From positions 1 to 58,387 of the IMG/VR virus record IMGVR_UViG_3300008122_000003: DNA of 58,387 nt. The stretch is one strand, 5' to 3'. Under the pieces are notes generated by a model. That model was not told where the DNA came from. It saw nothing but the letters and a program-made list of their open reading frames with translations, and did not search any database. The position numbers were made by a program, and so were the translations under genes. Below are positions 1 to 58,387 of this stretch, one piece after another (position 1 is the stretch's first letter; each line of letters starts with the position of its first letter). The DNA is from a virus.

Positions 1-74
1 TGCCATCCCTATCTGTCCCTGCCATCCCTATCTGTCCCTGCCATCCCTATCTGTCCCTGCCATCCCTATCTGTC
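1..74. repeat. 19-bp direct tandem repeats, left end
   Basis: Three perfect head-to-tail copies of TGCCATCCCTATCTGTCCC start at 1, 20 and 39, and a fourth is cut short at 58-74. There are no spacers. The same unit fills the right end of the window, and the last six bases of the window (TGCCAT) equal the first six. The window is therefore probably a circular or terminally repeated molecule opened inside this array, so the true copy number is unknown. Function is not shown by the sequence. Confidence 0.95.
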
Positions 75-239
75 GTGCCCTTTGCGGTGCGCTGGCCCGC
101 CGATCCGTTGTGCCTGCTTTACCTGGACAACTGACGTGCATGGATCGCGGGCGCGTATCGGGGTGGCATTGCGTCTGTATGGTGCTGTAACAGCGTTGCG
201 GATCCGCATCAATAGGGGCATAGCTGTGTGATAGTTGCT

Positions 240-830
240 CTCGTTTGGATGAGTTACGGATTGTTTGTGTTAATGTCTGCCTCCCTTGCCTCTCCTGCCT
301 CCGTGTGTCGGGGCGACCGATGAGAAACTACTTATGTATCAAGGGGTTACGGGTCCCTCCCCTGGAAATCCGGATGATGGGAGGGCGAAGACTCGCGGGG
401 TGACACTTGCTACCGGATCCGCCATAGCCCCTCTGCCAGTTTTCGTGCAGATCAGCATTGCGGTGCGCCCGGCCATTGTTGGTTTCTAGGGTCGCCATGG
501 GCATGGAGACTGAGAAAATTGAAGCCTCCACCAAAGCCTCCCTATTAGCCTCCCTATTAAACCAATCTATTATCTATCTAAAGTATTGTTATATAAGGAT
601 ATATTTATAATAGAGAGTGTATTGGAGATATTGGAGGCAGACTATTTGAAGAAAGACTACGGTAGCAGTCTTATTGATAATTATTACTAATTAGGTTGTA
701 GTATAATATTACGGGGGTGTGAACTTTTGTGCCTCCTTGCCTCCATGCACCCCATGAGAAACGCCAAAACCTGTTAAAAAACAGATACTTACGGTGATTT
801 CAAATGGAGGCGTAGAAACTCAGCCTCCAC
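240..830. other. candidate replication origin: AT-rich core with GCCTCC motifs
   Basis: No convincing gene lies between 75 and 1105. Positions about 540-720 are strongly AT-rich in an otherwise GC-rich genome. Ten exact copies of GCCTCC surround this core: plus strand at 279, 297, 524, 536, 548, 731, 739 and 823; complement (GGAGGC) at 633 and 806. The copies at 536 and 548 lie in a 12-bp direct repeat (AGCCTCCCTATT). An inverted repeat AAGACT-N8-AGTCTT sits at 653-672. Short repeated motifs beside an easily melted stretch are typical of iteron-type origins, and the region lies just upstream of the replication genes. The origin role is inference; I found no good DnaA box. Confidence 0.45.
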
Positions 831-1047
831 AAGGCAGTTGACCCGGATTGCAGCTCATGTGCAAAAACACGCTTCCACGTATTCTCATTTGGCGATCTCG
901 GTTGATCGGTTCGGGATAACGGGGCTGTGACGTGCTACAAAATCCTGCAAATCGCAGCAAAACGTCTATCTCAAAAACGAAGCACGTCATCGGCGTGCTT
1001 CAATGTTTTAGGACATAACGTGACACATAACACCCCTTCCAGTTGCC

Positions 1048-1076
1048 ACACCGAAGCGCTTGGTGTACTTTACCAA
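1048..1076. promoter_or_regulatory. inverted repeats upstream of the AlpA-like gene
   Basis: Two overlapping short inverted repeats lie 30-58 bases before the first gene: ACACC (1048-1052) with GGTGT (1062-1066), and TTGGT (1060-1064) with ACCAA (1072-1076). The position suits an operator for the small regulator that follows. I cannot see a convincing -35/-10 pair here, so this is a weak call. Confidence 0.25.
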
Positions 1077-1105
1077 CTCAGACTATCCGCTAAAAAGGCA
1101 AGGTT

Positions 1106-1348
1106 ATGAAAAAAACAGGTGGCCGACTCGTGTCTGCCGTGGAGATTTGCGAAACGATAGGGATCAGCCGGCAGACGTTGCACGCTTGGCGGAATGGGCA
1201 AGTGCCAAACCTGCCGACGTTCCCCGAGCCGATCAAACTCGGCTGCAGGGTCATTCGCTGGTATGAGGTCGATATCGTGGAGTGGGCACGGAAGGCCGGT
1301 TTTGATTGGATGCGCGCAAGAAAACAACCTGAAAAAAAGGGCCTCTGA
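1106..1348 (+). CDS. AlpA/MerR-type small DNA-binding protein
   Basis: An 80-residue protein with one predicted winged helix-turn-helix: a recognition segment SAVEICETIGISRQTLHAW at about residues 9-27, followed by a wing with FPEPIKLGCRVIRWYEVDIVEW. This layout is that of AlpA-family regulators and phage excisionases, which bind DNA and act as transcription or recombination-directionality factors. The start is preceded by AAGGCAAGG. It is the first gene after the candidate origin and lies ahead of the primase, with inverted repeats just upstream. No integrase is visible, so a regulatory or origin-binding role is more likely than excision. The family is fairly secure; the function is inferred. 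Confidence 0.75.
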   Translation: MKKTGGRLVSAVEICETIGISRQTLHAWRNGQVPNLPTFPEPIKLGCRVIRWYEVDIVEWARKAGFDWMRARKQPEKKGL

Positions 1349-1453
1349 GAAAAACTCGAGGCCCGCTAAAACACACATGTGGCATGCACGGAGTCGATAG
1401 TAGCCCTGATAGGGCTGGTCGGCAACTGCGCATACTCCACGCTGGAGACACAG

Positions 1454-3883
1454 ATGGCGAACAATTTCAAAGAGTATGGGAAAACCCTGATAGAAAACGG
1501 GTTCAACATCCTCCCGATAGTCCCCCACGACGCCAAAGACCATTCCAGTCCCGGTAAAGCACCCGCACTGAAAGGCTGGCAGGAACATACCGCAACGGCC
1601 GACGACATCACCAAGTGGGCACGGTCACGCCAGCACTGCGGAATAGGGATAAACACGACACGCACACCTGCGGTTGATATCGATGTCCTGGACAGCGAGC
1701 TCTCTGACCAGATGGCGGAGTTCGTTATTGATCTGCTTGGCCAAGCGCCGCTGCGGATCGGACGTGCCCCGAAGAAGCTACTGGTCTACCGGGCCGAAAA
1801 ACCCTTTGCAAAGGTGAAATCTCACACTTGGATCAACGACGAAGGCGAGCGATGTGCTGTGGAGATCTTGGGCCACGGTCAGCAATTCGTGGCCTTTGGC
1901 ATCCACCCCGGTACCGGACAGCCCTTCACGTGGCCAACAGGGGATAACCCGCTTAACAACGACGCCAATTTCGACCTCAACGAGATAGACCTGCCAGCGG
2001 CCCGTGCCATTTGCGACGAGTTTGACGCTCAGGCCAAGGCTCGCGGCTGGGAGAAAGACCAGAAGGCCTCGCCGACACGCGGCCATGTGATCGGCAAGAA
2101 GCCGGAAAAGATGGTGGCGGACGCTGATTTTGGCGAGGACGCGGACCTTGTTGATGATTTGAGGGACACTTGGGACGGAACGGTCGAGGAATTGGCCGGA
2201 TTTCTTGACAAACTGCCCGCTGAGACCGAATACGGCAGGTGGGTCGCCGTTCTGGCAGCCCTGAAGGACGGGGAGAGAGAACCCGACGAGTTCAAGGAAC
2301 TGGCCCGCGAGTGGTCGTCCAAGGCCCCCAATTTCGATGAAGATTCGTTCGAGGATAAGTGGGAAAACGGCAATTTCGGCCGCTTGTCCTTGGACAAAGA
2401 CACGCCGGTGTCGAAGATCAACGACATCCGGAAGTGGGTCAAGTGGGCGCAGGATGACCAGAAAGCCCTTGAGAAGGTGATCCCGGGGCTTAACCGCGCC
2501 GAGACCCGAGCAACATGGGATGTGTGGCGCAAACGGCTCGGCAAACTGACTCTTAGCCCGTCCGTGGATGCTCAGGCGAAAGAAGCGGTGAACGCGGCAT
2601 GGGAACGCGTCAAGACAGAAGGGATCAACCTCTCCGAGTCCATCAACAAACTGGGGTTCCCCCACTTGTCGGACCGTGGCGGCCCCCTGAACACCGTCGA
2701 TAACCTCGGCTATCTGCTCTCGGAGTACGGGATCACTTGTCGATACGACGAAATCCGCAAGGAGCAGCGCATATCAGGGATCGGCAAGGATTTCAGCATG
2801 GACAACCGGGCCAACTGTGAGCTCTACGCAGTGGAGTCGCTGTGCAGCCTCAACACGTTGTCCACCGCGTCCACCGATAAGTTCTTGCGCACCATCGCCG
2901 ACCAGAACAGATACAACCCTGTGGAAGAATGGGTGATGAGCAAGCCCTGGGACGGGCGTTCCCGGCTCAAGGATCTGTATCGAACGGTGGAGAGCCCGAT
3001 GGACCTCCGGTTGAAAGAGACGTTGATCAGACGGTGGCTGGTGTCCGCGGTGGCCATGGGCATCGACGGCGGCAGCTCTCGCCGGCAAGCCCGCGGCGTC
3101 CTGGTGTTTGTCGGCGGCCAGTACATGGGTAAGACGCGCTGGGCCCTCCGGCTCGGGCCAGATGACCAGAACCTGGTGATGGAGGGCGTGGCGGTTGACC
3201 CTGACAACAAGGACACGGTGATCAACGCGCTCACCCACTGGATCTGTGAGCTGGGCGAACTGGATGCGACGTTCCGCAAGTCGGATATCGCCCGAATGAA
3301 GGCGTTTGTATCCCAGGGAACCGACAAGGTGCGAATGCCCTATGACCGCCGAGCGTCGGAATACGCCCGCCGCACGGTATTCTTCGCATCGGTGAACGAG
3401 CACAACTTCCTAGTGGACGAGACCGGCAACACGCGCTGGTGGACGATCCCGGTAACGGCGGTCAACCACGACCACGACATCGACATGCAGCAGCTGTGGG
3501 CGGAGGTCTACGCATTGTATCGCCGCGGCGAGCAGTGGTGGCTCACGGCCGAGGAAAACAAGGCGCTCATCGAGCACAACCGGGATCACGAGAATACTGA
3601 CCCGATCGAAGAGGCGATCCTTGACGATTTTGACTGGACCAGAACAGGTAAGAACGACGAAAAGGTGCGCATGACGGCCACCGAGGTGTTGAAGGTGATC
3701 GGCTACAAGAACCCGAGCAAGATGATGGCCCGAACGGTATCGAACATTCTACGGAGACTTGTCGGCGATCCGCGCAAGACCCACGGCGGGCGGCGAGTCT
3801 TCGACATGCCACCGCTATCAGGCAGCGCACCTGCAGGTTTCGACGACACCGGAATGCACGATGATGATGACGATGAGCTATAG
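1454..3883 (+). CDS. primase-polymerase / VapE-type helicase
   Basis: An 809-residue two-part replication protein. The N-terminal third resembles bifunctional primase-polymerase domains, with an acidic pair in AVDIDVLD (D75, D77) as the likely metal-binding residues. The C-terminal half is a virulence-associated E (VapE) P-loop domain with Walker A GGQYMGKT at about 554-561 and conserved WICELGELD and FFASVNEHNFL segments. Such proteins prime and unwind DNA in phages lacking separate DnaG- and DnaB-like genes. The ATG at 1454 was preferred because GGAGA lies seven bases upstream; an in-frame ATG at 1379 has no ribosome site. The protein ends in a highly acidic tail, DDDDDEL. Role well supported by family. 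Confidence 0.88.
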   Translation: MANNFKEYGKTLIENGFNILPIVPHDAKDHSSPGKAPALKGWQEHTATADDITKWARSRQHCGIGINTTRTPAVDIDVLDSELSDQMAEFVIDLLGQAPLRIGRAPKKLLVYRAEKPFAKVKSHTWINDEGERCAVEILGHGQQFVAFGIHPGTGQPFTWPTGDNPLNNDANFDLNEIDLPAARAICDEFDAQAKARGWEKDQKASPTRGHVIGKKPEKMVADADFGEDADLVDDLRDTWDGTVEELAGFLDKLPAETEYGRWVAVLAALKDGEREPDEFKELAREWSSKAPNFDEDSFEDKWENGNFGRLSLDKDTPVSKINDIRKWVKWAQDDQKALEKVIPGLNRAETRATWDVWRKRLGKLTLSPSVDAQAKEAVNAAWERVKTEGINLSESINKLGFPHLSDRGGPLNTVDNLGYLLSEYGITCRYDEIRKEQRISGIGKDFSMDNRANCELYAVESLCSLNTLSTASTDKFLRTIADQNRYNPVEEWVMSKPWDGRSRLKDLYRTVESPMDLRLKETLIRRWLVSAVAMGIDGGSSRRQARGVLVFVGGQYMGKTRWALRLGPDDQNLVMEGVAVDPDNKDTVINALTHWICELGELDATFRKSDIARMKAFVSQGTDKVRMPYDRRASEYARRTVFFASVNEHNFLVDETGNTRWWTIPVTAVNHDHDIDMQQLWAEVYALYRRGEQWWLTAEENKALIEHNRDHENTDPIEEAILDDFDWTRTGKNDEKVRMTATEVLKVIGYKNPSKMMARTVSNILRRLVGDPRKTHGGRRVFDMPPLSGSAPAGFDDTGMHDDDDDEL

Positions 3884-3913
3884 CAAAATACGTCAAATAT
3901 CGTAAAACAGAGG

Positions 3914-3942
3914 TTGACAGGTGCGTGCACCGAGCGTATCTT
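3914..3942 (+). promoter_or_regulatory. sigma70-type promoter with internal palindrome
   Basis: TTGACA at 3914-3919, a 17-bp spacer, then TATCTT at 3937-3942: consensus spacing and a consensus -35. A palindrome GGTGC-GT-GCACC occupies 3920-3931, immediately after the -35, where a bound repressor would block RNA polymerase. It should drive the block starting at 3995 (DUF2800, DUF2815, polymerase). The -10 TATCTT is also used by most of the early promoters in the right half, but their ACTAACGA palindrome is absent here. Confidence 0.75.
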
Positions 3943-3994
3943 CAACCTCGTCAAGTCAAGACATGAACCAACCTAACCAAATACGGAGATTGCC

Positions 3995-4405
3995 ATGAGC
4001 ATCCAAGTTACTTTCACCACCGAACAATTCGAAAAGAACGCAGCCACCATCCTGGCCATGTTGAAAGGCGGTTCCGCCGCCACCGAGACCAAGACCGTTG
4101 CCAAGGAAGAAGAGCCTGCAGCGACCACCACTCGCAAGACCACCACTCGCAAGACCACGGCCAAGACAGCCCCCAAAGAAGAGCCGAAGGTGAGCCTGCA
4201 GGAAGCCAAGGACGCGCTGATCGCCGTCAAGGATGACGAGAGCCTCGGTATCGCCGAAGCCCGCCGCATCATGAAGGAAGCCGGTGTGCCGGAAACCAAG
4301 ATGGCAAACCTTGCCCAGGAACACGCCGAGAAAGTGCTTGAACTGGCGAAAATGCTGCTGGAAGGCGCGGGCAATGACGACGAGGAAGATGAAGAAGACC
4401 TGTAA
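3995..4405 (+). CDS. small acidic-tailed protein of the replication block
   Basis: A 136-residue protein of unknown function. Residues 1-30 form a short helical region. Residues about 43-65 are a Thr/Lys/Arg/Ala-rich repetitive linker (TTRKTTTRKTTAKTA), like flexible DNA-contacting linkers. The C-terminal half is a predicted helical domain (LQEAKDALIAVKDDESLGIAEARRIM is split here only by length) ending in the acidic tail DDEEDEEDL. The gene is first after the promoter at 3914 and its stop overlaps the DUF2800 start (TAATG). Its place suggests an accessory role in replication or recombination, perhaps as a protein-protein adaptor. I do not recognise the family. Confidence 0.8.
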   Translation: MSIQVTFTTEQFEKNAATILAMLKGGSAATETKTVAKEEEPAATTTRKTTTRKTTAKTAPKEEPKVSLQEAKDALIAVKDDESLGIAEARRIMKEAGVPETKMANLAQEHAEKVLELAKMLLEGAGNDDEEDEEDL

Positions 4406-5769
4406 TGACGGTCGCACCTCGCATCCGTAAGTCTGGCCGAAAGGCCAGACTTATCACAAACAAGACCGCCTTGGCCAAACTGGCTGAGGAAATAAACAAA
4501 TCAGGGCACTCAGTATTTTCACCGTCCGGTTCAGCAATGTGGCTTCACTGCGCCGGAAGCCTTATCGCGAACATGATGGAGGAGGACCGAACCTCACCAG
4601 AAGCCGCAGAAGGCACTGTGGCGCATTTCGTCGCAGAGACATGGCTGAGGTCAGGTCGGAAGCCGAAAGAGCTCATAGGCACCGTACAGGTCGTCGAGGA
4701 GCGAGGTTTAAGGTTCGAAATACCGGTCACCCAAGTCATGATGGACTATGTCCAAGAGTACGTTGACTGGTGCATGTTCGAACCCGGTGAGCATTACACC
4801 GAAACGCGGGTGTTCTTCAGCGAGCTGACACCGCTCCCTAACCAGTCAGGAACGGCAGACCACGCAGCGTGCCAACCCGGCAAACTGGTGATCACCGACC
4901 TGAAGTATGGGAAAGGTATCCAGGTGTTCGCGGAAGGGAACACACAGGCGCAGATTTATGCCCTTGGGTTCTTCCTGAAGTATGACCATCTCTACCACTT
5001 CGAAGTGATCGAGATGCGGATTGCCCAGCCACGGCTCGGACATTTCGACAGCTGGACGATCAGCCGGGCTGAATTACTGGAGTTCGCTGATTACCTCAAG
5101 GAACGGGCCACTGCCGCATGGCAACCCAATGCCCCAAGGAGCCCCTGCGAGAAGGCGTGCCAGTGGTGCAAGGTCAAGTCGGATTGCGTCGCCCTGGCGA
5201 GACTGCAGCACGCTCTCATCGAGGGCAACTTCAAGGACATTGGCCGGGAATACACAGGCGAAGAGCTTGAGGAGTTCGCAGACTGGATCGGACGCGGCAA
5301 ATACAGAGTGAGGCCCGCAGACGTGAGCAGATTTACAACAGAGCAACTGGCCAAGCTGCGGCCATATCGCCGACTGGTGGAGTCATGGTGGCGCACCATG
5401 GATGAGAACTTGGAGCGCAGAGCCCTGGAAGGCGAGAAAGTCCCTAACATGAAACTGGTTGAGGCCCGCACCAACCGCGAATACGTGGACGAGGCTAAAG
5501 CCGCAGACCTGTTAATCATGTACGGATTGGAAGAAACACAGATCTACACCCGCAAGCTCTTGTCGCCAACACAGGCAGAAGATGCGCTGCGGAACGAGCT
5601 CAAAGTACCGAAGAAGGTAGCCCACGAGGCCCTGGAGCGGTATGTGAGAAAACCGGCAGGGAAACCAACATTGGTGCCCATGTCGGACAAGCGCCCCGAG
5701 TTGGAGTCGTATGAAGAGGACCTCTGGGATGATGAGGGGATGTTCGACGATGAAGACGACGAGCTGTAA
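4405..5769 (+). CDS. DUF2800 family, Cas4/RecB-like nuclease
   Basis: A 454-residue member of DUF2800, a phage family related to the PD-(D/E)XK Cas4/RecB nucleases. The family signature SPSGSAMWLHCAGSL lies near residues 34-48. The nuclease core shows GTADHAA followed by VITDLKYGKG (about 150-170), giving the acidic and lysine residues of the D...ExK type, and a Cys cluster CEKACQWCKVKSDC near 250 as in Cas4 iron-sulphur proteins. It probably processes DNA ends in phage recombination and sits beside a single-strand-binding candidate, a common pairing. The start overlaps the previous stop (TAATG). The protein ends in DDEDDEL. Confidence 0.85.
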   Translation: MTVAPRIRKSGRKARLITNKTALAKLAEEINKSGHSVFSPSGSAMWLHCAGSLIANMMEEDRTSPEAAEGTVAHFVAETWLRSGRKPKELIGTVQVVEERGLRFEIPVTQVMMDYVQEYVDWCMFEPGEHYTETRVFFSELTPLPNQSGTADHAACQPGKLVITDLKYGKGIQVFAEGNTQAQIYALGFFLKYDHLYHFEVIEMRIAQPRLGHFDSWTISRAELLEFADYLKERATAAWQPNAPRSPCEKACQWCKVKSDCVALARLQHALIEGNFKDIGREYTGEELEEFADWIGRGKYRVRPADVSRFTTEQLAKLRPYRRLVESWWRTMDENLERRALEGEKVPNMKLVEARTNREYVDEAKAADLLIMYGLEETQIYTRKLLSPTQAEDALRNELKVPKKVAHEALERYVRKPAGKPTLVPMSDKRPELESYEEDLWDDEGMFDDEDDEL

Positions 5770-5811
5770 TCAGTAAATCGACTAAACCGATAAGACGGTA
5801 AGGAATGTGAA

Positions 5812-6456
5812 ATGGCAAAAGGTCCCGCGATTATCCGCAAACTTAAAAACGGCTCTGAAGTGATCGGTGCTCTCTACGAGGGCGGCATCATCAAGATCCT
5901 GAACGTCCGCGCAAGCTACCCGCACCTGGACAAGCCTTACGCTGGCGATGACGGTGGTGAGCCGAAGTTCTCCATCCTCGGATTGGCAGATAAGGCTACC
6001 CACGAAGCGGTCAAGGAAGCCTGTGTTGAGGTGATTGATGGCCTCAAGAAGGCCAACAAGAATGCGAAAGTGGCCAAGGACAAGCTGTTCATCAAAAACG
6101 GTGACGACAGCGACAAGGAAGAGTGCGAGGGGATGTGGACACTCTCGGCCCGTGAGACAAAGCGTCCGAAGGTTCGCGATGGCAACGGTGACCTGCTTGA
6201 AGTGGACGAGATCGCCGACGTGATCTACCCGGGTTGCTACGTCGATATCATCATTCGCCCGTGGTTTCAGGATAATAGCTATGGGAAGCGCGTGAATGCG
6301 AACTTGCTGTCTGTCAAGTTCCGCGCGGACGGCGAGCAGTTCGGTGAAGGCCGTATCGACGATGACGACCTGTGGGATGAAGACGACGAGGCGCCGAAAT
6401 CAGGCGGCAAGAAGTCCAAACCCTCCGATGACGATGATGATGATGACGACCTGTAA
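5812..6456 (+). CDS. DUF2815 family, probable ssDNA-binding protein
   Basis: A 214-residue DUF2815 protein, a family usually paired with DUF2800 and thought to act as a phage single-strand DNA-binding protein. The core has family-like segments: NVRASYPHL near residue 30, KPYAGDDGGEPKFSI, and PGCYVDIIIRPWFQDN. The C-terminus is a run of aspartates ending in DDDDL, matching the acidic tails by which SSB proteins recruit partners and avoid self-binding. AAGGAATGTGAA precedes the start. A terminator follows, so this highly needed binding protein may be made in excess over the polymerase downstream. Family assignment is good; binding activity is inferred. Confidence 0.82.
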   Translation: MAKGPAIIRKLKNGSEVIGALYEGGIIKILNVRASYPHLDKPYAGDDGGEPKFSILGLADKATHEAVKEACVEVIDGLKKANKNAKVAKDKLFIKNGDDSDKEECEGMWTLSARETKRPKVRDGNGDLLEVDEIADVIYPGCYVDIIIRPWFQDNSYGKRVNANLLSVKFRADGEQFGEGRIDDDDLWDEDDEAPKSGGKKSKPSDDDDDDDDL

Positions 6457-6473
6457 TCAACGTTAACCGTCGC

Positions 6474-6500
6474 CAAGCCCACCTAAGACGTGGGCTTTTT
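6474..6500 (+). terminator. rho-independent terminator or attenuator inside the replication operon
   Basis: AGCCCAC-N7-GTGGGCT followed by TTTTT. It lies between the DUF2815 gene and the polymerase gene, whose ribosome site (AAAGGAG) starts five bases after the T run. I see no new promoter here, so it probably lowers, rather than stops, transcription into the polymerase. Confidence 0.8.
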
Positions 6501-6516
6501 CGTCAAAGGAGCCAAA

Positions 6517-8613
6517 ATGTCAGACTTCATCAACCTCGACTTCGAATCCCGTTCGGAGATCGACCTCAAAAAATACGGCCTTGACCGCTATTCAGCCGAT
6601 CGGTCCACCGAGATCATCATGTCCGCATGGTCTGTCAACGGCGGCCGTGTCCAATACTGGGACATTACCGACAGCAAACGCCCACCAGCCGAGCTACGAG
6701 AAGCCTTGGCGGATCCGGACGTCATGAAGTGGGCTTTCAACGCAGGTTTCGAGCGCATCATGACGCTGCGCCGCTGGGGTATCGAGACGCCATACGAGAG
6801 CTGGCGCTGCACCATGATCTTGGCATACATGATGGGCTTCTCAGGGGACCTCGCTACGATCGGCAAGGCGATGGGCCTGCCGCAGGACAAGCTGAAACTG
6901 GATGAGGGCAAGAAGCTGATCCAGATGTTCTGCAAGCCAAAGAAACCGACAAAGAACCAGCCTTACCGCTGGTTGGATGCATTGACCAACCCGGAAGAGT
7001 GGGGCAGCTTCGGCGGATACAACCGGCAGGACGTTGTTTCAGAGATGGCCATCAAGGCGAAGCTGGACAGCGACAAATACCCGATCCCAGAGCGCGAGTG
7101 GCACATGTACGCCATCGACCAGCGCATCAATGACCGGGGTGTGCAGATCGACACGCACTTCGCCAAGCAGGCGCTCACCCTGGCGGAACGACGCAAGCCG
7201 GCTATCATCTCCCAGATGAAGCGGATCACCGGCTGTGCGAACCCGGGGTCAACCCCGCAGTTGCTCCCATGGTTGCAGGCCAACGGCTACCCGTTCCAAG
7301 ACCTGCGGGCGGACACCGTGAAGAAGGTGATCCGTGAGGCCGATCATAACGGCATCGAGCCGGTCGCGGTAAACGTGCTGCGCATGCGCCAGAACTCCAA
7401 CAAGAGCAGCTTGGCCAAATACCAGACCATGCTGGATGCCTCCGGTGAAGACGGCCGGTTCCGCTTCTCCCTGCAGTTCCACGGCGCATCACGCACAGGC
7501 CGCTGGGCTGGTCGCCGGATCCAGACACAGAACCTGCCACGCACGCCGAAGGCCTTGGAAGAAGTCACCCCACTCAGCTGGGCCAACGAGATGATCCGCG
7601 CAGGAGACCTGTCAGGCCTCGACCTGCTGAACGGCGAGCCAATGGATACATTGGTCGGATGCATCCGATCGGCGTTTGTACCCGGCCCTGGCAAAAAGTT
7701 TGTGGTGTGCGACCTGTCTTCCATCGAATCTGTAGTTATCGGCTGGGTGACTAACTGCAAGTGGTTCATGGACACCCTGGCCGCAGGCCACGACATATAC
7801 CGAGCGTTCGCCGGCGAGTGGTTACACCTGCCATACGAAGAGACCAAGCCACACCGCGGCAAGGCAAAACCGGCGACCCTCGGCGCTGGATTTCGCCTAG
7901 GCGGTGGTGACCTACTGGAGGACGGCAAGAAGACCGGCCTGTGGGCCTACGGCGAGAACATGGGCGTGTTCATGACCAAGGAGGAGGCGCACTCATCGGT
8001 GCAGGCCTTCCGTGAGTTGTGCCCCGAGATCGTGCAGACATGGTATGCGCTTGAGAACGCAGTAAAACGCTGCTTGAGCACCAAACAGGATGTGAAAGTT
8101 GTCCGACGCTGCGACGACGGCCCAGACTACGAGCTGCCCCTGGTAATCGAGTTCCGCAAACCATTCCTCTGCATCAAGCTGCCGTCAGGGCGCCGACTCT
8201 ACTATTTCGACCCGAAGATGGAGCAGCGCACCATGAAGGGCAAAGACGGAGAGGAGTATACCAAGGCGAACTTCAGCTACATGTCGAAGCCGATGCAAGG
8301 GAGCGGCTGGGTCCGGGTTTACTCCCACGGTGGCAAACTGGTGGAGAACATTGTTCAGGCGGTGGCCCGGGATGTACTGGCGATCGGCATGTCTCGCGTC
8401 GATAAACACGGCCTCACGCACGAGCATCTTCCGTGGGACATTGAGACAGTCATGCACATCCACGATGAACTGGTGAACGAGGTGGACGAAGACGCAGATG
8501 ACGATCAGGCCCTGGCCTTCGTCCACCGTTGCATGACAGCGGATATCAGCTGGGCCCCCGGGTTACCCCTCGGCGCAGCGGGCTTTGTTCATGATTGCTA
8601 CCGGAAGGATTGA
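6517..8613 (+). CDS. family A DNA polymerase (phage Pol I)
   Basis: A 698-residue replicative polymerase. The N-terminus carries a 3'-5' exonuclease domain starting with NLDFESRSEIDL (D8, E10). The polymerase domain shows motif A VCDLSSIES with D399, a motif B region near HRGKAKPATLGAGFRLGGG, and motif C IHDELVNEV with HDE at 649-651. No 5'-3' exonuclease domain is present, as usual for phage enzymes. The ATG at 6517 was chosen because AAAGGAG lies just before it; an in-frame ATG at 6490 falls inside the terminator stem. It replicates the phage DNA together with the VapE protein and the helicase downstream. Its C-terminus (YRKD) lacks the acidic tail of its neighbours. Confidence 0.95.
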   Translation: MSDFINLDFESRSEIDLKKYGLDRYSADRSTEIIMSAWSVNGGRVQYWDITDSKRPPAELREALADPDVMKWAFNAGFERIMTLRRWGIETPYESWRCTMILAYMMGFSGDLATIGKAMGLPQDKLKLDEGKKLIQMFCKPKKPTKNQPYRWLDALTNPEEWGSFGGYNRQDVVSEMAIKAKLDSDKYPIPEREWHMYAIDQRINDRGVQIDTHFAKQALTLAERRKPAIISQMKRITGCANPGSTPQLLPWLQANGYPFQDLRADTVKKVIREADHNGIEPVAVNVLRMRQNSNKSSLAKYQTMLDASGEDGRFRFSLQFHGASRTGRWAGRRIQTQNLPRTPKALEEVTPLSWANEMIRAGDLSGLDLLNGEPMDTLVGCIRSAFVPGPGKKFVVCDLSSIESVVIGWVTNCKWFMDTLAAGHDIYRAFAGEWLHLPYEETKPHRGKAKPATLGAGFRLGGGDLLEDGKKTGLWAYGENMGVFMTKEEAHSSVQAFRELCPEIVQTWYALENAVKRCLSTKQDVKVVRRCDDGPDYELPLVIEFRKPFLCIKLPSGRRLYYFDPKMEQRTMKGKDGEEYTKANFSYMSKPMQGSGWVRVYSHGGKLVENIVQAVARDVLAIGMSRVDKHGLTHEHLPWDIETVMHIHDELVNEVDEDADDDQALAFVHRCMTADISWAPGLPLGAAGFVHDCYRKD

Positions 8614-8615
8614 TC

Positions 8616-8903
8616 ATGCCGAAACCACCGGTTATCCGAGAGTCGAAGGTCGAGAAGGATATCAGGGAGTGGGCAGAGGCCACCGGATGGTGGGTGGCCA
8701 AGTTCACATCCCCAGGAAAACGGGCGGTACCAGACCGCCTGTTTATCCGCGACGGGGTTCACCTGTTCGGGGAGATCAAGCGCCCCGGCGAGTTGCCCAC
8801 AGCGCAGCAAGCCCTCCGGCACAAAGAGATGCGAGCGCACGGCGCTATAGTTCGAGTATGGGACAATGTCAATGACGCGAAATCAGATCTGGACTTCTTT
8901 TGA
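8616..8903 (+). CDS. VRR-NUC domain nuclease
   Basis: A 95-residue single-domain VRR-NUC protein, a PD-(D/E)XK-type nuclease family common in phages and often acting on branched or flapped DNA. Visible residues: E near 9-13 (ESKVEKDI), PDRLFI around 38-43, and the core GEIKRPGELPT (about 51-61) with the E-x-K pair. GGAAGGAT precedes the start. The end overlaps the helicase start by 38 bases, implying translational coupling; such nuclease-helicase pairs are a recurrent phage module. The C-terminus, SDLDFF, is acidic with a terminal aromatic, loosely like an SSB tip, which may be chance. Confidence 0.9.
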   Translation: MPKPPVIRESKVEKDIREWAEATGWWVAKFTSPGKRAVPDRLFIRDGVHLFGEIKRPGELPTAQQALRHKEMRAHGAIVRVWDNVNDAKSDLDFF

Positions 8904-10362
8904 TAAGTGGCGGGCATCCCGCCGCAAAAACATCGAGCGTGTCGAGAGTGACATGCACGTTTACCAGCACACGGCACTGCAGTTCATCCGGGATAACCCG
9001 TTCTGCGCCCTGTTCGTTGACCTGGGCCTCGGCAAGACGGTCACCGCCATGACGGCGGCGGCCGAGTTCTTGATGAACGGCGAGGTCAACAAGGTGCTGA
9101 TCATCGCCCCGCTGAAAGTGGCCAACAAGACCTGGCCGGACGAGTTCAGTGTGTGGGAGCACACCTGCTGCTTGAACTACCAGGTGCTGACAGGAGATGC
9201 CAAGACGCGGGCGCAGGCCATTAAGTCCAAGGCGTCCATCCACATTATCAACCGTGAGAACGTGGAGTGGCTGGTGGACCAGTGGCGCACCAAATGGCCC
9301 TACGACATGGTGATCATCGATGAGAGCTCGGCGTTCAAGGACCACACCACCAAGCGGTTCAAGGCGCTGAAGAACGTCCGCAAATACATGAAGCGCATGG
9401 TTCAACTGACAGCCACGCCGGCGGCGGAGTCCTATCTGCACCTGTTCGCCCAGATCTACCTGCTCGACCAGGGTGAACGCCTCGGCAAGACAGTAACCAG
9501 CTACCGTGAGAAGTATTTCACACAGAACCGCTGGTCGATGAAGTGGGACCTGCGCCCCGGTGCCAAGGAAGAGATCACGTCCAAGATCCAGGACATCTGC
9601 CTTGTCATAAAGGCGGAAGACTACCTGGACATGAAACAGCCGCAACACATCGAAAGTCCGGTCTATCTCTCAGATGCGGAGATGAGCCGCTACAATGCGA
9701 TGGAAGAGGACTTCCTGACAGAGGTCATGCAGGAGGACGGTGAGTCCCTGATCATCGAGGCGAAGACGGCGGCCACACTGGCCAGCAAGCTGCTGCAGAT
9801 GGCGTCCGGGTTCATCTATCACTCGGAGCGAGAGCTGGTGAACGGCAAACCCAAGCTAAACCGAACGGCCCACCCGCTGCACGACCACAAGATGGACGCC
9901 CTGGAGGCCCTGCTGGAGCAGCTGGATGGGGAGAACGTGATGATCGTCTATCACTTCAAGCCGACGCTAGCACGCCTACTGGCCAAGTTCCCCGATGCGG
10001 TCGCCATGGACAAGTCCGGCAATGCCGTGACACCATGGAACAAAGGCAAAATCAAGAAGTTGTTGGTCCACCCGATGTCAGCCGGCCACGGGTTAAACCT
10101 GCAGAAAGGCGGCCGAGTGATGATCTTCTACGACATCCCATGGAGCCTGGAGACCTACCAGCAGGTGATCGGCCGCTTGCACCGTCAGGGGCAGACTAGG
10201 CAGGTGCTGCTTTACCATCTCGTGGCGAAAGGCACGGCCGACGAGAAAGAGGTGGTCCGACTTAAAGAAAAACGAGACACACAAGAGTGGCTGTTCCAGC
10301 GGCTCAAACGCCTCGCCAACAAACGCCGGAAAGAACGAGAAGCGATGGAGGACATGCTGTGA
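8866..10362 (+). CDS. SNF2/DEAD-type superfamily 2 helicase
   Basis: A 498-residue SF2 helicase or translocase. Motif I (Walker A) is LGLGKT with K57; motif II is IIDESSAF with DES at 152-154; motif III is LTATPA; motifs V/VI are SAGHGLNLQKGGRV and QQVIGRLHRQGQTRQV, the typical SNF2 arginine-finger segment. It would move along DNA using ATP, remodelling replication or recombination intermediates, and pairs with the VRR-NUC nuclease it overlaps. The start at 8866 is one of several possible; ATGs at 8872 and 8953 are alternatives. The next small gene starts inside its stop codon (GTGA). Confidence 0.9.
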   Translation: MSMTRNQIWTSFDKWRASRRKNIERVESDMHVYQHTALQFIRDNPFCALFVDLGLGKTVTAMTAAAEFLMNGEVNKVLIIAPLKVANKTWPDEFSVWEHTCCLNYQVLTGDAKTRAQAIKSKASIHIINRENVEWLVDQWRTKWPYDMVIIDESSAFKDHTTKRFKALKNVRKYMKRMVQLTATPAAESYLHLFAQIYLLDQGERLGKTVTSYREKYFTQNRWSMKWDLRPGAKEEITSKIQDICLVIKAEDYLDMKQPQHIESPVYLSDAEMSRYNAMEEDFLTEVMQEDGESLIIEAKTAATLASKLLQMASGFIYHSERELVNGKPKLNRTAHPLHDHKMDALEALLEQLDGENVMIVYHFKPTLARLLAKFPDAVAMDKSGNAVTPWNKGKIKKLLVHPMSAGHGLNLQKGGRVMIFYDIPWSLETYQQVIGRLHRQGQTRQVLLYHLVAKGTADEKEVVRLKEKRDTQEWLFQRLKRLANKRRKEREAMEDML

Positions 10363-10475
10363 GTGCGAGCAAATGGTGCGAAGAGAAGAGAGATAAGGCC
10401 AAAGACGGAGCAGAGGCTTGGAACTACCAGCAACTGGCTGACTTCTGGAAGCAGCGGGAGCAGAACGATGGCTAA
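10359..10475 (+). CDS. 38-residue coupled protein, unknown
   Basis: A very short reading frame with a GTG start overlapping the helicase stop (GTGA) and GGAGG eight bases upstream, so its translation is probably coupled. The product is charged and Trp/Lys/Glu-rich (SASKWCEEKRDKAKDGAEAW) with no recognisable domain. Its end overlaps the small terminase start at 10468. The ribosome site and both overlaps support a real gene; function unknown. Confidence 0.5.
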   Translation: MSASKWCEEKRDKAKDGAEAWNYQQLADFWKQREQNDG

Positions 10476-11046
10476 AGCGGCGACCGTCAAGGAGGGCTTA
10501 AACGCCCTCCGCAATAACCAGATTGACAAGAAATCGGAAGAGATGATCTTCCAAGGCTGCACCCAGTCGCAGCTGGTCAAGATCTTCCGAATGGACAGGC
10601 GGGACATCGCCGCCAAACTTGCAGAATCCCCCATTACCCCGTGCGGCGCCCGTGCGGGGTATCCGATTTACGCCATCCACGAGGTGGCGCCGTACCTCGT
10701 CAAGCCGCTCTATGACATCGAGACCTACCTCAAGCGGATGCACCACAACGACCTGCCGAAACACCTGTCCAAGGAGTTCTGGGCGGGCATGCGGGCAAAG
10801 CAGGAGTACCAGCTCAAAGAAGGCGAGCTGTGGCCCACGGAGAAGGTCATCGGGGTGATGGGCGACGTATTCAAGCGCCTGCGCATGTCGATGCTACTGG
10901 TACAGGACGCGGTTGAGCGCGAGCATATGCTGACGGCGCAGCAGCGCGACAAGATCAGCTCGCTCATCGACGGGGCCTTGAACGACATGGCGGATGATCT
11001 GGTCGAGCAGTTCAAAGAGCCGGAGGCGGAGGACGATGAGCTATAA
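10468..11046 (+). CDS. terminase small subunit, DUF1441-like
   Basis: A 192-residue protein placed directly before the large terminase. Residues about 22-60 look like a helix-turn-helix (QGCTQSQLVKIFRMDRRDI), the usual DNA-recognition part of small terminases, which bind the packaging site and load the large subunit. The remainder is helical, consistent with oligomerisation, and resembles the DUF1441 family. GGGAGCAG precedes the ATG at 10468. The acidic end EAEDDEL is encoded by bases that also supply the ribosome site (GGAGGACG) and start codon of the large terminase. Role mainly from position and the HTH. Confidence 0.8.
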   Translation: MAKAATVKEGLNALRNNQIDKKSEEMIFQGCTQSQLVKIFRMDRRDIAAKLAESPITPCGARAGYPIYAIHEVAPYLVKPLYDIETYLKRMHHNDLPKHLSKEFWAGMRAKQEYQLKEGELWPTEKVIGVMGDVFKRLRMSMLLVQDAVEREHMLTAQQRDKISSLIDGALNDMADDLVEQFKEPEAEDDEL

Positions 11047-13786
11047 GTCGCTTCGAGAGATAGTCCGCACCCTGGCCGAGAACTTGAGGCCGCCAGAGCG
11101 GATGACGGTGGCCAAGGCAGCCGAGAAGTACCGGTTCATCAACCAGCCAGGGGCCTACGTCGGTCAGTGGGACAACAGCACAGCCCCTTACATGGTCGAG
11201 CCGATGAACACCTTCGCGTCTCGCGACTATTCGAACATGGCATTCGCAGGTCCCGCACAAAGCGGCAAACCGATCTGGGTAGAAACACCAGTGGCCACGC
11301 CGTCAGGCTGGACGACCATGGGTGAAATCGAACCAGGGGATGTGATTTTCAGCGAGAAAGGCGTCCCGACAACGGTCACCTATGTAACCCCAGTTTTCCA
11401 AGATCGGGAGTGCTACCGCATTGAGTTCGATGATGGTTCGGAGATCATCGCGGATGGCGTCCACCGCTGGGAGGTCTACTACACCACGGAAGACGACTTG
11501 GCCCGTGCGGTAGTTACCACCGATGAAATATTCCAGTCGCAAAACCACAAAGACTATCTGATCCGGACAACCAAGCCATTGGCCCTCCCCCCATCACCCT
11601 TAGTGGCCACTGTGGTTGTCGCGCATGCAGTCAGTACCGGGGCACCCCTTCCGATGAGGCTCCTGAGAGGGTCTATCGAACAGCGCCGCGAGGCGTTCGA
11701 AGCATTGGCGGAAGGACGCGATGGGGTCATCGAGGTCAAAGCATCCACGCGAGCGCAGGCCCTATCCTTCCAAGAACTGGCCGTGTCGCTAGGGTATCGC
11801 GCAAAAATGAAAGGGACGATGGTTGAGGTGGACACGAGCCCGTGGCATTGGCGGACCATAGCCCGAGTAGTCCAGGTTCAATCCGTGCCTGTCCGGTGCA
11901 TATCGGTCAGCAACGAGAGTCACCTGTTCCTGGTCGGCGAGCAGATGGTGCCTACCCATAACACCGACGCCATCGTAATCAACGGCCTCGCTTACTCGGT
12001 GAAGGTCGACCCGATGGACACCATGCTGTTCTGTCCGACCAACTCGGCCGCCCGCGACTTCTCGATCCGACGGGTTGACCGTCTGCACCGGCACTCGCCT
12101 GAGATCGGCGCCATGCTGCTGAAGGGGCGAGACGCGGACAACGTGATGGACAAGCACTACGTGACCGGCATGATCTTCACGATCAGCTGGCCGTCCGTCA
12201 CCGAGCTGGCAGGTAGACCGGTCGGCCGCATCATCATGACCGACTTCGACAGGATGCCGATCGACGTGGGCGGCGACGGTAACGCCTTCGACTTGGCGAC
12301 CAAGCGGACAACTACGTTCGGCACCTTCGCCATGTGTGCGGCTGAGAGCTCGCCGTCTCACCCAATCCTTGACTCGAAGTGGATCCCGCGCAGCCCGCAT
12401 GAGGCGCCACCCTGCACCGGGATCATGGCGCTCTACAACCGGGGCGACCGCCGCCGCTGGCAGTGGCCATGCCTGCACTGCTGGACGTGGTTCGAAGGTA
12501 AGTTCGACCTGCTCGTCTGGGAAGACAAGCACGACTCCAACCTGGAGAAGGCATCGACGGCCCACATGGCCTGCCCGCACTGCGGAACGATGATCCATCC
12601 GGACGAGCGCCACGAGATGCAACAGTGGGGCATGTGGGTACCGGAAGGCATGCACGTCAACAACAAGGGGCAGCTCGCAGGCAAGCGACCCCGCACCACC
12701 TTCGCCAGCTACTGGCTGCGCGGCACAGCGGCGGCGTTTGTGACGTGGCCGAAGCTGGTCCTGACCTACCTCGATGCACACGACGAGCACGAGCGCACCG
12801 GATCTGAGGAATCGCTCAAGAAATTCTGGAACAACGACATGGGGGAGCCCTATGTCCCCAAGATGACCGACAGCATCCGTCTGCCAGAGGCGATGAAGTC
12901 AAAGGCGGTCGAGCTACCAGAGCAGATGGTGCCGGAGGGTGTCAGGTTCATTGTGGGCAACGTGGACGTGCAGAAAAACGCATTCGTGGTGCAGGTGCAC
13001 GGCATCATGCCCGGGCGCCCGCACGACCTTGTGCTGATCGACCGGTTCAACATCACTAAGTCAAAGCGCGTGGATGAGGACGGGGATCCGGAACTGGTCA
13101 AACCCAACGCCTACCTGGACGACTGGCAGCTCATCAAAGAGCAGGTCATGGACAAGGAGTATGAGCTGGGCGACGGGTCAGGCCGGATGATGAAGGTGAA
13201 ATTCACGACCTGTGACTCGGGCGGTCAGGTCGGTGTTACCGATCGAGCATATGACTTCTACCGCTGGCTGCGAGAGCGCGGTGAGAACGGCCGATTCATT
13301 CTGGTGAAGGGCGACCGCAACCCGTCCGCCCCCCGGACACGGATCTCCTACCCAGACAGTCAGAAGAAAGACAACAAGTCGGCGGCCCGTGGCGACATTC
13401 CGCTGCTCATGTTCAACCCGAACATGTTGAAGGACGCCCTAAACGGCAGACTGGATGTCATCGAGCCAGGGCGCGGCATGTTCCACTATCCGAAGTGGTT
13501 GCCGGACTCATGGTATGCAGAGATGTGTGCCGAGATCCGAACAGACAAGGGCTGGGAGAACCCCCAGAAACTGCGAAACGAGGCGTGGGACTTGAGTTAC
13601 TATTGCCTTGGGGTATGCATATCCCCGAAACTACTCAACGTTGAGATGATAGATTGGGAAAATCCGCCAGCGTGGGCGGATGTTTGGGACAAGAACGCCC
13701 TGGTGCGCAGTCGAGAAGATCCGACCCGTTTCATGGCGCAGCCCAAGACCATTGATTTCGGTAAATTTGCGGAGGCGCTAGCATAA
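11036..13786 (+). CDS. terminase large subunit (GpA type) interrupted by an intein
   Basis: A 916-residue precursor: a GpA-family packaging ATPase and nuclease of 685 residues plus a 231-residue intein. The intein splits Walker A: SGK ends at residue 78 and the lysine is followed after splicing by T310 (restoring AQSGKT). The host protein continues with ATPase segments (IIMTDFDRM as Walker B candidate) and a Cys-rich insert (CLHCW, CPHC), then a C-terminal nuclease region with NVDVQKN. It would cut concatemers and pump DNA into proheads. The start overlaps the small subunit; the stop overlaps gpW (TAATG). Unspliced protein should be inactive because the P-loop is broken. Confidence 0.93.
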   Translation: MSYKSLREIVRTLAENLRPPERMTVAKAAEKYRFINQPGAYVGQWDNSTAPYMVEPMNTFASRDYSNMAFAGPAQSGKPIWVETPVATPSGWTTMGEIEPGDVIFSEKGVPTTVTYVTPVFQDRECYRIEFDDGSEIIADGVHRWEVYYTTEDDLARAVVTTDEIFQSQNHKDYLIRTTKPLALPPSPLVATVVVAHAVSTGAPLPMRLLRGSIEQRREAFEALAEGRDGVIEVKASTRAQALSFQELAVSLGYRAKMKGTMVEVDTSPWHWRTIARVVQVQSVPVRCISVSNESHLFLVGEQMVPTHNTDAIVINGLAYSVKVDPMDTMLFCPTNSAARDFSIRRVDRLHRHSPEIGAMLLKGRDADNVMDKHYVTGMIFTISWPSVTELAGRPVGRIIMTDFDRMPIDVGGDGNAFDLATKRTTTFGTFAMCAAESSPSHPILDSKWIPRSPHEAPPCTGIMALYNRGDRRRWQWPCLHCWTWFEGKFDLLVWEDKHDSNLEKASTAHMACPHCGTMIHPDERHEMQQWGMWVPEGMHVNNKGQLAGKRPRTTFASYWLRGTAAAFVTWPKLVLTYLDAHDEHERTGSEESLKKFWNNDMGEPYVPKMTDSIRLPEAMKSKAVELPEQMVPEGVRFIVGNVDVQKNAFVVQVHGIMPGRPHDLVLIDRFNITKSKRVDEDGDPELVKPNAYLDDWQLIKEQVMDKEYELGDGSGRMMKVKFTTCDSGGQVGVTDRAYDFYRWLRERGENGRFILVKGDRNPSAPRTRISYPDSQKKDNKSAARGDIPLLMFNPNMLKDALNGRLDVIEPGRGMFHYPKWLPDSWYAEMCAEIRTDKGWENPQKLRNEAWDLSYYCLGVCISPKLLNVEMIDWENPPAWADVWDKNALVRSREDPTRFMAQPKTIDFGKFAEALA
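11270..11962 (+). other. class 3 intein in the terminase Walker A motif
   Basis: Residues 79-309 of the terminase precursor. It starts with Pro rather than Cys/Ser (PIWVETPVATPSGWTTMGEI) and ends VPTHN before a +1 Thr. The class 3 WCT triad is present: Trp two after the block B His (GVHRWEV), Cys in block F (VRCISVSNESHLFLVG), and Thr before the terminal His-Asn. Class 3 inteins use this internal Cys as first nucleophile, which explains the non-nucleophilic first residue. The middle part has one degenerate LAGLIDADG-like helix (EALAEGRDG, with RGSIEQRR before it), so a homing endonuclease was probably present and has decayed. Confidence 0.9.
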
Positions 13787-14019
13787 TGAGCTGCACTGAT
13801 ATTCAAGCGAAACTGGCGGAAGCCGAAAAAGCATACCATGAGCTGATGCTGGGCCAGTCGGTTCGCGTCTTCGTGGATCAAAACGGGGAGCGTGTCGAGT
13901 ACACCGCGGCCAACAAGCTGGCGCTCCAGAGCTACATCAATCAGCTGCGAAGCCAAATGACCGACGGATCCTCCTGCGTCGCGCCGGCGTCTCGCGGCCC
14001 GCTGCGGTTCACCTTCTGA
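13786..14019 (+). CDS. gpW-like head-tail joining protein
   Basis: A 77-residue protein matching lambda gpW in size, place (between terminase and portal) and pattern: N-terminal helix IQAKLAEAEKAYHELMLGQ, a beta hairpin with VRVFVDQNGERVEY, then helix ANKLALQSYINQLRSQ. gpW stabilises filled heads and provides the tail-attachment surface below the portal. Both ends overlap neighbours (TAATG and TGATG), so expression is coupled in the morphogenesis operon. Confidence 0.88.
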   Translation: MSCTDIQAKLAEAEKAYHELMLGQSVRVFVDQNGERVEYTAANKLALQSYINQLRSQMTDGSSCVAPASRGPLRFTF

Positions 14020-15617
14020 TGAAAGACATCAAAGTAACAACACTCGAACACGACGGCAAAGGGGCACAGATGGCGGGGGGCGGCTTGGAAGGGGCCGACC
14101 GCTTGTCACAAACGCTCATGAGCTGGCAGCCCTCCGTCGTCTCACCCGCCGCAATGGTCTCTGCGGACAAGGGCATGGCGGATGCCCGCACCCAGGACGC
14201 CGTCCAGAATAGCGGAATGGCGCAGGGCGCAGTGGCGATCCACCGCGACTCCATCGTCGGCGCACAGTTCAACCTGAACGCCAAGCCGAACTCCCTAGTG
14301 CTCGGCGTAACGGAAGAGTGGGCGGAGATGTGGCAGGAACTGGTTGAGAGCCGGTTCAACCTAGTCTCGGACTCTCCGAACTGCTGGTTCGACGCCGAAC
14401 GCAAGAAGACGCTCACCGGCCTCGTCCGCATGGCGGTAGGCAACTTCCTGCTCGCAGGTGAAGTCCTTGCCACCGCCGAGTGGATCCGCGACAGGCGCCG
14501 TCCGTTCAGCACGGCCGTGCAAATGGTCTCGTCCTACCGTTTGAGCAACCCGAACGGGGAGAGCGATACCGATCGGCGCAAGTCCGGCATCGACGTAGAC
14601 GACTACGGCGCACCGTGGCGCTACTGGTTCCGCACATCGTTCCCTGGGGACTTGACCGAGATCGACAGCTGGAAGTGGAAGCCAGTGTTGGCCCGCAAAG
14701 CGTGGGGCCGTCGCCAGGTTGTCCACATCATGGAGCAATTGCTGCCGAGCCAACCTCGCGGGATCTCCGAGATGGTGGCGAGTCTCAAAGACTTCCACAT
14801 GACCAAGAAGTTCAGCGACGTAACGCTGCAGAACGCAGTGGTCAATGCGAGCTACGCCGCAGTGATCGAGTCCGAGCTGCCGACCGAGATGATCTTCCAA
14901 GCAATGGGCGGTGGGGACCAATCTCCGCTTGCCGGGTACCTGGCCACGTACATGGACGGGCTGTCGGCTTACATGGCGGCGTCCAAGAACATCTCCGTGG
15001 ATGGGGTCAAGGCACCCGTGCTGTTCCCCGGCACCAAGTACAAGGCCCAACCACTCGGCACCCCTGGCGGTGTCGGCACGGACTTCGAAGCCTCGATGCT
15101 GCGCAAGATCGCCGCCTCGCTCGGGCTGTCCTACGAGCAGTTCTCCCGGGATTACACCCAGACTAACTACTCGAGCTCGCGGGCATCCATGGCGGAGACC
15201 TGGAAGTTCATGCAGAGCCGCAAGAAGATAGTGGCCGACGCATTCGCCACAGAGGTCTACACCCTGTGGCTGGAGGAAGAGATCGCCCGCGGCAACATCC
15301 CGATGCCACCCGGCTACACCCCGGATGACTTCTACGACCCGATGATCCGTGAAGCACTGACATGCTGCACCTGGATTGGCGCAAGCCGTGGCCAGATCGA
15401 CGAGAAGAAAGAGACCGAGGCGGCCGAGCTGCGGTTGAACAACCAGCTGTCAACCTTGGAGGACGAGTGCGCCCGCCTTGGTGTAGACTGGCGCCAAGTG
15501 ATCCGCCAGCGGTCCCGTGAGCAGAAGATGATGAAGCAGTACGGACTGGTGCCGGTCGAGAAGAAACCTTCAACCGTTTCGGGCAAACAAGAGCCCGACG
15601 AGGAGCCAACTGAATGA
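14019..15617 (+). CDS. portal protein, lambda gpB family
   Basis: A 532-residue lambda-type portal. The early segment NSGMAQGAVAIHRDSIVGAQFNLN and the central YEQFSRDYTQTNYSSSRASM are hallmark portal segments. It forms the dodecameric ring at one capsid vertex through which DNA enters, and docks terminase and then the head-tail joining proteins. The start lies in the gpW stop; the last bases overlap the protease start (ATGA). The tail is charged and disordered (GKQEPDEEPTE). Length matches the family. Confidence 0.95.
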   Translation: MKDIKVTTLEHDGKGAQMAGGGLEGADRLSQTLMSWQPSVVSPAAMVSADKGMADARTQDAVQNSGMAQGAVAIHRDSIVGAQFNLNAKPNSLVLGVTEEWAEMWQELVESRFNLVSDSPNCWFDAERKKTLTGLVRMAVGNFLLAGEVLATAEWIRDRRRPFSTAVQMVSSYRLSNPNGESDTDRRKSGIDVDDYGAPWRYWFRTSFPGDLTEIDSWKWKPVLARKAWGRRQVVHIMEQLLPSQPRGISEMVASLKDFHMTKKFSDVTLQNAVVNASYAAVIESELPTEMIFQAMGGGDQSPLAGYLATYMDGLSAYMAASKNISVDGVKAPVLFPGTKYKAQPLGTPGGVGTDFEASMLRKIAASLGLSYEQFSRDYTQTNYSSSRASMAETWKFMQSRKKIVADAFATEVYTLWLEEEIARGNIPMPPGYTPDDFYDPMIREALTCCTWIGASRGQIDEKKETEAAELRLNNQLSTLEDECARLGVDWRQVIRQRSREQKMMKQYGLVPVEKKPSTVSGKQEPDEEPTE

Positions 15618-16870
15618 GCGTGACCGTATCCCAACAGGCCCTGCTGCGCATGAACCATGCGGCGGTGATGGTGGCTGTCAACAAATCCAGTCTGCAGATG
15701 GACCTGCAGAACCTGCATGCTGAAACCCCGGAGAGCGGGGCGATCAAGCGGGATGAAGTCATGGAGTCGCTGTGTGCGGCCTATGGGTTCGACAGCCGAG
15801 CGCAGAACAAGCCGTTTGCTTTCCAGAACGGCGTGGCCGTCATCCCTATCCACGGCAGCCTAATTAACCGGTTCGGCCAGTGCTACGGCTATGTCACCGG
15901 TTACAACTTCATCCGCCGCCAACGTGACGCAGCGATGGCGGATCCTGATGTGACAGCGATCGTCTACGACGTGAACTCCGGCGGTGGTGAAGCGGCGGGT
16001 TGTTTCGAACTGGCGGACGAGGCCTTCGCGCTGCGCGGCACCAAGCCTACCATCTCCGTGGTGGACAGCGCCTGCTACTCCGCCGCCTACGCCCTGGCGT
16101 CCACCTCGGATGAAGTGGTCGTCACTCCAACCGGCGGTGCGGGCAGCGTCGGCGTCTACACAATGCACGTCGACATGAGCAAGATGTTGGAGGACTGGGG
16201 CCTGAACATCACCCTGATCCACGCAGGCGACCACAAGGTAGACGGTCACCCGTATGCGGAATTACCGGACGATGTCCGAGCCGACATGCAGAAATCGGTG
16301 GATGCCACCTACAACAAATTCGTCGAATCAGTAGCACGTAACCGAAATATGAGCGTGGAAGCCGTGAAAGCCACGCAGGCAAGATGCTATAGTGCAGACG
16401 ATGCACTGGCATTGGGGTTGATCGATAGTGTAGCATCTCCCCTTGAGGCTATTCGGGCGTTCCTGGGTGGCCCCAGTGAAACGTCCAAAGATGATGAATC
16501 AACAGGAGAGTCCTTGATGGAACTTAACGAAGCCAAACAGGCCGAACGGCAACGCGTAGGGGCCATCATCGGTCACCCGAATGCCAAAGGCCGCGAGGCC
16601 ATGGCCAATCACTTGGCCTTGAACACCGACATGTCGGTGGAAGATGCCGCCGCATTGCTGGCCGTCGCCCCCGTTGCTCAAGCCGAAGCGCCTGAGAAGA
16701 AGGAAGAGGCCGCCGATCAGAAGAACGAGAAGTTCGTTGCGGCCATGGACAAGGACGACAACCCGAACATCGGTCCGGACGGCAAGGCCGAAGATAAGGT
16801 CGAGAAATCCGGCGCAAACGAGCTGATGGAAGCGTTCACCGCTGCCACCGGCTACGACTTCAACAAGTAA
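15614..16870 (+). CDS. S49-type head maturation protease with C-terminal scaffold
   Basis: A 418-residue protein like lambda gpC. Residues about 75-290 are a signal-peptide-peptidase-A (S49) protease: GGGEAAG oxyanion segment, SACYSAAYALAS with nucleophile S156, and general-base candidate K208 in GDHKVDGHP. Residues 302-418 are a Glu/Lys/Ala-rich helical scaffold. The protease cleaves scaffold and capsid proteins during prohead maturation. A second in-frame start gives the scaffold alone (see 16517-16870), as in lambda C/Nu3. Starts in the portal stop. Confidence 0.92.
   Translation: MSVTVSQQALLRMNHAAVMVAVNKSSLQMDLQNLHAETPESGAIKRDEVMESLCAAYGFDSRAQNKPFAFQNGVAVIPIHGSLINRFGQCYGYVTGYNFIRRQRDAAMADPDVTAIVYDVNSGGGEAAGCFELADEAFALRGTKPTISVVDSACYSAAYALASTSDEVVVTPTGGAGSVGVYTMHVDMSKMLEDWGLNITLIHAGDHKVDGHPYAELPDDVRADMQKSVDATYNKFVESVARNRNMSVEAVKATQARCYSADDALALGLIDSVASPLEAIRAFLGGPSETSKDDESTGESLMELNEAKQAERQRVGAIIGHPNAKGREAMANHLALNTDMSVEDAAALLAVAPVAQAEAPEKKEEAADQKNEKFVAAMDKDDNPNIGPDGKAEDKVEKSGANELMEAFTAATGYDFNK
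16517..16870 (+). CDS. nested capsid scaffold, Nu3-like
   Basis: In-frame internal start within the protease gene: AGGAGAG at 16504-16510 lies at ideal distance before ATG 16517, which begins MELNEAKQAERQRVG. The 117-residue product is the helical, charged C-terminal part of the protease precursor. Lambda Nu3 is made in exactly this way from gene C and guides assembly of the major capsid protein before being degraded. The strong internal ribosome site is seen; separate expression is inferred. Confidence 0.75.
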   Translation: MELNEAKQAERQRVGAIIGHPNAKGREAMANHLALNTDMSVEDAAALLAVAPVAQAEAPEKKEEAADQKNEKFVAAMDKDDNPNIGPDGKAEDKVEKSGANELMEAFTAATGYDFNK

Positions 16871-16879
16871 GGAGCCGAC

Positions 16880-17251
16880 ATGAACGGACATACCCCTTTC
16901 GCGGGCAACGTAGACCTCGGCACTTACTCGCCGGTTCACCTGTTCGCTGGCAGTGCCGATATCGTCACTGACAATTTCCCGGTCGGAGCGAACCTGGCGC
17001 AATACCAAGTATTCGCAGTCAATGCAGCAGGCAAAGCCGTTCCGCACGACCCAACCGCCTCGGATGGCACCGAGAAGGCCGTGGGTATCACCCTGTATGC
17101 GGTGGCTCTGGCCAACGCAGGCAACGTCGTGGGCTACATCGGCGGTGACTTCAACCATGAAGTCCTGGTCTGGCACTCATCCCTCGACACCTTGGCGAAA
17201 CGTAAGGCTGCGTTCCTGCGCACCAACATCGCCATCAAGTCACTGCTGTAA
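16880..17251 (+). CDS. head decoration protein, gpD-like
   Basis: A 123-residue protein between scaffold and major capsid genes, as in lambda. It has the beta-rich pattern of gpD trimers that sit on the capsid surface and brace it after expansion; lambda gpD is 110 residues. Gly/Ala-rich segments such as GNVVGYIGGDFNHEVL support this. AAGGAG precedes the start by a good distance. Confidence 0.88.
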   Translation: MNGHTPFAGNVDLGTYSPVHLFAGSADIVTDNFPVGANLAQYQVFAVNAAGKAVPHDPTASDGTEKAVGITLYAVALANAGNVVGYIGGDFNHEVLVWHSSLDTLAKRKAAFLRTNIAIKSLL

Positions 17252-17263
17252 GGAGCAACGAAC

Positions 17264-18310
17264 ATGGCAGGTCTTTTCCCGACTTATCAACTGCTGGAAG
17301 TGCAGCGCAAATTCAAGCGACTGCCCAGCTTCTGGCTGAAGTTTTTCACCCGTCAGGTGAACTTCGAAGAAGAAATGATCGCGTTCGACAAGGTGTCCGT
17401 TAACTACGCTCGCCTTGCGCCGTTCGTTGCGCCGACCGCGCAGGGCCGTGTCCTGAAACATGAAGGCTACAACCGTAAGGCATTCAAGCCAGCTTACGTT
17501 AAGCCGAAGGATGTCGTTGACCCGAACATGATCCTGCCGGTGCAACCGGGCGAGATCCCGGCCATGGGCAAACTGTCTTTGGCCCAGCGTCGCAACGCGG
17601 TGATCACCTATCTGCTGCAGCAGCAACGTGCCATGCACGAAAACCGCTGGGAGTGGATGGCGGCCCAAGCGGCGATCTACGGCTACGTGGATGTGTCCGG
17701 AGAAGACTACCCGACCCATCGTGTCGACTTCGGTCGTGACGCCGCGCTGACCATCACCGCTAACTGGAAAGACGCTGGTGCCAAGCCACTGGATGACATC
17801 TACGCCGCTCGCCGTATCGCGAACGACAAGTCCATGTCTGGTGCGACCATCACCCAGATCGTGTTCGGCGGAACCGCCTGGGCGGACTTCTACGCGAAAG
17901 AGAAGGACCGCCTCAAAGACCTGATGGACAAGACCCAGGTCAACGGCAACACCGGCGTGACCAAGCTGTGGGATGGGTTCGAAGGCGTTGAGTACATGGG
18001 CCGTGTCTCCGGTTACACGGGCGGCGGTCTCATCGAGCTGTGGGTAGACACCCGCAAGTACACCGATGAAGCGGGCCAGATGCAGTATCTGATGCCGCAG
18101 AACGGTTGCGTGGGTATCTCGGAAGCCATCCAGGGCGTCCGTTGCTTCGGCGCGATCCTGGACAAAGGCGCCGGCTACCAAGCCCTGCCGTTCTTCCCGA
18201 AAAACTGGGAAAACGAAGACCCGAGTGTGGAGTACCTGATGTCCCAAGGTGCACCGCTGATGGTCCCGGCCGACCCCAACGCATCCTTCCTGATCAAGAC
18301 CAGTACCTGA
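17264..18310 (+). CDS. major capsid protein, gpE family
   Basis: A 348-residue protein of the lambda gpE family (lambda gpE is 341). Family features are the N-terminal FPTYQLLEVQRKF, the segment VLKHEGYNRKAFKPAYVKPK, and the C-terminal acidic-aromatic region NWENEDPSVEYLMSQGAPLMVP. Forms the T=7-type shell. AGGAG precedes the start. A strong terminator follows directly, fitting its need for high expression relative to downstream tail genes. Confidence 0.96.
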   Translation: MAGLFPTYQLLEVQRKFKRLPSFWLKFFTRQVNFEEEMIAFDKVSVNYARLAPFVAPTAQGRVLKHEGYNRKAFKPAYVKPKDVVDPNMILPVQPGEIPAMGKLSLAQRRNAVITYLLQQQRAMHENRWEWMAAQAAIYGYVDVSGEDYPTHRVDFGRDAALTITANWKDAGAKPLDDIYAARRIANDKSMSGATITQIVFGGTAWADFYAKEKDRLKDLMDKTQVNGNTGVTKLWDGFEGVEYMGRVSGYTGGGLIELWVDTRKYTDEAGQMQYLMPQNGCVGISEAIQGVRCFGAILDKGAGYQALPFFPKNWENEDPSVEYLMSQGAPLMVPADPNASFLIKTST

Positions 18311-18329
18311 TCGGCGAGCTAACCAGAGT

Positions 18330-18354
18330 GGCCCGGGTAACCGGGCCCCCTTTA
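18330..18354 (+). terminator. terminator after the major capsid gene
   Basis: GGCCCGG-GTAA-CCGGGCC with a short CCCTTT run. The stem is strong but the T tract is poor, so partial termination is likely; downstream head-tail genes need fewer transcripts. Confidence 0.65.
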
Positions 18355-18376
18355 TCGGATAAGAGAGGACCGCCAC

Positions 18377-18652
18377 ATGGCAGATGTAATCCGTAAGGCC
18401 CTGCAGACCATCATCCTGTATCGCGATGGTTCGCAGAAAGTCGTAGAGCCGGGTGAAGTGATCACCCTGACCGACAAAGAATTCCAAGAGCTGCGTCAAA
18501 TTAACCCGGAGTGCATGGGTAAACTGGACGAAGCTGAAATTGCACTGATGGAAAAACAGGAAGCCGCGCAGTCGGCTCCGGATGCCGAAGAGCCTGCACC
18601 GTCTCCGGCCAAGAAAGGTGCCAATAAGGCGCCGGTCGACGAAGACCTGTAA
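18377..18652 (+). CDS. small protein after capsid, possible FI-like
   Basis: A 91-residue protein in the slot of lambda FI. Residues 1-55 are a compact beta/helix region; residues 60-91 are disordered, Ala/Pro/Glu-rich and end in VDEDL. Lambda FI helps terminase find proheads, but the similarity here is only of place and acidic tail. GAGAGGA lies ahead of the start. Function uncertain. Confidence 0.7.
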   Translation: MADVIRKALQTIILYRDGSQKVVEPGEVITLTDKEFQELRQINPECMGKLDEAEIALMEKQEAAQSAPDAEEPAPSPAKKGANKAPVDEDL

Positions 18653-18653
18653 C

Positions 18654-19007
18654 ATGGCAACATTGGCTGAAATCAAGGCCAGAGCACGAAAGGCCGTTCA
18701 CGCGGCCTTTTCTGTATCTGCAGGTCACAGGTCTTACGGGTCCGACATCCATACCACCATTCAAGTGCGCTGGCACAACAAGCTGGTGCTGCAAGGTAAC
18801 GGCACGTCTGACGGTTACGCCGACGTGATCGAAGGCATCGACCGCATGGTGTTCGACATCGATGAACTGGCGGACAAAGGCATCGCGCTTGAACGGGGGG
18901 ACACGATCACCATGGGCCCTGAGTACCACGGCGCGGTGCTCGTGCTCGAAGAGATGGAACCGATGACAGGCCCGGTCGAGCAGAAGTGGTGGGTGGCTCG
19001 CAAATGA
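18654..19007 (+). CDS. head-tail attachment protein, FII-like
   Basis: A 117-residue protein in the lambda FII position. It begins two bases after the previous stop without a clear ribosome site, so it probably depends on coupling. The sequence is beta-rich (HTTIQVRWHNKLVLQG, HGAVLVLEEMEP) as expected for the FII-type tail-attachment fold, which adds to the base of filled heads and forms the tail docking site. Confidence 0.75.
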   Translation: MATLAEIKARARKAVHAAFSVSAGHRSYGSDIHTTIQVRWHNKLVLQGNGTSDGYADVIEGIDRMVFDIDELADKGIALERGDTITMGPEYHGAVLVLEEMEPMTGPVEQKWWVARK

Positions 19008-19618
19008 TCCGCATCAGCAACAAGGGTCTCAGCGACTTGGAGCGGTTCTTTAAGCGTGTCCCCGAGGCGGCCACTATGGCGGCCCGCATGGCCATCAACG
19101 ACACGGCCACCCGGCAGGGCATGACGCTGATCCGCAAAGAGATGATGGAAGATGTCGCGTTCCCGCGAGGCTATCTTGCCGGTGACCGTTTGAAAGTGGT
19201 AAAGCGGGCCACCAACGCCGATCTCGAGGCCGTCATCCTCGGCCGTAAACGGGCCACCAGCTTAGCGCGATTCGCCACAGGGCCCACCGTGTTAAACGGC
19301 AAGGGCGGCGTGCAGGTCCGAGTCAAGAACGGCCGCACCACCTACATGAAAAACGCATTCCTGGTCAGGCTACGCAAAGGCGCATCTTTGGACGAGGACA
19401 ACTACAACGTCGGCTTGGCCCTTGTCCTCCGACCCGGCGAGCGGGTGAATAAACGGACGGCCCACACATCCTGGCTGGCAGAAGGCCGGGTGGCGCTGCT
19501 CTACGGCCCGTCGGTCGATCAGGTGTTCGGCGGGGTGACCGACCAAGTTGCCGAGCCTATCGGCGATATGGTAACAACGGAATTCTTCAGACAATTTGCG
19601 AGGTTGACAGGTGGCTGA
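19004..19618 (+). CDS. minor tail protein Z-like
   Basis: A 204-residue protein resembling the gpZ family by place, size and pattern: an N-terminal helix (LSDLERFFKRVPEAATMAARMAINDTA) followed by RKEMMEDVAFPRGYLAGDRLKV. gpZ is required to connect tails to heads correctly. The start lies four bases inside the preceding gene's end (ATGA). The short reading frame that begins at 18986 has a poorer site, so 19004 was chosen. Confidence 0.8.
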   Translation: MIRISNKGLSDLERFFKRVPEAATMAARMAINDTATRQGMTLIRKEMMEDVAFPRGYLAGDRLKVVKRATNADLEAVILGRKRATSLARFATGPTVLNGKGGVQVRVKNGRTTYMKNAFLVRLRKGASLDEDNYNVGLALVLRPGERVNKRTAHTSWLAEGRVALLYGPSVDQVFGGVTDQVAEPIGDMVTTEFFRQFARLTGG

Positions 19619-20132
19619 CCACATTAAATTGCAAGTCCTCAAGGCGCTGACGGCGCACTTGGAGGGGATCACCCGCGCCAACGGCTACCAGCACGACCTG
19701 GGCGGCAAGGTGTTCCGAGGCCGTGCGGTATTTGGTGCGAACGAGCAAGTGCCCATGATCAATATATTGGAGACCCCGTCGCCGCTTGACGGGTTCTTCG
19801 CAGATGAACAGAAGACCCTGCGCAAGGACACGTGGGTTCTGCTGCTGCAAGGCTGGGCAGAGGATGACGCTCGCAACCCGACAGACCCTGTTTACCCGCT
19901 TCTGGCGGATGTTCAGCGGCGATTGTCTGATATAGTATCTCTCGACGAAGGTTCGAACCGGCCACGCTGGCCTGGCGTCTACATGCTGAAAGGCTTGATC
20001 TCCGACATGGATATCGGCCAGGACGCGGTAAGGCCAGCCCAAGAGGGTGTGTCGGCCAAGGCTTTCTTTTATATGCCGATCAGGGTCACCCTGCCGGTCA
20101 ACCTTATCGATCCGACTGAAAAGGTGGAATAA
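19611..20132 (+). CDS. tail terminator, gpU-like
   Basis: A 173-residue protein starting at a GTG that overlaps the previous gene, preceded by GAGG. In lambda-type genomes this slot holds gpU, the ring that stops tail-tube growth and joins tail to head. The N-terminal helix LQVLKALTAHLEGI and the following strand-rich region with VPMINILET and DTWVLLLQGWAEDD fit the tail-terminator fold. Assigned mainly from order and size. Confidence 0.75.
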   Translation: MADHIKLQVLKALTAHLEGITRANGYQHDLGGKVFRGRAVFGANEQVPMINILETPSPLDGFFADEQKTLRKDTWVLLLQGWAEDDARNPTDPVYPLLADVQRRLSDIVSLDEGSNRPRWPGVYMLKGLISDMDIGQDAVRPAQEGVSAKAFFYMPIRVTLPVNLIDPTEKVE

Positions 20133-20134
20133 CG

Positions 20135-21274
20135 ATGGCGAATGAAACCCAGAAATACACGCTCGGCCGCGGCGAGGTGTTCTTCAACAAATTCAAACCC
20201 GGCACCAACATCGGCGAGGGTGAGCGTTATCTGGGCAATACCCCGGAATACTCGCTGACCAACGACGTCGAGACCCTGGACCACTTCAACTCCGATCGCG
20301 GTCTGCGCGAGAAGGATGAATCGGTCTTGCTGGAGATCTCCAGTTCAGGCTCGATGACTTGCGACAACATCTCCGGCGACAACGTGGCGTTGTTCTTCCT
20401 GGGCAACCTGCTGACCAAGTCCTCTACCTCTGTAACCGCGCAGAAAGAGGTTTTCACCAGCTGGAAGCGCGGCTACACCATGCAGCTCGGCACCACTGAC
20501 ACCACGCCTACCGGTGTGCGCAAAGTGTCGAACGTCAAGGTGGGCAAGGCCGCAAGCAATGCCACCATCGACATGTCCAGTGACATCAACAGCATGTCTG
20601 GCGTCACGGTGATCGATGCAGCTGGCAACTACGAAGTGGACACCGAACTGGGCCGCCTATACCTGGAGCCGACCTCCGCCGAGATCAACGGCGACATCAA
20701 GCTGGTGGTCCAGTTCGACGTGGCCGCGCAGTCCCGTCAGATGGTGGTGTCGTCCAACGACGTGGTTCAGGGCAGCCTGCGCTTCGTGGCGCACAACGCC
20801 AAGGGCGAGAACAAGGACTACTTCTTCCCGAAGGTCACCCTGTCACCGGACGGCGACTACAACCTGAAGGGCGACGACTGGCAGTCCATGGGCTTCACCT
20901 TCGAAGCGCTGAAACTGCCAGGCCGCGAGCGTGTCTACATCGACATCCGTGCGGTGGATGAGTCAGGCGGCAACCCGGCTGATCTGCGCTATGTGTCAGT
21001 GGCCCCGGCCAAGCTGACAGGCGCTGCTAACACGCCGATCGCTTTCACCGTGACCGTCCGCGATGGCAACAACAACACCGTTCCTGGCCAGACGGTGACC
21101 ATGACGGCCAGTGGCAGCGGTGTGTTGTCTGAACCGTCCGAGAACACCGGCTTCGACGGCAGCTTCACGGCCACGGTCAACAAGACCACCGCTGGCGCAG
21201 TCGCAGTCACCGCCACCGTGCAGTCTGCTGCCGGACCGGTCTCGGCCACCAGCGCCAACATCACCTTCAGCTGA
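20135..21274 (+). CDS. major tail tube protein with C-terminal Ig-like domain
   Basis: A 379-residue tube protein. Residues 1-285 form the tube domain (GRGEVFFNKF, PEYSLTNDVETLDHF, SLRFVAHNAKGENKDYFFPK). Residues about 288-379 are a Big-type Ig-like domain (YVSVAPAKLTGAANTPIAFT, TVPGQTVTMTASGSG), exposed on the tail surface in lambda gpV and thought to aid weak attachment to cell-surface sugars. It is the last gene before an inserted cassette; a strong terminator follows 22 bases later. Confidence 0.92.
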   Translation: MANETQKYTLGRGEVFFNKFKPGTNIGEGERYLGNTPEYSLTNDVETLDHFNSDRGLREKDESVLLEISSSGSMTCDNISGDNVALFFLGNLLTKSSTSVTAQKEVFTSWKRGYTMQLGTTDTTPTGVRKVSNVKVGKAASNATIDMSSDINSMSGVTVIDAAGNYEVDTELGRLYLEPTSAEINGDIKLVVQFDVAAQSRQMVVSSNDVVQGSLRFVAHNAKGENKDYFFPKVTLSPDGDYNLKGDDWQSMGFTFEALKLPGRERVYIDIRAVDESGGNPADLRYVSVAPAKLTGAANTPIAFTVTVRDGNNNTVPGQTVTMTASGSGVLSEPSENTGFDGSFTATVNKTTAGAVAVTATVQSAAGPVSATSANITFS

Positions 21275-21296
21275 TCCAGTTGAACGGTTTAACAAG

Positions 21297-21321
21297 AAGC
21301 GCCTTCGGGCGCTTTTTATTT
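21297..21321 (+). terminator. terminator, first copy of a 25-bp duplication
   Basis: AAGCGCC-TTCG-GGCGCTT followed by TTT. All 25 bases recur exactly at 22563-22587. The two copies bound the regulator-methyltransferase cassette, so one may mark the insertion and duplicated target. Confidence 0.92.
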
Positions 21322-21375
21322 GCCCGCGATAAGGGGTTGGGTTAAAGTAGACCGAAACCAACCTGAGAGGTCTAC
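21320..21375 (+). promoter_or_regulatory. cassette promoter with operator palindrome
   Basis: TTGCCC at 21320-21325, 17 bp, TAAAGT at 21343-21348 form a plausible sigma70 promoter. A perfect inverted repeat GTAGACC (21347-21353) / GGTCTAC (21369-21375) starts at the -10 and covers the ribosome site (GAGAGG) of the ribbon-helix-helix gene. The arrangement fits autorepression, since RHH proteins bind such palindromes as dimer pairs. Confidence 0.6.
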
Positions 21376-21376
21376 G

Positions 21377-21529
21377 ATGAAGAAAGAGAAGAAACAACAG
21401 CGATCACTGAGTCTGCCGCCAGCATTGAAGTCGGAGGTGGAAGCATTGGCGGAGAAAGAAGGGCGCAGCTTCAACCAGATGGTGGAGCGTCTGCTGAAGA
21501 AAGCCCTGTCACAAGGGGGCGAGGTGTGA
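21377..21529 (+). CDS. Arc-like ribbon-helix-helix regulator
   Basis: A 50-residue protein with the Arc/MetJ ribbon-helix-helix pattern: beta strand QRSLSLPPAL, helix A KSEVEALAEKEG, turn RSFNQ, helix B MVERLLKKAL. Such proteins dimerise, lay a two-stranded sheet into the DNA major groove and usually repress their own operon. The palindrome at 21347-21375 is its likely operator. The stop overlaps the GTG start of the methyltransferase (GTGTGA), so both are made from one message and the regulator probably holds methyltransferase levels in check. Confidence 0.85.
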   Translation: MKKEKKQQRSLSLPPALKSEVEALAEKEGRSFNQMVERLLKKALSQGGEV

Positions 21530-22563
21530 ACGAGTACAAATTGTACCTTGGAAACTGCCTCGACCACTTGGAGTTCATGCCTGATAACTCTGTAGACAGC
21601 ATCGTGACGGACCCGCCTTATGGCCTGTCTTTCATGGGCAAGAAGTGGGACTACGATGTGCCATCCGTGGAAATCTGGGCCGAATGCCTGCGCGCCCTGA
21701 AACCCGGGGGACACCTGCTGTCATTTGCGGGCACCCGCACCCAGCATCGGATGGCAATCAACATCGAAGACGCTGGGTTCGAGATCCGCGATATGATCGC
21801 TTGGGTCTACGGATCGGGGTTCCCGAAGTCACATAACCTGAAGGATGACTGGGAAGGCTGGGGCACTGCCCTGAAACCGGCACTTGAACCAATCACCGTC
21901 GCCCGCAAGCCATTCAAAGGGACGATTGCAGCCAACGTACAAGCGCATGGCACAGGCGGTCTGAATATCGACGGATGCCGGGTCGGCGACGAGGTGGTTT
22001 CCACGCATTCCAGAGGAGCAAACGGGGCTTTCCCAAAAAGACCAGGGGAAACCTCGGCAGAAGAAAGCGGGCGCAAGCAAGATCAGCGCGAAGGCTTGGA
22101 CCACTCTGAACGCAACGGCCGCTGGCCCGCCAACCTGATCCACGACGGCAGCGACGAGGTGGTAGCGCTGTTCCCCGAGTCAAGCGTAACGGGGAAGCGA
22201 AGTGCAAAAAGCCAAAGCGCCAAGGTCAACGGGACGAATTGGCTTACGGGCAACCACGAATCAACCGAGTACACAGATCAAGGCAGTGCGGCCCGCTTCT
22301 TCTACTGTGCGAAGGCGAGCAAAAAGGATAGGGGAGAAGGTAACAACCATCCTACCGTGAAGCCAACCGAACTGATGGCCTACCTGTGCCGGCTGGTCAC
22401 GCCGCCAGGCGGCATAGTGCTTGACCCGTTCATGGGGAGCGGCAGCACCGGAAAGGCCGCCTTGAGGGAAGGGTTCGGTTTCATAGGAATGGAGATGGAC
22501 CCGGACTACTTTGAAATCGCCAAGACTCGAATAAAACACGAAGCAAACAAGAACACACGGTAA
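21526..22563 (+). CDS. DNA methyltransferase (amino-methylating, DPPY type)
   Basis: A 345-residue DNA methyltransferase of the N6-adenine/N4-cytosine group. Motif IV is DPPYGLSF at residues 29-36 and the AdoMet-binding motif I comes late, as DPFMGSGSTGKAAL near 303-316, giving the beta-class order (catalytic motif first). NHPTVKPTELMAYL lies before it, as usual. The long central region (about 120-260) is probably the target-recognition part. No cognate restriction enzyme is nearby, so it is likely an orphan enzyme protecting phage DNA or altering gene expression. GTG start inside the regulator's stop. Confidence 0.93.
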   Translation: MNEYKLYLGNCLDHLEFMPDNSVDSIVTDPPYGLSFMGKKWDYDVPSVEIWAECLRALKPGGHLLSFAGTRTQHRMAINIEDAGFEIRDMIAWVYGSGFPKSHNLKDDWEGWGTALKPALEPITVARKPFKGTIAANVQAHGTGGLNIDGCRVGDEVVSTHSRGANGAFPKRPGETSAEESGRKQDQREGLDHSERNGRWPANLIHDGSDEVVALFPESSVTGKRSAKSQSAKVNGTNWLTGNHESTEYTDQGSAARFFYCAKASKKDRGEGNNHPTVKPTELMAYLCRLVTPPGGIVLDPFMGSGSTGKAALREGFGFIGMEMDPDYFEIAKTRIKHEANKNTR

Positions 22564-22587
22564 AGCGCCTTCGGGCGCTTTTTATTT
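22563..22587 (+). terminator. terminator, second copy of the 25-bp duplication
   Basis: Identical to 21297-21321 (GCGCC-TTCG-GGCGC stem and T run). Its first base is the last base of the methyltransferase stop codon. It closes the cassette. Confidence 0.92.
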
Positions 22588-22637
22588 TTGCGGCCCACCG
22601 TGTCCATCGTGTTAAATTAGGCGGACAACCTAAAGGA
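22588..22637 (+). promoter_or_regulatory. possible promoter for the second tail gene block
   Basis: TTGCGG at 22588-22593 and TTAAAT at 22612-22617 (18-bp spacer) follow the cassette terminator. A short inverted repeat TTAGG-N7-CCTAA (22617-22633) runs up to the ribosome site (AAAGGAG). Downstream tail genes would otherwise depend on read-through of two terminators. Weak match to consensus. Confidence 0.35.
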
Positions 22638-22644
22638 GCCCAAC

Positions 22645-23079
22645 ATGGCACTCGCAGACTTCACCCCAGACAAAGTAACCGTCCCTCTCGGCAAGAACGC
22701 ATCGGTCGATGTGCGCGGCCTCGGCATCCAAGACTTAAGCCAGCTGATGCACGTGCATCTTGACGACCTCGCAGGTCTGATCGACATCTACGAAAAGAGC
22801 GGCGGCAACTTCACCGAAGCGGGCCTGCTGCAGTTCGTGCTGCGCCTTGTGACGGACGCCCCCGGCCTCGTGGCCCACGCTATCGCCCTTGCGGCCGATG
22901 AGCCCGAGCTGGTGGACAAGGCGGCATCCCTGCCGATCCCGGTGCAGCTGAAACTGGTTCAAACCATTGGCACCCTGACATTCGAGGACTTCGGCGGGGC
23001 AAAAAAGACGATGGCGATGTTCGAAAACCTGCTGGCGAGCGCCGCCCTGATGAGCCGACCGGCAGCCGCGAACGTGTGA
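22645..23079 (+). CDS. tail assembly chaperone, gpG-like
   Basis: A 144-residue protein directly before the tape-measure region, where lambda-type phages place gpG. These chaperones coat the tape measure during tail assembly and are absent from the virion. The segment GLGIQDLSQLMHVHLDDL and following helices fit the family. At codons 119-121 (GCA AAA AAG) lies the heptamer A AAA AAG, at which a fraction of ribosomes should shift back one base and make the longer GT-type product. AAAGGAG precedes the start. Confidence 0.85.
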   Translation: MALADFTPDKVTVPLGKNASVDVRGLGIQDLSQLMHVHLDDLAGLIDIYEKSGGNFTEAGLLQFVLRLVTDAPGLVAHAIALAADEPELVDKAASLPIPVQLKLVQTIGTLTFEDFGGAKKTMAMFENLLASAALMSRPAAANV

Positions 23080-23318
23080 TCGCCCAGTACCACAGCTTGC
23101 GCAGCGAGGTCAGCCTGCTCTTGTCAACCGGACATCTTGCAGCACGGCAGTACCCCGTAGGCATGGTGTGGGGTGAGGCGGCCATTGTTCGCAAACGGGT
23201 TAACCATCAACTGGCGACCGAGGCGATCCTGATGCAGGCGGTTGTCGGCAGTGCGCTGAACCCGAAAGAGGGAGGCAAGGCCTTCCAGAAAATGATTAAG
23301 GAGATGACAAGTGGCTGA
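22645..23318 (+). CDS. G-T frameshift fusion (224 residues)
   Basis: The -1 frame entered at 23007, after slippage on A AAA AAG (23001-23007), is open until the stop at 23316-23318. The fusion has the first 121 residues of the G-like protein plus 103 residues starting DDGDVRKPAGERRPDEPTGS and continuing through the downstream T-like segment (GVSEV-like helical region with QYHSLRSEVSLLLSTGHLAA). Lambda makes gpG and gpGT in just this way, and the ratio between them is critical. A GTG at 23076 could also start the T part alone (80 residues), but the heptamer makes the fusion the better model. Confidence 0.85.
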
Positions 23319-26300
23319 CCAGTCCAAAGACGTTGAGCTACGGATCAGGGCGCGGGATTACTCGCAGAAGACCCTGGGCCAGCTGACCAAGATCGTCGGC
23401 ACTCTGACCGATGTGATGAATGAACAGCAGGCCGCAGCCGAGCGAGGGGAGGGGTCGAACAAAGACCTCGCCGCAACCTACCAACGTCTTGAAGACGCCG
23501 GCAAACAGCTGCTCCGCCTGGACGCCCTGACCAAGCTATTCGAGCGCCAAAGCAAGGCGGTTGAAGATGCGGCCAAGGCCACCGAGGATGCCAAGAATAA
23601 ACAGGCAGCCTTGGCCGAGGAGCTGTCGAAGGTCGAGAACGTCACCAAGAAACAGCAGAAGTCCCTGGAGACCGCCACCAAGCAGTCAGAGCGGGCATCC
23701 AAGGCAGAGGAGACACGTCGCACCACACTCGCCCGCACTGCGGATGAGATGAAGCGCTACGGCATCGATACGGCCACCGCCGCGCAGGCCCAGGGTCAGT
23801 TCAGCAGCATGGTCGGGCAGGTAAACGCCGCGCTCGAACGCCAGAGCAAGGCGATGGACACCCTGCCCGCTTCATCTCGCACCGCCAAGATGCAACAGGA
23901 GACCAATGCCCAGCTGGCGGCCCAGCAGGAAGCAACCGCCAAGATGGTGGTCGACTCCCGCAAGAAAGCTGCCGCTGAAAAAGAGGCGGCGGATAAGGTA
24001 GTGCAGGCGCTGCAGCGTCAGGCCGATCAAGCGGTAGCCACCGCCCGTGGATACCAGAGCCTCGGCCGCGTAGTCGTGAAGACCACGGATGACCAAAGCC
24101 GGTACGCACAAGCCCTTCAGCAGATCATCTCCCCTGCAGCAGCCGCACGGTCAACCCTGTCCGGCGTCGAGAAGCAAGTCGCTGACTTGAGCGCCGAGGT
24201 CACCAAGGGCGGAAAGAATCTCAAGGATGGCGCGGCCAAACTCAAAGAGCTGGGCGCCGCACAGACGGCCCTGATGTCCATGGGCAAAGGCATCGACGCC
24301 TACCGGCAGCAGATCGCTGTAGTACGCGAATCACGTGCTACATACGTCGCCGCACGGGAAGAGGTGAAGAACCTAGCCGCCCAGATGAAAGCGGCCGGCA
24401 CCGACGCCGGTGAACTGGGGGCCAAGCTCAACGCTGCGCAGCAGAACATGAAGACTGCTGCGATCGGCATGCGCAATGCGACACAGGCCGCCCGCGACAG
24501 CCGCGACGCGCTCAAACAGGCAGGCATCAACACCAGTCAGCTCTCAGCCGCGCAGGAGCGCCTGACGGCAACAGCCAATCGCACCGTGTCATCCGCCCAG
24601 CAGGTGTCCGCCGCACTGCGACAACAGCAGCAAGCAGGCCAGGGCGCCACCTCAATGTTCAAGAGCCTGAGCGATAGCGGCCGGGAGTCCCTGTCCGTTT
24701 ACCAACGTCTGCGAGGAGAAGTGTTGGCCCTGGCCACTGCCTATGTCGGGGTGCAAGGCACAATCAACCAAGCGGCAGGGGCGATCGACGCATACAAGCT
24801 GCGCCAACAGGCCCTGCTCAAGATCAGCGCAGTGGTCGGCGACAGCGCCGAGGCGCAGAACGAGCAGTGGGAGTACATGGTCGGCCTCGCCAACAAGCTG
24901 GGGATCGAGCTGGATGTGGTGGCCACCAGCTATACGAAATTCGCGGTAGCGGCCAATGCGGTCGGCATCGGCATGCAGGAGACCCGCTACATCTACGAGT
25001 CGATCGCCAAGGCGGGCCGCGTGTTCGCCCTCAGTTCCGATGACATGAACGGCGTGTTCAAAGCCCTTGAGCAGATGCTGTCGAAGGGTCAGGTCTACGC
25101 AGAAGAACTGCGAGGCCAGCTCGGCGAACGTCTGCCGGGTGCAGTGGCGCTGTTCGCCAAGGGCATGGGCATGTCAGTCCAAGAGCTGACCAAGGCGCTC
25201 GAACTCGGCACCGTGCGGGCAGAAGACGTCATCAACTTCGCCCGTGAGAACGCCAAAGAGGTCGATGCCCTTGTAGAGAAAGCCTCCGGATCCGTGCAAG
25301 CGGCGGAAGCGCGGCTTAAATCTGCCATGATCCTGTTCAAGCTGGCCATCGCGGACTCGGGGTTCATCGAGCACTACGCGGCCATGCTGGAGCGCCTGAC
25401 CCAATTCCTGAACAGCGCGGAGGGCCAATTAGCCGCAGCCAAGCTGGGAGAGGCATTCAGTCATGCGGCCGACGCGGTGGTCTACTTGGCGGAGAACCTT
25501 GAGACCGTCAAAGAGGTAATCATTGCAATTGGTCTGCTGAAGTTCGGGCAGATGCTGGTGGGAATGGCCGTCAATGTCACCGCAGCCGTTGGCAAAGTGA
25601 AGCTGCTGTCCATGGCAGCAATCGAACTTGAGGCATCCCTCTTGGCCGCAGGCACGGCGACCGGCGTTCTCCGTGCAGGCCTCCTGCGCTTGATCCCGAT
25701 CCTCGGCCTGGTGCTCGCATCGTGGGAAATTGGCGAGTGGGCCTACGAGACCTCTGAGACCGTGCGCACCGTGCTAGATACAGTCGGCCTGTATCTGAAA
25801 GGGGCCATCGAGCTGCTCGGCACGATCATCGCGACTATCCCGGAGGGCCTGAAAGACGCCGCTCGCGGGGCCAAGCATGTCTTCAAGAGCATGTTCGAAG
25901 ACCAGGGTGAGTTCGTCAGCAACACGGCGAAACTGTGGGACGACCTGGCGAAGTCTTGGGCCGACGCACAGGAGAAGATGGACAAGAAACACGCCGACTC
26001 CACGAAATACCGGATGGACTTGGTCAACACCGAGTTCACGGGTTGGATGAACAAGATCGACGAGCTCAACCGCAAGCAACTGTCACCGTCCGGTGATCAG
26101 GGCGGTTTCGCAGGTATGTTCGGCGAGAAGCCCGAGGCTCCGTCTCTCAAGCGTCCGGGCTTCCAATACACGGAAGACCCAGGCGGCGGCAGCACAGCGG
26201 CCTCACGCGAAGTGGCGAAGCTGACCAAAGAATACGAAAAGCTAGACAAAGCGGCAGACAAAGCCGCCAAATCGGCCCGCGAGGCCTTGGTGCGCAAAGA

Positions 26301-27672
26301 CTTGCCAGGTCGCTTGAAGCTGGTCGACGAAGAGTTCGCGCCGAAGTATGCCGCGGCCCGCAAGGTGGAGGGCGAGGCGGGCAAACAGCTGGTAGCCCAG
26401 CTCGACGCCATTGTCGCCAAGCGCAAAGAGATCGAGCGCCTTGAGTTCCAGAACTCCACGAAGGGTGCCGCCAACGACACCAAGCGGGCCAACTCACTGC
26501 AGGCGCTGCGCAACCAATACGAGCAGATGGAGGCGTCGTTCGGGCAACGCGAGGCCAAGATCGACACAACCAAGAGCTTTGCCCAGCGAATGGCGGCCGA
26601 TCTGGCCAAGGTGTCCGTCCAGTACGATCAGCTCATCGCCAAGTCCAAGAAACTGGGCGACCAGAAACTGGCCTCGCAGTTCGAAGACCTGAAGAAGCAG
26701 AACCTCGAACTGGCCACGCTGAAGGCTCGCACGGATGAGCTGAAGCGCCTGGAAGACGACGTCAACTCCCAACTGGAAATCAAGCGGTCCCGTTTGCAGG
26801 AGATCAACGCCCTGCGTGAAGCGGGGGTCATTTCGGAGAACGAGCAGGTGGCAAGAACCGTGGCGCTCTACAACGAGCAAAACGGCGCAATCGCGACTTC
26901 GATCACGAACTTGGAGGCTTTCGCCCGCACCATGCAGTCCAGCATGACCGCCGAGCAGTTCGCCAAGATCAACGCCGAGATCGCTACCATGCGTGCCGGT
27001 CTTCAGGATATAGCCGGCACCTACGACCAGTGGGATACAATGATCGTGCAGGGTGTACTGGACGGCATGTCCACCAGCTTGAACAGCATCGCACATGACC
27101 TAGTGGAGGTGTTCCATGGTGCGATGTCCATCGGTGATGCCTTCAAAAACCTCGGCCAGGTGGTGCGGAAGTTCTTCGCCGACTTCCTGCTCCAGATCGC
27201 CCAGGCCATTCTCCAGCAGGCCCTGCTCAACGCCATCGCCGGCGCGGGATGGGGCGGTCTGTCCAACACAGCAGCCTCGATGGGCGGGGCTGCGTCCGGT
27301 GCCGGAGCTGCGGTTCTCCACTCCGGGGGTGCAGTAGGCGGCAGAGCAAACCGCACACGCGATGTGTCTACCAACTGGTTCGCCAATGCCCCCCGTTTCC
27401 ATGACGGCGGACTGCCAGGGCTCAAGAGCGATGAGGTCCCGGCCATCCTGCAGAAGGGGGAGCAGGTGCTGTCAAAAGATGACCCGAACAACATCTTGAA
27501 CGGAGCCGGCCAACAAGCGGCCGCACCTGCACAACCGATGGGTATCAAGATCGTGAACACCTTCGATGCGGCGGACGTAGTATCGCAAGGCTTGAGCACC
27601 GGCGCCGGGGAGCAGGCGGTCATCAACGTGGTGAAGTCGAACCGATCCGCCATCAAGAACTTACTGAAATAA
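23311..27672 (+). CDS. tape measure protein
   Basis: A 1453-residue tape measure, the longest gene here, as expected for a siphophage. Residues 1-450 are almost all coiled coil rich in Ala, Lys, Gln and Glu. Residues about 480-680 match the conserved tape-measure N-terminal domain (YVGVQGTINQAAGAIDAYK, MLSKGQVYAEELRGQLGERL). Hydrophobic segments follow near 740-820 (VIIAIGLLKFGQMLVGMAV, LIPILGLVLASW), then further coiled coil and a Gly/Ala-rich end with HDGGLPGLKSDEVPAILQKG. It sets tail length and is ejected into the cell envelope at infection. Starts at GTG with AAGGAG; overlaps the T segment. Confidence 0.95.
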   Translation: MADQSKDVELRIRARDYSQKTLGQLTKIVGTLTDVMNEQQAAAERGEGSNKDLAATYQRLEDAGKQLLRLDALTKLFERQSKAVEDAAKATEDAKNKQAALAEELSKVENVTKKQQKSLETATKQSERASKAEETRRTTLARTADEMKRYGIDTATAAQAQGQFSSMVGQVNAALERQSKAMDTLPASSRTAKMQQETNAQLAAQQEATAKMVVDSRKKAAAEKEAADKVVQALQRQADQAVATARGYQSLGRVVVKTTDDQSRYAQALQQIISPAAAARSTLSGVEKQVADLSAEVTKGGKNLKDGAAKLKELGAAQTALMSMGKGIDAYRQQIAVVRESRATYVAAREEVKNLAAQMKAAGTDAGELGAKLNAAQQNMKTAAIGMRNATQAARDSRDALKQAGINTSQLSAAQERLTATANRTVSSAQQVSAALRQQQQAGQGATSMFKSLSDSGRESLSVYQRLRGEVLALATAYVGVQGTINQAAGAIDAYKLRQQALLKISAVVGDSAEAQNEQWEYMVGLANKLGIELDVVATSYTKFAVAANAVGIGMQETRYIYESIAKAGRVFALSSDDMNGVFKALEQMLSKGQVYAEELRGQLGERLPGAVALFAKGMGMSVQELTKALELGTVRAEDVINFARENAKEVDALVEKASGSVQAAEARLKSAMILFKLAIADSGFIEHYAAMLERLTQFLNSAEGQLAAAKLGEAFSHAADAVVYLAENLETVKEVIIAIGLLKFGQMLVGMAVNVTAAVGKVKLLSMAAIELEASLLAAGTATGVLRAGLLRLIPILGLVLASWEIGEWAYETSETVRTVLDTVGLYLKGAIELLGTIIATIPEGLKDAARGAKHVFKSMFEDQGEFVSNTAKLWDDLAKSWADAQEKMDKKHADSTKYRMDLVNTEFTGWMNKIDELNRKQLSPSGDQGGFAGMFGEKPEAPSLKRPGFQYTEDPGGGSTAASREVAKLTKEYEKLDKAADKAAKSAREALVRKDLPGRLKLVDEEFAPKYAAARKVEGEAGKQLVAQLDAIVAKRKEIERLEFQNSTKGAANDTKRANSLQALRNQYEQMEASFGQREAKIDTTKSFAQRMAADLAKVSVQYDQLIAKSKKLGDQKLASQFEDLKKQNLELATLKARTDELKRLEDDVNSQLEIKRSRLQEINALREAGVISENEQVARTVALYNEQNGAIATSITNLEAFARTMQSSMTAEQFAKINAEIATMRAGLQDIAGTYDQWDTMIVQGVLDGMSTSLNSIAHDLVEVFHGAMSIGDAFKNLGQVVRKFFADFLLQIAQAILQQALLNAIAGAGWGGLSNTAASMGGAASGAGAAVLHSGGAVGGRANRTRDVSTNWFANAPRFHDGGLPGLKSDEVPAILQKGEQVLSKDDPNNILNGAGQQAAAPAQPMGIKIVNTFDAADVVSQGLSTGAGEQAVINVVKSNRSAIKNLLK

Positions 27673-27682
27673 GGAGCAACTG

Positions 27683-28858
27683 GTGGCCGAGCACATCGAG
27701 GTTTTCAATCATCCCCACAACTGGTCATCGCCGGTCGCCGAGAACTACGAGTTCAAGACGGACATCGTGACCAGTCAGTCCGGCCGGGAGCAGCGCAGGT
27801 CTCTGCGCCGCAACCCCCGCCTCGCTATCGAGACCCGGATCAACCCCGTGGGGGCGTCGCTCATCAAGCTGCGCCGCCAGCTGACATTCTGGGGGCAGTA
27901 CCCGTTCTGGCAACCGGACTGGGTGCGTCGCGCCCCTGCCGCGTCCACCGTGTCCGTTGGTGTGTCCTCAATTCCGATATCAGCCCCGCTCCGTGGCGCC
28001 CGCGTCGGCATGAAGGTGATCATCGACATGCCGTCCGGATCCGCCCCGACGTACACCCTGACAGAGGTGACGGACGCCGCCCTGCGTCTCAGCGGCCCCA
28101 TCCTTGAGCTGATGCCAGCGGGGACAATGGTGCACCTCGCCTACCAGGGGTACATCCCGTCCGGTCAACAGAGCCAGCTGGTAACCGACCGTGTGGCCAC
28201 GATGATCTCCCGCTTCGAGGCCGATCCCACCGAACCCCTGCCGATCGACTCCGGTGTCGCAGGGCAGACCTTCGCCGGGATCGAAGTGGTGACGCTGCGG
28301 CCGAACTGGCAGAACACCGTCGACCTGTCACACGATTACGAGGTCTACGACGTGGACAACGGCCGCGGGGTTAAGCAGAGGTACCATCCGGTCAGCTACA
28401 ACAGGCCCACTACGAAGTGGATGATGCGCAACATGGATGCGCCCCGCAGCGAGGCCGCGCTCCAGTTCTTCCTCCGCATGAAGGGGCGGCTGCGAGTCTG
28501 CTACCTGCCGAGCCTTATCGACGACCTGCCGCCTAAAACTGCGCTCACCAAGAACTCCGATAAGTTCAAAGTGGCCGGGTTGGAGGCGATGCAGTATTGG
28601 GATGGCGCCGTGCAGCGGGTGATCCGCATCGAAGGGGTAGACGGGACAATCTGGTACCGCCGCGTGGTCAGCATGGCGCAGGCAACCGCTGACACAGAAG
28701 TGCGGGTCGACACACCGTGGCCGAGCGCCTTGGCTGTGAAGCAGATCAGCTGGATGTCACGTTGCCGGTTGGCCTCGGACCTTCTGGTGCTATCATGGCT
28801 GTCAGACACTATTTCTGAGTGTGACCTGACGTTCACGCTACTGGAGGACCCGCAGTGA
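27683..28858 (+). CDS. distal tail protein candidate
   Basis: A 391-residue protein straight after the tape measure, GTG start with AAGGAG. It opens with a segment typical of minor tail proteins (VFNHPHNWSSPVAENYEFKTD) and is beta-rich throughout. Position and size fit the distal tail hub that links tube and tip in Pseudomonas-type siphophages. The last four bases overlap the next gene (GTGA). Confidence 0.75.
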   Translation: MAEHIEVFNHPHNWSSPVAENYEFKTDIVTSQSGREQRRSLRRNPRLAIETRINPVGASLIKLRRQLTFWGQYPFWQPDWVRRAPAASTVSVGVSSIPISAPLRGARVGMKVIIDMPSGSAPTYTLTEVTDAALRLSGPILELMPAGTMVHLAYQGYIPSGQQSQLVTDRVATMISRFEADPTEPLPIDSGVAGQTFAGIEVVTLRPNWQNTVDLSHDYEVYDVDNGRGVKQRYHPVSYNRPTTKWMMRNMDAPRSEAALQFFLRMKGRLRVCYLPSLIDDLPPKTALTKNSDKFKVAGLEAMQYWDGAVQRVIRIEGVDGTIWYRRVVSMAQATADTEVRVDTPWPSALAVKQISWMSRCRLASDLLVLSWLSDTISECDLTFTLLEDPQ

Positions 28859-29706
28859 GTTTCAACTCCCAAGAATATGGCGAATACACAGGGGCGCCGA
28901 TAACCCTGCTCAAGTTCGAAAGCGAGGCGATCAGCACCCCGATCCTCTACACGGATGTTGCCTTTCCGGTCAATTTCAACGGGGAGACCTATCTGCCAGA
29001 GGCGATAAAGGTCGGGTCGTTCACCGCCAGTGAGACCTTGGATAAGGCCAGTCTCGACCTGACCGCGCCAACCGACTCTCAGGTTCCCATGTTATTCCGC
29101 TACTACCCGCTGGGCGGCACCGTCTCGCTCACCATGTTCTACGGCCATGACGGCGACCCGGCGGGCGAGTTCCTGGCGATCTGGTCTGGTAGAGTGCGGC
29201 AGGTGGCGCACCAGGATGACGCCGGTACCGCCACCATCTCCTGCGAACCGGTCAGTACCTCGCTGCAGCGGCCGGGACTGCGCCGCAATTATCAGCGGCT
29301 GTGCCCGCATGTGCTCTATGGCGATAAGTGCAAGGCGAACAAGACCGCGCACACTATCGTAGCCACAGTGGTGTCGGTTCAGGGCGACCGGATCACTGTT
29401 CAAGGACAGCTGCTAAGGGCTTCCCAGTACAAAGGTGGCATGGTGGAATGGACGCGCAGACAGGCAGGCCAGATACCGCTGCGGGACTTGCGAATGGTCA
29501 CGGACATGTTTGTCCGTGCTACCACCACGGAGATCAAGGCGATGGGTGCGGTTCTTGGATTGGTTGCAGGTGACCAAGTTAAATTGTCACACGGCTGCAC
29601 TCATGGTCTTGATGTTTGCACAGACCTGTTTGACAACGCACCCAACTACGGCGGAATGCCGTGGATCCCGACAGACAACCCGATGTCTGGCGGCAGCATT
29701 TACTAA
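28855..29706 (+). CDS. minor tail protein, BR0599/DUF2163 family
   Basis: A 283-residue protein recognised by the C-terminal Cys pattern of this family: CPHVLYGDKCKANK near residue 155 and HGCTHGLDVCTDLFDNAPNYGG near 245, the Cys residues probably binding a metal cluster in the baseplate hub, as reported for related tail proteins. The N-terminal half is the DUF2163 part (FNGETYLPEAIKVGSFTASE). GTG start overlapping the previous stop. Part of the tail tip. Confidence 0.88.
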   Translation: MSFNSQEYGEYTGAPITLLKFESEAISTPILYTDVAFPVNFNGETYLPEAIKVGSFTASETLDKASLDLTAPTDSQVPMLFRYYPLGGTVSLTMFYGHDGDPAGEFLAIWSGRVRQVAHQDDAGTATISCEPVSTSLQRPGLRRNYQRLCPHVLYGDKCKANKTAHTIVATVVSVQGDRITVQGQLLRASQYKGGMVEWTRRQAGQIPLRDLRMVTDMFVRATTTEIKAMGAVLGLVAGDQVKLSHGCTHGLDVCTDLFDNAPNYGGMPWIPTDNPMSGGSIY

Positions 29707-29720
29707 CAAGGAGCATTGTT

Positions 29721-29939
29721 ATGTGGGCATCCCTCGTTTTTTCAGTAGTTTTGGCGGTGGTCAGCTACGCTCTGCAACCTCGGCCAAAAACACCAACACC
29801 AGCCGCCGCGACGGAGATGGACAACCCTACCGCTTCGGCAGGGACGCCGTTGCCCGTGGTTTTCGGCACGATCACGGTGAAGTCACCTAATTTCCTCGGT
29901 TATTGGGCCAAGGAGATCCATGAATATGAAACCGACTGA
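29721..29939 (+). CDS. small membrane-anchored tail assembly protein
   Basis: A 72-residue protein with an N-terminal hydrophobic segment (WASLVFSVVLAVVSYAL), then a motif seen at the start of tail-tip assembly proteins, NPTASAGTPLPVVFGTITVKSPN. AAGGAG lies nine bases upstream of ATG 29721. In related phages this motif belongs to a longer protein, so this may be a short version or a split domain. The end overlaps the next gene by 20 bases. Confidence 0.75.
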   Translation: MWASLVFSVVLAVVSYALQPRPKTPTPAAATEMDNPTASAGTPLPVVFGTITVKSPNFLGYWAKEIHEYETD

Positions 29940-30150
29940 CGAACACGACGACTTGATCGTCACCATAAGCGACACTTGCGCCGCCGGATTATGTGCAACT
30001 GGCAGCTGGAAGTGGTTCAAAGGCCACGGGTTGGACTTCAAATCGTTCATCGACCACGGGCTGCCGGTCAGAGAACTACGCAAACTCGACGACGCTATGG
30101 CACAATTGGCCATCGACGCGAGGATCAGGCGCGCACAACTTGAGGGGTAA
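29920..30150 (+). CDS. tail tip assembly protein, unknown role
   Basis: A 76-residue protein with AAGGAG before the start. It carries HDDLIVTISDTCAAGLCATG and FKGHGLDFKSFIDHGLPVREL, a short conserved pattern of small proteins found just before the central tip protein in many siphophages. Role in tip assembly is inferred from position only. Confidence 0.75.
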   Translation: MNMKPTDEHDDLIVTISDTCAAGLCATGSWKWFKGHGLDFKSFIDHGLPVRELRKLDDAMAQLAIDARIRRAQLEG

Positions 30151-30153
30151 ACA

Positions 30154-33100
30154 ATGGGCAGCAGGGGCGGCGGCAGCAGCGGCACACGAGTTTCAGATTA
30201 CTATTTGGCAACACACGTGGGGGTCTGCCATGGGCCCGTAGATGCCGTCCTTGAAGTCTTTGTTGGGGAAAAATTGGCCTGGCGGGGGGAATCTACCCCT
30301 GCAGACGGCAACCCTGTTGACGGGCACGATGTGTGGGTGGATAACCCCGGGCTATTCGGCGGGAACAAGAAAGAAGGCGGCGTGAAAGGCATGATGGCGG
30401 TCATGCACGGGTCCTCGTCTCAGCTTGTGCCTAACAAAATCGCACAATTCCTTGGTCTCGCCCGCAATAAGGCCCCGGGGTACCGAGGCATCCTGACCAT
30501 TCTTTTTCACAGTGCCAACGGCCGCAATGGTTTCATGTGGTCTTCGAACAACCCTTACCTGAAAGCCTTATGGGTAAAGGTCCGCGCTAAGCCCGGCACA
30601 TGGTATCCGGAAAAAGCAATGATCGGCGGCGACGCCAACCCGATGCACATTATCCGTGAGTGCCTTGTCAACACCGACTGGGGAATGGGCGCTGCATCAA
30701 AAATGCTGAACGACGCCCAGATGCGACAGATCGCGGATGTCCTTTACAGCGAGCGTTTCGGGTTGTCATTGATGTGGGCGCAGCAATCCACTATCGAAGA
30801 GTTTATCTCGGAGATCCTGCGCCACATCAACGGCACCATGTGCGTGGACCCTCGCACCGGAAAGTTTCACTTCAAGCTGATCCGCGAGGATTACACCCAA
30901 GAAACCCTGCCGTCGTTTAACCGGGACCAAGGGACGGTTCGCACCTCTCAGCGCAAAGCATGGGATGAGACGGTCAACGAGATCAACGTTAGCTGGACAA
31001 ACCCGGCGTCGGAAGAGAAAGAAGTCATCACCGTCCACGACCCGGCCAACATTACCATTCAAGGTGCCGTCGTGCCTGACAGCCGGGACATGTACGGCAT
31101 CCGGAACGTTGCCCTGGCCACTAAAGTAGCCATGCGGGAGACCCAGGTAGCATCAAAGCCGCTGCTCCAGGTGGAGATCGATTTTGACCGCAGTGCCTTC
31201 GGCCTCCTGCCCGGGGATGCCATTAAGCTTGTGGGTTGGAAAGAACTGAATTTCGAGGAAATCGTCATGCGGGTGGTGACGATTGACTACGGCACACCCG
31301 ACAGCATGGTGATCAAGGCATCCTTGGTAGAGGATGTGTTCGGTCAGCCGGCTGTCTACACAGCAGAAGACCCGAACCGCTGGCAGAGCGCCGCGGAAGA
31401 CCCCGTGCCAATCGTGACATGGGAAGTAATGACTGCACCGTACTTCATGGTGGCCCGCCTGCTAGGAGAGACCCGAGCCCAAGGTATGACCTACCCGGCC
31501 GTCTACCCTGTAGTATTGGCCGCGCCGGAAGGGCAAGACACGAACACCTACGTCCAGCAGGCGCAGCGAGGTAACATCGCTGGCACGGGGCCTGTGTGGC
31601 AGAACAGCTATGATCGGGTTCCGGTGGGGCATGCGGCGCTGGTTGACGCCTTGCCGATCGGTGCGACAGGGTCCGCCACGCTTACCGGGTTGAAGGGTCG
31701 CGTCTATGCGGATGTGAACAACTATCTCTACATCGGAGGGCAGAACGGGGAGATCTGCCTCATCACCGAGATATTCTCGGGATCACTAACCCTGCGCAGA
31801 GGTTGCTTGGATACCAGTCCTCGCGCTTGGCCGGCGGGAACGCCTGTTTGGCTGCTGGATGACAATCGCCATGGCTTCGACGAGGAGTTATCGGCTTACG
31901 GTGCGACGCAGAACTACAGACTGCTGCCGACTACGTCGAAAGGCCAGCTGCCAGTGGAACAAGCCCCGGTGATCTCCGGTGTCATGTCAGACCGACCGTT
32001 CCGCCCATATCCTCCGGCTAACGTCCGTATTAATGGCGATCTATTCCCTTCTGCCCTGCAATTGCCGCTGTCGTTCACATGGTCTGAGCGCAACCGGATA
32101 TTGGAGACCTCGATTGTCCTACCATGGGACGGGTCGAGTGTCCCTGCTGAGCCCGGGACTACCTACACCCTTGAGATTGACGCCTTCAGCGGGGGCCAGT
32201 GGCGGACGAATGCCATTGCAGTGCGGAAGGCGACGGTCGCCTCGTTCGATGTAGAGGCGGAGATTCTGCCTAACAATACCACTGCGATCCGGTTCAGACT
32301 GTGGGCCGAAAAAGGAGGGCTGCGATCCTGGTCCACCGTTGAGCACACATTCCCTGTAGGTGATACGGGCTCCGGGTTGCCGCCGGACGCTGGGGTGGAA
32401 TTCAGCCCGCCGCCAAAGCCGGTTTCTGTGAAGGTCACGGCCTATCGCAACGCCATTAAACTGGAGCCGCAGTTCGCCGCCGTTGACCGCTTCAGCTGTG
32501 AATACTGGCGGTCACGAGTGCCGCTGGTAGAGGGGGAGATCGAAGCGAAAGCGTTCAAGATCGGCCAGGGGCTGTTCGTGGAAGACTCAGGGCTTTTGAT
32601 TGACACCGTCTACTTCTATTTCCTGCGAGCGGTTAATGCTTACGGCAAGTCAGAGTGGTATTCCATGGAAGCCCGCACCAAGATCGACCCGCAGGAAATA
32701 TTGGACGAAATGGACGGGTTGATCGACAGCTCCAAGTTGACCCCTGAGTTGCAGGAAGACCTGGCCCTTCTGCCATCGGTGGCGGAGGTACTGGAGGGAT
32801 TCGACCCGGCCAACATCACATCCATTCAGGCACAAGCCGACCTAGCAGGACAGGCTGCGCTGGAAGGGGCGATCAAGGACCACGAGGGGGATATCTCCCG
32901 TCGCACCGCCGACGCGGGAATATATCGGGCGCAGAAGGTTATCGCAGATGATCAGCAGGCACTGGCCCAAGACCTCCTTCGCCTTGACGCTAAATACGAC
33001 GGTGAGGTCGGGACGCTTCACGCTGCGGTGCAGGAGGAACGCACCGCCCGTGCGACGGCGGATGAGGCCTTGGCGACATCCGTGTCAACAGTGCAGGCCG

Positions 33101-33627
33101 ACCTGAACGGCACGAAAGCGACGGTCCAGCAGCAGTCATCCGCCATCGTGGATTTGGAGAACGGCGCCCAGGCCATGTGGACAATCAAGGCGCAAGCGGG
33201 GGACATCTCAGCGGGCATTGGCCTGATCGCAGACGAGGCTACGGGCAAGAGCCAGGTCCTAGTCAATGCCTCGCAGTTCTTCGTGTTTGACGATGCGGTG
33301 GGCAAGACCGCGGTGTTCGCCATTGACCAGGGTCAGGTGGTGATCGTTGATGCGGTCATCGAGAAGGCCACGATCGACATTCTGAATGCTACCGAGATCA
33401 CCGCGACCAATATAAAGGCCAATGCGACAATCTCCTCTCCGAAGATAAACGGGGGGATTATTAGCGGAGGCACACTCAACATTGCTAACCGATTCACTGT
33501 TGACGGAGCAGGAAACGTGAAGATACGGCATGACACCGGGGGCGATGGGATGACGATCGAAAACAACCGGATCCAAGTGAAAGACACCGCAGGCGTGGTT
33601 CGCGTTAAGATAGGATGGCTTGGATGA
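30154..33627 (+). CDS. central tail tip / host specificity protein J-like
   Basis: A 1157-residue J-type tip protein. Residues 1-400 hold the hub domains (YYLATHVGVCHGPVDAVLEV, AMIGGDANPMHIIRECL), the middle carries fibronectin-like strands, residues about 890-990 are coiled coil, and the end is a DUF1983-like region (GIGLIADEATGKSQVLVNAS, FVFDDAVGKTAVFAID) finishing in a beta-helix-like repeat with INGGIISGGTLNIAN. It closes the tail and contacts the receptor. The stop overlaps the next start (ATGA). Confidence 0.93.
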   Translation: MGSRGGGSSGTRVSDYYLATHVGVCHGPVDAVLEVFVGEKLAWRGESTPADGNPVDGHDVWVDNPGLFGGNKKEGGVKGMMAVMHGSSSQLVPNKIAQFLGLARNKAPGYRGILTILFHSANGRNGFMWSSNNPYLKALWVKVRAKPGTWYPEKAMIGGDANPMHIIRECLVNTDWGMGAASKMLNDAQMRQIADVLYSERFGLSLMWAQQSTIEEFISEILRHINGTMCVDPRTGKFHFKLIREDYTQETLPSFNRDQGTVRTSQRKAWDETVNEINVSWTNPASEEKEVITVHDPANITIQGAVVPDSRDMYGIRNVALATKVAMRETQVASKPLLQVEIDFDRSAFGLLPGDAIKLVGWKELNFEEIVMRVVTIDYGTPDSMVIKASLVEDVFGQPAVYTAEDPNRWQSAAEDPVPIVTWEVMTAPYFMVARLLGETRAQGMTYPAVYPVVLAAPEGQDTNTYVQQAQRGNIAGTGPVWQNSYDRVPVGHAALVDALPIGATGSATLTGLKGRVYADVNNYLYIGGQNGEICLITEIFSGSLTLRRGCLDTSPRAWPAGTPVWLLDDNRHGFDEELSAYGATQNYRLLPTTSKGQLPVEQAPVISGVMSDRPFRPYPPANVRINGDLFPSALQLPLSFTWSERNRILETSIVLPWDGSSVPAEPGTTYTLEIDAFSGGQWRTNAIAVRKATVASFDVEAEILPNNTTAIRFRLWAEKGGLRSWSTVEHTFPVGDTGSGLPPDAGVEFSPPPKPVSVKVTAYRNAIKLEPQFAAVDRFSCEYWRSRVPLVEGEIEAKAFKIGQGLFVEDSGLLIDTVYFYFLRAVNAYGKSEWYSMEARTKIDPQEILDEMDGLIDSSKLTPELQEDLALLPSVAEVLEGFDPANITSIQAQADLAGQAALEGAIKDHEGDISRRTADAGIYRAQKVIADDQQALAQDLLRLDAKYDGEVGTLHAAVQEERTARATADEALATSVSTVQADLNGTKATVQQQSSAIVDLENGAQAMWTIKAQAGDISAGIGLIADEATGKSQVLVNASQFFVFDDAVGKTAVFAIDQGQVVIVDAVIEKATIDILNATEITATNIKANATISSPKINGGIISGGTLNIANRFTVDGAGNVKIRHDTGGDGMTIENNRIQVKDTAGVVRVKIGWLG

Positions 33628-33890
33628 GCTACGGGGTTCAGACATATGACGCAGCGGGTCGCCAGACAGTTGGGTTTGATAACCCATGTATTCTGATCGA
33701 TCAGTTTAACGGGGGGCGCGGGGCTAAATGCCCGCCCATCGTTTACCAAACATCGTTCAATTACGGCAACGGATCCAAATCGTATAACATTCGCCCAGGT
33801 AGCAGATGCATAGCTGTTGTCGGCATACCTTTCCCCGTGGTCGATAACACCCAAGGGGACGTGATATATCTAGTTTATGAGGTGACGTAG
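33624..33890 (+). CDS. small tail-tip associated protein
   Basis: An 88-residue beta-rich protein (SYGVQTYDAAGRQTVGFDNP) coupled to the J-like gene by ATGA, with AGGATGG before the start. An ATG at 33615 is an alternative. It begins much like the next gene's product (YGAELCDSSGRIFARTDGET), so the two may share an N-terminal domain. Probably a tip or fibre accessory protein. Confidence 0.7.
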   Translation: MSYGVQTYDAAGRQTVGFDNPCILIDQFNGGRGAKCPPIVYQTSFNYGNGSKSYNIRPGSRCIAVVGIPFPVVDNTQGDVIYLVYEVT

Positions 33891-34597
33891 TGTACGGTGC
33901 GGAGCTCTGCGATTCATCCGGGCGTATTTTCGCCAGGACGGACGGGGAAACATATCACTATTGGGGGTGTCTCGATATATCACCCGGGACTTCTTTGCAA
34001 ACGACGTCCCTGTTCAACGTACCGACATCAATCCCTGTGGCCTGTTTCATCAACATAACGATCGCCCCGCATAACAATTTTGTTGATCGAGGGGGGCTTG
34101 TTGAGTTGGTTTCTGCCGGTGGCCGATGGGGGGTTCGGCACAGGAGCAACATCCCTGTAGCCCCAGCTACGGTTAGAGCCTTTACTCGCTTTCGTTTATT
34201 CGTTTTTCTGCCGGCGCGTTATATCCCGCAAGATCAATACGGGGTGCAGTGTTTCAGTGCCTCCGGGGTTAAGACGTTCGAAAGTGCGAGGCCCGCTTTG
34301 CAGTTGTGCGGCTTGGCAACAAACCCAGGGGAAACCCCTTTTTTCTTTAACAGGAGCACATCTCTGCCCGCCAGTTGCATGAACAACGAACAAACAAGTT
34401 TTAGTCTCAATTATGGGACGAATTACAACATGCGATATTATGCCTCACAGGTTGATGCCGCGGGCGGGCGGGGGTTCACATCTCTTTGGGATTTCAGTTA
34501 CGGCGGGACGCCGCTTCCGGTTACAAATGTCAAGAATGTGTCTTTGATCGACGGGAACTATTACAGTCAATTCCCCAATCGGCCTTCGTTTTCCTAA
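33890..34597 (+). CDS. putative tip/fibre accessory protein
   Basis: A 235-residue protein starting at a GTG that overlaps the previous stop (TAGTG), preceded by GAGGTG. Strand-rich, with several Cys residues and many Phe/Tyr, and less GC-rich than neighbouring structural genes, which fits a rapidly exchanged host-recognition gene. Its opening resembles the 88-residue protein before it. No enzymatic motif seen. Confidence 0.7.
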   Translation: MYGAELCDSSGRIFARTDGETYHYWGCLDISPGTSLQTTSLFNVPTSIPVACFINITIAPHNNFVDRGGLVELVSAGGRWGVRHRSNIPVAPATVRAFTRFRLFVFLPARYIPQDQYGVQCFSASGVKTFESARPALQLCGLATNPGETPFFFNRSTSLPASCMNNEQTSFSLNYGTNYNMRYYASQVDAAGGRGFTSLWDFSYGGTPLPVTNVKNVSLIDGNYYSQFPNRPSFS

Positions 34598-34649
34598 ATG
34601 ACGGCAGGCTGAGATTTGCGAGCTTCATGAAAAAATAAAGGACAAATCA

Positions 34650-36320
34650 ATGGCAGGAACATGGGAAAGACGCGGGACGGTGACCGTCACGCAGGACAGC
34701 AACATCGTGACCGGTGTCAGCACGTACTGGACAGACGCACAGAACGGCCCGCAGGTCGGTAATACTTTTTACGGGCCGGATGGGCAGGCGCACGAGGTCG
34801 CAGTGATCCGGTCTGCCACCGAGCTGTGGCTGGCGGACGACTACAAGGGCGCAACCGCAGCTGGCGTCCCCTACCAGATCGACACCACTCGCGTCGACAG
34901 TGTGCCTGGGCTGGCATCCCGCGTAGCCGCAGTGCTCGGGTTCGCCCAGGGTCAATACGACAACCTGGACAAGTGGACTCAGGGCGGGGTGGATGAGGAT
35001 GTGACATTGACATCGCCGAACGGGGAGTCTGTCAAGGTGCCCAGCTTACCCAAGATGGGCAAGGACTACACGACCGTGGCGGAGGCGTTACCTGCAGCAG
35101 AGCGTGCCGAAGCCGCGGCCAACCGGGCAGACGTGACCGCGGTTGATGTCAATGCGAAACACGCCGATGTCGTCGCGATGACCGCACAAGTGTCGTCCAT
35201 GCGCACCGAGGTTGAAACGGACGCCCGGCAGGCATCCGCAGCGTCTGACACGGCAGCACAGAAGGCGGCGGCGGCCGCTGAACATGAAGCCGCTGCGCTC
35301 GACGCGGCAGAGCGAGCGGAGAATGCCGCCCTGGCCAACACAGGGACCGTCTTGGATGGCGGTATCTGTGACCTATCGGGCGGGGTGTACCCTCCGCCCA
35401 TCACGGTAGGCGGGGACCCTTATTCCTCTGTCTGGTATGTCGGAGGGGCCGGGACAGTGTCCGGTGAGCGATACGACGTGGGCGATGTGTTGCGGTACTC
35501 CACGGCCAACGGCGGTTTCTATTTCCGCCAGGATGCGAAAGACGACGTTTACAGCGTCAACGGCGAGAAGGGGGAGGTGGTAATAACGCCGGAGAAGATA
35601 AGGGCTTTGCCAATATCGGGCGGCGTTGCGTCGGGTCACATATTTGTGGATATGGGCACGGACGAAGAAGACCCTCAGATTGGCCTGCGCAGAGGGCCTA
35701 GAACCATTCTTATGGCCGACAGTGGGTCTAAAGTGGGGCTATTCACGAACGGGATCGAGGGTGTAAACGGCGCGTGGCTGATCAGTAGACTGATTGCAAC
35801 CGGCGTTATTGATGTCGGAGACCGTAGAACCCCGCTCGCACTTAACGGCATCGACGAGGCCCCTCTCTATAATGGGGGTCGTATATACTGTGAGGGGTTC
35901 AAGCCAACCATTTCGGATGTTGATGGGCTTGCTTCGCAGCTTGCGGAGGCCCTGAGCAGAATTGCTGAATTGGAGACGTGGCCGCAGTCCGGGTCTAATG
36001 CGAATGGTAGCTGGATAAAGCACCGCGACGGCACGATGACGTGTCGTAGGACTTTTGAGGCGAATACTCAGCAGAACGGCACCACAACGCAAGGTATTTA
36101 TTATGGTGCTCCGCTTGCTCCACTGCCATTTCCTATACCTTTTGTTGGTATCCCTGTCGCTACTGTTACTTTTATGCCTAAGACCAGCGGTACTTTCTGG
36201 GCCGTTTATAGTAGCTCTCCGAGTACTACGCATTGGCCCGGCGCGTATCCATTCAGGGAGCAGCCTATTCCAGTGGCCCCGATTACAATCTGTTTGGAGG
36301 CTTCTGGTAGGTGGAAGTGA
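34650..36320 (+). CDS. tail fibre / receptor-binding protein
   Basis: A 556-residue fibre. Residues 1-105 form a conserved virion-attachment domain (RGTVTVTQDSNIVTGVSTYW, TFYGPDGQAHEVAVI). Residues about 140-230 are an Ala-rich trimeric coiled coil (ERAEAAANRADVTAVDVNA, AAQKAAAAAEHEAAALDAAE). The rest is strand-rich and Gly-rich with a probable receptor-binding tip after residue 445. AAAGGAC lies before the start. Base composition near the 3' end is more AT-rich, suggesting exchange of the tip. Confidence 0.88.
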   Translation: MAGTWERRGTVTVTQDSNIVTGVSTYWTDAQNGPQVGNTFYGPDGQAHEVAVIRSATELWLADDYKGATAAGVPYQIDTTRVDSVPGLASRVAAVLGFAQGQYDNLDKWTQGGVDEDVTLTSPNGESVKVPSLPKMGKDYTTVAEALPAAERAEAAANRADVTAVDVNAKHADVVAMTAQVSSMRTEVETDARQASAASDTAAQKAAAAAEHEAAALDAAERAENAALANTGTVLDGGICDLSGGVYPPPITVGGDPYSSVWYVGGAGTVSGERYDVGDVLRYSTANGGFYFRQDAKDDVYSVNGEKGEVVITPEKIRALPISGGVASGHIFVDMGTDEEDPQIGLRRGPRTILMADSGSKVGLFTNGIEGVNGAWLISRLIATGVIDVGDRRTPLALNGIDEAPLYNGGRIYCEGFKPTISDVDGLASQLAEALSRIAELETWPQSGSNANGSWIKHRDGTMTCRRTFEANTQQNGTTTQGIYYGAPLAPLPFPIPFVGIPVATVTFMPKTSGTFWAVYSSSPSTTHWPGAYPFREQPIPVAPITICLEASGRWK

Positions 36321-36458
36321 TTTGCGGCGGCACTCTCTGGTATAAGAGGGGCCATTTCTTGGAAGAGCGCGGGGGTTACGATGGACTGAGAATTGCATAT
36401 GGCGTGTTTTTCGTTCGTAAACTTGAGGCGTGACCGCCCCGTAACTTGGAGATGTTTG

Positions 36459-37166
36459 ATGACTGTGAAAACAAAACAACCGCGGGGGATCCGCAACAAC
36501 AACCCCGGCAATATCGAATGGGGCAGCCAGTGGCAAGGGTTGCGTCATGAGGGCGAACGAACCGACAACAGGTTCGCTCAGTTCAAGGACCCGGTGTTCG
36601 GTGTCAGGGCACTAGCCTGCGTGCTGATCACCTACCAGGATAAGCGCAAGGCCAAGGATGGTAGCAAGATCGACTCCATCGCGGAGATCATTGGCCGCTG
36701 GGCCCCGCCGTTCGAGAACGACAGCGACGCCTATGCGAACAGCGTGGCGGCCCTGGTGGATGGCATCGGCCCGGATGACGAGGTGATCGATGTGCACAAC
36801 TTCGACCATCTGCGCCCTATCGTCGAGGGGATCATCCGCCACGAGAACGGCCGTGGACCACTTAAGACAGAGAACAGCTGGTACACCTCTGCTCAGATCG
36901 AAGAGGGTTTGCGCCGTGCAGGGGTTGTGAAGAAGGCGACGGCCGAGACCAAGATGGCTGCCGCACTGCCGGCGGCCGCTGTTGGCGGGGTTGGCCTAGA
37001 CCAAGTGGCGCAGGTGTTGCCCTCTGTCATGGCCGCCGTGGACAACGCGAAGGTCGACTTGACCAGTGGCAATATGCTGCAGCTGGCCTTGGGTGCCTTC
37101 GCTATCGGTGCTGCGGTGTTCCTAGCGTGGCAGCAGTACCGGAAGATGCAGGCAGGTGCTGCATGA
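36459..37166 (+). CDS. muralytic enzyme (P5-like) with C-terminal membrane segment
   Basis: A 235-residue protein. Residues 1-140 contain RGIRNNNPGNIEWG and the run FAQFKDPVFGVRALACVL, a pattern of phage structural transglycosylase / endolysin P5-like domains that cut peptidoglycan. A single hydrophobic helix near residues 208-228 (LQLALGAFAIGAAVFLAW) would anchor it in the inner membrane. It heads the lysis cassette, so it is probably the endolysin. TTGGAG precedes ATG 36459; the upstream ATG at 36393 has no good site. I see no convincing promoter in the 138-base gap before it. Confidence 0.82.
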   Translation: MTVKTKQPRGIRNNNPGNIEWGSQWQGLRHEGERTDNRFAQFKDPVFGVRALACVLITYQDKRKAKDGSKIDSIAEIIGRWAPPFENDSDAYANSVAALVDGIGPDDEVIDVHNFDHLRPIVEGIIRHENGRGPLKTENSWYTSAQIEEGLRRAGVVKKATAETKMAAALPAAAVGGVGLDQVAQVLPSVMAAVDNAKVDLTSGNMLQLALGAFAIGAAVFLAWQQYRKMQAGAA

Positions 37167-37405
37167 TCGAACGGTTGAAAGCGTGGGCCCTCTGGGCCCT
37201 TTTCGGTATTGGGGCCGTCCTGTTCGCACTGGTTAAGGGCCGACGGGACGGCCGGCAGCAGGCCGAACAGGATCAACAGGCAGACGTGGCGCAGGACGCA
37301 GCGAAGGCGTCGAAGGAGATACGAGATGTGCGGACGGAAGTGGACAGCAAGGCTGCTGGGGCTGCTGATCGGCAGCTCCGTGATGAGTGGATGCGCGACG
37401 AATGA
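37163..37405 (+). CDS. i-spanin (Rz-like)
   Basis: An 80-residue protein with an N-terminal membrane helix (AWALWALFGIGAVLFALV) and a periplasmic coiled coil rich in Gln, Asp, Ala and Lys, the form of an inner-membrane spanin. It overlaps the muralytic gene (ATGA) and contains the o-spanin start in another frame. With its partner it fuses the inner and outer membranes in the last step of lysis. Confidence 0.88.
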   Translation: MIERLKAWALWALFGIGAVLFALVKGRRDGRQQAEQDQQADVAQDAAKASKEIRDVRTEVDSKAAGAADRQLRDEWMRDE

Positions 37406-37550
37406 GCTGGTGGTTGAGCCGTCGTTCTGTGCGGTCAGCGGGCCCATCATGATCGGACGAGAGGACATGCTCACCGACCAGACGGCCCGCCTCATCCTGA
37501 ACCACAATCTGACCGGCAAAACGCTATGTGGTTGGCGGGGAAAGAAATAG
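37326..37550 (+). CDS. o-spanin (Rz1-like lipoprotein)
   Basis: A 74-residue lipoprotein in the +1 frame, beginning inside the Rz-like gene. AAGGAG lies eight bases before ATG 37326. Signal sequence ARLLGLLIGSSVMSGC ends in a lipobox with the lipidated Cys at residue 23. The nested arrangement with Rz is typical of Gram-negative phages. The mature protein would sit in the outer membrane and bind the i-spanin across the periplasm. Confidence 0.88.
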   Translation: MCGRKWTARLLGLLIGSSVMSGCATNELVVEPSFCAVSGPIMIGREDMLTDQTARLILNHNLTGKTLCGWRGKK

Positions 37551-37561
37551 TCAATATTTAG

Positions 37562-37594
37562 CCGGACAGATTTGGAGCGAATGGGTCTGTCCGG
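37562..37594. other. 9-bp perfect hairpin after the spanins
   Basis: CCGGACAGA (37562-37570) pairs with TCTGTCCGG (37586-37594) across a 15-base loop. No T run follows, so it is not a standard terminator; it may stabilise or process the lysis mRNA. Confidence 0.5.
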
Positions 37595-37635
37595 TTACTA
37601 TTGAGCCAATCCATAACGGTTGCCTGGGGGCAGAG

Positions 37636-37866
37636 ATGAGCGAAGATGTGAAAAAGGCGATATGCCTGTGTGTGTTCACCGGGATGTTGGCCGGAGCGTG
37701 GTGCTTCGACTCATATCTGGAATACAAAGAGGTATTCACGCAGGAGCAGACCAAGCGCCTGATATCACTGGACAACAAGAGGCTCGAACTGGAGCGTTTG
37801 AAGCAAGACAACCAAACTGCGACGGCAGCTTACTGGTCGAAGGACACTCCCGGCAGTAAGGAGTGA
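37636..37866 (+). CDS. small membrane protein of the lysis cassette
   Basis: A 76-residue protein with one N-terminal membrane helix (AICLCVFTGMLAGAWCF) and a charged coiled-coil tail (RLISLDNKRLELERLKQDN). It lies between spanins and the holin candidate, so a holin-partner or antiholin role is possible. GGGGCAGAG precedes ATG 37636; the site is weak. Function unproven. Confidence 0.7.
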   Translation: MSEDVKKAICLCVFTGMLAGAWCFDSYLEYKEVFTQEQTKRLISLDNKRLELERLKQDNQTATAAYWSKDTPGSKE

Positions 37867-37872
37867 TGGCCC

Positions 37873-38199
37873 ATGCGCAATGAGTTCGAACAGTTCGTGG
37901 TTAAGCACGGCGCCTATTGGGTAGTCGCGCTGGTGGCTGTTGCCATCGGCAAGCTCTATAGCCGCGAGAAACAAACAATAAAAAGCATACTCCGGTCGGC
38001 CCTCGCGGCATTGGCGATCTCTTTTATGGTCGTCGAGCGGTTCGCCGGAAGTGTGGAACAGAGCACGGTATTCATGTATGTGTTTGTCGCATCGATGTCA
38101 GCCGACGTTATCGTCGAGATGATCATGGGACTGGGCATACGGATCAAGGAAGACCCTTCCTTGCTGACGAAGTTCCTACCGTGGGGTAATAAAAAATGA
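37873..38199 (+). CDS. holin candidate
   Basis: A 108-residue protein with about three hydrophobic segments (YWVVALVAVAIGKLY, ALAALAISFMVVERF, VFMYVFVASMSADVIVEMI) and a charged C-terminus, as in class I holins. AAGGAG is about ten bases upstream. It would form the timed inner-membrane holes that release or activate the muralytic enzyme. It overlaps the next membrane gene (ATGA). Confidence 0.75.
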   Translation: MRNEFEQFVVKHGAYWVVALVAVAIGKLYSREKQTIKSILRSALAALAISFMVVERFAGSVEQSTVFMYVFVASMSADVIVEMIMGLGIRIKEDPSLLTKFLPWGNKK

Positions 38200-38474
38200 C
38201 AGTCTTCTCGTTCTTGTCTGTCCTCAATATCGGGATGACCATCGTGCTGGTGGCCGTGGCGAGCTATCGGCTCGGTCTATCAGCGGATACCTGGCGTCGG
38301 CAGATTGTGGCCACGCCCATATTCCTTGGCATTGCCTTACTGGTGATGCACATTATCGGGTTGATGGACGACCGCCCCGGGCTGCACGACATCGAGACGC
38401 TGTCTTGGCGGCTGCTCGACTTCCTATCCCTGATCACCATGGTTCGCCTGCTCAAGGCGATACCGTCCAAATGA
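38196..38474 (+). CDS. second small membrane protein, possible antiholin
   Basis: A 92-residue protein with three predicted membrane segments (LNIGMTIVLVAVASYRLGL, IFLGIALLVMHIIGLM, LDFLSLITMVRLL). Coupled to the holin candidate by overlapping ATGA. Pairing with the holin suggests a regulator of lysis timing. It is the last gene of the late operon, three bases before the terminator. Confidence 0.72.
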   Translation: MTVFSFLSVLNIGMTIVLVAVASYRLGLSADTWRRQIVATPIFLGIALLVMHIIGLMDDRPGLHDIETLSWRLLDFLSLITMVRLLKAIPSK

Positions 38475-38476
38475 AG

Positions 38477-38504
38477 AAAGCCGACCACCTGGTCGGCTTT
38501 TTTG
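38477..38504. terminator. bidirectional terminator between late and leftward operons
   Basis: AAAGCCGACC-ACCT-GGTCGGCTTTTTT. The A run on one side and T run on the other let it stop transcription in both directions. It lies between the rightward lysis cassette and the leftward early operon. Confidence 0.92.
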
Positions 38505-38509
38505 TTGGG

Positions 38510-39253
38510 CTATCGTCTGTGCCATGTGGTCCGGGCCAGTGCCTGCAACATGAACTCTTGGGTGATCGGTTCGAGCTGTTCTGGAGCGGGTTGGTACGTT
38601 TTATCCCATCTACCACCTACCCAGATGCGAGCACTTGTGAACCCGTCATCCAGCCACATCAACGACCCCGAGGCGCCGTGGTAGTGTGTGGCAGCTGTGA
38701 TGGTGGCGGTTTCCCATGTCTCAATGTCCGTCCGGGAGGAGGTCTTTGCGATTGCCGCGCATCCGCTGAAAGGCTGAACCCAGATTGTCCTGTCAACTAG
38801 CGGTTCACAAATGCTGATGATCGAGTAGTCGTCATCCACAAGCACGATCCGGTGCTCGTCTTTCATTTCACTCTTTATCTGCACTATCGCGTCGTACTTG
38901 AACTCTGCCGCACGGCGGTGCTCGTATGCCGGCCGCATGTGAATGGTGCGAGCGAACGGCTTGATCAGGAAGCTGTCGTCTTTCCACTTCATCACCTTGG
39001 CAATTGACCGGGCGGTCTGCATCCGGCACACCTCGCTGCGGCCTGTCAGGAAGAGAACCTGCGAACCTTCACTGGCTCTCAGCATTTCGTTCAGCATCTG
39101 CCACATGTGGTGGATAGGCTCGTCGTTCTCGCACGCCAAGTTGAACGCGTCCCACTGTTCGGATGTCTGGCCATCGCCGGTCGGCAGCAGATGTTGACGG
39201 TGTGAGTTGTCGAACAGGACGCCGTCCAGGTCGAAGATGTAGAGGTTAGGCAT
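38510..39253 (-). CDS. HAD-superfamily phosphatase, polynucleotide 3'-phosphatase-like
   Basis: A 247-residue HAD hydrolase. Motif I DLDGVLFD (nucleophile D8, acid D10), motif II LFLTGRSEVC, and motif III/IV IVLVDDDYSII are all present. Phage proteins of this form act as polynucleotide 3'-phosphatases or as nucleotidases; the kinase half is absent, so DNA end repair or nucleotide turnover are both possible. Residues 150-247 are a separate unknown domain. Leader AACCAACAAGGACAACC precedes the start. It is the last gene of the operon driven from 41841. Confidence 0.82.
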   Translation of the reverse strand: MPNLYIFDLDGVLFDNSHRQHLLPTGDGQTSEQWDAFNLACENDEPIHHMWQMLNEMLRASEGSQVLFLTGRSEVCRMQTARSIAKVMKWKDDSFLIKPFARTIHMRPAYEHRRAAEFKYDAIVQIKSEMKDEHRIVLVDDDYSIISICEPLVDRTIWVQPFSGCAAIAKTSSRTDIETWETATITAATHYHGASGSLMWLDDGFTSARIWVGGRWDKTYQPAPEQLEPITQEFMLQALARTTWHRR

Positions 39254-39272
39254 TGGTGGTTGTCCTTGTTGG

Positions 39273-40307
39273 TTAGAGTTGGTCGTTGACGAGAACGGCT
39301 ATCGCTTGAGCCACCGTGAAGTGCCAGCGTCCGTCGTCTGCGGGGTGCGGCGCGATATTGTCACGGATAACGATCGCACCTTCTGGGCAATCCCCTCCGA
39401 GGCGGACATACTCGATCACGGTGTCGCATCGCTCCGCTTCGCTCTCCAATCGTTCAACCGCGCCGGCATCAACCCCTTCGACCAGGTAGATGATTGCATT
39501 GTTGAATGAACCAGGGCGATCGCTGAACGAGAAGTCGTAGCCCTCGGACGTTTTGGTCGGAGCGACCGGTTCAGCTTCTTGCGAGGCGGCCATGGCCAGT
39601 ACCATTTTGGTGGTGCTCTGTTTGTCGGAGATGTGCCCGCGCAGGATCACATTTGCCTCACGAACGCCGTAGATGGCGATGCCTTTTTCTGCCATAAGAC
39701 GGACGGTTTTGTAACTGGGGTTTTTGTTATCTACCAGGATGCCGTTCGGCGCGACATGGTCTGCCCGCTCAACCGCTCTTGTCGCGATCCCAGCTGTCTG
39801 CGCGAGTTCCTGGAAGGTTCTCAAAATCCCGTCGGCTTGCAGTTTATCCGGGTAGTAGCACAGCGTCTTCCCTGTGAAGGCGGATGGCCGTATGCCCATT
39901 AATTCCTTGGCTTCAGCTACGGCGGCAGCTATGCCTTCTTCAGAGAGGTTGGCCCCTCTGATATCCGGGAAAGCCACACGGGTTGTTGGTTTAACCACAG
40001 ATTCAACGCGAGCCTCACAGAGAGGATAAGCCTCGCCGTCCATGGGCGCGGTCACCTCGGTGATGCAGGTCATCTTGTTGACGAGCATCGCTTTGGCTCT
40101 CTGGGCGGACTTGATGATGTCATCCAGGTCGGTGAGTATGTCCTTGTGTCCGCGCTGGCCCGGGCACAGCGCCTTCTTGATCAGGTGGTCGAGCGCGGGG
40201 TTCTTGGTCGGGTAGGCGTCCAGGATGTCGTAGACATCGACCTGCAGGCTGCCGGCGTTCCCTTCTTTGTCGACACCATAGATGGTGCGGAGGTATTTGT
40301 TGGTCAT
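39273..40307 (-). CDS. conserved phage protein, unknown
   Basis: A 344-residue protein of unknown function. Residues about 12-70 contain a helical segment (VDVYDILDAYPTKNPALDHL, KKALCPGQRGHKDILTDL) that I know as a common phage module in which the GxRGHKD part is constant. The rest shows no catalytic motif I can name. CAGGAAAAC precedes ATG 40307; the reading frame extends further upstream without a good start. It ends NDQL. Confidence 0.75.
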   Translation of the reverse strand: MTNKYLRTIYGVDKEGNAGSLQVDVYDILDAYPTKNPALDHLIKKALCPGQRGHKDILTDLDDIIKSAQRAKAMLVNKMTCITEVTAPMDGEAYPLCEARVESVVKPTTRVAFPDIRGANLSEEGIAAAVAEAKELMGIRPSAFTGKTLCYYPDKLQADGILRTFQELAQTAGIATRAVERADHVAPNGILVDNKNPSYKTVRLMAEKGIAIYGVREANVILRGHISDKQSTTKMVLAMAASQEAEPVAPTKTSEGYDFSFSDRPGSFNNAIIYLVEGVDAGAVERLESEAERCDTVIEYVRLGGDCPEGAIVIRDNIAPHPADDGRWHFTVAQAIAVLVNDQL

Positions 40308-40308
40308 A

Positions 40309-40566
40309 TCAGTTTTCCTGTTGTTGTGGTTTGTAGAGGGTGATGGTTCCACTGAACGGGTTGGTTGAGACCTGCACCCCGTGTTTCCGGAGGCCATCAG
40401 CGTAAAGGCGGATCTCGGAGGTGCTGATGGGTGCACGTAATCCGTGACGTCCTTCGGCTCCATTGGTGCGGTCTTCTGCGGCGGAACGCAAATCCTCCGA
40501 GGTTATGTTGAAGGCCTGCCCTGGGCCGGTGTGGCCGATTATCTCAAGCAGATCACGGTGTCGCAT
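40309..40566 (-). CDS. small conserved protein, unknown
   Basis: An 85-residue protein with a helical N-terminus (MRHRDLLEIIGHTGPGQAFN) and a strand-rich end (HGVQVSTNPFSGTITLYKP). ATG 40566 was chosen over the GTG at 40572 because AAGGGG stands at a proper distance only for the ATG. It ends one base before the next gene's start region. Possibly a small winged-helix DNA binder, but this is speculative. Confidence 0.7.
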   Translation of the reverse strand: MRHRDLLEIIGHTGPGQAFNITSEDLRSAAEDRTNGAEGRHGLRAPISTSEIRLYADGLRKHGVQVSTNPFSGTITLYKPQQQEN

Positions 40567-40575
40567 TGTCACCCC

Positions 40576-41070
40576 TTACAGCAGCCCGACGTAAGCGCAG
40601 TCGGCGTTGATCAAGTCGGCGCCTACCTGACTGACTGACATTTTGCCAGTCTCGACACCACGTTTGCCATTCATCACGTTGTCCTGCAGACGGTAGACCG
40701 CCTGACCGGTTGTGGTGATGGTGGCGGGGTTGTAGGTGGCAGAGAACACCCCGCGCTCCTTGCCGTTCTGTAGACGGCCGCAGGCGACCACCAGCTCGCC
40801 GTCCGGGGTGCGGGCGGCTTTCATCTCCAGTAGCTCGACGCTATTCGGATCACCGAACGGGCCCGCTGCCGATGCGATGACCATCCCGCCGACCCAGCCC
40901 TTCTCGATGGGGGCCATGGTGTGCCAGCTGGTGGACGGGTGCCCTGTGAACATCGGGCCATCTGGGGTAACCTGGGCGCTGCAGCGTTGAGAGACGCCGG
41001 ATGCGACGGCTACAGCGGCGAACAGGCCAGCTGTGATCAACAGCTTGGATTTGGTGTTATTCATCTGCAT
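40576..41070 (-). CDS. exported protein, unknown
   Basis: A 164-residue protein with a clear signal peptide: KSKLLITAGLFAAVAVASGV, followed by a likely cleavage after CSA. The mature part is strand-rich (GELVVACGRLQNGKERGVFS, TTGQAVYRLQDNVMNG) and has two Cys residues that could form a disulphide. Export to the periplasm from an early operon suggests action on the host envelope, such as superinfection exclusion, but nothing here proves that. Its start overlaps the previous gene's end. Confidence 0.75.
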   Translation of the reverse strand: MQMNNTKSKLLITAGLFAAVAVASGVSQRCSAQVTPDGPMFTGHPSTSWHTMAPIEKGWVGGMVIASAAGPFGDPNSVELLEMKAARTPDGELVVACGRLQNGKERGVFSATYNPATITTTGQAVYRLQDNVMNGKRGVETGKMSVSQVGADLINADCAYVGLL

Positions 41071-41413
41071 TGTCCTCGTTGGTTTTCAAGTGGGCCGCCA
41101 CTCGCTGCTCCATTTTTTCGTAGTCCGCATCCACTAGGGATGTGCGCTGGATGTTTTGCATTTGTCCCGTGGTTGAGCTCCATCTGCCTTTAGTCGCAGG
41201 GGCTCTTTTACCGGTAAGCACATCGATGAAGAACTGCTCGGCCGAATCAAGGATGTCGGCGCCCGCATTTATACCGTATGGCGCGGATACCGCGTGGTGA
41301 AAGGCGACCTGTCGTGCAGCAATGCGCTCCAATTCTTGTTGTGTCGGCGTCCCGTGCAGACTCTGCCACTCTGGTTGAGACGGGGTGCGCCCTGTTACGG
41401 TTTTCTTGTTCAT
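41057..41413 (-). CDS. small protein, unknown
   Basis: A 118-residue, mostly helical protein (TQQELERIAARQVAFHHAV, DADYEKMEQRVAAHLKTNED) with an acidic tail NEDNADE. AAGGGA lies before ATG 41413, which overlaps the stop of the first gene of this operon. No known domain. Confidence 0.72.
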   Translation of the reverse strand: MNKKTVTGRTPSQPEWQSLHGTPTQQELERIAARQVAFHHAVSAPYGINAGADILDSAEQFFIDVLTGKRAPATKGRWSSTTGQMQNIQRTSLVDADYEKMEQRVAAHLKTNEDNADE

Positions 41414-41781
41414 CGTTTGTATCCCTTCTGTTCTTCGGCCTGACAGATAGCACAGGCTCGATTGGCGGTGTACCGCACATGGTTGAGTGGGTGGTGCCTG
41501 CACTGCGCACCGACATAATAGGTTGTGCCCATCGCTTGTGCGACCTGTCGGCCCATCGGCACCAGTTCATCGGGCAGACAATACTGCCAGGTGGGGTCGA
41601 TGTTCGCCTTGCCGGTCGGCCCGCCGACATACCGCTCCTTCTGGTAGCGTAGCCGTTTGACCTGTGCGGCCTTGATGGCGGCCTCCTCGTTGGCCGAGTC
41701 GACCCGTGTGGTGTACTGGGCGCCGAGCACGATGCCGATACGCCAGTCTCCCCGTTTCACCATGGACACATCGTAATGCAT
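41410..41781 (-). CDS. first gene of the 41841 operon, possible zinc protein
   Basis: A 123-residue protein. The C-terminal part has HHPLNHVRYTANRACAICQ with two close Cys residues and several His, suggesting metal binding. AAGGAGGT stands directly before ATG 41781, the best ribosome site in this operon; the frame upstream of it runs into the promoter and was rejected. As promoter-proximal gene it should be highly expressed early. Function unknown. Confidence 0.78.
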   Translation of the reverse strand: MHYDVSMVKRGDWRIGIVLGAQYTTRVDSANEEAAIKAAQVKRLRYQKERYVGGPTGKANIDPTWQYCLPDELVPMGRQVAQAMGTTYYVGAQCRHHPLNHVRYTANRACAICQAEEQKGYKR

Positions 41782-41812
41782 GTCGACCTCCTTGGTCCGT
41801 GTCGATGGGTTA

Positions 41813-41841
41813 AAGATAATACCGCACGAATCGTTAGTCAA
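41813..41841 (-). promoter_or_regulatory. early promoter-operator, copy 1
   Basis: On the minus strand: TTGACT (41841-41836), 17 bp, TATCTT (41818-41813). The -35 and spacer start carry TTGACTAACGATTCGT, the left arm and centre of the shared palindrome; the right arm is incomplete (TCGTGCGG). It drives genes 41781 to 38510. Confidence 0.85.
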
Positions 41842-41849
41842 ACACTTTA

Positions 41850-41875
41850 TACAAATAACCCGCCTTTCGGCGGGT
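41850..41875 (-). terminator. terminator of the 46152 operon
   Basis: On the minus strand ACCCGCC-GAAA-GGCGGGT then TTATTTG. It separates the gene at 41898 from the next promoter 9 bases downstream. Confidence 0.75.
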
Positions 41876-41897
41876 CAGGGTTATCGGGTGGGGTGGG

Positions 41898-42101
41898 TTA
41901 GCATTGTGACTGGGTGAAGCGGCTCATGGCCAAATTGACCGCGAGTATCGTTATGTGTCCGTCACTCTTGTTCATATCCTCTACCAGTTTGTCCGCCATG
42001 GCGTGAACCGCTGCTTGGACGTCGACTGGTAGTTCAGATATGGCGCCGCGTAGAAGCAGCTCCATCGTTTTCATTTCGTTCTTGGTCTTCAGGTCTGTCA
42101 C
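41898..42101 (-). CDS. small protein coupled to the Dam gene, unknown
   Basis: A 67-residue helical protein with a GTG start overlapping the methyltransferase stop (GTGA). The ribosome site GAGGAGGACG is the codons for the acidic end of the methyltransferase. Residues 14-45 look like one amphipathic helix pair (LLLRGAISELPVDVQAAVHA). Unknown function. Confidence 0.7.
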   Translation of the reverse strand: MTDLKTKNEMKTMELLLRGAISELPVDVQAAVHAMADKLVEDMNKSDGHITILAVNLAMSRFTQSQC

Positions 42102-43003
42102 AGCTCGTCCTCCTCATATTCGGCTTTCCTTGCCGCGTAGACGTGCTCCGGCACATGCTCACAGCAAGGGTCACCTGACATCATTTCTTCCAGCTCAGCC
42201 CATGTATCGACGACCCCGCAGCTGCAGCTCTCGTCGTGTACCCAGTAGAACGGGCCTTTCTCAGGGGGCTCACCTGCCTTGTCGAAACTCTCGATCCACG
42301 CTGCACGGTCGGCCGCTGCACTTGCCGCCAACGGCTCACCTATAGCCTGCAACCACGCTCGGCCAAGGTACTTGCCGTCCAGCTTCTTCAGGTCGGGGAA
42401 GATGTCCTTGTCGAACACCAGGATGGCTGCGCCGAACCCGGCCGAGGTAGGTGGGGTCACACCTTCATCCGGGCGGTACCAGACAGGGGGCTCGAAGGCG
42501 ATCCGGCCTTTGATGAAGATGATGGCGTCTGCCTGCACGCCCTCTTCCTCGTCGAACGCCTTGGCGGGCCACCAGTTCTCACTGGTAGCTGACTTGACCA
42601 GCCACGCAGACGCAGCACCGCGGTCACGCTCCTCGGCCGCTTTGGCCATGATCCGGCGCATACCGGTGAGCGGGTCACCGTTCTCATCCTGGGCGATCGA
42701 GTAGGGCGGGTTGGCGTAGGCCATCGGCTTGCCGCCCTCATCCATCTCAATGTCCATGAGCGTGGCCGACCAGTCCTGTTTCAGGGCGTTGCTCTCGGCC
42801 GTGAAGTAGTGGGGGGCCTTAGCGTTCTGGCCGTCAGTGAACAGGTCGAGCTTGATGCGCCCGCCGACCAGGGTGTTGATGGCCCAGTACAGCCAGTCTG
42901 GCGAACGCCATTGATCGCCTATTTCTTTGGCCTGCGGGTGGCGCGGCTTGCGTTTGACGGCCGCGAGGGCCGCCGTGTAGGACTGCTTGGGGGTTTTAGC
43001 CAC
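42098..43003 (-). CDS. phage Dam-type N6-adenine methyltransferase
   Basis: A 301-residue protein of the phage N-6-adenine methyltransferase family (PF05869 type). The catalytic motif is ANPPYS with NPPY at 98-101; upstream are DQWRSPDWLYWAINTLVGGR and KLDLFTDGQNAKAP, characteristic of the family. It would methylate adenines in phage DNA, hiding it from restriction. A Cys-rich extension near the end (ESCSCGVVDTW, GDPCCEHVPEHV) is not part of the core. GTG start with CCAGGAG. Ends EEDEL. Confidence 0.9.
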   Translation of the reverse strand: MAKTPKQSYTAALAAVKRKPRHPQAKEIGDQWRSPDWLYWAINTLVGGRIKLDLFTDGQNAKAPHYFTAESNALKQDWSATLMDIEMDEGGKPMAYANPPYSIAQDENGDPLTGMRRIMAKAAEERDRGAASAWLVKSATSENWWPAKAFDEEEGVQADAIIFIKGRIAFEPPVWYRPDEGVTPPTSAGFGAAILVFDKDIFPDLKKLDGKYLGRAWLQAIGEPLAASAAADRAAWIESFDKAGEPPEKGPFYWVHDESCSCGVVDTWAELEEMMSGDPCCEHVPEHVYAARKAEYEEDEL

Positions 43004-43679
43004 GGTCGTTGTTCTCCTGGTTGTTCAGGGTGGCAAGGCCGACATCGAATACCTGCTTGATCAGGTGCAGGGTCCCCGCCGTGTACCCGCCTTGGTGGAG
43101 CGAATCGTCGAGCGCGTAATGCGGGGTGCCGTTGAACGGCTTGGTGCCCTTCACGTCGATCCCGAGCATCTGGCCAAGCAGGACGACGGTGCGCACGTCG
43201 GCGCTGGCCCAGAACGGCCACGGTGCTGGCTGGTGGACGGCTGCGTAACATGCCTCCAGGATCGACACGTCGAACTCCTTGCCGTTGCCCCACACGCTGA
43301 TATGTCGTCCGTGGGTGGCGATGACATTGTGATACCAAGCGCGGAGCTCTGATAATGCTACGGCTATGCTAACCTGATCGACTTCGAGCGCCGCTTTGGC
43401 CTCGTCACCCTGCTTATCCCACCAACGGACGGTGTCGGCGTCGAAGGTGAGGCCCTTGTCGAAGCACGACTTCTTGCAGACATTCACGTAGAACTTATTG
43501 CCCGCGTCGTGTTCAACCGGTTTGCCTGTCATGTTGTCCCACAGACTGGCGCCGATAGAGCGGATGGCGCAGCCGGGTTTCTTACCCCACGTTTCGAGGT
43601 CGATCTGGATGCCGACGCTATTGGCAGGTGCGCAGGACACTTCCTGCAGGCGGGCGAGTAAGTTGGTTGCGTTGGTCAT
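42996..43679 (-). CDS. DnaQ-fold 3'-5' exonuclease, Rv2179c-like
   Basis: A 227-residue DEDD exonuclease. Motif I IQIDLETWG (D27, E29), motif II VWGNGKEFDVSILE, and motif III HYALDDSLHQGG with the HxAxxD pattern are clear. Members of this group cut DNA or RNA from the 3' end. It overlaps the Dam gene end. Leader AACCAACAAGGAAAACC stands before the start. It may proofread or degrade host nucleic acid; the substrate is not given by sequence. Confidence 0.88.
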   Translation of the reverse strand: MTNATNLLARLQEVSCAPANSVGIQIDLETWGKKPGCAIRSIGASLWDNMTGKPVEHDAGNKFYVNVCKKSCFDKGLTFDADTVRWWDKQGDEAKAALEVDQVSIAVALSELRAWYHNVIATHGRHISVWGNGKEFDVSILEACYAAVHQPAPWPFWASADVRTVVLLGQMLGIDVKGTKPFNGTPHYALDDSLHQGGYTAGTLHLIKQVFDVGLATLNNQENNDRG

Positions 43680-43706
43680 AGTGGTTTTCCTTGTTGGTTG
43701 CGGGTG

Positions 43707-43922
43707 TCAGATCATCTGGCTCGCCGGGATTACTGGGATGCCGAGCTCTTTGGCGCGGCGGCTCTTGGGGGCATTGGTGTTGGTGGTGATCACCGCGTCC
43801 GTCTCCTTGTTGACAGTAACGCCGATCAGGGCCCCTGCCTGCCACGCTTTGGTGCGGATAGAGAGGGGGACGCATTCGCCGCTGAACACGACGCGCTTGC
43901 CTTGCAGCTCTTCGAATTTCAT
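43707..43922 (-). CDS. stand-alone BRCT domain protein
   Basis: A 71-residue protein made of one BRCT domain: LQGKRVVFSGECVPLSIRTK, then AGALIGVTVNKETDAVITTN and SRRAKELGIPVIPASQMI. This is the pattern of the C-terminal BRCT of NAD-dependent DNA ligase and of RFC. BRCT domains bind phosphorylated partners or DNA ends. No ligase body is attached; only a ligase remnant is seen at 58093. AAGGAG precedes the start. Confidence 0.85.
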   Translation of the reverse strand: MKFEELQGKRVVFSGECVPLSIRTKAWQAGALIGVTVNKETDAVITTNTNAPKSRRAKELGIPVIPASQMI

Positions 43923-44251
43923 AGGGTGTTCTCCTTCATGTCATCGAGTTTTTCCAGCATCTTGTCGACGTAGAACCTGGATTCATCACTGTTCTGGACA
44001 TCACCGTGTAGGCAAACCACGACGTTGACGATCGCCTCCAGGGTATCGTTTTGCTTTGCGAGCCGGCGCTCCAGCTCATCGATCCGTTTCTGTTCAGGTG
44101 TCATCGTTGTGTTCTCCGTTTCGGTGGTCTTGTAGCGTGGGGACAACAGATAGGCCACGGCGCCGGTGATCAGGGCCATCTCGATTGGTGCTCCGATTAT
44201 CATGCAAGCCCCCATGAACCATGTGGCCGTGACCCACTGCAGCGGGATCAT
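43919..44251 (-). CDS. membrane protein with coiled coil
   Basis: A 110-residue protein with one or two N-terminal membrane segments (ATWFMGACMIIGAPIEMALI, TGAVAYLL) and a cytoplasmic coiled coil (PEQKRIDELERRLAKQNDTL). Start and stop overlap neighbours. Function unknown; possibly a membrane anchor for a partner. Confidence 0.72.
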   Translation of the reverse strand: MIPLQWVTATWFMGACMIIGAPIEMALITGAVAYLLSPRYKTTETENTTMTPEQKRIDELERRLAKQNDTLEAIVNVVVCLHGDVQNSDESRFYVDKMLEKLDDMKENTL

Positions 44252-44667
44252 CGTTTACCTGCCTTATGTTTAAAGGGGGAGATCACAGTGGTCGCCCCGG
44301 GGAAGTAGTCGGTTAGAACGGCAGCGCACAACTGGGTGGCCCGCTCAATGTCTGCCGGGTTGAAGCTGGGACAGGCGGTGCGCACTTTGCAATAGCTGTC
44401 CATCTGGGGCGCCCTGGCCACCGTCAGGTCATGCTCATGGATCCCTGTCACCACGGTCATCGCTCGGGCAGCTGAGTCATGCCCGTAGGCAAACACCAAG
44501 GATGGGTTGGTGTACGGGGTCTGTGGGCCGACGAGGAAGGCGTACAGGTGGCCGAACGCGGGTGTCGGCAGTGAGCAGTCCTCCGGGATCTCGTCACTGA
44601 TCCCCCACTGTCGGCCGCAATGGCTGCAGTAGACGGTGTCGCCTCGTGTCTGGGTCTTGTGGTTCAC
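44248..44667 (-). CDS. zinc-ribbon-like small protein
   Basis: A 139-residue protein beginning with a half zinc ribbon, VYCSHCGRQWG, and further Cys near 95-112 (SYCKVRTACP, ATQLCAAVL). The central part has mixed helix and strand without a named fold. GTG start in the upstream stop, with AGAGGACG from the EDDEL codons acting as ribosome site. Confidence 0.72.
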   Translation of the reverse strand: MNHKTQTRGDTVYCSHCGRQWGISDEIPEDCSLPTPAFGHLYAFLVGPQTPYTNPSLVFAYGHDSAARAMTVVTGIHEHDLTVARAPQMDSYCKVRTACPSFNPADIERATQLCAAVLTDYFPGATTVISPFKHKAGKR

Positions 44668-45254
44668 AGTTCATCGTCCTCTTTCAAAATACGCCCCCAC
44701 TGGTCGGCCATCGCGTCGGCCCAGCCTTGGTATGTCTTGGCTCGCAGCATGGCGCGGTCGTCACTGGGGCCAAGTTTGTTCTGCCCGCTGTCTGTCTGGT
44801 TGTCCCAGCGCGGTAGGTAACGGTGTGATCCGCACTTCAGGCATTTGTGGTGTCCATAGGCGAACACAGACTTGCAGTCCTGACAGACCAAGCGTGGCTC
44901 GACGAACCCGGTCGGCTTCAACAAGGGCAAGTTCTTCAACCAGAGACCTGTCCGCTTACTGGCATTGTCGCCGAACTCATATGGCTGAATGGTGTCCAAG
45001 GCTTCCTCTGTTAGCTGCGCTCGGCCGGGGACGCGGTGGTTCCAGTGAAGCCCGGAGCTGCACAGGTAGGTGCAATCCGGGTGGGCGATCATCAAGTCCC
45101 AGCCGTCGTCCAATATGTCCCGGACATCACCGGTGTAGTGTGGCCCGGGAACGGCGGAGTCCACTAAGTCGCAGGACATGGCATCGTGCCCCGCTTTGAT
45201 AAAGGCGTCGCGGATAACCCCGAAACGCTCACATGCGATTAATACTCGGCTCAC
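44664..45254 (-). CDS. putative SAM-dependent methyltransferase-like protein
   Basis: A 196-residue protein. The start VSRVLIACERFGVIRDAFIK, then GHDAMSCDLVDS and DGWDLMIAHPDCTYLCSSG, is the Rossmann-type pattern of a phage group annotated as DNA cytosine methyltransferase-like; the DCTYLC segment stands at the catalytic place. A zinc ribbon follows (CQDCKSVFAYGHHKCLKCG). GTG start at 45254 overlaps the previous stop. Length is shorter than true C5 methyltransferases, so activity is uncertain. Ends EDDEL. Confidence 0.75.
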   Translation of the reverse strand: MSRVLIACERFGVIRDAFIKAGHDAMSCDLVDSAVPGPHYTGDVRDILDDGWDLMIAHPDCTYLCSSGLHWNHRVPGRAQLTEEALDTIQPYEFGDNASKRTGLWLKNLPLLKPTGFVEPRLVCQDCKSVFAYGHHKCLKCGSHRYLPRWDNQTDSGQNKLGPSDDRAMLRAKTYQGWADAMADQWGRILKEDDEL

Positions 45255-45838
45255 AGTTCGTCGTCCTCTTTCAGTCGTGCAATGTCTTCCGGTGTCACCG
45301 CCTGCAGGCCCCACCCGTTCATGCTCCAGCGGGCATCGTGGTCGAGGATGATGGTGTCCCAGCCTTGCCGGTGATAGAACTCGGCCTGGGCCATCATGGC
45401 GGCCTGTGAGCGGCAGCCCTCCGCCTCTCCCCAGTTACCGAACCACGGGTTGGCCGAGACCAAGACGGGCGCGATGTAGCGGGGGGTTGGGTAGACGGAC
45501 AAGTCGTCCATTCTGGCAGCGTGGAGCACACGGCGGGTGAAGTGGACTTCGTGGTCCCATGTTCTGGTGCTGCGGGGCGCTCCGACAGGCAGGATGGCAA
45601 GGATGCAGGCAGGCCCGCCGCCGATCAGCATGTCAACCTCGACCGCATCCCGTGACAGGCTGTCGTCCATCTCGGCCGCCTGTTTGGCGACGCGATGCAG
45701 CACGGGGTCAGACTTCGGTGTCACCGTGATAATGGTTCGGCGGCGGTCGGCCGGAACGATATACAGGAACTGCTTGCTGGGGTCTTTCAGCTTGTCCGGG
45801 CGGTATGGGCGCATCGGTTGAATGGCGGTGTCGGTCAT
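45251..45838 (-). CDS. conserved phage protein, unknown, EDDEL tail
   Basis: A 195-residue protein with no recognised domain. Features: QFLYIVPADRRRTIITVTP near the start, a Gly-rich loop DMLIGGGPACILAILPVG, and NPWFGNWGEAEGCRSQAAMM. Overlaps both neighbours by four bases. Ends in KEDDEL, whose codons provide the ribosome site for the next gene. Confidence 0.72.
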   Translation of the reverse strand: MTDTAIQPMRPYRPDKLKDPSKQFLYIVPADRRRTIITVTPKSDPVLHRVAKQAAEMDDSLSRDAVEVDMLIGGGPACILAILPVGAPRSTRTWDHEVHFTRRVLHAARMDDLSVYPTPRYIAPVLVSANPWFGNWGEAEGCRSQAAMMAQAEFYHRQGWDTIILDHDARWSMNGWGLQAVTPEDIARLKEDDEL

Positions 45839-46089
45839 TGTTGGGCCTCAGCAGATTTGACGGCTGTGTCGTAGGTCTCATCGCTGACATAGCTCAGATC
45901 CGAAAATCCGCTCAGGCTATATCCGATGCGCTGCGCAAATTGCTCCCTGTCTTCCTGCGGGAAATCCCGCCTGGCCAAGTGGTTCAGATCGATCCCGCCG
46001 TTGGCCAAGAGATAGGAGACGATGGTGTTTTCTTTAAACCGGATCACTCCGTGCTTGTCTGTCACCAAGGGTTGGATTGGATGGCGCAT
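45835..46089 (-). CDS. first gene of the 46152 operon, unknown
   Basis: An 84-residue protein (VIRFKENTIVSYLLANGGID, YSLSGFSDLSYVSDETYDTA) of a type often seen as a small early phage protein. The ribosome site is weak (AAAGAGAAAC). Promoter-proximal, so expected early. Function unknown. Confidence 0.75.
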   Translation of the reverse strand: MRHPIQPLVTDKHGVIRFKENTIVSYLLANGGIDLNHLARRDFPQEDREQFAQRIGYSLSGFSDLSYVSDETYDTAVKSAEAQQ

Positions 46090-46123
46090 GGTGTGTTTCT
46101 CTTTGTTGTGTGGGATGACGGTA

Positions 46124-46152
46124 AAGATAAACGCTTATGAATCGTTAGTCAA
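46124..46152 (-). promoter_or_regulatory. early promoter-operator, copy 2
   Basis: On the minus strand TTGACT (46152-46147), 17 bp, TATCTT (46129-46124). The left arm of the palindrome (ACTAACGATTC) is intact, the right arm is degenerate. It drives the operon 46089 to 41898, including the Dam, exonuclease and BRCT genes. Confidence 0.87.
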
Positions 46153-46170
46153 ACGATTTATTGCAGACGT

Positions 46171-46197
46171 AAAAAAGCCGGGGTGTTACCCCCGGCT
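46171..46197 (-). terminator. terminator of the 50824 operon
   Basis: On the minus strand AGCCGGGGG-TAACA-CCCCGGCT followed by TTTTTT. It stands just upstream of the promoter at 46152 and ends the long leftward operon containing the RdgC gene. Confidence 0.9.
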
Positions 46198-46255
46198 GTC
46201 AAAACCAACCTACTCTCCCACAACAGCTGAAGGGTAAGTCATGTGTGGCGCTGCG

Positions 46256-46471
46256 TCAACTCACCCGCTTTACGCGTGTGCCCGCCGTCATGTAAACCTC
46301 GTCCACCTCAACCGCCACGATCTGCAGCTTGGCGTCCACGGCATAGGCCGCTTGGTAGAGGAACATGACCTCCTTGGGCTTCTTGCCGTCCAGGAAGAAC
46401 GAGTCACCGATGGCCATCTTGGCGACCTTGTCGGCCCACTGGCGTCGACGGGACACCTGTTTAGAGCTCAT
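46256..46471 (-). CDS. small basic protein, unknown
   Basis: A 71-residue protein: SSKQVSRRRQWADKVAKM, then strands (GKKPKEVMFLYQAAYAVDAK). Its ATG lies within the DDDEL codons of the RdgC gene (GACGATGAGC), giving an 11-base overlap. Last gene of its operon. Unknown function. Confidence 0.72.
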   Translation of the reverse strand: MSSKQVSRRRQWADKVAKMAIGDSFFLDGKKPKEVMFLYQAAYAVDAKLQIVAVEVDEVYMTAGTRVKRVS

Positions 46472-47726
46472 CGTCGTCTTCCCACTCGTCGTCTCCGTCG
46501 AGCTCCTGTTTGATCTGGTCTTCCAGCGCGGCTAGTTGCTCGTCCTCACCGACGAACCCATAACCGGCGTACTCGGGCAGCAGGGCGCCCGCCGTGATCA
46601 TCTCGTCGAGCAGGGTCTTCAGCTCTTTGGTGATGATGAACAGGCTGGCCATAGGTCGCAGGCTCAACTCGTTGTCCTGAGGGCCCTCTGCGCCGGACAT
46701 GCGATCCATCACGCCGTCCAGGTCAGCGGCGGTCAGGCCTGCCAGCTCGAACTTCTTGAAGATCCCGCTCTTGTGCACCTTCAGGTTGATCCGGTTGGTG
46801 GCGTTCTCTTCCAGAGCGCCTTTCGGGTAGAAGGTGATGCTCATCTCTTCCACCGCGATGGCCCGGTCAACCAGCAATTGGGCCGTGCTGCCTTCCAGCG
46901 TCAGGGTCTCATCCTTGATAGTGATCACCGCGTCGTCGTCCCTGTCACGCAGCTTGGCGTTCTCGCCCGGGTAGAAGCGCAGCTCGGCCAGCTGGTCGTC
47001 GTTCATCTCGTCGAGCGGCAACTTCTCGTCGTAGATCAAGCCGCGCATCCAGGGGTTCAAGGAGTCGGTGAAGATGGGGGTGACCGGCCAGGTGCCGAAC
47101 AACTTGCGCAGCAGGGCGCCGATGTCGTCGCTCATCTTGTAGCTGGTGGTGAACATGACACACAGCCCGTGGGCCAGCAGCACCGGCACACGCTTGCGGC
47201 GGATCGGCGCGGTCTTCAGCATGCGAGCGGTGATCTCGTCCTTGAGCATGGCGATGTCCTTCTTCACCGCAAGGCGGCCTTCCTTCTCTTCAAAGGAGGC
47301 GACCCGCTCGATCAGGGCGTCGTTGATACTGGCCGACGGCAGCACCCGCTCGCGGATCTCCACGCACAGCAGCACGGCACCAACACCTGCGATGCCGACA
47401 GCCATGGCTGGGTTGTCGCCGTAGATCTCCTCGTCCACCGGGATCGGCTGGGTGAAGCCGAAGGAGCGCCATAGGCCCTCGCCGGGGTCGGCGGCTGGCT
47501 TGGTGGCCAGTACCTTGTTCAGGATGATGGCCACGGCTACCGCGACCTCGCCGTTGCGCAGCGGTATGCCGAGTGCGTTCAGGGCCGTGCTGACGGCGTC
47601 AGGGTTGAAGGTGTTCACCTGGGCGGGGGTGAGGTCTTCCGCCAAGGCGGAGGCCACGTCTTGTGCGGTGTTACGGGTGATGCCTGCCATGCTGTAGATG
47701 GTGGCCTTGTCGAACAGTTTACTCAT
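46461..47726 (-). CDS. rdgC: RdgC-like recombination-associated protein
   Basis: A 421-residue RdgC homologue. Diagnostic segments: VLLCVEIRERVLPSASINDA, LIERVASFEEKEGRLAVKK, DIAMLKDEITARMLKTAPIR, then IGALLRKLFGTWPVTP. Bacterial RdgC forms a ring around duplex DNA and holds back RecA loading. A phage copy could protect replicating DNA from host recombination or tune the phage's own recombination. It is about 120 residues longer than E. coli RdgC (303) and ends in a strongly acidic tail, DEWEDDDEL. AAGGAA precedes ATG 47726. Confidence 0.85.
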   Translation of the reverse strand: MSKLFDKATIYSMAGITRNTAQDVASALAEDLTPAQVNTFNPDAVSTALNALGIPLRNGEVAVAVAIILNKVLATKPAADPGEGLWRSFGFTQPIPVDEEIYGDNPAMAVGIAGVGAVLLCVEIRERVLPSASINDALIERVASFEEKEGRLAVKKDIAMLKDEITARMLKTAPIRRKRVPVLLAHGLCVMFTTSYKMSDDIGALLRKLFGTWPVTPIFTDSLNPWMRGLIYDEKLPLDEMNDDQLAELRFYPGENAKLRDRDDDAVITIKDETLTLEGSTAQLLVDRAIAVEEMSITFYPKGALEENATNRINLKVHKSGIFKKFELAGLTAADLDGVMDRMSGAEGPQDNELSLRPMASLFIITKELKTLLDEMITAGALLPEYAGYGFVGEDEQLAALEDQIKQELDGDDEWEDDDEL

Positions 47727-48603
47727 GGTCGTTTTCCTTGGTTGTGGATGCAGGTGCAAAACAGTCATATGGGGAGATCGACAGGATTATTTTATCGTCG
47801 GTCTCCATTTCAACTGGTTGGTAATCAATCTTTTCGCCGCCCACTTTAGCTGACAGTTCTGTAATTTCGAACGTCCAGTTACCTTTACCGTCGATGGCTA
47901 AATTGGCAACAGCCCGTGCATCGATCTTACTGGCGGGGCACTGCCAATAACTGGATATGATTATGGATTTTTCGAGATTGGTCTCGCGCACATACTCGCT
48001 GAACGGCCAGTGACCATTAATTATGTCTTGTATGGCCACCCAGCTTACCGGGTGGTGTTTATCACTTGTAATAGGGCCGAGTTTGTACACGGATGGCGAG
48101 AAAACTTGGTGTCCAGGTTTCTCTCCTTCGCTCCATTGTGAGACTTTCACCGGGTTGGGTTCTATCTGAAACGTACCCGGCTTGAAGTCCGAGCCCGCTA
48201 CGATGAAATTGTCAGCCATTACGACCATCTGGTCGGTGTCAACCGTGCCGTCTGCCGCGATGTAGCCGGGGCCATCTTTCGAGAACGCCGGGTGGTACTC
48301 GATGGTGTTGGTGATCCGTGCAAGGTGGGCGCGCGCTTCGATCAGTCGCTCGGTGGCCGCCTGGATACTGGCCATGGTCTTGGCGTAGCCCTTGTCGAAC
48401 CGCTGCACCAGCTCAAGCGCGGTGTCGTCGTTCTCTTGGTCTGTATAGGTGTCGTCCAGGTGGGCCAGCTCGTTCATGAAGGCGTGTTCCAGCTGTTCGG
48501 ACTGCACGCCCAGGGAGTCGAGCAGTGTGTCGATCGTGCCGTTGATGGACGTGCGGATCGCCGTCGCGATGGCGACGCTGTGTTGTGTGGGTTTAGATGT
48601 CAT
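47719..48603 (-). CDS. unknown protein beside rdgC
   Basis: A 294-residue protein. The N-terminal 130 residues are helical (ERLIEARAHLARITNTIEYH), the rest mixed. No motif recognised. AGAGGA precedes ATG 48603; the frame is open to 48651 but without a ribosome site. Its end overlaps the rdgC start by eight bases, so the two are coupled and may work together. The 3' half is more AT-rich than the 5' half. Confidence 0.72.
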   Translation of the reverse strand: MTSKPTQHSVAIATAIRTSINGTIDTLLDSLGVQSEQLEHAFMNELAHLDDTYTDQENDDTALELVQRFDKGYAKTMASIQAATERLIEARAHLARITNTIEYHPAFSKDGPGYIAADGTVDTDQMVVMADNFIVAGSDFKPGTFQIEPNPVKVSQWSEGEKPGHQVFSPSVYKLGPITSDKHHPVSWVAIQDIINGHWPFSEYVRETNLEKSIIISSYWQCPASKIDARAVANLAIDGKGNWTFEITELSAKVGGEKIDYQPVEMETDDKIILSISPYDCFAPASTTKENDHE

Positions 48604-48865
48604 CGTTGTTGTCCTCTCTTTCTTGTTCGGTTTTGGAGTTGAGCCCTTCATGATCGGATCCCGCGTCTTTACGCCATGCTACGTCGTCCCCGTTTAAATA
48701 GGATGAGTATCCGTATTCCGGTCCGAGCGCACTCGGTAACAACGCACACATCCACGGGGCGCCCATGTCGCCGGTTCCGCCGATGGCGATCCCCGTCTCG
48801 CGGGTCAACTTCTCAAGGCCTACCAGGAACTGCTTCATGGCAGCCTGTTGTTCTTCGTGGGTCAT
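48593..48865 (-). CDS. small acidic-tailed protein, unknown
   Basis: A 90-residue protein: helical start (EEQQAAMKQFLVGLEKL), then a Gly/Tyr-rich region (GTGDMGAPWMCALLP, GPEYGYSSYLNGDD) and acidic end REDNNDDI. Leader AAGGACTGACCT is repeated before the next upstream gene. Unknown function. Confidence 0.68.
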   Translation of the reverse strand: MTHEEQQAAMKQFLVGLEKLTRETGIAIGGTGDMGAPWMCALLPSALGPEYGYSSYLNGDDVAWRKDAGSDHEGLNSKTEQEREDNNDDI

Positions 48866-48875
48866 AGGTCAGTCC

Positions 48876-49109
48876 TTATATTTTCTTGGCTTTGAAAATG
48901 CAGCACTTTTTGAACTTCTTGCCTGAACCGCAAGGGCACGGGGTGTTGCGGCCGACCCTGACGCGGCGGCAAACCACTTCAGCGCCTTCCGGGACATCTT
49001 CGTCCATCGCGGCGATCATCTTGCCGATATCCGTCTTGTCGCCGCGGTAAAACAGCTGAAGAAACTCGTCGCTCATCCCTTCTCTGTCTGGGAATCTTAA
49101 CTCTTGCAT
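48876..49109 (-). CDS. SEC-C zinc motif protein
   Basis: A 77-residue protein ending in a SEC-C metal-binding motif (CPCGSGKKFKKCC), as at the C-terminus of SecA, where it binds zinc and SecB or ribosomes. The remainder (SDEFLQLFYRGDKTDIGKMI) is helical. Small SEC-C proteins are common in phages and mobile elements but of unknown function. AAGGAC precedes ATG 49109. Confidence 0.85.
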   Translation of the reverse strand: MQELRFPDREGMSDEFLQLFYRGDKTDIGKMIAAMDEDVPEGAEVVCRRVRVGRNTPCPCGSGKKFKKCCIFKAKKI

Positions 49110-49112
49110 AGG

Positions 49113-49259
49113 TCAGTCCTTGTCTTCTGGTATGAGCAGGGACAACAGCCCTGCGATTGCAATGCCTGCCATGATCTGCACGAACAGCTCGGTCGTCAGC
49201 CATCCAGTTGGTGCCGTCAGGTTGCACGGGTCGAGGCCGAGCAGGACTGGCATGCACAT
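49113..49259 (-). CDS. 48-residue membrane protein
   Basis: A short gene with its start overlapping the previous stop (TGATG) and its stop four bases before the SEC-C gene. The product is MCMPVLLGLDPCN followed by a single membrane helix (FVQIMAGIAIAGLLSLLI) and a PEDKD end. Overlap on both sides supports reality. Unknown function. Confidence 0.6.
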   Translation of the reverse strand: MCMPVLLGLDPCNLTAPTGWLTTELFVQIMAGIAIAGLLSLLIPEDKD

Positions 49260-49471
49260 CACTTTTTCTTGCTACGAGCTCGGACGTTGCGGCGTTTCTT
49301 GGCTGCCCGTTTTAATGCAGCGGCGGTCACCGTCTTAGGGCTTGGATGCCAGAACTTCGGAATAGTTCTCAACTCGCGAACACCGAACGGGTCAAATGCC
49401 CGTTGGTTGGACAACGAGTATGTGCCCATCATGGTGCCGAGACCGACCAGTAGTATTGAGCTCTTTCTCAT
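49259..49471 (-). CDS. small basic protein with signal-like start
   Basis: A 70-residue protein: hydrophobic start (RKSSILLVGLGTMMGTYSL) and a strongly basic end (AAKKRRNVRARSKKK). Could be membrane-bound with a nucleic-acid-contacting tail, or exported. AGGAGAG precedes the start. Unknown. Confidence 0.7.
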   Translation of the reverse strand: MRKSSILLVGLGTMMGTYSLSNQRAFDPFGVRELRTIPKFWHPSPKTVTAAALKRAAKKRRNVRARSKKK

Positions 49472-49472
49472 C

Positions 49473-49805
49473 TCACTCTCCTGTAACGATGGTTACTTGG
49501 ATTTCGTCGTGGTATTGCGCAAACCGGACACGCGGTTGGCCTGTGATGTCGTTGAGCTGGTCCTGCCGGATCGCCAGTGACCGCAGACCGGTCTGTAACA
49601 TCGCCAGGCCGAACACCTGGCGCAACCATGCGTCCATCTGGGAGGTGTGCCGGTCTTGCTGGGCCTCCAGCAGGGCCTGCAGCTGGTCTTCCATGTCAAC
49701 GATGCCGAACTGGGTCTTCAGCTGGGCGATCAGCTGGTGGGCCTCGCTGGCGTTCCGTGGTGCGTTGATGCGGCGACGCGGGCCGCCTCGTGCTTGGTCT
49801 GTCAT
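49473..49805 (-). CDS. coiled-coil protein, unknown
   Basis: A 110-residue protein with a basic start (DQARGGPRRRINAPRN) and long helices (EAHQLIAQLKTQFGIVDMED, QLQALLEAQQDR). Start overlaps the previous stop (ATGA). GAGGG lies upstream. Unknown function. Confidence 0.7.
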   Translation of the reverse strand: MTDQARGGPRRRINAPRNASEAHQLIAQLKTQFGIVDMEDQLQALLEAQQDRHTSQMDAWLRQVFGLAMLQTGLRSLAIRQDQLNDITGQPRVRFAQYHDEIQVTIVTGE

Positions 49806-50053
49806 TTTTCGAGGCCCTCCGACATGAATGAGACGGGCTGACCATTCAGCCTGTCGATGCCCATGGCCGTCAAGTCGGAGATACCGGATGCCGAGACGAT
49901 CGATGAGCCATCCCAGTGGCTGAATCGGTAAGTGGCTCGTATGCCGCCGCAGCGAGAGCATCTGATCTTGTCACCGGGCTTCAATACATTTTTGGCCCGA
50001 TCTGTCGCTTTTCGGTATTGCTCGATTTTCTCAGCGCGTTCTTCTTCTGTCAT
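49802..50053 (-). CDS. small zinc-ribbon-like protein
   Basis: An 83-residue protein with helical start (EEERAEKIEQYRKATDRAKN), KPGDKIRCSRCGGIRATYRF (a CxxC knuckle), and strand-rich end. Start and stop both overlap neighbours through the same GAAAAATGAC junction. Unknown function. Confidence 0.7.
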   Translation of the reverse strand: MTEEERAEKIEQYRKATDRAKNVLKPGDKIRCSRCGGIRATYRFSHWDGSSIVSASGISDLTAMGIDRLNGQPVSFMSEGLEK

Positions 50054-50424
50054 TTTTCGAACCTCATTATTGCGTGGCCCACCAGTTGGCTGTCGGGCAT
50101 GACAGATACCAAGCGGCCTGATATTTTACGCTGGCCGTTTTTACGGCGATGGTTATCTAGCACTTCGTTTTTCAAGCGGAGTCTCATGTCCAGGTCTGTT
50201 CGGTATTGATATTCTGGGATGCCGCGTTCGCATCGCAAAACATAACACTCTCGGTTAAAGGCCTTGAACTCATCCGGGCTTAGTTTTAGCTCTGGGATGA
50301 AAAACGGCTTGTGGGTATCCTCCAGGGTAGCCAGCTCTTCCTTGAGACCGTCCAGCTCGCCTTGGGTCTTGCGGATGGCGTCGCGCAGCATGTCACGGCG
50401 CATGGTGTACTCTTGATCAGTCAT
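50050..50424 (-). CDS. coiled-coil protein, unknown
   Basis: A 124-residue protein with coiled coil (RDAIRKTQGELDGLKEELAT) and a basic second half (RLKNEVLDNHRRKNGQRKIS). ATG 50424 overlaps the end of the first gene of the operon; the longer open frame upstream is a shadow of that gene. Unknown function. Confidence 0.72.
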   Translation of the reverse strand: MTDQEYTMRRDMLRDAIRKTQGELDGLKEELATLEDTHKPFFIPELKLSPDEFKAFNRECYVLRCERGIPEYQYRTDLDMRLRLKNEVLDNHRRKNGQRKISGRLVSVMPDSQLVGHAIMRFEK

Positions 50425-50768
50425 TGCTCGCTCCGGTTGCAGGTGATCAGGGAGTAGACCACCACGCGGCCGTCGCCGGTGATCATCTCGCCTGTGGATT
50501 GGTTGTAGCGCAGGCCTGTCTTCTCGGCCGCACGCTTGATGGCGCCGCCCGCTGTGCATTTGAGGTTGTAGCGCACTTTGGACAGCTCGTCCTTCAGGTC
50601 GCACAGGCGGACGGTGCCTTCCAGTTGGCGGGTAATGTAGTGCAGCTCGCCGGGGCTAAGGCCCAGGATGGCCGTCATGTGCTTGCCCGGGCGTCCGCCC
50701 ATCGACGGGGTGACATCCACGTCACTCTCGATGGGGGCCGTCAGGTCATGCAGGTCTTGGTTGGGCAT
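50421..50768 (-). CDS. first gene of the 50824 operon, unknown
   Basis: A 115-residue protein. It has a helical segment (SPGELHYITRQLEGTVRLCD) and an end like a small beta domain (YNQSTGEMITGDGRVVVYSL). AGGAGAACGAAT before the ATG is a good ribosome site. Promoter-proximal, hence early. No named domain. Confidence 0.75.
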   Translation of the reverse strand: MPNQDLHDLTAPIESDVDVTPSMGGRPGKHMTAILGLSPGELHYITRQLEGTVRLCDLKDELSKVRYNLKCTAGGAIKRAAEKTGLRYNQSTGEMITGDGRVVVYSLITCNRSEQ

Positions 50769-50795
50769 ATTCGTTCTCCTGTTTCGTTGGGAGTA

Positions 50796-50824
50796 AAGGT
50801 ATTGCTTTCCGAACTGTTAGTCAA
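50796..50824 (-). promoter_or_regulatory. early promoter-operator, copy 3
   Basis: On the minus strand TTGACT (50824-50819), 17 bp, TACCTT (50801-50796). The palindrome is the most diverged copy (ACTAACAGTTCGG). It drives the longest leftward operon, 50768 to 46256. Confidence 0.82.
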
Positions 50825-50850
50825 ACTGTTTTATTTATTTATTTGAGGGG

Positions 50851-50880
50851 TTGACACGACGGCGGCATGGCGGCAATACT
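50851..50880 (+). promoter_or_regulatory. promoter of the structured RNA
   Basis: TTGACA at 50851-50856 and AATACT at 50875-50880 with an 18-bp spacer (CAATAC at 17 bp is the alternative). It faces right, back-to-back with the leftward early promoter at 50824. The early palindrome is not part of it. Confidence 0.65.
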
Positions 50881-50885
50881 TGCCT

Positions 50886-51282
50886 CATCCAAACAGGATA
50901 TCCCCGACAAGGATAGAAAGGAGAGTGATCCTATCTCAAGCTGGTGGCATTCCAGTAAGCTCGAAGCCATGTCGAACGACAGCGCGACGAGCACACAACT
51001 GAGGTTGCATTGGGCGTGGTGGCGTTACCACTCTAAACAACGCGGCTTTCAAGGCTTCCATGAAGTTGGAGTCCTCGGGCCACTCCGGTGCAACCTCAGT
51101 TGTGGTGAAAGAGCTTTACCGACAGACCCTGTCAGCGGGATGACACAGGGCGCTTGCATCAAGGTGAAAAGGGTAGACGTGGACGTGCCGTGATCCGCAA
51201 CGGTTGGAAACCACGCACAAGGGCCGCCAAACGGCAGAAGATGCCATCGCAACAAGAAAGCCCTCTTACGAGGGCTTTTTCC
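50886..51282 (+). ncRNA. large structured RNA, unknown class
   Basis: About 400 bases with no believable protein, bounded by a promoter and a terminator on the plus strand while flanking genes run leftward. The main element is a 16-bp perfect inverted repeat, CACAACTGAGGTTGCA (50994-51009) with TGCAACCTCAGTTGTG (51089-51104). Inside it are three hairpins: GTGGT/ACCAC (51016-51031), CTTC/GAAG (51055-51065), GGAGT/ACTCC (51068-51086). Outside are TGTC/GACA near 50970, CTGG/CCAG near 50941, GACAG/CTGTC near 51121, GGTT/AACC near 51203 and GCCG/CGGC near 51223. No reverse transcriptase, tRNA-like end, RNase P or self-splicing core was recognised. A regulatory or structural RNA is inferred. Confidence 0.65.
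51257..51280. terminator. terminator of the structured RNA
   Basis: AAAGCCCTC-TTACG-AGGGCTTTTT. The T run favours the plus strand; the A run on the other side gives weaker termination of the leftward gene ending at 51295. Confidence 0.88.
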
Positions 51283-51294
51283 TATCCGCAGTTC

Positions 51295-51600
51295 TCACTT
51301 CTTACTCAACGCGCAGTAGGCGATGATCTTCACCGCCAGGCGCTCGGCCAATACCATCTGCTGGGGGTTGAACTGCCCCGACTGCATGATCCCGACCAGG
51401 CCCATCAAGTTGCCCATGGCCTTCAGGTCGGCCATGGCGGACTGCATGATCTGCTGGGGGTTATGCCCTTCCTTGATGATGGACACCGCCCTGTCTCGCA
51501 AACCATCCGCCACGTCGATCGCCGGTCCGTACTGGGTATCAGTCGGCAGGGCTTGCGGCGGCTGCAGGTCGCTTGCTTGCAACTGCATGCTCTGCTCCAT
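51295..51600 (-). CDS. small helical protein, unknown
   Basis: A 101-residue protein, Gln/Met/Ala-rich and mostly helical (SIIKEGHNPQQIMQSAMADL, QQMVLAERLAVKIIAYCAL). It overlaps the upstream gene by 62 bases in another frame; a later start (MQLQAS, residue 5) changes this little. Last gene of its group. Unknown. Confidence 0.65.
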   Translation of the reverse strand: MEQSMQLQASDLQPPQALPTDTQYGPAIDVADGLRDRAVSIIKEGHNPQQIMQSAMADLKAMGNLMGLVGIMQSGQFNPQQMVLAERLAVKIIAYCALSKK

Positions 51601-52078
51601 CCTCGTCCTCCTGCGTCACGGTGGTGTCTGTCTCGACAGGGTACGGGCGCACCGGCTCCCGCTCGACGCTCGCTCCCGGCTGACCGGCAGGTGCCTGGCC
51701 GATACCGAGGTAGCCCTGCACGAACGCCTCGCCGAAGTTGCCGCCCTCCCGCACGTAGACGTGCATGTTCATCACGTCGCGGGGGCCCATCAGCATCGGG
51801 TCGAAGTCCATGTTGTGGAACCCGATATAGACGATGTCCATCGGCTTTTCGAGGGTGCCCGGGTGCGGCATCATGGTGCCGGCCACGTAGTAGGCCCAGA
51901 GATCCTTGGACACCTGGACTTTACTGCGCACTGACGGGGCGACACGACCGTGGTCAAACACCACTGACCCATCCTCGGCGTTCTTGCGCAGTGCGTATAT
52001 GGCACCGTTGACCATGAAGCGGTCGGGGGGCGATCGCTTGAGCTGCGTGACACCCATTCCTTGCATCAGGTTGTTCAT
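51539..52078 (-). CDS. unknown protein with disordered tail
   Basis: A 179-residue protein. Residues 1-125 are a mixed fold (DRFMVNGAIYALRKNAEDGS, YYVAGTMMPHPGTLEKP, NMHVYVREGGNFGEAFV). Residues 130-179 are Pro/Glu/Ala-rich and disordered. It starts in the stop of a 27-residue frame. Unknown function. Confidence 0.7.
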   Translation of the reverse strand: MNNLMQGMGVTQLKRSPPDRFMVNGAIYALRKNAEDGSVVFDHGRVAPSVRSKVQVSKDLWAYYVAGTMMPHPGTLEKPMDIVYIGFHNMDFDPMLMGPRDVMNMHVYVREGGNFGEAFVQGYLGIGQAPAGQPGASVEREPVRPYPVETDTTVTQEDEDGAEHAVASKRPAAAASPAD

Positions 52079-52158
52079 CCGTTAATCCATCCCATTGGTC
52101 TGAAGAGGAAATACTCCGCGAACCAGTTCGCGAGCACGTTGATTATGAAGTTAATCAT
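52075..52158 (-). CDS. 27-residue membrane-like peptide
   Basis: A tiny frame, MINFIINVLANWFAEYFLF and RPMGWING, with AGAGGACAACGATC as ribosome site and overlaps on both sides (eight bases with the upstream gene, ATGA with the downstream one). Hydrophobic and aromatic-rich, so probably membrane-associated. The coupling suggests translation is real; it may instead serve as a leader for the next gene. Confidence 0.45.
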   Translation of the reverse strand: MINFIINVLANWFAEYFLFRPMGWING

Positions 52159-52435
52159 GATCGTTGTCCTCTTTTGGGCAGGTCATTTTGTGCGCGGCGC
52201 ACAAACAAGCGGCGGCCAGGTCCACCAGCTCCTTGATGATCTGCGGGTGGGTGCCGCTGGCCCGCATCTCTTTGAGCTCGGCGTGCTCCATCTCGATGAT
52301 GTCGAACAGGCCATGCCTCTGTCCCATGTACGGGGCCCACGTGAGAGGGGGCTTCTCGGCTCGCTCCTCGATCTCGTGCAGGGTGCGGGCGTAGCTGTCA
52401 TGCTTTTTACCGTGGATAACCAGAATGCGTTTCAT
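52151..52435 (-). CDS. small protein, unknown
   Basis: A 94-residue protein: strand-like start (MKRILVIHGKKHDSYARTL), then helical with two Cys near the end (AAACLCAAHKMTC) and an acidic finish PKEDNDHD. AGGAGAAGAGC precedes ATG 52435. Unknown function. Confidence 0.7.
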   Translation of the reverse strand: MKRILVIHGKKHDSYARTLHEIEERAEKPPLTWAPYMGQRHGLFDIIEMEHAELKEMRASGTHPQIIKELVDLAAACLCAAHKMTCPKEDNDHD

Positions 52436-52446
52436 GCTCTTCTCCT

Positions 52447-52478
52447 GTAAAAACGGGTGCCCGTTTCCGGACACCCGC
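52447..52478 (-). terminator. terminator after the Gly-rich protein gene
   Basis: On the minus strand CGGGTGTCC-GGAAAC-GGGCACCCG (one mismatch) then TTTTT. It ends transcription of the 52532-53191 gene ahead of the 52435 gene. Confidence 0.8.
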
Positions 52479-52531
52479 TGATCGTTATTGTTTGGCCTTC
52501 GCCTTAACCGGAGCTGGTGCCGGGGCAGGCG

Positions 52532-53191
52532 TTACACCTTTAAAGGCAGGTGGGCCAGCACGGTCTGGATGATCTGCTGGGTCTGGGCGGCTTGGCTGCC
52601 CGCCAGGTAGATCTGGCTTTCCAGTTGGGCGTTCTTGGACTTGCTGTCGCACAGCTGGGTCTGCAGGTCAGTGATCAGGTTCTGCTGGATCAGCTGACGG
52701 GTTGCCGCGCCTTCAGCGGCGATCGACTTCTGAGTCTCGCAGCAGCACTGGGACATCTGGGTCTGAAGGCTGTTGATGCTGGCTTGCATGGCGAAGCGGT
52801 TGTCGTTAGCACTGGACACGATTGCCGTGTTCAGACCGGCGAAGCCTTGGGTCAAGGCGTTGGTCTGGGTGGCCTGGGACTGCAGGGTTTGGAAACCCAG
52901 GTCAGTGATCCCGGCGTTCAGGCCGGTGTAGACGTTGGACAACCCGCTACACAACGCCATGTTGGTGCCGTTCTGGCCTTGGACTACCTGCAGGCCGACG
53001 TTGTTCACCGCTTCCAGGATCGGGGCGGTGGAGAGGGCTTCGGCGGCAACCACACCTGCGCCTGCACCGCGGCCACCCGGACCCCAGCCATTGCCGAACC
53101 AGGAACCAACGAATGCACCCAGGGCCGCAGCACCGCCAGAGCCCCAGCCAGAATCACCGGTGGAGACCGGCAGCATGGTCATATCAGTCAT
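52532..53191 (-). CDS. Gly-rich, coiled-coil, Cys-cluster protein, unknown
   Basis: A 219-residue protein. Residues 12-50 are Gly/Ala/Trp-rich (GWGSGGAAALGAFVGSWFG). Residues about 60-219 are Asn/Gln/Ala-rich helices with heptad character, and a CCC cluster (MSQCCCETQKSIAAEG) near 148. The Gly-rich part could insert in membrane or assemble; the rest would form long coiled coils. It has its own terminator and is bounded by another upstream, so it is a single-gene unit, perhaps late or virion-linked. GGAGAGATTGT precedes the start. Confidence 0.78.
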   Translation of the reverse strand: MTDMTMLPVSTGDSGWGSGGAAALGAFVGSWFGNGWGPGGRGAGAGVVAAEALSTAPILEAVNNVGLQVVQGQNGTNMALCSGLSNVYTGLNAGITDLGFQTLQSQATQTNALTQGFAGLNTAIVSSANDNRFAMQASINSLQTQMSQCCCETQKSIAAEGAATRQLIQQNLITDLQTQLCDSKSKNAQLESQIYLAGSQAAQTQQIIQTVLAHLPLKV

Positions 53192-53206
53192 ACAATCTCT
53201 CCATGA

Positions 53207-53236
53207 GAAAAAGGGCGTGACACTATTGCCACGCCA
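53207..53236 (-). terminator. terminator after the Ogr-like gene
   Basis: On the minus strand GGCGTGGCA-ATAG-TGTCACGCC then CTTTTT. It ends the short Ogr/Delta-like transcript. Confidence 0.82.
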
Positions 53237-53257
53237 TGATCGTATGACTGTCGATCA

Positions 53258-53491
53258 CTATGCGGTGATCGCCTTGTCCGCTTTTGGTCCCGTTTCGACC
53301 AGATCTGGATTACTCCAGATTATGTCCTCCTTTATCGTGAGTACCCCTCGCATTGAACAGTTGCTGCACTTCAGTGTCTGCAACCGCTCTACGTGATGAT
53401 CATCTCGACTCGGCGTGATGGATTTCGCCACGTGCACAGCATGCCCGCAAGCCGGGCAAGTGCGTTTCGGCTGTCGTGCTTTGGTCTCCAT
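53258..53491 (-). CDS. Ogr/Delta-like zinc transcription activator
   Basis: A 77-residue protein with two CxxC pairs spaced as in the Ogr/Delta family: CPACGHAVHVAKSITPS, then LQTLKCSNCSMRGVLTIKED. In P2/P4 phages these proteins activate late promoters by touching the RNA polymerase alpha subunit. Here it lies back-to-back with the early promoter at 53579 and is terminated alone, suiting a switch role. The second pair lacks the spacing of P2 Ogr exactly, so it could also be a general zinc ribbon. GGAAGAC precedes the start. Confidence 0.7.
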   Translation of the reverse strand: METKARQPKRTCPACGHAVHVAKSITPSRDDHHVERLQTLKCSNCSMRGVLTIKEDIIWSNPDLVETGPKADKAITA

Positions 53492-53578
53492 TCTGTCTTC
53501 CTTGCAGGCCTCGTATGGCCCGCTGTCAGTCTACCTGCAAAACAGATCAGCCTGTTGTGTCGTCGAAGTAAAAAGTGT

Positions 53579-53607
53579 TTGACTAACGAATCGTTATACC
53601 TTATCTT
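53579..53607 (+). promoter_or_regulatory. early promoter-operator, copy 4
   Basis: TTGACT (53579-53584), 17 bp, TATCTT (53602-53607). The palindrome is nearly perfect: ACTAACGA-A-TCGTTAT (53582-53598). It drives the rightward operon 53665-56365. Confidence 0.9.
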
Positions 53608-53664
53608 GAACTCATCGGGTGAACGTCAGCCCGACAACATCGCCAAGTAAGGAGTTACCGTTTC

Positions 53665-54072
53665 ATGGATCGCTATCAACAACGCATTCGCTACAAACGA
53701 GGTGCACCGGTTTACCCGGATGGCAAGAACCGCAACGCTGCACGGATCGCCAAGCTGGCCAAGCGCTTGGTGCGTGACCTGGAAGACCTGGGCGCTTACA
53801 TCTACCACACCGGTATTTACGGCAGCACCTATGTCAAGTTCACTCATCCACGCCTCGGATCACTGAGGATCGCAGATCACCCTGGCCGGGAGAATTACAG
53901 CTACCGATGGAACCTAGACCTGTCGATCGATGAGGCCTACCAAGACCAACATATCGGCAAGACCCGTTACCACTTCCCGCTGCACGGCCGCGACGACTTC
54001 GTGGCCCAGATCCGGGAGTACGCCAAGCAAGTCCAGGAGGGATTCAATGATGACGCACTGTGGAACGACTGA
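53665..54072 (+). CDS. first gene of the 53579 operon, unknown
   Basis: A 135-residue basic protein: helical RNAARIAKLAKRLVRDLEDL, then strands with THPRLGSLRIADHPGRENYS, then a helix ending FNDDALWND. AAGGAG lies about 11 bases before the start. Expected to be made very early. No recognised domain. Confidence 0.76.
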   Translation: MDRYQQRIRYKRGAPVYPDGKNRNAARIAKLAKRLVRDLEDLGAYIYHTGIYGSTYVKFTHPRLGSLRIADHPGRENYSYRWNLDLSIDEAYQDQHIGKTRYHFPLHGRDDFVAQIREYAKQVQEGFNDDALWND

Positions 54073-54427
54073 TAGCTGCATGTGCCTGAGTGAGGCCTAC
54101 CACGATGCCTTGTTCAACCACTGGGCCATCGCTCACGGGCTCGGATTCGACTTCTGCAAGGCGGTGCAGGACAGCGGATGGGATTACTGGACGGCGGAAG
54201 GGGACGCCTTCACGTTCGACCTGGCGCTGACCTACATGGATGGTCGGCCAATGCCTTTCGTCGCATGCTGTGATTCACTGGCGCGGCGAGACCGGCTGGC
54301 CGAGCGGGTGGTGCGCTACTACGGCGCTTACCTGCTGGCGGTACCGCCTGAGAGCGCTAAAGGGAAGGCTGTCGTGTGTGGCTGCGGGGTGACCACTGTT
54401 TTCGAGGAGGACGAATGGGAACTGTAA
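54047..54427 (+). CDS. small protein, unknown, acidic end
   Basis: A 126-residue protein (YHDALFNHWAIAHGLGFDFC, GDAFTFDLALTYMDGRPMP) with several Cys residues. GGAGGG stands before ATG 54047, giving a 26-base overlap with the previous gene. It ends FEEDEWEL; the codons GAGGAGGACGAATG carry the ribosome site and start of the next gene. Confidence 0.72.
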   Translation: MMTHCGTTDSCMCLSEAYHDALFNHWAIAHGLGFDFCKAVQDSGWDYWTAEGDAFTFDLALTYMDGRPMPFVACCDSLARRDRLAERVVRYYGAYLLAVPPESAKGKAVVCGCGVTTVFEEDEWEL

Positions 54428-55032
54428 ACGCAAAGCGGGACGCCAAGATCGTGGCCCTGCATGACAAAGGATTGTCGACTCGGCAGATCATGGCGGAGAT
54501 CGGTATGAGTCAGTCCACGGTGCGGGTAGCGCTTTATCAGGCACACCGGATCCCCGACCACAGTATCGCCCGCCTGGGTGACCAGTTCGACACGGTGGTG
54601 CAGGGATGGAACGATGGGTTGACGGTGCCGCAGCTGGCTAAGCTGGTGGGCAAGACCCCCGACTCTATGAAGTGGATCGTGATCATCATGCGGGCCTACG
54701 GGCACATCAACGAACGTCCGCAGGTGCCGGTGAACAAGGGCAAACACATGCCGCTGCGCAAGAAGCATCAAGAGGTATACGACCGACTGGTGGTCTTGCC
54801 GGGATGGGAGAAGATGAAGCGGGGAGACTTGGCGGCGGCCCTGAAGATGCCGGTCAACGTGTTCATCATTTACTGGCGAGTGTTTCGCAACCGTGGGCTG
54901 GTGGGCCCGAAAGCCAACGGCCACATTAAAGGGTCTGCGGCGGATGTCAGGGCGGTGTCCCGCCAGTTGTCAGCTCGGGCGGATAATGGTCAGAACTTAT
55001 GGGCGCTTGCCCTGGGGCGGAGGACTACATGA
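54415..55032 (+). CDS. helix-turn-helix regulator
   Basis: A 205-residue DNA-binding protein with at least two helix-turn-helix units: LSTRQIMAEIGMSQSTVRVA at about 19-38 and LTVPQLAKLVGKTPDSMKWI at about 68-87; a third possible unit is KRGDLAAALKMPVNVFIIYW near 140. The first is of the resolvase/homeodomain-like type. It is the clearest regulator in the early region and a candidate for the factor that binds the shared ACTAACGA palindrome; that link is only a guess. Start lies within the previous gene's acidic-end codons. Confidence 0.8.
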   Translation: MGTVNAKRDAKIVALHDKGLSTRQIMAEIGMSQSTVRVALYQAHRIPDHSIARLGDQFDTVVQGWNDGLTVPQLAKLVGKTPDSMKWIVIIMRAYGHINERPQVPVNKGKHMPLRKKHQEVYDRLVVLPGWEKMKRGDLAAALKMPVNVFIIYWRVFRNRGLVGPKANGHIKGSAADVRAVSRQLSARADNGQNLWALALGRRTT

Positions 55033-55109
55033 GGGGTTGTCTGATTTTGATGGTAGCGTGTGCGGCGATCGCCGTGCTGTTTATGACAATGGCCGAGATG
55101 TCGGTCTGA
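55029..55109 (+). CDS. 26-residue membrane peptide
   Basis: A tiny frame in ATGA overlap with the HTH gene: MRGCLILMVACAAIAVLFMT then MAEMSV. It is one membrane helix with two Cys residues. Similar peptides recur in this operon. Possibly a lipoprotein-like or holin-inhibiting peptide; evidence is only the overlap and hydrophobicity. Confidence 0.45.
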   Translation: MRGCLILMVACAAIAVLFMTMAEMSV

Positions 55110-55121
55110 AGGAGATGGCCA

Positions 55122-55298
55122 ATGACACCTTTCAAGGTAAGCGTGCATCGGTATTACGGGGAAGACGGCTACAAGAAGCCGAGCGTGGTGGCGACGTTCT
55201 TATTGGAAGCGATTGATTGCGAGATCGCTGAAGAATTGGCGCAGTCCATGGTTTATCAAATGCCGGAAGTTTTTGTGATAGTCGAGGAGACTTTATGA
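55122..55298 (+). CDS. 58-residue protein, unknown
   Basis: A short gene: TPFKVSVHRYYGEDGYKKPS, then ATFLLEAIDCEIAEELAQSM and a strand (EVFVIVEETL). GGAG lies 9 bases before the ATG and the stop overlaps the next start (ATGA). It looks like a small alpha-beta domain. Unknown function. Confidence 0.62.
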   Translation: MTPFKVSVHRYYGEDGYKKPSVVATFLLEAIDCEIAEELAQSMVYQMPEVFVIVEETL

Positions 55299-55729
55299 AC
55301 GTTGAACAGATGAGCGTGGCCGACCTGCTGCGCGAGGGTAAGCAGGCAATGGCGCTCGCCATGGGTAGTGTTGGGCCTGAGACACGGGATCGCTGGGCGG
55401 CTGTGACGGCGGAGATCGACTTGCGGTTGTCGGTGGGTGACCTCGATGAGGATGACTTGGAGGGGCGGGTGCAGGCTGCCGTTAAAGCCGCGGTCGAGGC
55501 TGCACAGATGGCTGTGGCCGACAAGAACGCCGCTTTGAAAGAGTTGGCCAAGGTGATCGCAGAGCGGGACTACGCCAAGCGGCAGATCAGCAACAACTCG
55601 ACAAACCTGCAGTTCGTGCAGGAGGAGTTCAACAAGAACCACCCTGCCCTGGTTGGTGAGTGGGGGTCTGACTTGTCTCGCGGCGCCATGGTGTTGTGGG
55701 CATGGGCAAAGGAGAACGGCCATGTCTGA
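55295..55729 (+). CDS. coiled-coil protein, unknown
   Basis: A 144-residue helical protein: DEDDLEGRVQAAVKAAVEAA and KNAALKELAKVIAERDYAKR form a long Ala-rich coiled coil; the end is Trp-rich (GAMVLWAWAKENGHV). GAGGAG precedes the start. The pattern is widespread among small phage proteins of unknown role. Confidence 0.72.
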   Translation: MNVEQMSVADLLREGKQAMALAMGSVGPETRDRWAAVTAEIDLRLSVGDLDEDDLEGRVQAAVKAAVEAAQMAVADKNAALKELAKVIAERDYAKRQISNNSTNLQFVQEEFNKNHPALVGEWGSDLSRGAMVLWAWAKENGHV

Positions 55730-56060
55730 GTTCGAATCGGGGTTTATTGTTGGGTGGGTCGCCGGTGTTGTTGCCTCTGGCGCGGTAGCGGGGGCCCTTG
55801 ACTGGTGGCGGGCGCGGAACAGGGTGGTAACCATTCACACGGGGTATCAACCCTGTGCAACGAAGGCGCAGGATGACGCTTTCGGGGCAGATGTGGTTGT
55901 TCCGAAAAAGGGGCCGGCCGGTAAAGTGGAGTGCTGTGTATGCGACGGTACCGGTGTGCGGCCATATTTCCCCGGTGGGTTGTACCGAGGGCCTAACAAG
56001 ATCCCGTGCGGGTTGTGCAAAGGGACAGGCTGGATGACACCGCCGCCCAAGAAACCGTGA
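55722..56060 (+). CDS. membrane protein with DnaJ-like zinc motifs
   Basis: A 112-residue protein: one N-terminal membrane segment (FIVGWVAGVVASGAVAGAL), then a cytoplasmic end with two CxxCxGxG-like motifs (CCVCDGTGVRP and CGLCKGTGW), as in the DnaJ zinc domain. It probably binds one zinc ion. ATG 55722 overlaps the previous stop. Could recruit a chaperone or protein partner to the membrane; role unknown. Confidence 0.76.
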   Translation: MSEFESGFIVGWVAGVVASGAVAGALDWWRARNRVVTIHTGYQPCATKAQDDAFGADVVVPKKGPAGKVECCVCDGTGVRPYFPGGLYRGPNKIPCGLCKGTGWMTPPPKKP

Positions 56061-56143
56061 TGGCGTTTGATCAAGAGCTGGCCCGGACGCTCATCGAGCT
56101 GATGTACCTCCGGGCCTATACAGCAGTTCATTGTGATAGTTGA
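56060..56143 (+). CDS. 27-residue peptide
   Basis: A tiny coupled frame starting in the previous stop (TGATG): MAFDQELARTLIELMYLRAY and TAVHCDS. One amphipathic helix. Support is only the overlap; it may be a spacer frame that brings ribosomes to the next gene. Confidence 0.4.
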   Translation: MAFDQELARTLIELMYLRAYTAVHCDS

Positions 56144-56155
56144 GAGGTGATTGAT

Positions 56156-56365
56156 ATGGCTGAGTGGGTTTTAATCTTTTTTATATCTTATGGGTTCGGT
56201 CAGTCTGCTAGTCCGAAAGAAGGCATTGTTTATCAGAACAAAGAAGACTGCATGGAACAATTGCGTGTTATAAAGCAGATCGCCAAAGAAAATGATGGAA
56301 GGTTATATTCGGCATATTGCAAACCTAAACTAGAAAATATTGAACAGTTGGCCCAGGGTAAATAG
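56156..56365 (+). CDS. small exported or membrane protein
   Basis: A 69-residue protein with a hydrophobic start (EWVLIFFISYGFGQS) that may be a signal peptide, and a helical end with two Cys (NKEDCMEQLRVIKQIA, SAYCKPKL) that could be joined in the periplasm. GAGAGG suits ATG 56156 better than the GTG at 56147. It is markedly more AT-rich than its neighbours, suggesting recent gain. Confidence 0.68.
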   Translation: MAEWVLIFFISYGFGQSASPKEGIVYQNKEDCMEQLRVIKQIAKENDGRLYSAYCKPKLENIEQLAQGK

Positions 56366-56433
56366 CAAAAAGCCTGTGCCAATTTTCCAGTTCAAGGTGG
56401 GTGACCCGCTCTAACCCGTCCACCAGCAAGACA

Positions 56434-56466
56434 AAGGCCCGCCACTGTGCGGGCTTTCTTTTTGCC
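56434..56466 (+). terminator. terminator, first copy of a duplicated pair
   Basis: GCCCGC-CACTGT-GCGGGC then TTTCTTTTT. It ends the 53579 operon. A near-identical sequence, from AAGGCCC to TTGCC, recurs at 58217-58248. Confidence 0.9.
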
Positions 56467-56482
56467 GGGTGATCACCAGGGC

Positions 56483-56611
56483 GGTCTTCAACCGGCGAGA
56501 CCTGCGAAGTAAGAACGACGACCGTTGGCCTGACCTTCAACCGGCGAGGTCTCCGAAGTAAGGCCGGTGCCCTGGGCGCACGGCTTCAGCCTGTTGGGTT
56601 GCCGAAGTAAG
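56483..56611. repeat. three-unit 49-bp array of hairpin repeats
   Basis: A 28-base element starting CTTCA and ending CGAAGTAAG begins at 56486, 56535 and 56584, exactly 49 bases apart, with 21-base different sequences between. Units 1 and 2 share CTTCAACCGGCGAG. Each can fold: GGTCT/AGACC in unit 1, GACCT/AGGTC in unit 2 (two paired positions changed together), and CGGC/GCCG with AGCC/GGTT in unit 3. No gene lies here. Covariation suggests RNA or a structured protein-binding site. A GAAGTA echo follows at 56665. Confidence 0.8.
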
Positions 56612-56824
56612 CGGCGGACATTTGATGGCCGATCACCTGAAAAATTTATAGAGGATGGGGTTTTGAAGTAGGGGCGGGAGGGCTGAAATGCGTTGTAGCA
56701 CGGGGTTGATGGGCTACAGGTGGTTGTTACACGGGACGGACGTGCTAGATGAGGTGATCTGGATTTGCCTTATAAAGAAGGGATCCGGCTGGCTGATTAT
56801 TTTCGAAAAAGTTTTTAAAAGAGT
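56612..56824. other. intergenic region before the last early promoter
   Basis: No gene seen. Contains an AT-rich spot near 56640, the GAAGTA echo at 56665 and an AT-rich stretch (56799-56820) directly before the promoter, which could act as an UP element. Confidence 0.4.
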
Positions 56825-56853
56825 TTGACTAACGAATCGTTAGTGATTAATCT
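56825..56853 (+). promoter_or_regulatory. early promoter-operator, copy 5 (perfect palindrome)
   Basis: TTGACT (56825-56830), 17 bp, TAATCT (56848-56853). Here the palindrome is perfect: ACTAACGA-A-TCGTTAGT (56828-56844), overlapping the -35 and most of the spacer. Preceded by an AT-rich stretch. It drives the operon 56909-58194. Confidence 0.9.
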
Positions 56854-56908
56854 TGTCTACATCGAAACGGCGGAATGGTTCGCCAGTTAATCAGAAGGAA
56901 ACGAAATC

Positions 56909-57352
56909 ATGAAAAGCCAAATCAACAAGCTCTCCCTGTCTTGGTCCACCTCTAAAGGTCGTGACACTTTCGGCTACAACATCTGCCGCCTTGATGATCG
57001 CAACGATGGGCGCCGTTTCCGTACTATCGGTGGTGGGTATGACATGGTTGGCACAGTGTTCGGTGACTGGCTGGAAGCTAATTACCAGAATGAATTGCAG
57101 GCAATCAAAGCCCGCGCCCATTACTTGTCCGATGAAAACGGGACAGTAGCAAACCCTCGCACAGATAGCCTTTACGGCATGCGCTGGACAAAGGATAACC
57201 GCGTAACTCTGGACGGTGCTTGCGGTATCGACTCCATGATGAATATCGCCAAGGAGATCGGTCTGGAAGTTGAGCGCGATTATATTGCCAAGGGTCGCCG
57301 CCGTGGCGAAACAATCGGCTGGTTTGTCCAGATGAAAAAGGCCCAATCATGA
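56909..57352 (+). CDS. first gene of the 56825 operon, unknown
   Basis: A 147-residue protein: strand-rich first half (KLSLSWSTSKGRDTFGYNIC, DDRNDGRRFRTIGGGYDMVG) and a helical second half (MMNIAKEIGLEVERDYIAKG) ending in a strand. AGAAGGAAACGAAATC is the ribosome site. The compact fold and promoter-proximal place are like early host-takeover proteins. No named domain. Confidence 0.78.
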   Translation: MKSQINKLSLSWSTSKGRDTFGYNICRLDDRNDGRRFRTIGGGYDMVGTVFGDWLEANYQNELQAIKARAHYLSDENGTVANPRTDSLYGMRWTKDNRVTLDGACGIDSMMNIAKEIGLEVERDYIAKGRRRGETIGWFVQMKKAQS

Positions 57353-57468
57353 CTGCCCGCAATCTGGCACAAACGGCCCGCGCATTGTGGGCACAAGGGA
57401 AATATATTGCGGCGTCCCATGTTTGGCGGCGAGCAATGCAAACACATATTAACGAGAGGAAAGGATAA
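57349..57468 (+). CDS. 39-residue basic peptide
   Basis: A short frame overlapping the previous stop (ATGA): TARNLAQTARALWAQGKYIA then ASHVWRRAMQTHINERKG. Helical, basic, Trp-containing; could contact nucleic acid. GAGGAAAGG at its end supplies the ribosome site for the next gene. Unknown. Confidence 0.55.
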   Translation: MTARNLAQTARALWAQGKYIAASHVWRRAMQTHINERKG

Positions 57469-57474
57469 TTTATC

Positions 57475-57747
57475 ATGGAAAACAAACTGATCATTAAGCA
57501 AGTAAAGGATCTCATTCGCGCCCCTTATTCTTCAGTAGGTGGCTACCCGAAATTTTTGGTAATGAATGATTCAGAGTGTTTGTGCCATAAGTGCACCAAA
57601 GAAAACTTCAGTTTGATTGTTCGCTCAACTGGTTTTAATTATTTCGACGGATGGCAAGCGTATGGTGTCGATATTAATTGGGAATCAGAAATCAATTGCG
57701 CTCATTGTGGTGAGCTCATCGAATCCGCGTACGAGGTGGCAGAATGA
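57475..57747 (+). CDS. small zinc-binding protein
   Basis: A 90-residue protein with two CxxC knuckles, CLCHKCTKEN near 36-45 and CAHCGEL near 75-81, which should bind one zinc. Between them is an aromatic strand region (FDGWQAYGVDINWESE). A widespread small phage protein type of unknown function. AGGAAAGGA precedes the start; more AT-rich than late genes. Confidence 0.76.
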   Translation: MENKLIIKQVKDLIRAPYSSVGGYPKFLVMNDSECLCHKCTKENFSLIVRSTGFNYFDGWQAYGVDINWESEINCAHCGELIESAYEVAE

Positions 57748-57911
57748 AAGCGCAAGAAAACATCGAATACCTGATCGCCTTTTACCTTGACTGGGTTAAT
57801 AACTGGCTGACACCGAAAGCGATGGCCGATCATTACGGCGTTTCCATTTCCGAGTGCACGGCGATGATCGACGCGGGCCGCGCCCTGTTTGATACGAGGG
57901 CCGCCAAATGA
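57744..57911 (+). CDS. 55-residue protein, HTH-like
   Basis: A short gene overlapping both neighbours (ATGA at each end). The segment NWLTPKAMADHYGVSISECTA reads like a small helix-turn-helix, followed by AMIDAGRALFD. It may bind DNA as a dimer. Function unknown. Confidence 0.6.
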   Translation: MKAQENIEYLIAFYLDWVNNWLTPKAMADHYGVSISECTAMIDAGRALFDTRAAK

Positions 57912-58090
57912 CAGAAGAGCGCAAAGCCGCCATCCTTGCTTGTCTCGCCGCCTTGCCAATGTTCGCTTGGCTGGTGTTCCCCGAGCTTAGCTTTATGGGG
58001 CTGATAAAGCTGGGGGTTGTAGTGGTGATCGGGGCGGGGGTGGCGATGGCCATCCATTGCAAAGAAGATAAACAGAATGGGGAGGGGTGA
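57908..58090 (+). CDS. small two-helix membrane protein
   Basis: A 60-residue protein with two membrane segments (AAILACLAALPMFAWLVF and MGLIKLGVVVVIGAGVAMAI) and a charged end KEDKQNGEG. Starts in the previous stop (ATGA); its end carries GGGGAGGGG, the ribosome site of the ligase remnant. Unknown function. Confidence 0.68.
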   Translation: MTEERKAAILACLAALPMFAWLVFPELSFMGLIKLGVVVVIGAGVAMAIHCKEDKQNGEG

Positions 58091-58092
58091 AC

Positions 58093-58194
58093 ATGGCCGA
58101 TACTAAAAAGTTCAGACCTATGAAAGGCGTTGACTTAGTGGGCGAGCCTGTATTCCCGCTGATCGCCATGCCTAAAATAGATGGGATCCGATAG
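58093..58194 (+). pseudogene. DNA ligase remnant cut at the active-site motif
   Basis: A 33-residue frame with a good ribosome site (GGGGAGGGG). It ends FPLIAMPKIDGIR and then a stop. K-x-D-G-x-R is nucleotidyltransferase motif I of ATP-dependent DNA ligases, where the Lys takes AMP; the run before it matches phage ligases (P-hydrophobic-SPK-x-DG-x-R). The gene stops straight after the Arg, and I find no continuation in any plus frame before the terminator 23 bases later. It is probably a truncated ligase, less likely a short functional peptide. Confidence 0.6.
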
Positions 58195-58216
58195 ACATTA
58201 CCGACTACTAAACCAT

Positions 58217-58248
58217 AAGGCCCGCCATTGTGCGGGCTTTCTTTTGCC
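58217..58248 (+). terminator. terminator, second copy of the duplicated pair
   Basis: GCCCGC-CATTGT-GCGGGC then TTTCTTTT, differing from 56434-56466 by one loop base and one T. It ends the last early operon. Confidence 0.9.
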
Positions 58249-58260
58249 TGCCGTTACGCC

Positions 58261-58387
58261 CATCCCTATCTGTCCCTGCCATCCCTATCTGTCCCTATCT
58301 GTCCCTGCCATCCCTATCTGTCCCTGCCATCCCTATCTGTCCCTGCCATCCCTATCTGTCCCTGCCATCCCTATCTGTCCCTGCCAT
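58261..58387. repeat. 19-bp direct tandem repeats, right end
   Basis: A truncated unit (58261-58276), one full unit, a 10-base partial (58296-58305), four full units from 58306 and the first six bases of another. Same unit as 1-74. The partial copy shows that unequal exchange or replication slippage has occurred. The window ends within the array. Confidence 0.95.

Follow-up and report, generated by a model that had tools for sequence, protein, structure and literature searches.

A region between two leftward operons of an Aeromonas phage very probably encodes a structured, modular non-coding RNA of about 395 nt (50887-51282, plus strand), predicted from its fold z-score, the lack of a conserved reading frame and the lack of an Rfam match. 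The window, that is, the whole stretch of DNA analysed, corresponds to a 58,387-base phage record whose nearest relative in the phage collection over 30000-54900 is Aeromonas phage phiWae15 (72% covered, 87% identity). The genes flanking the element (50421-50768 and 51295-51600) both run leftward, as an earlier sequence-only reading of the window had described. That reading took the element for a good candidate for an undescribed phage RNA; the structured non-coding RNA stands, and instead of standing alone it belongs to a widespread modular class, related domains of which occur in hundreds of phage and prophage sequences, almost entirely unannotated.

Transcription signals, folding and coding potential

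The RNA would be transcribed from a sigma70-type promoter on the plus strand (50851-50880: TTGACA at 50851-50856, an 18-nt spacer, AATACT at 50875-50880), which matches the consensus at 10 of 12 positions and is near base-for-base the same in phiWae15. It is one of 2 promoter-like sites in the region, against 0.3 in shuffles. The start of the RNA was placed from this promoter and its end from a plus-strand terminator, the hairpin AAAGCCCTC-TTAC-GAGGGCTTT with a T-rich tail (about 51255-51281), which is present in the predicted fold of the RNA and conserved in phiWae15. Both signals had been called from the sequence alone, and both hold up. An automatic terminator scan did not list the hairpin, presumably because A/T flanks lengthen its stem; it probably also ends the leftward operon on the right side.

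The segment 50890-51282 is strongly folded, with a predicted energy of -158.6 kcal/mol compared with -127.1 +/- 6.4 kcal/mol for dinucleotide shuffles (z = -4.94), a value that 0 of 100 shuffles reached. A 108-aa open reading frame (50867-51193) spans part of the RNA, and a protein-coding reading was rejected because this frame is not preserved in phiWae15, where it shifts and stops after 23 codons. The earlier statement that there is no credible gene here was thus correct, and a search for the opposite case, in which a protein frame is conserved and the stems are not, did not find one.

No Rfam family matched the window at its gathering score, and the weaker matches by E-value all fell below theirs; those to STnc350, SpF51, isrB, asX2 and STnc320 were to the terminator part, far below gathering, and were set aside. 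Neither ARAGORN nor Rfam (RF00005, tmRNA) found a tRNA or tmRNA in the window, STnc100 (RF02076; gathering score 47 bits) gave no window match even at E = 10, and GOLLD and ROOL had no Rfam or sequence match there. The earlier reading is refined in that one domain type of the wider class overlaps Rfam STnc100. As to a retron RNA, which would have a reverse transcriptase gene beside it, Pfam searches of ten flanking proteins found none; an "RNA-directed DNA polymerase" is annotated in phiWae15 somewhere within the aligned 25 kb. An integron attC-like site is probably a poor description, as CACAAC/GTTGTGG does not seem to fit the core-site consensus. A ribosome sponge acting through the Shine-Dalgarno-like AGGAGGUGAUC was also set aside, since this segment is a self-complementary hairpin in the consensus fold, with an extra A in the window version.

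A covarying leader domain

The 5' part of the RNA is a leader domain (50913-50999, plus strand) that ends in ACACAAC. A blastn search with the region returned seven Aeromonas phage records, six of which match only 50902-51012; these matches are intergenic, and the phages do not otherwise resemble the window. With the 25-kb stretch 30000-54900 as query, phiWae15 is the only one whose alignment exceeds about 0.1 kb. RNAalifold on 14 aligned leader sequences gave a consensus of 20 pairs, 8 of them with compensatory changes on both sides, made up of a GGAG-GUGAUCC hairpin, a CUGG/CCAG hairpin and a GCUC/GAGC helix with an inner UGUC-GAAC-GACA hairpin. The innermost hairpin reads UGUC-GAAC-GACA in the window, UGUC-GAAC-GAUA in ST4 and CACC-GAGA-GGUG in L144.

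Across the 14 sequences 95.7% of the cells are paired, and pairing falls to 36-53% when the partner is slid by one to three columns, a lenient control because the structure itself comes from this alignment. In none of 500 shuffles were there as many pairs changed on both sides, or as high a covariation score; these counts are not probabilities because the sequences are related. The covariance model R1 scores the window leader, which was in its training set, at 94.4 bits. It also picks up phages that were not used to build it, scoring Avpx2 at 44.5 bits and P400, a Yersinia phage, at 30.9 bits. In P400 the first two hairpins alone are kept, directly before a terminator.

A hairpin read by eye, TATCC-CCCGACAA-GGATA (50899-50915, plus strand), lies 5' of the leader domain; its counterpart in ST4, L141 and L143-L146 is (G)TTTCC/GGAAA(C), with the CCGACAA loop shared. 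A 19-base leader pattern matched genome contigs only of unrelated bacteria, which we take as chance, a spaced leader pattern had no matches, the three IMG/VR matches to AACGACAGCGCGACGAGC look like chance in coding DNA, and the plasmid collection gave no match to the window RNA.

Domain I, a conserved arm around a hypervariable insert

The perfect 16-bp inverted repeat noted in the sequence-only reading is exact (CACAACTGAGGTTGCA at 50994-51009, TGCAACCTCAGTTGTG at 51089-51104), and it proves to be the standard arm of the modular class. The 5' strand, CACAAC-TG-A-GGTTG-CATT (50994-51011), and the 3' strand, GGTG-CAACC-TCA-GTTGTG (51087-51104), both on the plus strand, enclose a hypervariable insert (51012-51086, plus strand), so that the window (50994-51104) fits the general form CACAAC-arm-CATT ... 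RGTG-arm-GTTGTGG. Among 42 distinct arm variants, positions 7-16 show G-C, T-A and A-T exchanges with pairing retained; the paired fraction itself is inflated because modules were picked by requiring most pairs, whereas the exchange of pair types is not made by that selection. For the E. coli modules the search pattern itself dictated the 5' arm, and the 3' arm and insert were free. The arm search gave 127 matches in the loci compared with 4 to 8 for a similar search of shuffled loci. Covariation in homologous loci, proposed earlier as a check on the stems, was thus found for both the leader stems and the Domain I arm.

The 67 distinct Domain I inserts that we collected come from phages and prophages of Aeromonas and enterobacteria, P7 among them. 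A T-arm-like hairpin occurs on the sense strand in 15 of the 67 and on the antisense strand in 1, with 0.56 expected. Some inserts also carry a D-arm-like hairpin, and in L062 and L162 the insert looks like an almost complete tRNA body set on the arm. The likeness to tRNA (RF00005) and tRNA-like elements extends to location: modules occur between true tRNA genes of phage tRNA islands, and ARAGORN places tRNA genes within 1 kb of 18 of the 67 modules, on the same strand in all 18. Unlike in a tRNA, the acceptor stem is replaced by the 18-bp arm, without CCA, and the anticodon arms are, in our own reading, mostly missing or degenerate.

Two narrower readings of the inserts were dropped. An antisense guide does not fit, as the T-arm pieces are sense rather than antisense, and a decoy for anticodon nucleases in particular is not favoured given the state of the anticodon arms. 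The window insert is not recognisably tRNA-like: a search at E = 10 gave no tRNA match for it or for Domain II, so the argument from tRNA likeness draws on the other members of the class. The window also lacks a nearby tRNA gene, a frequent but not universal feature of the class.

Domain II and the shared strand

The end of Domain I, GUUGUGGUG, can pair alternatively with a strand 40-190 nt downstream, enclosing a second domain. In the window this is Domain II (51099-51253, plus strand), closed by GUUGUGGUG (51099-51107) with CAUCGCAAC (51245-51253) in 9 of 9 pairs, 7 Watson-Crick and two wobbles, a helix that 3% of shuffles reach; the downstream partner fits the CRYCRCAAY-type strand of the class. 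A counterpart helix of 9 pairs with at least 8 Watson-Crick occurs in 31 of the 67 modules, against 1.6% with shuffled downstream sequence. In a second copy in P7, CACAAC, GUUGUGG and CCACAAC are jointly changed to CGCAAC, AUUGCGG and CCGCAAU.

The Domain II closing helix competes with CACAAC/GUUGUG, the outer part of Domain I, for one strand. A fold containing it has a predicted energy of -148.0 kcal/mol compared with -160.4 kcal/mol for the predicted optimum, a cost of about 12 kcal/mol, so that the two folds compete and the choice between them would have to be left to tertiary contacts or co-transcriptional folding. Window Domain II itself has no blastn match in phages. One Domain II type, seen in P7, ST4 and L143, overlaps Rfam STnc100, with scores of 43, 39.1 and 28.5 bits among these relatives, all below the threshold of 47.

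Two further loci are worth recording here. In phage P400 (L014, 2390-2500) the closing helix of Domain II is GUUGUGAUG/CAUCACAAC, which differs from the usual one by compensatory changes and has a T-arm immediately within it; next come half of a leader domain and then a terminator, where a thymidylate synthase gene is annotated to start. In phage LAh_6 (L015, 1224-1520 and 2263-2870) a Domain II type-B module and a gene with a ProQ-like RNA chaperone annotation are close neighbours, and the gene may encode a partner protein.

Exchange of domains and distribution of the class

PhiWae15 has the promoter, leader, terminator and neighbours of the window and lacks exactly Domains I and II. Its junction runs from GAGCACACAAC directly onto AAGAAAGCCCTC, and the second boundary in the window is CATCGCAAC|AAGAAAGCCCTC; judged from these sequences, Domains I and II are present or absent as one unit between CAAC boundaries. 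As phiWae15 keeps the leader only, the two domains are dispensable there. IMG/VR contig L164 is a metagenome phage in which a nearly identical copy of the window insert is followed by a different Domain II (with an apparent terminase small-subunit gene a little beyond it), indicating that domains have been swapped. Across the class, each of 11 insert types is combined with two or more Domain II types, and each of seven Domain II types with two or more inserts; the domains appear to be exchanged at CACAAC/GUUGUG boundaries.

Iterated searches from the leader loci revealed conserved non-coding modules that form a network across phages of Aeromonas, Klebsiella, Cronobacter, Yersinia and E. coli. 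Taken by itself, the E. coli-type arm pattern CACAACAGRTAAGRGCATT occurs in at least 120 IMG/VR stretches, and a related Cronobacter module matches 572 records among complete E. coli genomes, mostly plasmids, with no annotated feature under the match among the 30 matches listed. The hosts of the class include P1-like plasmid prophages, lambdoid prophages and phages of Klebsiella, Cronobacter, Yersinia and Aeromonas, and nearly all of these loci are annotated as empty intergenic DNA; non-coding RNA is ignored in most phage annotation. Apart from the Domain II type that overlaps STnc100, the class is unannotated. Islands of tRNA genes are a frequent location of its modules, as are regions upstream of terminase or lysis genes. 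In P7 the location is between tRNA-Thr and terB, and P7 also has an unannotated serine/selenocysteine-type tRNA-like gene between two RNA modules (L016, 2536-2620; tRNA-Sec 46.6 bits, gathering 47).

Large phage RNAs near tRNA islands are already known, as is STnc100; the modular class itself seems to be undescribed. Searches of open-licence papers for non-coding RNAs of phages, for tRNA-like elements and for tRNA arrays found no account of it, which is not proof of novelty. Another conserved non-coding module, GACACTTGCGAAAGCATGGG..CTCACCAG..AATGGCT..TAAGAGTTAACGTCACTA (L003 2750-2990; also L004, L005, L011 and L012), is present in several Aeromonas phages, either ahead of the leader domain or by itself.

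Possible functions of the RNA

The sequence evidence speaks for a non-coding, modular RNA that is under selection for its structure and passed between phages. With a conserved frame and a variable insert that moves between phages, the class looks like an element of host-phage conflict. We tentatively favour a trans-acting decoy or scaffold RNA that resembles the tRNA elbow. The folded RNA would, we infer, act in trans, its conserved frame presenting a swappable insert, tRNA-elbow-like in many members, which would bind and then titrate or organise an RNA-binding host or phage factor, such as a tRNA-processing or tRNA-cleaving enzyme, with specificity set by the insert. The shared GUUGUG strand might serve as a switch between two folds or in pairing between molecules. 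That leader, Domain I, Domain II and terminator make up a free-standing phage non-coding RNA gene, presumed to be transcribed, and that the trans-acting decoy or scaffold explains it, is taken jointly about an even bet. The broader proposal goes further and is held with less than even confidence: an undescribed, widespread class with a two-helix frame, a shared strand and hypervariable, exchanged, often tRNA-elbow-like inserts could form a modular RNA weapon or decoy that changes specificity by domain swap. A wider frame would then be available for Rfam STnc100 and for the large RNAs that phages carry next to tRNA islands.

A more doubtful alternative is an ornate scaffold RNA like GOLLD or ROOL, which would build an RNA-only oligomer or compartment during infection with the CACAAC/GUUGUG strands as domain-swapped contacts. 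One strand common to two helices would fit this, and the class shares with those large, ornate RNAs a phage or prophage origin, an elaborate fold and frequent placement near tRNA islands. GOLLD and ROOL, which occur in similar genomic settings, form RNA-only multimers, and one part of GOLLD is conserved and another less so (PMC12286853). Their domains and sizes differ from those of the class, however; besides the missing sequence and Rfam matches, the window RNA is smaller at about 395 nt and the phiWae15 version is about 130 nt.

A role as a base-pairing sRNA that regulates mRNAs of the host or the phage by way of Hfq or ProQ, the kind proposed for relatives of STnc100/PasD, is unlikely. These enterobacterial prophage sRNAs share the phage or prophage origin, and the STnc100 domain 'GGUGAAU...CACCGGGAGGCACYCGGCACC' corresponds to one Domain II type of the class (28-43 bits). 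RIL-seq has given targets for PasD, which is proposed to be related to STnc100 (PMC13192938), and the terminator tail of the window RNA is compatible with a chaperone site. The overlap covers model positions 31-147 of 206, with the leader and the hypervariable Domain I outside it as far as the matches show. Against such a role, the window itself has no STnc100 match, the inserts resemble sense tRNA pieces (15) over antisense ones (1), and stable helices take up most of the RNA. STnc100 RNA has been detected by RT-PCR in E. coli outer-membrane vesicles (PMC12370729), so at least one relative is transcribed.

Still less probable is that the modules are processing spacers, linkers between tRNAs in polycistronic transcripts, with the window copy as the leftover of a decayed tRNA island. 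The P7 and ST4 modules do adjoin or separate tRNA genes, and modules lie on the strand of nearby tRNAs and contain tRNA pieces, but the window is free of tRNAs and has nevertheless kept a promoter, terminator and covarying stems, and 49 of the 67 modules have no ARAGORN tRNA within 1 kb, some of these loci being short. Least probable is a cis-acting insulator, in which transcription here would mainly block or interfere with the two leftward operons and the RNA itself would be irrelevant: the intervening site, the rightward promoter and a terminator hairpin able to act both ways suit it, but compensatory changes in leader and arm, and the same domains in unrelated gene settings, are left unexplained.

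Other features of the window

A few genes to the left of the RNA, the minus strand (48876-49109) encodes a small protein in which Pfam identifies a SEC-C zinc motif (PF02810). The 930-aa terminase large subunit (10994-13786, plus strand) contains an apparent in-frame intein of ~230 aa, with apparent junctions SGK|PIWVETPVATPSGWTTMGEIEPGDVIF...VGEQMVPTHN|TDAIVING and a proline at the apparent first intein position.
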